Positions 1 through 18,841 of a DNA stretch of 18,841 bases are shown here, in pieces. The DNA comes from Halococcaceae archaeon (GTDB taxonomy: Archaea; Halobacteriota; Halobacteria; Halobacteriales; Halalkalicoccaceae), in NCBI GenBank assembly GCA_007129135.1, contig SKWB01000394.1:1-18841 (forward strand), written 5' to 3'. Under the pieces are notes generated by a model. It was not told where the DNA came from. It did no database searches and saw only the letters and a program-made list of their open reading frames with translations. Each line of letters starts with the position of its first letter. Positions within the stretch are counted from its first letter, which is position 1. The position numbers and the translations under genes are program-made.

Positions 1-747
1 CATACCCCCCGCGTACTCGCCGTCGACACGGATCGTGATCAGGAGGAGTCGCTCTCGTAGTTCCAGCAGTTCCTCGAAGAACGCTGACGGATGGACTTCC
101 CCGTCGACGCGCTCCATGACCCGACGGTAGACCCGGTGAAATCGTTTTACGTTCTCCGGGGTGAGTTCTTCGTCAACGATCTCGTACTCCTGGTCCTTTC
201 CCCGTCGGATCGCCTTCCGTCGACTGTTGCTCATCGCGTCAAGCGTCTCCTCGTAGCTCTTCGTAAGATCAAGGGTGAACCTGCACTCACCCCGGTACGG
301 CCGATAGCCGTGGGCCTGAAAGGCGGTGTGATACCGGAGGTACCTGTTGTCACACGCGCGGATTTCGTGGACGATCGAACGCCCAGTACAGAGCTCTCGA
401 ACCGCTTTCACCGTGAGCGGCAAGGTCTCGCGGGTGTCCGTTGGGAGCAACGGTCCGCCGTAGCCGGGGTAGACCGAGGAGAGGCGGTAGAAAGGCGTGT
501 GAGGGAGCTTTCGCACGAAGTTCGGGAACACCCCGATTACGTTTCCGTCCTTTCTGACGAGCAGGTGCCGAGGGGTGTAGGGAAGTCCGTTCTCAACCGC
601 ACGGAGCCACTCATACCGGTGGAATAAACTCGACTCGGCCGTCCGATCGACGACGCCATTCCAAGCCGGCCGCTCCACCTGCTTGATCGTATCGAGAGCG
701 ACCACCTCGTGTCCCGCTCTTGTTTCATCGACTACCGTCTGCGTCAT
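1..747 (-). CDS. FemAB/CelD-like GNAT-fold acyltransferase, 3' end outside window
   Basis: This is an open frame of 249 codons on the minus strand with no stop before the window edge, so the C-terminus is missing. The protein begins MTQTVVDETRAGHEVVAL. Its first half contains the pattern SSLFHRYEWLRAVE..LPYTPRHLLVRKDGNVIGVFP, which resembles the N-terminal half of FemAB/CelD-type double-GNAT proteins. The second half has SNSRRKAIRRGKD (about residues 175-187), then the pattern FHRVYRRVMERV..EVHPSAFFEELLEL and LITIRVDGEYAGG. This is the usual signature of the C-terminal acetyltransferase-like domain. Members transfer amino-acyl or acyl groups to cell-surface or polysaccharide precursors, but the substrate cannot be read here. 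The ATG at 747-745 is chosen because a T-rich TATA-like box lies about 28 bases upstream, giving a leaderless message. The family call is fairly safe; the function is open. Confidence 0.8.
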   Translation of the reverse strand, partial: MTQTVVDETRAGHEVVALDTIKQVERPAWNGVVDRTAESSLFHRYEWLRAVENGLPYTPRHLLVRKDGNVIGVFPNFVRKLPHTPFYRLSSVYPGYGGPLLPTDTRETLPLTVKAVRELCTGRSIVHEIRACDNRYLRYHTAFQAHGYRPYRGECRFTLDLTKSYEETLDAMSNSRRKAIRRGKDQEYEIVDEELTPENVKRFHRVYRRVMERVDGEVHPSAFFEELLELRERLLLITIRVDGEYAGGM

Positions 748-769
748 CGTACTCTGATCACTCTGCGAT

Positions 770-782
770 ATCTCAAAAAGCT
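770..782 (-). promoter_or_regulatory. TATA-like box of the acyltransferase gene
   Basis: The minus strand reads GCTTTTTGAGA here, centred about 28 bases before the ATG at 747. That is the spacing expected for an archaeal TATA box feeding a leaderless transcript, which is common in haloarchaea. The call rests on spacing and composition only. Confidence 0.45.
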
Positions 783-833
783 TGCCAGTACACCTGCTTC
801 GTCTTCTGATCGATCGGAGCATTTCCTCGAGCA

Positions 834-850
834 CTCCGTCGGCAACGGAG
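834..850 (-). terminator. Hairpin directly after the tRNA-like element
   Basis: A 6-bp stem CTCCGT/ACGGAG with a 5-base loop directly abuts the 3' end of the tRNA-like sequence at 851. On the minus strand it would form the first structure in the 3' trailer. No clear T-run follows, so it may be a processing or termination hairpin, or chance. Confidence 0.3.
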
Positions 851-921
851 GTCCGAGGACGGGATTTGAACCACGTATCTCGCCAGTACATGGCGAATCT
901 TGGCATTAGACCACCTCGGAC
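851..921 (-). tRNA. tRNA-like element, probably decayed (GTA in the anticodon position)
   Basis: The minus strand folds as a tRNA. The acceptor stem GTCCGAGG/CCTCGGAC is perfect over 8 bp. The D-arm has GTCT paired with AGAT around an A-rich loop. The anticodon stem TCGCC/GGCGA closes a 7-base loop ATGTACT whose central triplet is GTA (Tyr). The T-loop TTCAAAT is canonical. Several things argue against an intact tRNA. The T-stem pairs only if one T is bulged out (ACGTGG against CCCGT). Base 26 is missing or the D-stem is short. The usual GG of the D-loop is absent, and the base after the anticodon is C instead of a purine. The D-arm resembles haloarchaeal glycine tRNAs more than tyrosine tRNAs. 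It is therefore either a divergent tRNA or a pseudogene. It has a plausible promoter upstream. Confidence 0.5.
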
Positions 922-935
922 GCGGTGATCACCCG

Positions 936-952
936 CCATCACAATGTGATGG
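936..952. promoter_or_regulatory. Perfect palindrome between TATA box and tRNA-like element
   Basis: CCATCACA-A-TGTGATGG is an exact 8-bp inverted repeat with a one-base centre. It lies between the TATA-like box at 957-968 and the tRNA-like element, covering the expected transcription start on the minus strand. That is a repressor-operator position. It could equally be a leader hairpin of the precursor RNA. Confidence 0.4.
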
Positions 953-956
953 TATA

Positions 957-968
957 GCTATATATAAG
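957..968 (-). promoter_or_regulatory. TATA-like box upstream of the tRNA-like element
   Basis: The minus strand reads CTTATATATAGC. It is a strong TATA-type sequence in an AT-rich patch, about 36-47 bases upstream of the tRNA-like 5' end. This would start a short-leader precursor at roughly 936. The only feature downstream on this strand is the tRNA-like element. Confidence 0.45.
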
Positions 969-1542
969 ACGTCTGTACTTAATTATTCCGGCCACCCTGT
1001 CGCGGGAGACGTCGTTCTGGAGGCTGACTTCACCGATAAGGGAACGTATTGACGGGATTTGATCCAGGCCTGAGTTAAAATTATACATTGGATGATTGTC
1101 CCTCACTCACATTACAATCGTGCTTCAATTTGACGCCAGTAGCCACCGATGAGTCGGCGTTAATCCTACTTTCATGGTTTGGCAGAGAGACGTTTCGAGG
1201 TCGTTTTCACGTGTCACAGAGGGAATCCCTCCGTAGCGTTTGTGTCGTATCAGCAGTGGTAGGTACCCGCGCTGGCTTCGGGATTGAAAATGTCGGATAG
1301 GTACTGTTCCCTCGAATCGGCATTATAAACCGACAGACTGCACCGCCCTCTTGGAATATCGTGCTACTCGTTCAGATTAAACCGCGGAAGCAGGATCAGG
1401 TCGGAGTGAACTCGTGACCGAGAGTCGGGAGATTTGGCTTGAAGAGAAAGCTCGTCACGAAACAACACCTTCCCGACGTTCGCCGACCGTAGAGCTATCG
1501 GTAGCCGATCCCTACTCCCATCGTCGGGCAACGCTACGTGGA
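969..1542. other. Region without a convincing gene
   Basis: This stretch is less GC-rich than its surroundings. Its only open frames are short (up to about 96 codons), arginine- and serine-rich, and lack recognisable domains. TATA-like words occur near 1075-1085 (AAAATTATACA), 1320-1328 (GCATTATAAAC) and 1376 (AGATTAAAC), but no gene with haloarchaeal codon use follows any of them. It may be decayed accessory DNA. I see no terminal inverted repeats or transposase remnant. Confidence 0.5.
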
Positions 1543-2961
1543 TTAGTCCTCAGACGACGCTTCGAGACTCCCGCGTTCGTGCATCATCGAGGTCCCCCGG
1601 TCGACCCAGCGCTGTCGGTAAAAGACCGCGCCGATGTAGACGACCCTGAACGCGAAGTCGAGGACGACGGCGACGTACGCCGCAAGCACACCGTATCCAA
1701 GTAGAACGCCGACGACGTAAGTAAACCCGAGCAGGAAGACGAAGGTCCCGATCATCCGGGCGACGAACGGGGTGAGGGTCTCGCTGCCGCCTCTGAGCGA
1801 ACCGGCGAGGACGATATACGCGGCGATGAACAGCGCCGCGATGGCGAACGCCTGAGCGAAGCCGGTCGCATAGCCCACGGTAACCGGATCGCGGGTGAAG
1901 ACGAGGACGAACCATTCAGCGTAGAAGAAGAGCGCCGCACAGAGTCCACCGATCGTGAGAACGCTGAGACCGGTCGCCGCGATGCCGATGTAGTACGCCT
2001 CTTCGGGGTCACCTCGACCGAGCGACTGTCCGACGAGGACGTTCGCGGCGACGCCGTAGCCGCGGGCGAGCGGCGAGGCGACCTGCTGGTACATCCGGCG
2101 GCCGATGTGGTAGGCGGCGTTCACCTCGGTACCGAAGGCGAGGAGGATCGCGTTGAACGGGAACTCGGCGATCATCTCGGAGAGCCCCTCGGCGATCCGT
2201 GGCCAACTGATGATCACGAGCTGTTTCGCGATGACGAGCCGTCGCGGGCGGACGTAGTTGATCTCACAGAGCGGGGTTCGGACGATCGCGAGGAAGGTGA
2301 GTGCGCCGAGCGAGTCGGAGACGGCGGTCGCCGCGGCGATACCGATCACACCGAGTTCCGGAACCGGCCCGAAACCGAAGGCGAGACAGACCGTCGCGAC
2401 GATGTTGAGCGCGTTCACGGCGCCGTTGACGTACATCGGGGTTCGGGTGTCGCCCGTCCCCTGAATCGATCGCGCCGCGATGAAGTTGACGTGGACCGCG
2501 GGGGCCGAGAGCATGATGATCAGGAGATAGATGCTCCCATACTCGACGACCTCGGCCATCGCCGCTTCGTCGGCGAGACCTCCCAGCACCGCGATGGCGT
2601 ACTCGTTGAGCAGCACCCCGAAGATCATGAACGGAATCCCCCCGAGGAGTCCGAGCAAGAGCGCCTGCGTCACCGCCTGATCGCGATTCGCCGTCGCGTC
2701 CGCGCCCGTATCCTGACTGGAGAGCGCGATCGCGCCGTCGCCGATGCCGATCCCGAACCGGAGGGGGAACCGGGCGTAGATATCGGCGAGGCCGACGGCC
2801 GCGACTGCGGCGGGTGAGAAGAACCCGGCGACGATCAGGTCGGTCGTTCGCATCAGGGTGCGGAGGACCTGCTCGGCCATCACCGGCCACGAGAGCGAGA
2901 ACACTCGCTTCCAGACGCGCCAGAACCGATAGCGCACGAGCGAGAGGAGGAGGGCGAGCAC
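1543..2961 (-). CDS. MATE-family multidrug/cation-coupled exporter
   Basis: The gene encodes a 472-residue inner-membrane protein with about 12 hydrophobic helices in two homologous halves (roughly residues 20-230 and 245-450), the normal length for MATE exporters of the NorM/DinF type. Recognisable stretches are FSLSWPVMAEQVLRTLMRTT near the N-terminus, SPAAVAAVGLADIYARFPLR in the first half, and AYHIGRRMYQQ..SPLARGYGVAANVLVGQSLGRGDPEEA in the second. Members exchange Na+ or H+ for organic cations, drugs or metabolites. Translation starts at a GTG (2961-2959). A TATA-like TTTTTTAAT sits about 60-70 bases upstream, implying a short leader. The open frame continues upstream without a nearby stop, so the exact start is uncertain. 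The gene is divergent from the ABC operon and appears monocistronic. Confidence 0.93.
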   Translation of the reverse strand: MLALLLSLVRYRFWRVWKRVFSLSWPVMAEQVLRTLMRTTDLIVAGFFSPAAVAAVGLADIYARFPLRFGIGIGDGAIALSSQDTGADATANRDQAVTQALLLGLLGGIPFMIFGVLLNEYAIAVLGGLADEAAMAEVVEYGSIYLLIIMLSAPAVHVNFIAARSIQGTGDTRTPMYVNGAVNALNIVATVCLAFGFGPVPELGVIGIAAATAVSDSLGALTFLAIVRTPLCEINYVRPRRLVIAKQLVIISWPRIAEGLSEMIAEFPFNAILLAFGTEVNAAYHIGRRMYQQVASPLARGYGVAANVLVGQSLGRGDPEEAYYIGIAATGLSVLTIGGLCAALFFYAEWFVLVFTRDPVTVGYATGFAQAFAIAALFIAAYIVLAGSLRGGSETLTPFVARMIGTFVFLLGFTYVVGVLLGYGVLAAYVAVVLDFAFRVVYIGAVFYRQRWVDRGTSMMHERGSLEASSED

Positions 2962-3019
2962 GTCTGAACGCGGTGAGCCGACGTGCCTAAGCGTTGAGTT
3001 CCCGGAAAGGGAGTCCCGT

Positions 3020-3032
3020 ATTAAAAAAGCCT
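3020..3032 (-). promoter_or_regulatory. TATA-like box for the MATE exporter
   Basis: The minus strand reads GGCTTTTTTAATACG. It is a T-run followed by AAT in a GC-rich surrounding, about 60-70 bases before the GTG start. Transcription would begin near 2998, leaving a leader of about 36 bases. Confidence 0.4.
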
Positions 3033-3423
3033 CGGGTCACCCTCCAAGGAAGGGGCCGAACACCTCCAGCGATACGAGCTAACGATCGGCGATCAGAATG
3101 GCTGTATCCGTTCAGAGCGAGCGACCTCGCGTACTGCCGTGTCCCTGCAACACCTCCGGTAGCGATGCCACGAGCGTCGATCACGTCCCGAATCCGGAGC
3201 CCAGGGAACGGCGGTCGGCACGTAGAGTAAACGCGCGTGTCTAGGCACTCAAACGTGGGAACTATTCGACCGAGGGATGTGAACCCGGTAGACTACGAGG
3301 CGAAACCGGCCGAAAACCACGGAGGAATATATTACGGGTTTTGAATTAGAAATTCTGTACCGCTTTGTCTATACCGTAAAAATTTCCCGAGTTTTGACTC
3401 GTAATTTCACTGTGCTTTCGCAA
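3033..3423. other. Divergent intergenic region with inverted repeats
   Basis: This is non-coding DNA between the MATE exporter and the ABC operon. The part from 3320 on is AT-rich. It holds two inverted repeats upstream of the operon's TATA box: GAATT-AGA-AATTC at 3343-3355 and CGAGT-TTTG-ACTCG at 3388-3401. These are candidate regulator sites for the operon. The GC-rich part from 3033 to 3300 shows nothing recognisable. Confidence 0.45.
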
Positions 3424-3430
3424 GTTTTAT
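3424..3430 (+). promoter_or_regulatory. TATA-like box of the ABC operon
   Basis: GTTTTAT lies 27 bases before the ATG at 3455. This is the archaeal TATA spacing that puts the transcription start at or next to the start codon. It supports the ATG over the GTG at 3431, which would lie inside the promoter. Confidence 0.55.
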
Positions 3431-3454
3431 GTGACTGTTCTCGCCAGAACGTTC

Positions 3455-5092
3455 ATGCGTTCAAATTCACGGCGATCCTTCCTCCGATCGGTCGGAGTCG
3501 CCGGTGCGATCGGTTCGGCATCACTCGCTGGCTGTTTCGGCATCGACGAGGGCGACGACGAGGAGGTCGGCGAAGAGGTCCCCGAGATACAGTTCGTCTA
3601 TCCGACGTCGGGTGCGAACCCCGACCGGAGCGAACTCGGCGGACTCATCGCGGACAACATGGAGGAGATCGGCTTCGAGGTAGACCGTCAGGAACTCGAT
3701 TTCGACCCGCACGTCGACCAGACGGTGGGCAACCACGACTTCGACGTCTCGCTGCTCGGCTGGGGTGGGACTCCCGAGCGGATCGACCCACACATCTTCC
3801 TGATGGACATGCACCACTCGGACTTCACGGGCGAGGGTGGGCGGAACACACCGGGGTACGAGAACCCCGACTACGACGAACTGGCCGAAGCACAGGCACA
3901 GGAAGTCGACGAGGAGGCCCGTCGCGATATCGTCTTCGAGGCCCAGGCGATGCTCGCCGAGGACCAGCCGCGGTGTTACATCGCGAACGAGGGCGGCGAC
4001 CACCCGTACAACTCCGAACGGCTCGAGAGCGTGAACCCGACGCTCGGGGAGGGGCTCAACGGCTTCTGGAACTTCATGCTGGCCGAGCCGGCGGACGACG
4101 TCGACCAGGTGACCTTCGGCTACTCCTCGGACATCATCTCGCTGAACCCGATGCAGGACCTGGCGACGCCGGACCGACAGTTCATCCGGCTCATCTACGA
4201 CCAGCTCTATCGCTTCGGCGAGGAGGGCGAGCCGATCCCGTGGCTCGCGGAGGACGACCCGGAGATCGACGAGGACGGGACCACCTTCACCGTCCAGATC
4301 AGGGAGGGCCACAGCTTCCACGACGGCGAGGAGGTCACCATCGACGACGTGCTCTTCTCGTACGAACTGTTCGCGGAGTACTCGCCGACCTACTCGGTCT
4401 ATCTCGACCCGATCGAGGAGATGGAGACTGACGGTAACGAGATCACGTTCCACCTGAGCGAGCCGGACGCGACGTTCACGCGCAACGCGCTGGCACAGAT
4501 CTACATCTTCCCCGAGCACATCTGGTCGGAGATCGACGACCCGACCCAGCAGGACGACGAGGAGTACATCGGCAGCGGGCCGTTCCAGTTCCAGGCCTGG
4601 GAGCGCGAGGTTGAGATGCAGCTGACCAGCTTCGACGACCACTTCGAGCCGCCGGTGATGGATACGCTCATCCGCGTGCCCGGCGACGAGGACGCGCTCA
4701 TGGACCAGATCGAGGCCCACGAGATCGACATGCTCGGGAACGACCCGACGCCGACGCAGGCCGACCGGATGGACGAAGACCCCGACATCGGGCTCGCGAC
4801 GTTCGAGGCGATCGGTCACGCGAAGCTCGCGTACAACATGCGTCGCGATCACATGGACGACGTCCACATCCGCCGGGCGATCTCCTACTGCGTCCCGAAG
4901 GAGGCGTTCATAGAGGACATCCGAGGCGGGATGGGAACGGTGACACACTCGCCGATCGCACCCGTCCTCGAGGACTGGCACAACCCGGACGTGATGGAGT
5001 TCACCGAGGACCTCGATGCAGCGAGGGAGGAACTCGAAGAGGGCGAGTACGTCTGGGACGGCGACGACCAGCTCCACTACCCGGCGGAGTAG
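3455..5092 (+). CDS. ABC transporter substrate-binding lipoprotein (SBP_bac_5 family), circularly permuted
   Basis: The gene encodes a 545-residue secreted lipoprotein that binds peptide or another solute outside the cell and delivers it to the permeases encoded next. The start MRSNSRRSFLRSVG gives a Tat signal (RR at 6-7) ending in lipobox SLAGC, with the lipidated Cys at 27; the GTG at 3431 would add eight residues in front of the signal. Domain order is unusual. Residues about 43-212 match the normal C-terminal segment of the family (FDVSLLGWGG, PGYENPDYDEL, EAQAMLAEDQP, then LNGFWNF). Residues from about 216 match the normal N-terminus (SLNP, LIYDQLYRFGEEGEPIPWLAE, REGHSFHDGEEVTIDDVLFSYE) and continue to EEGEYVWDGDDQLHYPAE. 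That is the point in canonical members from which the moved segment would follow. It is the first gene of the operon. Binding of peptides is inferred from the family only. Confidence 0.92.
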   Translation: MRSNSRRSFLRSVGVAGAIGSASLAGCFGIDEGDDEEVGEEVPEIQFVYPTSGANPDRSELGGLIADNMEEIGFEVDRQELDFDPHVDQTVGNHDFDVSLLGWGGTPERIDPHIFLMDMHHSDFTGEGGRNTPGYENPDYDELAEAQAQEVDEEARRDIVFEAQAMLAEDQPRCYIANEGGDHPYNSERLESVNPTLGEGLNGFWNFMLAEPADDVDQVTFGYSSDIISLNPMQDLATPDRQFIRLIYDQLYRFGEEGEPIPWLAEDDPEIDEDGTTFTVQIREGHSFHDGEEVTIDDVLFSYELFAEYSPTYSVYLDPIEEMETDGNEITFHLSEPDATFTRNALAQIYIFPEHIWSEIDDPTQQDDEEYIGSGPFQFQAWEREVEMQLTSFDDHFEPPVMDTLIRVPGDEDALMDQIEAHEIDMLGNDPTPTQADRMDEDPDIGLATFEAIGHAKLAYNMRRDHMDDVHIRRAISYCVPKEAFIEDIRGGMGTVTHSPIAPVLEDWHNPDVMEFTEDLDAAREELEEGEYVWDGDDQLHYPAE

Positions 5093-5141
5093 TACTGCGG
5101 GGCTCCGACCGACTCCGAGCGCTCGTCACACCGGTCTATGG

Positions 5142-5160
5142 GGGGTGAATCCGATTCCCC
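5142..5160 (+). promoter_or_regulatory. Hairpin in the binding-protein/permease gap
   Basis: GGG-T-GAAT-CCG-ATTC-CCC forms a 7-bp stem with one bulged base, about 50 bases after the stop of the binding-protein gene. This 172-base gap is the only long one in the operon. Such hairpins often protect a highly expressed binding-protein message or partly terminate transcription. There is no T-run, so the role is inferred. Confidence 0.35.
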
Positions 5161-5264
5161 GACGAACCGACGGACGAAACGTGATCGACCGGGTATCGAC
5201 TCCGACGATCGACCGACGACATCGAAATGTTCCAGACCGAAATCAAAATGAGAAACCGTAGATC

Positions 5265-6245
5265 ATGGGGCTGAGGGAGTACGTCGTCCGGCGAATCCTC
5301 CAGCTCGTACTGACGCTGTGGGCGCTCGTCACGCTACTGTTCGTGCTGTTTCGGATGGTCCCCGGCGATCCGACGACGCGGTTCGTCATGGAGTATCCGA
5401 CGGACGCAGAGCGCCAGGCACGAATCGAAGAGCTCGGCTTGAACGAACCGTTGTACGTCCAGTATCTCGAGTACATGGGCCAGCTCCTTCGGGGTGAGTT
5501 CGGCGACTCGACGCACTACCGCGAGCCGGTGAGCCAGCTCATCTTCCCGCTCTTTATGAACACGGTCGTACTCATGTTCACCGCGCTGCTCATCGCCTAC
5601 ACGATCGGGATCCTCTTCGGCGCGGCGATGGGTTGGCTCCGCGGGAGCCGGTTCGAACGCGGCGGGATCGTCGCCGTGTTGATGGCCCGCTCCTCGCCGG
5701 AGTTCTGGGTAGGTATCATCCTCGTCTGGCTGTTCGTCTTCCAGTTCGGGCTCTTCCCGCGGAGCGGGATCGGCGGCTACGGTGGGGAACTGACGATGAA
5801 CTTCGTCGACCGCTACGTCAACTTCGACTTCCTCCGGCATCTCTTCTTGCCGGCGCTGACGGGGGCGATCGTCTACCTGGCGACGCCAGCGCTGTTGATG
5901 CGGAACACGATGCTCGAGGTGCTGAAAGCCGACTTCGTCGAGATGAAGAAAGCCGAGGGACTGCCCGAGCGAACGGTTCTCTACAAACACGCCGCGCGGA
6001 ACTCCGTGCTCCCGCTGGTGACGGTCGCGGCGATCGCGACCGGCGCCGCGATGGGCGGTTCGGTCATCATCGAGACGGTGTTCAACTGGCCGGGCGTCGG
6101 CCGCGAGATGGTCGCCTCGGTGAGCCGGAACGACTACCCGGTGGCGATGGCCGCCTTCCTCCTCATGGGAACGTCCGTCATCGTCATGAACTTCGTCGCG
6201 GACCTGGCGTATCTCTACCTCGACCCACGGGTGAAGTACGAATGA
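5265..6245 (+). CDS. dppB: ABC transporter permease, DppB/OppB type
   Basis: The gene encodes a 326-residue membrane protein, the first of two permease subunits of the importer. The N-terminus REYVVRRILQLVLTLWALVTLLFVLFRMVPGDP is typical of DppB/OppB, with a first helix followed by the PGDP motif and a long extracytoplasmic loop containing GLNEPLYVQYLEYM and LLRGEFGDS. Five more hydrophobic helices follow. The EAA loop that contacts the ATPases is seen as the pattern DFVEMKKAEGLPERTVLYKH..ARNSVLP (about residues 225-253). The end FNWPGVGREMVASVSRNDYP is also family-typical. It starts at ATG 5265 after a 172-base gap and its stop overlaps the next start (ATGA). The gene symbol reflects family, not proven substrate. 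Confidence 0.95.
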   Translation: MGLREYVVRRILQLVLTLWALVTLLFVLFRMVPGDPTTRFVMEYPTDAERQARIEELGLNEPLYVQYLEYMGQLLRGEFGDSTHYREPVSQLIFPLFMNTVVLMFTALLIAYTIGILFGAAMGWLRGSRFERGGIVAVLMARSSPEFWVGIILVWLFVFQFGLFPRSGIGGYGGELTMNFVDRYVNFDFLRHLFLPALTGAIVYLATPALLMRNTMLEVLKADFVEMKKAEGLPERTVLYKHAARNSVLPLVTVAAIATGAAMGGSVIIETVFNWPGVGREMVASVSRNDYPVAMAAFLLMGTSVIVMNFVADLAYLYLDPRVKYE

Positions 6246-7231
6246 GCCTCGATACACCCTCCGAATCGACCGCCGCACAGGCCGAAGGGGGAACCGAATC
6301 GATCGATCGACGCAAACTCCGCTGGCGTCGTCGGCTGAACGCACTGCGTAGCTGGGGGAGCCTCCTGAAGGAGGACCGACTGGGCCAGATCGGCCTGGCC
6401 ATCCTCGCCTTCTTCATCCTCGTCGGGATCTTCGCCCGGCCGATCACCGTCGAGATCGGCCCCGTCTGGTCCCAGGTCCAGCCGTTCTCGCTGGCGCCAC
6501 ACGGCTACACCGATCGGGTCGCGACCGAGGGCCTCCACGGGCCGACGTGGGCACACCCCTTCGGGACGACCGACCTCGGTCGAGACGTCCTCTCACAGGT
6601 GATCATCGGCACACGTGCAACGCTCATCGTCGGCACGATAGCGGCGTTCATGGCCGTCTTCATCGGCGCGAACGTCGGCATCGTGAGCGCGTACTACGGC
6701 GGCTGGGTCGACGACGTCCTGATGCGGATCACCGACATCGTCTACGGCGTCCCGTTTCTGCCCTTCGCGATCGCGCTGGTGTTCATCCTCGGCGCGACCC
6801 TCGTGAACGTCATCGTCGCGATCGTGTTGATCCTCTGGCGCGGGACCGCACGCGTCGTCCGCTCCCAGGTACTGAGCCACAAACAACGACCCTACGTCGA
6901 GAGCGCGCGCGCGATCGGGGCGAGCGACTTCCGGATCATGTACGTCCAGATCATGCCGAACGTCTTACCGCTCATCTCGCTCTACGCCGCGTTCGCGGTC
7001 GCCTGGGCGGTCATCGCGGAGGCGAGTCTCTCGTTTCTCGGCCTCGGTCCACAGGGGATGATCTCGTGGGGTGAGATCATCTACGACGTCCGAAGCGCGG
7101 GGGCGTTGCGAGAGGCGTGGTGGTGGGTCTTCCCGCCGGGGATCGCCATCATGCTGTTCGTGATGTCGGTGTTCTTCATCGGCCGCTCGCTGGAGAAAGT
7201 CGTCAACCCCGATCTCCGTCACGGAAAGTAA
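6242..7231 (+). CDS. dppC: ABC transporter permease, DppC/OppC type
   Basis: The gene encodes a 329-residue membrane protein, the second permease subunit. The start ATG 6242 overlaps the dppB stop by the ATGA arrangement, so the two are translationally coupled. After a charged cytoplasmic N-tail, the first helix GQIGLAILAFFILVGIFA precedes an extracytoplasmic segment with HPFGTTDLGRDVLSQVIIGT, the hallmark of DppC/OppC. Further helices follow, with DDVLMRITDIVYGVPFLP and an EAA-type loop YVESARAIGASDFRIMYVQI. The C-terminus SLSFLGLGPQGMISWGEII, later FFIGRSLEKVVNPDLR, is canonical. The length is normal. No defects are seen. The symbol is by family; transported solute unknown. Confidence 0.95.
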   Translation: MSLDTPSESTAAQAEGGTESIDRRKLRWRRRLNALRSWGSLLKEDRLGQIGLAILAFFILVGIFARPITVEIGPVWSQVQPFSLAPHGYTDRVATEGLHGPTWAHPFGTTDLGRDVLSQVIIGTRATLIVGTIAAFMAVFIGANVGIVSAYYGGWVDDVLMRITDIVYGVPFLPFAIALVFILGATLVNVIVAIVLILWRGTARVVRSQVLSHKQRPYVESARAIGASDFRIMYVQIMPNVLPLISLYAAFAVAWAVIAEASLSFLGLGPQGMISWGEIIYDVRSAGALREAWWWVFPPGIAIMLFVMSVFFIGRSLEKVVNPDLRHGK

Positions 7232-7235
7232 GACC

Positions 7236-8291
7236 ATGACACTACTCACCATAGACGGCCTGAAGATGTACTACCGGAGCGACGACGGCTACGTCCGCGC
7301 GGCCGACGACATCAACCTCGAACTCGAGCGCGGTCAGACGCTCGGTCTGGTCGGCGAGAGCGGCTCCGGGAAGACCACGATCGCACGGTCGGTCATCCGA
7401 CTGCTCCCCGACAACGCGGAGGTGATCGACGGGTCGATCGACTTCGATGGGACGGAGATCACCGAGCTGAGCGAACGGGCACTCAGAAAGCAGATCCGCT
7501 GGCAGGAGGTCTCGATGATCCCGCAGAACGCGATGAACTCGTTCGATCCGGTCTACACGGTCGGCCAGCAGATCGTCCAGGTGATCAGATACCACGAGGA
7601 CGGCGTCTCGAAGAAGGAGGCCAAAGACCGAGGGCGCAGGCTATTCGGGGAACTCGGGATCGACCCCGATCGCGTCGACGACTACCCACACCAGTTCTCG
7701 GGGGGGATGGCCCAGCGGGCGATGATCGCGCTGGCGCTCTGTCTCGAACCCAAGCTGATCCTCGCCGACGAACCCACGACCGCCCTCGACGTCGTGATTC
7801 AGGACCGGATCCTGGAGACGATCACGGGGATGCAAGAGGAGATCAACAGCGCGATGATCCTGATCACACACGACATCTCCGTCGTCAGCGAGACATCGGA
7901 CCGGATCGCCGTCTGTTACGGTGGACGGATCGTCGAACAGGCCGACGCCGAGACGATCATCACGAACCCGCGACACCCGTACACGCTCGGGCTCCGAAAC
8001 GCGTTCCCGGATATCGGTGACACCGACACCGATCTCGTCTCGATCCCCGGGACGCCGCCCGAACTCGTCGACCCCGGTGAGGGCTGCCGGTTCGCCCCCC
8101 GGTGTCCCTTCGCCGTCGACGAGTGCTGGGACGTGACTCCCCAGCCGGAGGAGTTCGACGACGGCCACATCGTCGAGTGCCACCGCGCCGACGAGGCCGA
8201 CGAACTCAGAGAGCGCGCCGAGCAGAAAGAGACCTGGGAGGAAGTGAGAGAGCGTCCCTCCCAGCCACAGGGGGCCGGTGGTCGCCGATGA
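7236..8291 (+). CDS. dppD: ABC transporter ATP-binding protein, DppD/OppD type
   Basis: The gene encodes a 351-residue cytoplasmic ATPase that powers the importer together with the next gene product. Visible motifs are Walker A GESGSGKTT (residues 40-48), Q-loop near IPQNAMNS (95-102), signature FSGGMAQR (154-161), Walker B LILADEP (174-180) and the H-loop histidine 212 (LITHD). The C-terminal oligopeptide-type extension carries cysteines at 284, 290, 297 and 315 in the order GCRFAPRC, DECW, VECH. In some DppD proteins this cluster holds an iron-sulfur centre, and all four cysteines are present here. Start ATG 7236 lies four bases after the dppC stop, and the stop overlaps the next start by ATGA. 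Confidence 0.96.
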   Translation: MTLLTIDGLKMYYRSDDGYVRAADDINLELERGQTLGLVGESGSGKTTIARSVIRLLPDNAEVIDGSIDFDGTEITELSERALRKQIRWQEVSMIPQNAMNSFDPVYTVGQQIVQVIRYHEDGVSKKEAKDRGRRLFGELGIDPDRVDDYPHQFSGGMAQRAMIALALCLEPKLILADEPTTALDVVIQDRILETITGMQEEINSAMILITHDISVVSETSDRIAVCYGGRIVEQADAETIITNPRHPYTLGLRNAFPDIGDTDTDLVSIPGTPPELVDPGEGCRFAPRCPFAVDECWDVTPQPEEFDDGHIVECHRADEADELRERAEQKETWEEVRERPSQPQGAGGRR

Positions 8292-9610
8292 CGGTCGTCT
8301 CGGACGCCGATATCCACTCACGGCGACAGGGCGACGTGAAACTCGGCCTGGAGGGCGTGGACAAACACTTCACCGTCAACCGGGGGGTCCTCGCTCGGAT
8401 CCTTCGGGGCGAGTCCTCGGAGTACGTCCACGCCGTCGACGACGTCAGCCTGGCGATCAGGGACGGCGAGGCGTTCGGCCTGGCTGGGGAGTCGGGCTGC
8501 GGGAAGACGACGCTCGGGAAGACGGCGATCAAGCTCCACGAGCCGACGAACGGTCGGATCACCTTCGACGGCGAGGACATCACCGATATCACCGGCAGCG
8601 AACTGAAAGCGTTCCGTCGAGAGGCCCAGATCATCCACCAGAACCCCTACGACTCGATCAACCCCAGGTTCACCGTCTACGAGTGGGTCAAAGAGCCCCT
8701 CATCGTCCACGGGATCGGTTCGGAGGAGGAACAGGACGCCCGCGTCCTCAGGACGCTCGAGATGGCCGGGCTCGAGCCGCCGGAACTCTACGCCAAGGAG
8801 TATCCGAGCGAACTCAGCGGGGGAGAACGCCAGCGGGTCGGCATCGCCCGCGCGCTCGTTCTGGAGCCGTCGTTCCTCCTGGCCGACGAGCCAGCGAGCA
8901 TGCTCGACGTCTCCATCCGGGCGAGCATCCTCGAGGTGTTCGATCAGCTGCAGACGGAGCTGGGGCTGACCGCGCTCTACATCAGTCACGACCTCTCCCT
9001 GTTGAAACACGTCTGTGACCGTATCGGGATCATGTACCTCGGTCAGCTCGTCGAGGTCGGCCCGGCGAACGACATCATCGACGACCCGCAACACCCGTAC
9101 ACGCAGGCGCTCGTCTCCTCCGTCCCGCGCGTCGATCCGAAGGCGAAACGGGACAAGATCCGGCTCGTCGGGGAGGTCCCGGACGCGGTCGAAGTGCCCA
9201 GTGGCTGCCGGTTCCATCCCCGGTGTCCGAGTGTCGTTCCACCCGCCGACGTCGAACTGGACCAGGAGGTCTGGCGGTCGGTCGCGACCCTCCGTGACGA
9301 CCTCGCGAAAGACGACCTGGCGCTCTACGACGAGGAAGCGACCGATCCGGCGCGGATCAGGGAGACTTACGACGTCCCGAACGAACTAGCGGATCCCACA
9401 GTCGACTCGCTCGTCGCGGACGCCCTCGCGGAGTACGTCTCCGATGGTGAGGGCGAGTCGATCGCCCGGCTCCAGGAGGCGCTCGAGAGCCCGTGCGAGC
9501 GGGGAGCGATCCCGACCTACCGGATCACGGAGGTCCAGCGCGCGAAGTGCATCCTCCACGACCCTGCGGGGCCGTACGACGTCTCCGCGGTGGAGACCGA
9601 ATCCGACTGA
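8288..9610 (+). CDS. dppF: ABC transporter ATP-binding protein, DppF/OppF type, with extended C-terminus
   Basis: The gene encodes a 440-residue cytoplasmic ATPase, partner of the preceding ATPase. Motifs are Walker A GESGCGKTT (68-76), HQNPYDSINPRF after the Q-loop (117-128), signature LSGGERQR (176-183), Walker B FLLADEP (196-202) and H-loop His 234. The protein is about 100 residues longer than bacterial DppF. The C-terminal cysteine module is split, with C307 and C313 (GCRFHPRC) followed by an acidic segment of about 90 residues before C403 and C421. I believe such long tails occur in other haloarchaeal members. The start ATG 8288 overlaps the dppD stop; the open frame upstream of it lies inside dppD and is ignored. 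This is the last gene of the operon. Confidence 0.95.
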   Translation: MTVVSDADIHSRRQGDVKLGLEGVDKHFTVNRGVLARILRGESSEYVHAVDDVSLAIRDGEAFGLAGESGCGKTTLGKTAIKLHEPTNGRITFDGEDITDITGSELKAFRREAQIIHQNPYDSINPRFTVYEWVKEPLIVHGIGSEEEQDARVLRTLEMAGLEPPELYAKEYPSELSGGERQRVGIARALVLEPSFLLADEPASMLDVSIRASILEVFDQLQTELGLTALYISHDLSLLKHVCDRIGIMYLGQLVEVGPANDIIDDPQHPYTQALVSSVPRVDPKAKRDKIRLVGEVPDAVEVPSGCRFHPRCPSVVPPADVELDQEVWRSVATLRDDLAKDDLALYDEEATDPARIRETYDVPNELADPTVDSLVADALAEYVSDGEGESIARLQEALESPCERGAIPTYRITEVQRAKCILHDPAGPYDVSAVETESD

Positions 9611-9681
9611 TCGGTGGTCGATCGCTCCGAGGTGCAGGGAACCGGTACGCGATCGAAACAACTCTTCGAGAAGCAGACTGT

Positions 9682-9695
9682 AAGAGATCTCTCTT
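9682..9695. promoter_or_regulatory. GAGATCTC palindrome upstream of first deacetylase-like gene
   Basis: AAGAGATCTCTCTT contains the 10-base perfect palindrome AGAGATCTCT. It lies about 100 bases before the ATG at 9791, in the gap after dppF. The same core occurs upstream of the paralogous operon (14608-14615). It is a candidate shared operator. Confidence 0.3.
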
Positions 9696-9790
9696 CACCG
9701 GTTAGCTACCGATCGGCACACGATCTGTCGTGACTGTTCGTGATTCCTCAAACACAGGATAGAAGTACACGCCTCTCGTAGGTGAAAAGT

Positions 9791-11206
9791 ATGAACAGAA
9801 TGCCCTCTCGACGGACGTTCCTGGCAGTGGTTGGTGCAGCTTCGGTCGGCCTCGCCGGCTGTTCGGACGAGAACGGGACGGACGACGAAGCTGGTGACGA
9901 CGACCCGGACGCCGACGATGGAAACGGAGAGAATGGAGACGACGGAAACGGCGAGGAGGAGACGCCCGACGAACCGGAGGACGTCACCGCACCGGGTATC
10001 GAACACGGGACGCTCGTTTCCGACTTCAGTGAGGATCTCGATTCGTGGATCTCGATGACCGGCGAGGACCTCGTCGAAGGCGACTCCGACGAGGCGCTCG
10101 TCGGTGACACGGCCGCACTCGTCCGCGGAGGTGGAGAGCGCGCGGGGGTCTTCCGGTCGTTCCAGGAGTTCGACGCCGAAGACCAGCACGTCTCGTTCGC
10201 GGTCAAACTCGAGGAGCCCATCGGCGGTCGCGTGAACGTCGAGATGCTCGCGCCGTTCCAGAGCGACAGCGTGATCACCCGCCGACGTATCCCGAGCGAC
10301 CTCGACGGCTGGATGCGCATGGACGTCGGCTACACCCAGGACCGCGGCGAACCAGACTTCGGTGACATCCAGGAGATGCGGATCTGGGTCGACGCCGCGG
10401 CCGAAGACGGGGAGGTCGACGACGACGAGGAGGCCGCGGACGAACTCGACGAGGACGAGATCGAAGAGGAGATCGACGAGGACGACGAGGAGGTCGAGGA
10501 GGAGGACATCGAGGACGAGACGGTCCGGTTCATGCTCGACGACCTGCGGAGCACCCCCGCGGCCGACAACGGCCAGGTGATCATGACCTTCGACGGCGGC
10601 TTCGAGTCGCACTACTCGACGCTGTTCGACCTCATGGAGGATCGTGACCTCCAGGGCGTCATCGGGATCGTTCCGCCCACCGTGAACGTCGGGGGCCGGC
10701 TCTCGATCGACCAGATGCGCGAGATGCGCGATGCGGGCTGGGATATGGCCTCGTTCCCGCTTCGAAGCGACGCGCTGCCGGAGATGGACTCCGGGGAGAA
10801 AGAGCAGGTGATCGAGGGCGATCAGTCCTACCTCGAGGGTCGCGGGTTCGAAGACGGTGCGCGAACGTTCCTCGCACCCTACCACCGCGTCGACGCCGAG
10901 TCGCTCGAGATCGTCCGCGAGGTCCACGACTGTTCGATGACCTTCGGTGGGACGCCCAACGCCGCACCGCCCGCGGACCCGCACATGCTCTCGCGGATCA
11001 ACGCGACCGACATGAACGCGGTCGAGCAGTTCACCGAACTCGCAGAACGCCACAACCAGCTGCTCGTGCTCAGGCTCACCGAGGTCGGTGACGACGGGGA
11101 TCTCGAAGAGGACGAGTTCGAGGACCTACTGGACTACCTCGAGGACTCCGAGCTCGATATGGTGACCGCGAGCGAGATGCTCGATCAGCGAAACGAGCTG
11201 TTCTGA
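9791..11206 (+). CDS. Tat lipoprotein with degenerate polysaccharide-deacetylase (NodB) fold
   Basis: The gene encodes a 471-residue exported lipoprotein. MNRMPSRRTFLAVVG is a Tat signal ending in LAGC (Cys 24), followed by an acidic tether to residue 66. Residues about 67-250 form a beta-rich domain beginning DVTAPGIEHGTLVSDFS that resembles a carbohydrate-binding-like module. A 40-residue run of almost only Asp and Glu (about 203-243) interrupts its end. Residues 261-471 are NodB-like with VIMTFDGGFESHY at 263-275. The family's second Asp (TFDDG), which binds metal, is Gly here. The usual HxxxH region is replaced by ASFPLRSD (320-327), so metal-dependent deacetylation is unlikely. The ATG at 9791 is preferred over the GTG at 9782 because GGTGA just before it is a good ribosome-binding site. 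A paralogue lies at 12896-14167. Confidence 0.85.
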   Translation: MNRMPSRRTFLAVVGAASVGLAGCSDENGTDDEAGDDDPDADDGNGENGDDGNGEEETPDEPEDVTAPGIEHGTLVSDFSEDLDSWISMTGEDLVEGDSDEALVGDTAALVRGGGERAGVFRSFQEFDAEDQHVSFAVKLEEPIGGRVNVEMLAPFQSDSVITRRRIPSDLDGWMRMDVGYTQDRGEPDFGDIQEMRIWVDAAAEDGEVDDDEEAADELDEDEIEEEIDEDDEEVEEEDIEDETVRFMLDDLRSTPAADNGQVIMTFDGGFESHYSTLFDLMEDRDLQGVIGIVPPTVNVGGRLSIDQMREMRDAGWDMASFPLRSDALPEMDSGEKEQVIEGDQSYLEGRGFEDGARTFLAPYHRVDAESLEIVREVHDCSMTFGGTPNAAPPADPHMLSRINATDMNAVEQFTELAERHNQLLVLRLTEVGDDGDLEEDEFEDLLDYLEDSELDMVTASEMLDQRNELF

Positions 11207-11331
11207 GCGGGGTCGACGCTCCGGCTCTGGTTCACTGCGATCCCTCTCCTGGCTCTTCGCTCCGTGTACGACGTATCCGTATGAGCGCAGAGTCCGGGAG
11301 TCGATTCCGCTCCGGTATCGCACCCTGACGG

Positions 11332-11350
11332 CCCAACTCCATCGGTTGGG
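11332..11350. other. Stem-loop between the lipoprotein and the regulator
   Basis: CCCAAC and GTTGGG form a 6-bp stem around a 7-base loop in the 268-base gap. It is 126 bases after the lipoprotein stop. No T-run follows, and the role is unknown. The rest of the gap shows nothing recognisable. Confidence 0.25.
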
Positions 11351-11474
11351 GAGAGACGGTCGGCTCTCACCGGCGTCGCTGCGTGATGGGATCCCCTGGG
11401 GGCGAGCGGACGGCAGCCGTTCGGATCACCGCGTCAGTCGATGGGTTCACTAATCCGCAGGAAAGACGAACGCT

Positions 11475-12434
11475 ATGAGCAGTGACGAGAACTCGACTGA
11501 CGCCGGTCTCTCATCGGAGGAGGGAGGGCCGTCACCGACGGAGGCGTTCTCGTTGCTGGCGAACGAGACACGGATGGCGATCCTCCGCGCGCTGTGGGAG
11601 AACCACGGCGCCCAGTCGTTTTCCGAACTCGCGGAGAACGCGGGGGTCTCCGATACGGGGAACTTCAACTATCACCTGGGACAGCTCTCGGGGCTGTTCG
11701 TGATGCAGCGAGAGACCGGCTACGACCTCACCCGAGCGGGACGGCGAGCGCTCACCGCCGTCCTCGCCGAGGACCTCACCGCCTTGCCCCGGGTGGAGCG
11801 GACGACCGTCGATAGGCCCTGTCCGTACTGTGACGCGAAAGTAGAGCTCGTCGCGGTGGACGACGACCTCCGGGTCTGCTGTACGAACTGTGACGGTGTC
11901 TTCGGTGGGACCACCACGTCGGTCCGAACGAAGACCCCGCATCCCGAGTCGACGATCACGATCGTCCCGTTACCGACGGCCGGCCTCCGCGACCGATCGC
12001 CCGAGGAGATCCTCGATGCCGGGGTTTCGTGGTCGATCCAGCGTGCGCTCTCGTTCGCGAAGGGGATCTGTCCGGAGTGCTCGGGAATCGTGAGCACGGA
12101 CGTGGAGGTCTGCCCGGCTCACGAGGAGGGGATCTGTGGAAGGTGCGAGCGACGGATCGCCGGACGCGTCGATTTCCACTGCCACACCTGCCAGAACGGA
12201 ATGGTGACGAACCTCACGATAATCGCGCTGCTCGATCCGACGGTGCTCGGGTTCTTCCACCGCCACGGCTACGACCTCCTGCAGCCGTCGTTCGAGGACG
12301 GCGGTGCGCTCATCTCCTGCTCCGAAACGGTCCACTCGGTGGATCCGCTACGGTACGAGGCGACGTGGTCGTTCGACGGCGAGGAGCTCACGATCCGTAT
12401 CGACGACGCGCTGGACGTCTCGGTCGTGAAATGA
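11475..12434 (+). CDS. Winged-helix (ArsR-like) transcriptional regulator with zinc-ribbon domains
   Basis: The gene encodes a 319-residue cytoplasmic DNA-binding protein. Residues 20-95 form a winged helix of the ArsR-like haloarchaeal type: AFSLLANETRMAILRALWE, then SFSELAENAGVSDTGNFNYH as recognition region, then TRAGRRAL. Behind it are CxxC pairs: C116/C119 with C136/C139, C199/C202 with C213, C221/C224 and C236/C239, in the pattern of two or three zinc ribbons. The C-terminal part (245-319) is a small alpha-beta domain ending TIRIDDALDVSVVK, perhaps for ligand sensing or dimerisation. It stands alone between two paralogous lipoprotein genes and is the likely regulator of one or both. The ligand is unknown. 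The start ATG 11475 gives a typical acidic N-terminus. Confidence 0.9.
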   Translation: MSSDENSTDAGLSSEEGGPSPTEAFSLLANETRMAILRALWENHGAQSFSELAENAGVSDTGNFNYHLGQLSGLFVMQRETGYDLTRAGRRALTAVLAEDLTALPRVERTTVDRPCPYCDAKVELVAVDDDLRVCCTNCDGVFGGTTTSVRTKTPHPESTITIVPLPTAGLRDRSPEEILDAGVSWSIQRALSFAKGICPECSGIVSTDVEVCPAHEEGICGRCERRIAGRVDFHCHTCQNGMVTNLTIIALLDPTVLGFFHRHGYDLLQPSFEDGGALISCSETVHSVDPLRYEATWSFDGEELTIRIDDALDVSVVK

Positions 12435-12627
12435 ACCCCCACCTCGGCGCTCTGCTCTCGTCCCGGTCACTCGGATGGCCCGAACGCCCGGTGAGACAGG
12501 TCAACCGTTCACCGGGCGTCCAAGGGTGGGGATGGGTGGGAGCGATCCTGCTCGTGGTCCATTCACGGATGGTGCCTGTCGATGGTGATCGAGCGGAATC
12601 GTCGTTCCACCCGAGTGGTGGTCGATC

Positions 12628-12690
12628 TATACTAGTATAAGTAACCGGACGTTACCCACCGTGAAACGGTGGTATGGCGTAGTTATACCG
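12628..12690. repeat. Cluster of four adjacent short inverted repeats
   Basis: In order: the 12-base palindrome TATACTAGTATA (12628-12639); GTAAC-CGGAC-GTTAC (12641-12655); CCACCGT-GAA-ACGGTGG (12656-12672), a perfect 7-bp hairpin; and GGTAT with ATACC (12671-12675 and 12685-12689). They abut each other with almost no spacing. The first contains CTAG, a tetramer generally under-represented in haloarchaeal genomes. Confidence 0.6.
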
Positions 12691-12739
12691 GTCGAATAGA
12701 TCCGAAACGGATCGTTTTGTGGGGCGTTTCGCCTCGAGC

Positions 12740-12779
12740 GAGACGACCGTGAGGTCGGTTCGACCGACCTCGTCGTCTC
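12740..12779. repeat. Large 40-base hairpin
   Basis: The outer arms GAGACGAC and GTCGTCTC (8 bp) enclose a three-base bulge CGT and inner arms GAGGTCGGT and ACCGACCTC (9 bp) around the loop TCG. All 17 pairs are Watson-Crick. No T-run follows on either strand. It is the strongest single secondary structure noticed in the window and lies 117 bases downstream of the minus-strand lipoprotein stop. It may be a 3' processing or termination structure, or part of an RNA. Confidence 0.6.
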
Positions 12780-12895
12780 CGGGTTCGAACTCCGTCGGCT
12801 GGTCCGGTCCGAGATCTCTCCAAGAGGTGGGTCGGTCGAGATGGCGACGGACTCCGTATCGTCGGAAGGGACGTCGAACTCGCGAGATCCGATCG

Positions 12896-14167
12896 CTACA
12901 GGGAGGAGTGCTGATCCACCGTCTCGAGGAGGTCACTGGCGGTCAGCACCTCGATCTCGCGTGCATCGAGGAAGGCGACGAGTTCACGGAGATACGCGGT
13001 CGAGGAGGTGTCCTCGGCGTCGGTGGTGAGGGTCCCGAACCGGAGGACGAGCAACTGGCCGTACGCTGTCGCCAGTTCCACGAGTCGCGGGACCACGGCC
13101 GAATCGGTGCCGTCGGCCATCGAGAGGGTGTGAAGATCCGATGGCGGAAACGCGTTCGGAGCACCGCCGGAGAGAAACCCCGTCTCGTGGGTGTTCCGAA
13201 CCGCCTCGAGCGTCGAGGCGTCGATCCTGTTTCCAGGCGCGAGGAAGTGTCGAGCGCCACCTTCGAATCCGAGGTCCGCGAGCCTCCGTGAGTCCGCTTC
13301 GATCACCGTTCGCTGGTCGTCCGCTGAGAGCTCTGGAAGTGGATCGCTTCGCAGGGGATACGATGCGACGTCCCATCCGCGTTCTCCGAACGTCTCGAGA
13401 TAGTCGAGCGGGAGGCCACCCGGCTCGTCGATCAGCGAGGGCCTGACCCCGAGCACCCCGGAACTGTCGCTCTCCTCGGTGATCTCGAGTATCTCGTCGT
13501 AGGCGGACCCGGGTCCGCCATCGAACACGAGGACGACGCCCCCGCTCCCGTGGCTCTGCGTCGCCCGCAGGTCGTCGAGCGTGAACCCGATCCGCTCGTC
13601 GCTCGCGCGCTCGGCCCAGATCCGTATCCCCTCGACGCTCGTGTGGTCGGGCTCTCCCTCTCGATCGGTGTAGCCGACGTCGAGGCGAAGCCAGTCGTCC
13701 AGCTCCGGCGGAACACGCCGGCTGCTGATCAGGCTGTGATCCGCATCGGGTGCCTGACACTCGACGGTGACGGTCACGTCGGCCGGTTCGTCGAGGGCCA
13801 GCGCGACCGAGAGCTGTCGGTCGTCGAGGTCGAGTGGCTCGTCGAACGCACGGTAGACGCCCGCACGCCGACCGTTCTCGTTCCCCACCCAGAGCGCCCG
13901 ATCCCCGACCAGCGTCCGATCCTCGGTCACCGAATGGGTGCCCTCGATCGCGGTCCAGACGCTCGGTTCCGCGAAGTCGTCGAGGAGGTCGCCGTGAGTG
14001 AGTCCCGGAGCGGTCACGTCGCCCTCGGAGACCGTCTCCGGACGGTACTCAGCGCCCGGCCCACGGAGCGCTTCCTCCCAAGGCATCTCACCGGTACAGC
14101 CGGTGACCCCGACGAACGAACCCCCGAGTGCTGCGAGCACTGCCCGTCTAGGGACTCTCGTGTTCAT
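12896..14167 (-). CDS. Tat-like lipoprotein with degenerate polysaccharide-deacetylase (NodB) fold, paralogue
   Basis: The gene encodes a 423-residue exported lipoprotein, paralogous to the product of 9791-11206. MNTRVPRRAVLAALGG is a Tat-like signal with a C at 24 (VTGC). The N-terminal module starts DVTAPGLTHGDLLDDF at 50-65, and the NodB-like part runs from about 209. It has VVLVFDGGPGSAYDE (211-225) where active enzymes have TFDDG, and VASYPLRSDPLPEL (267-280) in place of the metal-binding histidines. Both replacements are shared with the paralogue, so they are conserved features of the pair. It lacks the paralogue's acidic insert. The ATG at 14167 is chosen because it begins the signal peptide and lies two bases after the stop of the upstream membrane-protein gene. 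The frame is open further upstream but there overlaps that gene. The function is unknown; binding of a surface glycan is a guess. Confidence 0.85.
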   Translation of the reverse strand: MNTRVPRRAVLAALGGSFVGVTGCTGEMPWEEALRGPGAEYRPETVSEGDVTAPGLTHGDLLDDFAEPSVWTAIEGTHSVTEDRTLVGDRALWVGNENGRRAGVYRAFDEPLDLDDRQLSVALALDEPADVTVTVECQAPDADHSLISSRRVPPELDDWLRLDVGYTDREGEPDHTSVEGIRIWAERASDERIGFTLDDLRATQSHGSGGVVLVFDGGPGSAYDEILEITEESDSSGVLGVRPSLIDEPGGLPLDYLETFGERGWDVASYPLRSDPLPELSADDQRTVIEADSRRLADLGFEGGARHFLAPGNRIDASTLEAVRNTHETGFLSGGAPNAFPPSDLHTLSMADGTDSAVVPRLVELATAYGQLLVLRFGTLTTDAEDTSSTAYLRELVAFLDAREIEVLTASDLLETVDQHSSL

Positions 14168-14169
14168 CC

Positions 14170-14541
14170 TCACAGCCGGGTTCGCTCCGAGCGACGCTCC
14201 GGGTTTCGTCTCCCCGTTCGCAGGCGTTCGAGTGCGATTCGACCGGCCCAGACGAGGAGGACCGACAGGAGGTAAAAGTAGAGGAGCAACAGCACCGTCG
14301 CGACGCTCTGACCGCCACCCACCCACGAGTAGACGGTCCACCACGGGATCCCGAGGTTCAACACCGGCGCGGTGAACGCGACGATCAGCGCGTTCCGACC
14401 GAGGTTCAGGACGACGAGGTTGCTGAGGACGAACCAGCAGAGCAGAAAGAGCGTCGTCTTGAGGGCCGTCCCACTCGAAAGGAGCCTCCACCAGGGCTGG
14501 GGCTCCGAATCTCGCGCCGAGAGTGACGGTCGTTCGGTCAT
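14170..14541 (-). CDS. Small membrane protein, unknown function
   Basis: The gene encodes a 123-residue protein with three hydrophobic stretches: about 28-45 (LKTTLFLLCWFVLSNLVVL), 49-66 (RNALIVAFTAPVLNLGI) and 79-99 (SVATVLLLLYFYLLSVLLVW). A strongly basic tail rich in Arg (101-122) follows, presumably on the cytoplasmic side. I do not recognise the family. Its stop is two bases before the ATG of the lipoprotein gene, and the sequence GTGAGG before that ATG can serve as ribosome-binding site, so the two form an operon. It may anchor, export or partner the lipoprotein. Codon use and hydrophobic pattern support a real gene over the competing open frame on the same strand. Confidence 0.75.
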   Translation of the reverse strand: MTERPSLSARDSEPQPWWRLLSSGTALKTTLFLLCWFVLSNLVVLNLGRNALIVAFTAPVLNLGIPWWTVYSWVGGGQSVATVLLLLYFYLLSVLLVWAGRIALERLRTGRRNPERRSERTRL

Positions 14542-14591
14542 CGGTTCTCTCGGTCAATACAGGTCCCCGAAACGTGAATCTACGGAACGCA

Positions 14592-14637
14592 CTGGCGTGG
14601 TCTTACAGAGATCTCTGAGACCGATCACCGTCGCCAG
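14592..14637. promoter_or_regulatory. Nested inverted repeat upstream of the membrane protein/lipoprotein operon
   Basis: The centre CAGAGATCTCTG (14606-14617) is a perfect 12-base palindrome. It is flanked by GGTCT (14599-14603) and AGACC (14618-14622), and further out by CTGGCG (14592-14597) and CGCCAG (14632-14637). It lies 51-96 bases before the operon's ATG, a good place for an operator. The core equals that upstream of the paralogue at 9684. Another GAGATCTC is at 14721-14728. Confidence 0.4.
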
Positions 14638-14746
14638 CCGGAGCTCCCGATGGTCGATACACCGGTCCCGTCTCCCGATCCAGGTTTGGGAGATCTATGA
14701 ACTCCGACGGCGATCCCTGTGAGATCTCGGTTTCGAGGGGTCCGCT

Positions 14747-16669
14747 TCACTCTAACTCACGCAGAAACGCCGAGAGGACCTCGTTCACCGCGGCGGGGTT
14801 GTCGTGGTTCGCGAGATGGCCCGCGTCGGCTATCGTCGCACGGTCACACTCTGCGAGGTCTCTGCACCACTCGCCTGCTTTCTTCCGAAGGAGGGCGTTC
14901 TCCCGGTCGCCGACGACGATCAACTGCGGGCGATCGATCGGGTCGGAGATACCCGCAGCGAGGTCACGGATCAGTCCCTCCTCGAGATACAGCATGTTCT
15001 CCTTCCCGGTGGTCGAACTCGCTCGCTCGGCGTACGCCCGTGCGGGAGGGCTGTGAGCGACGATCCGTCCGAACAGCGGGGGGATCGATCGAGCGGGCAG
15101 CCGTTTCAGGACAGCCTGGTGGGCCTCGTAGAGCGCGATCCAGCGGTTCGAAAAGCCGTCGTGAAGCGGGTATCCGCCGACGTGAACGAGGCCACGTACG
15201 CGATCGGGATGGGAGTCGGCGAACTGCTGATGCACCAGACTTCCCATCGACTGGCCGACCAGCACCGCACGCTCGATACCCTCCTCCTCCAGGATACCCA
15301 GGAGACAGTCGGCGGCGTCCCCGAGTCGAAGCGGTTCGTTCAACCCGTCCGACTCGCCACAGCCGGGCAGGTCCCACGTGAGCAGCCTGTACGGCCCGGC
15401 TAGCTCATCGACCTGTCCTCGCCAGGTCCCGTGGTCGAGGGCGAACCCGTGCGTGAAGACGACCGTTGTAGCGTCCTCGGGTCCCGTCAGTTCGTAGAAC
15501 ACGCCTCCGAGGTCGCTTTCGTATCGTCGCGTGGAACTCTCGGACGGTGAGCCGCGGCGGCGATTCGAGGGGTCGGAATCGAGGCGTGTCGAATCCCCGT
15601 CACGCGATCGTTTCCGGGCGGACGCGGCGAGCGCGAACGCGAGTGCACCGAGAGCGAGTGCCGGAACGGCGATACCGGCCCAGTTCACGCGGAGCTCTCG
15701 TCTCCCCTCGGGATACGGCGGGGTTTCGGGGTCGAAGTACGGTGCCAGTCGGTCGATGGCGTCGGTTTCGCCGCCTGCGTCGTCGAGGATCGACCGCAGC
15801 TCCCCGTATAGGTACTGCATCTCGCCGCGACCCTGGCGGCTGTGGCCCTCGATCGAGACCTTCGCGTACTCCCGTCGCATGAGCCACCCGATCGTGTACA
15901 CCCAGATCGGTTCCGGAACGTACTCGAACAGCCTGACGACCGGCGGACTCGGCGCGTAGCCGGCGGCACGGAGTCCCCGGAGTGCTTCTTTGGTCGCGCG
16001 GACCGAGAGCACGAGCAGGTCTCTGGTCTCGCCAAGGCGTTTCATCTCCGTATCCGCGGCGTACAGCGCGGGTACGAGCCCGGGGATCAGCAACGCGACG
16101 TGATACCTCAGCCACCGCTCCATGTCCGTTCGGATCTCGACGTCGTACCCTCGCATGCTCCGCAGGACGTCCGCTACCCGTCGGGTTCGCGGCCTGATCG
16201 ACCCGTCGACCTCACCGATCGGAATGGTGTAGCTCCTCTCCTCGTCGATCCGAAGGACCCGCATGACGTGTCCGTCCCGGTTCCCGCCCGGATACGGAAA
16301 GCCCAGCATGACACGCTCCTCGCCGAGTGCCGCCACCAGTTCGTCGGCTCCGGCGGCGTTGTTGCCCATGAACAGGAACGTCGGGACGGACCGGTTTTCC
16401 GCCAGCGTCTCCAGTATCCGGACCACGTGGTCTTTCCGCATGACGACCAGCACGAGGTCGTACTGATCGTCCGGCTCGAAGGACTCGACTACGTCGACGT
16501 GAGTGACCTCCTCCTCGTCAGACCCCTCCTCACTGATGACGATCCCGTGCTCTCTCAGGTCGTCCAGCCGCTGGCCCCTCGCGAGTACGGAGACGTCGTG
16601 TCCGGCCTCGTGAAGTCGGGCTGCTTTCAGACTGCCCAGCGGACCCGCACCGTACACCAGTATCTTCAC
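14747..16669 (-). CDS. Fusion: ketopantoate-reductase-like domain, membrane segment, alpha/beta hydrolase
   Basis: The gene encodes a single 640-residue protein. Residues 1-325 look like the ApbA/PanE family: NAD(P) motif GAGPLG (7-12), VVMRKDH near Lys 79, and FMGNNAAG (100-107). Where family enzymes carry the catalytic Lys (WxKL.VN) this one has WLRYHVALL (186-194), with Arg 188, so true ketopantoate reduction is doubtful. A hydrophobic helix at about 328-351 (VNWAGIAVPALALGALAFAL) and a charged, Ser/Arg-rich linker follow. Residues about 385-640 are an alpha/beta hydrolase with HG oxyanion turn (407-408), DLPGCGESDG, nucleophile elbow GQSMG (Ser 474), acid Asp 588 and His 618 (DAGHL). Hydrolases of this type cleave esters or related bonds. 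The start GTG 16669 is preceded by GGAGGG. No frameshift is evident. Confidence 0.88.
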   Translation of the reverse strand: MKILVYGAGPLGSLKAARLHEAGHDVSVLARGQRLDDLREHGIVISEEGSDEEEVTHVDVVESFEPDDQYDLVLVVMRKDHVVRILETLAENRSVPTFLFMGNNAAGADELVAALGEERVMLGFPYPGGNRDGHVMRVLRIDEERSYTIPIGEVDGSIRPRTRRVADVLRSMRGYDVEIRTDMERWLRYHVALLIPGLVPALYAADTEMKRLGETRDLLVLSVRATKEALRGLRAAGYAPSPPVVRLFEYVPEPIWVYTIGWLMRREYAKVSIEGHSRQGRGEMQYLYGELRSILDDAGGETDAIDRLAPYFDPETPPYPEGRRELRVNWAGIAVPALALGALAFALAASARKRSRDGDSTRLDSDPSNRRRGSPSESSTRRYESDLGGVFYELTGPEDATTVVFTHGFALDHGTWRGQVDELAGPYRLLTWDLPGCGESDGLNEPLRLGDAADCLLGILEEEGIERAVLVGQSMGSLVHQQFADSHPDRVRGLVHVGGYPLHDGFSNRWIALYEAHQAVLKRLPARSIPPLFGRIVAHSPPARAYAERASSTTGKENMLYLEEGLIRDLAAGISDPIDRPQLIVVGDRENALLRKKAGEWCRDLAECDRATIADAGHLANHDNPAAVNEVLSAFLRELE

Positions 16670-16822
16670 GAGCAGCCCTCCCTCGGTGGGGACCGACCGA
16701 GATACCGATGTGGACGTCCGCCGCGTCGTGCGGACGAGAGGACAGACTGTGTGGATCTCCCGCTTCCCAAGTCCATAGTATCACCAGGGGAACCAGACCG
16801 ATATAGTGAGCAGGTGGTTCCC

Positions 16823-16859
16823 GAGGTTCGAGAACGGATCGGATCGATCCCCGAACCTC
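16823..16859 (-). terminator. Stem-loop after the CPBP protease gene
   Basis: GAGGTTCG (16823-16830) and CGAACCTC (16852-16859) form a perfect 8-bp stem. The intervening loop contains the 10-base palindrome GGATCGATCC. It starts 28 bases after the stop of the minus-strand protease gene. No T-run follows, so termination is only a possibility. Confidence 0.35.
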
Positions 16860-16886
16860 CAAGCCGTCCGATCGATCGCGACCGTA

Positions 16887-17732
16887 TCAGTCTGCTACCC
16901 GTCTGGCGTGGAGGTCCGTTCCGACGAGACCGATCACCACGAGAGCGAGTATCCACATGAGCAGCGCGTGAGAGACGTTGAGCGAGACGAGCATCCCCCA
17001 ATCGGGAACGCCGTCGACGATCACCAGGTCGACATCGAGGGGGACGAGCGCTCCGAGGGCGTTTTCGCTCCCGTGCATCACCATCACGAGCAGGATGCTC
17101 CCACCGGAGCCGTTGTAGACCCAGGCGAGCAGCACAGAGAACCCGGTTATCCCGACGAAGTACACCGCCTGTGACGCGAGCGGCCACTGCGAGTGAGGCG
17201 CGGTCGGATCGATGAACAGCGGCAGGTGCCAGAGACCCCAGAGGATTCCGATCACGATCGCCGCCAGCAGTCCTCCGTATCGCTGCTGTAGCTCGGGCTG
17301 TGCGAACCCTCGCCACCCGATCTCCTCCTGGCCGCCTCCGATGAACGTCCCCAGCACGATGCCGAACGCGAGCGTCAGCAGGTGGGGTGAGAACGTCCCG
17401 AAGTCGACCGGTCCTCCGAGGAGGTCGACGACGGCCGCGGACGCGAGTGCAACGGCTGCCGGGATTCCGATCGCCGCCACGTACCACTTCGGGTGGACGC
17501 GCCAGTCGACGATGCCGCTGGCCCACTCTCGCAGGTCGTCCTCGCTCACGTAGACGACGACGACCGCCGCGATCGCGGGTCCGGATGCGGTCAAGAACCC
17601 GCTCAGGATCCATCGCGTCCACGAAGGCTCCATACCGACCAGGATCACGAACCCGTTGAGGCTCCAGGAGATGGCGTACGTCAGAACGAAGAACGCCACG
17701 AGACGGTGAGCGCGGATCCAGGTCGAGAGCAT
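16887..17732 (-). CDS. CPBP (Abi/CAAX-type) intramembrane protease-like protein
   Basis: The gene encodes a 281-residue polytopic membrane protein. The three conserved blocks of the CPBP family are all present: GGGQEEIGWRGF (132-143, EExxxR), LWGLWHLP (164-171, His 169) and VMVMHGSENALG (216-227, His 220 and Asn 224). About eight hydrophobic helices surround them. In eukaryotic relatives these residues cleave prenylated CAAX proteins. In prokaryotes members process or modify membrane proteins, bacteriocin immunity factors or other peptides, and the substrate here is unknown. The frame could start at a TTG five codons upstream (17747), but the ATG at 17732 directly before LSTWIRAHRLVAFFVL is more natural. 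No partner gene is obvious. It is on the same strand as its neighbours with gaps above 160 bases. Confidence 0.9.
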   Translation of the reverse strand: MLSTWIRAHRLVAFFVLTYAISWSLNGFVILVGMEPSWTRWILSGFLTASGPAIAAVVVVYVSEDDLREWASGIVDWRVHPKWYVAAIGIPAAVALASAAVVDLLGGPVDFGTFSPHLLTLAFGIVLGTFIGGGQEEIGWRGFAQPELQQRYGGLLAAIVIGILWGLWHLPLFIDPTAPHSQWPLASQAVYFVGITGFSVLLAWVYNGSGGSILLVMVMHGSENALGALVPLDVDLVIVDGVPDWGMLVSLNVSHALLMWILALVVIGLVGTDLHARRVAD

Positions 17733-17910
17733 GCGGCTGTGTACCAAGGGGTCAGGATCGTACTAGTCCTTTCCGGTTCGATCGGGAGAAAACGGCAGAA
17801 CAGGTCCTGAGAGGGGAGAAATCCGCTACCTGAAGGTGACAGTCTGTGACCGTCGGTCTCGGTGGGAGGAAGCTAGAACGAATCGGATTCGCGGTTCCGT
17901 ACTCGTGGGC

Positions 17911-18841
17911 CTACTCCTCTCGCGGGATCGCCTGTGCCTCGCCCGTTCCACGAGCGTCGGCGATCCCGACGTACTCCTCGCCGATCGAGAGCGCCTGGAT
18001 CGCACCGATGTCGCTCGGCTCGTCGTCCGTCTCGTAGCCGAGTTCGTCGAGTCCCCGCCGTGAGTCCTCCGGGAGAGTCGACTCCCAGCGCACGCTCGTC
18101 GATGCACCACTGAACACACGCGGTTCCGCTATGGCGGTCGCGGGGTCGACGCCGTGGGCGAGGACCCCTTGGAGGATCTGGGTGACGACGCTCGGGATCG
18201 TCGCGCCGCCGGAGCCACCGAGTGCCAGGATCGGCTCGCCGTCGTCGAGGACGATCATCGGGCTCAAGGTGCTCACTGGGCGCTTGTTCGCCGCGACGGA
18301 GTTCGGCCCGTCAGAGCTGAAATCGAAGTTCGTCAGCGAGTTCGAGAGGACGATCCCACGACCGGGAACGACGATCCCGCTCCCGAACGGCATCGAGAGC
18401 GTGCTCGAACACGAGACGACGTTCCCCTCGCTATCGGCGACCGAGAAGTGTGTCGTTCCCCCCTCGCGTGGCAGGCGGTCGCGCTCTCGTGACGGGTCGC
18501 CACTGCCGTCCTGGAACGTCCAGGGGTCGCCCGCTTCGACGGCCCGGTTCGCGACATCGGACTCGATCCCGTCTGCCCGCCGCGAGAGGTACAGCTCGTC
18601 GAGCAGCCCCTCGGTTGGGACGTCGACGACCGACGCGTCCCCGAGGTGAGCCCAGTTGTCCGCATACGCGAGGCGGGTCGCCTCGAGGAGTGCGTGATAC
18701 CGATCCGTCGAGTGACGGTCGAGTTCCCCCGCACCGAGCGTTTCGAGCAGTTTCAGGGCCTGGATCACGGTGATCCCGCTCGAGGGTGGCTGGGCTGTGA
18801 TACACGGACAGTCGTTCACTCGGCCGACGACCGGGTCGTCG
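17911..18841 (-). CDS. ggt: Gamma-glutamyltranspeptidase, C-terminal part (5' end outside window)
   Basis: About 310 residues are visible, with the N-terminus beyond the right edge. The product hydrolyses or transfers the gamma-glutamyl group of glutathione-like thiols; haloarchaea use gamma-glutamylcysteine. The visible start VVGRVNDCPCITAQPPSSGITVIQAL corresponds to the late large-subunit region (the PPSSGG segment of the family). The catalytic and self-cleavage threonine is in GGTTHFSVADSEGNVVS (coding near 18456). The small-subunit signatures STLSMPFGSGIVVPGRGI, KRPVSTLSPMIVLDDGEP and LALGGSGGATIPSVV follow. The stop at 17911 gives a normal end. A GTG at 18819 is an internal codon, not the start. 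Whether it is exported cannot be seen. Confidence 0.93.
   Translation of the reverse strand, partial: DDPVVGRVNDCPCITAQPPSSGITVIQALKLLETLGAGELDRHSTDRYHALLEATRLAYADNWAHLGDASVVDVPTEGLLDELYLSRRADGIESDVANRAVEAGDPWTFQDGSGDPSRERDRLPREGGTTHFSVADSEGNVVSCSSTLSMPFGSGIVVPGRGIVLSNSLTNFDFSSDGPNSVAANKRPVSTLSPMIVLDDGEPILALGGSGGATIPSVVTQILQGVLAHGVDPATAIAEPRVFSGASTSVRWESTLPEDSRRGLDELGYETDDEPSDIGAIQALSIGEEYVGIADARGTGEAQAIPREE

Follow-up and report, generated by a model that had tools for sequence, protein, structure and literature searches.

Does the substrate-binding protein (SBP) gene at 3455..5092 of this 18,841-nucleotide contig of a Halococcaceae archaeon (hereinafter, the window) encode a protein in which the two parts of a common fold follow each other in reversed order, as an earlier note had proposed, and is this order an accident of one genome or an old inherited trait? 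The analyses described below lead us to conclude, with a probability of about 0.88, that the encoded product serves a complete Dpp/Opp-type ABC importer as its substrate-binding lipoprotein and is a genuine circular permutant, of old origin, of the family-5 fold. The open reading frame, its start and its Tat/lipobox signal are as the earlier note described them; an alternative in-frame GTG start at 3431 would yield a protein of 553 aa. The Tat lipobox has been retained in the permuted protein, and Cys27 is invariant in all 25 aligned sequences (the window SBP and 24 relatives). The features of the gene are as follows.

3455..5092, + strand: circularly permuted SBP_bac_5 lipoprotein, 545 aa, ATG start (Pfam, profile and solved-chain comparisons)
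3455..3541, + strand: Tat-type signal (RR, residues 6-7) and lipobox LAGC (Cys27) (sequence)
3566..3589, + strand: new N-terminal fold edge, residues 38-45 VGEEVPEI, with a strand at 38-41 (predicted structure; cut site)
3581..4090, + strand: segment B, residues 43-212, the canonical C-terminal third, placed first (profile and solved-chain matches)
4079..4105, + strand: joint of the old C-terminus and the old N-terminus, residues 209-217, without an extra linker domain (alignment and profile)
4097..5089, + strand: segment A, residues 215-545, the canonical N-terminal two-thirds, placed last (profile, solved-chain and structural alignments)
5057..5089, + strand: new C-terminal fold edge, strand 540-543 LHYP (predicted structure; cut site)

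Comparison with Pfam yielded a match to SBP_bac_5 (PF00496) with 204.6 bits (cut-off 32.4; E-value 3.2e-60) that is split into two stretches, the better of which aligns residues 259-539 with profile positions 1-285; up to an E-value of 10, the Tat signal was the only other match. The solved chain of AppA (1xoc) is also matched in two pieces, 50-342 by residues 245-530 (i-E 3.8e-28) and 353-494 by residues 38-185 (i-E 4.1e-5), and an 86-row family profile aligns with AppA in two pieces at 2.6e-65 and 1.1e-16, with the order reversed. On a canonical-order reference, a 537-position profile built from 27 canonical family-5 proteins, residues 44-194 fall on positions 377-521 and residues 211-537, which come next, on positions 39-368; together, segments B and A span this profile once, with zero overlap. 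These alignments gave the reversed order, in place of the one collinear profile match that the earlier note had named as refuting its proposal: the protein is clearly homologous to SBP_bac_5 but runs B-A instead of following the usual linear order, and its chain is cut between LHYP and VPEI. Both segments proposed in the earlier note are borne out by the solved-chain and profile matches (residues about 43-212 and about 215-545), and the joint of the cut ends at residues 209-217 is indeed clean, with no added linker domain. No relics of either half were detected in the intergenic DNA flanking the SBP gene (best E-value 0.57). The sequence comparisons confirm the 545-residue lipoprotein as an SBP_bac_5 protein in circularly permuted order.

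The window comes from a fragmented genome (400 contigs, completeness 70.87%), and an assembly error or a local rearrangement confined to it could mimic a permutation. We consider the chance of this practically nil and reject this explanation because relatives in independent genomes and on complete plasmids, among them plasmid 2 of Halalkalicoccus jeotgali B3, have the same order. A protein search retrieved 47 relatives (P0002-P0048) with 49-97% identity over 94-100% of the length, and half profiles detected the identical, permuted segment order in every one of them. The SBP is likewise permuted at all 15 annotated plasmid loci examined (L011-L015 and L042-L051, including those of H. jeotgali B3 and Ketogulonicigenium vulgare Y25), all of which were found with a permuted query. 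The earlier note had suggested a search of haloarchaeal genomes for the same order: among 116 genomes of the taxonomic class of the window, 72 match the family profile at E<=1e-60 (up to 12 candidates scored per genome), and 71 contain at least one match that, judged by match ranges, is collinear through the permuted order; the remaining one (G061) matches segment A only. At the DNA level, all 46 SBPs in 39 stretches taken from these matches (L072-L110) are permuted, and all 22 SBPs in 20 canonical control stretches (L052-L071) are canonical, an SBP being defined in both sets as an ORF of at least 380 aa with 60 bits. The window's own genome contains ten matches, of which four are permuted (C328, C174, C385, C369), four are canonical (C335, C275, C68 and C285, the last with a gene truncated by the contig end) and two are unclassed. 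A single-protein search, for which four candidates were scored as a rule, matched 199 of 292 genomes at 1e-20, regardless of segment order. With a distant relative as the query, members named Alphaproteobacteria, Rhodobacteraceae, Mesorhizobium, Tindallia, Alkaliphilus and Virgibacillus, along with others, were retrieved and are permuted by half profiles; plasmid matches were found in Microvirga, Neorhizobium, Roseomonas and Maritalea, with the permuted order seen in the latter two. The permuted order is therefore cross-domain, being common to named archaea, Alphaproteobacteria and Firmicutes.

Of three hundred proteins, 118 are canonical and 1 is unclassed; the others were binned by the position of the cut, with 141 in class 1 (the cut of the window SBP, at canonical profile about 368|386 by medians), 36 in class 2 (cut at 228|230) and 4 in a third bin. 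These counts are not frequencies, as permuted queries had been used for sampling. To the class-2 lineage belong P0053 and P0191-P0225, some of which are named Bathyarchaeota and others metagenome proteins; the C-terminal end of P0053 carries an additional strand-rich domain and an apparently membrane-spanning helix. In the third bin, P0060 and P0287 are cut near profile position 292, P0118 belongs to class 1 by half profiles, and P0214, which is incomplete, is of the class-2 kind. Trees were built quickly from part of these proteins, are unrooted and come with long-branch warnings. One tree, of 90 rows (38 class 1, 14 class 2, 2 cut near 292, 36 canonical), was built with a mixture model; in it, 37 of the 38 class-1 rows form one group (support 99), and so do the 14 class-2 rows (support 99), whereas P0060 pairs with canonical P0063 (support 100) and P0287 with canonical P0062 (support 97, long branches). 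In a later tree, to which haloarchaeal loci were added and from which canonical P0059 and three further canonical rows were left out, 38 of 39 class-1 rows group together (support 98). P0228 has the class-1 cut, yet groups with class 2 in both of these trees; its end resembles a membrane helix. A preliminary tree had canonical P0059 on a long branch among the permuted rows; under the mixture model, it falls among canonical rows. Beyond the two large classes, the scattered permutants P0060, P0287 (near position 292) and P0228 (class-1 site, other clade) each represent a single, less certain cluster. As far as these alignments and trees can tell, at least two permutations of family 5 occurred in well-populated lineages, and the total is probably four or more, with P0060, P0287 and P0228 being the less certain cases.

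Unrooted trees would accommodate the opposite polarity, with the permuted order ancestral in family 5 and the usual order derived. We regard this as highly improbable: the canonical order is found in several separate clades and other clades have other cut sites, so that several departures from the canonical order are the simplest account. Segments B and A might, alternatively, stem from two different SBP genes that were fused. The segment-B tree, which is based on few columns, is poorly resolved, and a similar doubt was raised by the authors who described TpMglB-2 (Tp0684), a naturally permuted SBP of Treponema pallidum for which a 'Type Ic / Cluster Bc' has been proposed (PMC4990184). Such a chimera is nevertheless improbable, given that the two segments complement each other on the canonical profile, that both half trees place the same row (P0016, of 85) nearest to the window SBP and cluster the class label beyond all 500 of 500 shuffles, and that the predicted single-unit fold is confident; the class-1 label changes twice in the segment-A tree and four times in the segment-B tree, with one of the four changes forced by starred branches. 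For the permutation of a single gene, the earlier note had invoked tandem duplication followed by partial loss. Duplication of the gene and subsequent loss of the outer parts would indeed be the likeliest route and is plausible, but no duplication intermediate was seen among the loci examined, although two permuted SBPs stand in tandem, mostly with a phosphatase gene between them, at 7 of the 39 haloarchaeal loci L072-L110. The event would predate the spread of the subfamily over haloarchaea, Alphaproteobacteria and Firmicutes.

The AlphaFold2 model of the window SBP is confident (pLDDT 91.5, pTM 0.87); structural alignments to solved folds cover only residues about 212-545, that is, segment A, the aligners being order-bound. 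In canonical DppA and OppA, the N- and C-termini both lie in the N-lobe, so joining them would cost little. The chain would have been opened in a loop of the C-lobe, between the strands LHYP and VPEIQFV, and both new termini would lie in this one lobe, with the lipid anchor leaving from the C-lobe rather than from the N-lobe; closure on the ligand would proceed by the usual Venus-flytrap motion. The earlier note had raised the possibility of an altered anchoring geometry, and a shift of the membrane anchor might even be what selection favored, as proposed for TpMglB-2. The haloarchaeal and Firmicute members inspected do carry a lipobox, and a simple lipobox pattern is present in 72 of the 141 class-1 proteins; however, the pattern is absent in the other 69 (in some of which the true N-terminus may be missing), and the lipobox Cys is absent in six alphaproteobacterial members inspected (P0074, P0112, P0124, P0133, P0138 and P0154), so that the permuted order is kept there without a lipid anchor. 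Selection for tether geometry accordingly appears unlikely, and altered anchoring is weakened as the driver of the permutation.

The permuted gene is followed by the remaining components of an importer.

5265..6245, + strand: DppB/OppB-type permease (Pfam domains; permease tree)
6248..7231, + strand: DppC/OppC-type permease (Pfam domains; permease tree)
7236..8291, + strand: DppD/OppD-type ATPase with an oligo_HPY domain (Pfam domains)
8282..9610, + strand: DppF/OppF-type ATPase with an oligo_HPY domain (Pfam domains)

The five-gene operon is intact, as the earlier note stated, and the combination of two BPD_transp_1 permeases with two ATPases containing oligo_HPY identifies it as Dpp/Opp-type. 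With 442 aa, the DppF-like ATPase is long and extends about 120 residues beyond the oligo_HPY match. At all 21 near-relative loci (L019, on the same contig as L002, was excluded), the SBP, two permeases and two ATPases are encoded on one strand. In the DppB tree, 39 permeases encoded beside permuted SBPs are separated from 19 beside canonical SBPs by one label change (support 91), and the DppC tree similarly separates 39 from 20 (support 95); these are quick trees with long-branch warnings, in which the canonical-side permeases all come from the window's taxonomic class or its own genome, the window DppC is represented by a part (32% of columns within the stretch used), and 46 class-1 SBPs and 5 canonical ones are left out because no permease was found within 5.5 kb on their 3' side. 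Because the permeases split by SBP order with a single change, the permuted SBP and its permease seem to have traveled together. Archaeal and bacterial relatives have the same rotated order, so that class 1, as reconstructed from these comparisons, is a subfamily that is ancient, spans both domains and has transporters of its own; it represents a long-inherited variant of a widespread importer component. In DppABCDF, a scoop motif of the permease sits in the cleft between the DppA lobes (PMC12136057). Such a cleft surface may be independent of chain order, and our best guess therefore is that the permuted SBP would dock on its DppB/DppC-like permeases in the ordinary way.

The neighbors of permuted loci in annotated relatives include hydantoinase/oxoprolinase and M20, M28 and M81 hydrolases as well as D-aminoacylases, dipeptide epimerases, creatininase and an aspartate/glutamate racemase-family protein, and may thus point to peptides and amino-acid derivatives as the cargo. 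The window SBP is most likely an ordinary Dpp/Opp-type binding protein, with peptides or amino-acid derivatives as the putative cargo. A neighbor of the kinds found in annotated relatives is absent close to the window operon; the 21 near-relative loci have no cargo-related gene in common next to the SBP, and no non-transporter gene is present in more than about half of them, apparent out-of-frame shadows having been judged collectively. About 8 kb beyond the operon, at the end of the window (17911-18819, - strand), lies the C-terminal part of a gamma-glutamyltranspeptidase (profile 223-512 of 512). Two lipoprotein-like ORFs that look alike by eye are located at 9782-11206 (+ strand) and 12896-14557 (- strand); the former is barely above the Pfam cut-off for polysaccharide deacetylase (24.0 vs 23.1 bits) and the latter has no Pfam match at 0.001. 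Glu108 was tentatively considered as the counterpart of the acidic residue that holds the dipeptide in DppA but was set aside, as this assignment depends on a 5.6-bit alignment and manual counting.

One haloarchaeal branch of class 1 departs from this arrangement. When searched with the window permeases, 33 of the 39 stretches L072-L110 (about 15-17 kb each) gave no match to a Dpp-type permease; 4 of these 33 contain an ATPase match. Directly behind the SBP, mostly overlapping it or a few bases apart, 31 of the 33 permease-free stretches encode an ORF of one family, and the six such ORFs that were scanned all match PAP2_3 and PAP2. A PAP2-like ORF is next behind the SBP in 32 of 40 cases in this branch, compared with 1 of 45 for class-1 SBPs outside it and 0 of 26 for canonical SBPs. 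The single case outside the branch is the C369 copy of the window's own genome, the follower of which also matches PAP2.

L040:3160-5841: own-genome permuted SBP and PAP2-type gene

In the later tree, this copy and 11 sampled rows of the PAP2 branch form one group of 12 (support 100). We tentatively suggest, at somewhat less than even odds, a broader picture in which family 5 has been permuted repeatedly (class 1 with its own permeases, the archaeal class 2 and the scattered cases) and one haloarchaeal branch has moved off transport to form, as a unit with a PAP2-type membrane phosphatase, an undescribed ligand-binding/phosphatase system. The PAP2 association is the most surprising side result of this analysis.

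Compared to the canonical family-5 (cluster C) SBPs AppA (1xoc), NikZ (4oeu, 8efz) and DppA (1dpp, 8z1y), the window SBP belongs to the same family, has the same types of permease and ATPase partners and is predicted to contain the same fold pieces, but its segments are reversed and its termini would lie in the C-lobe. In all 60 of the matches listed (60 of 115), segment A corresponds to the N-terminal part of a solved chain in canonical order, and no permuted solved family-5 structure is among the matches listed (60 of 115 by profile; 50 each in two structural searches). The closest precedent, TpMglB-2, is likewise a natural circularly permuted SBP with an order common to its relatives. It still binds ligand and changes shape, its N-lobe is rearranged with a fourth hinge crossing added, its relatives have the same order, and the permease is similarly distributed (PMC4990184). 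That protein, however, is a sugar-binding member of cluster B with another cut, whereas the window SBP belongs to family 5: by sequence it is not MglB-like, its Pfam match being SBP_bac_5 at 3.2e-60 and its solved relatives family 5. Natural permutation of an SBP is thus already published for cluster B; for family 5, we found no earlier report among the titles listed in a literature search that covered few subscription journals and preprints.

Family 5 is a very common family of binding proteins. The precomputed Pfam label of the relatives is PF00496 alone, and most source names are just 'substrate-binding protein': automatic annotation hides the permuted order. Order-bound structure searches, a warning for similar studies, detect only part of a permuted SBP. 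The large natural set described here, with at least two well-populated cut sites and unpermuted relatives, makes chain order, anchor position and lobe motion testable as constraints on the docking of SBPs.
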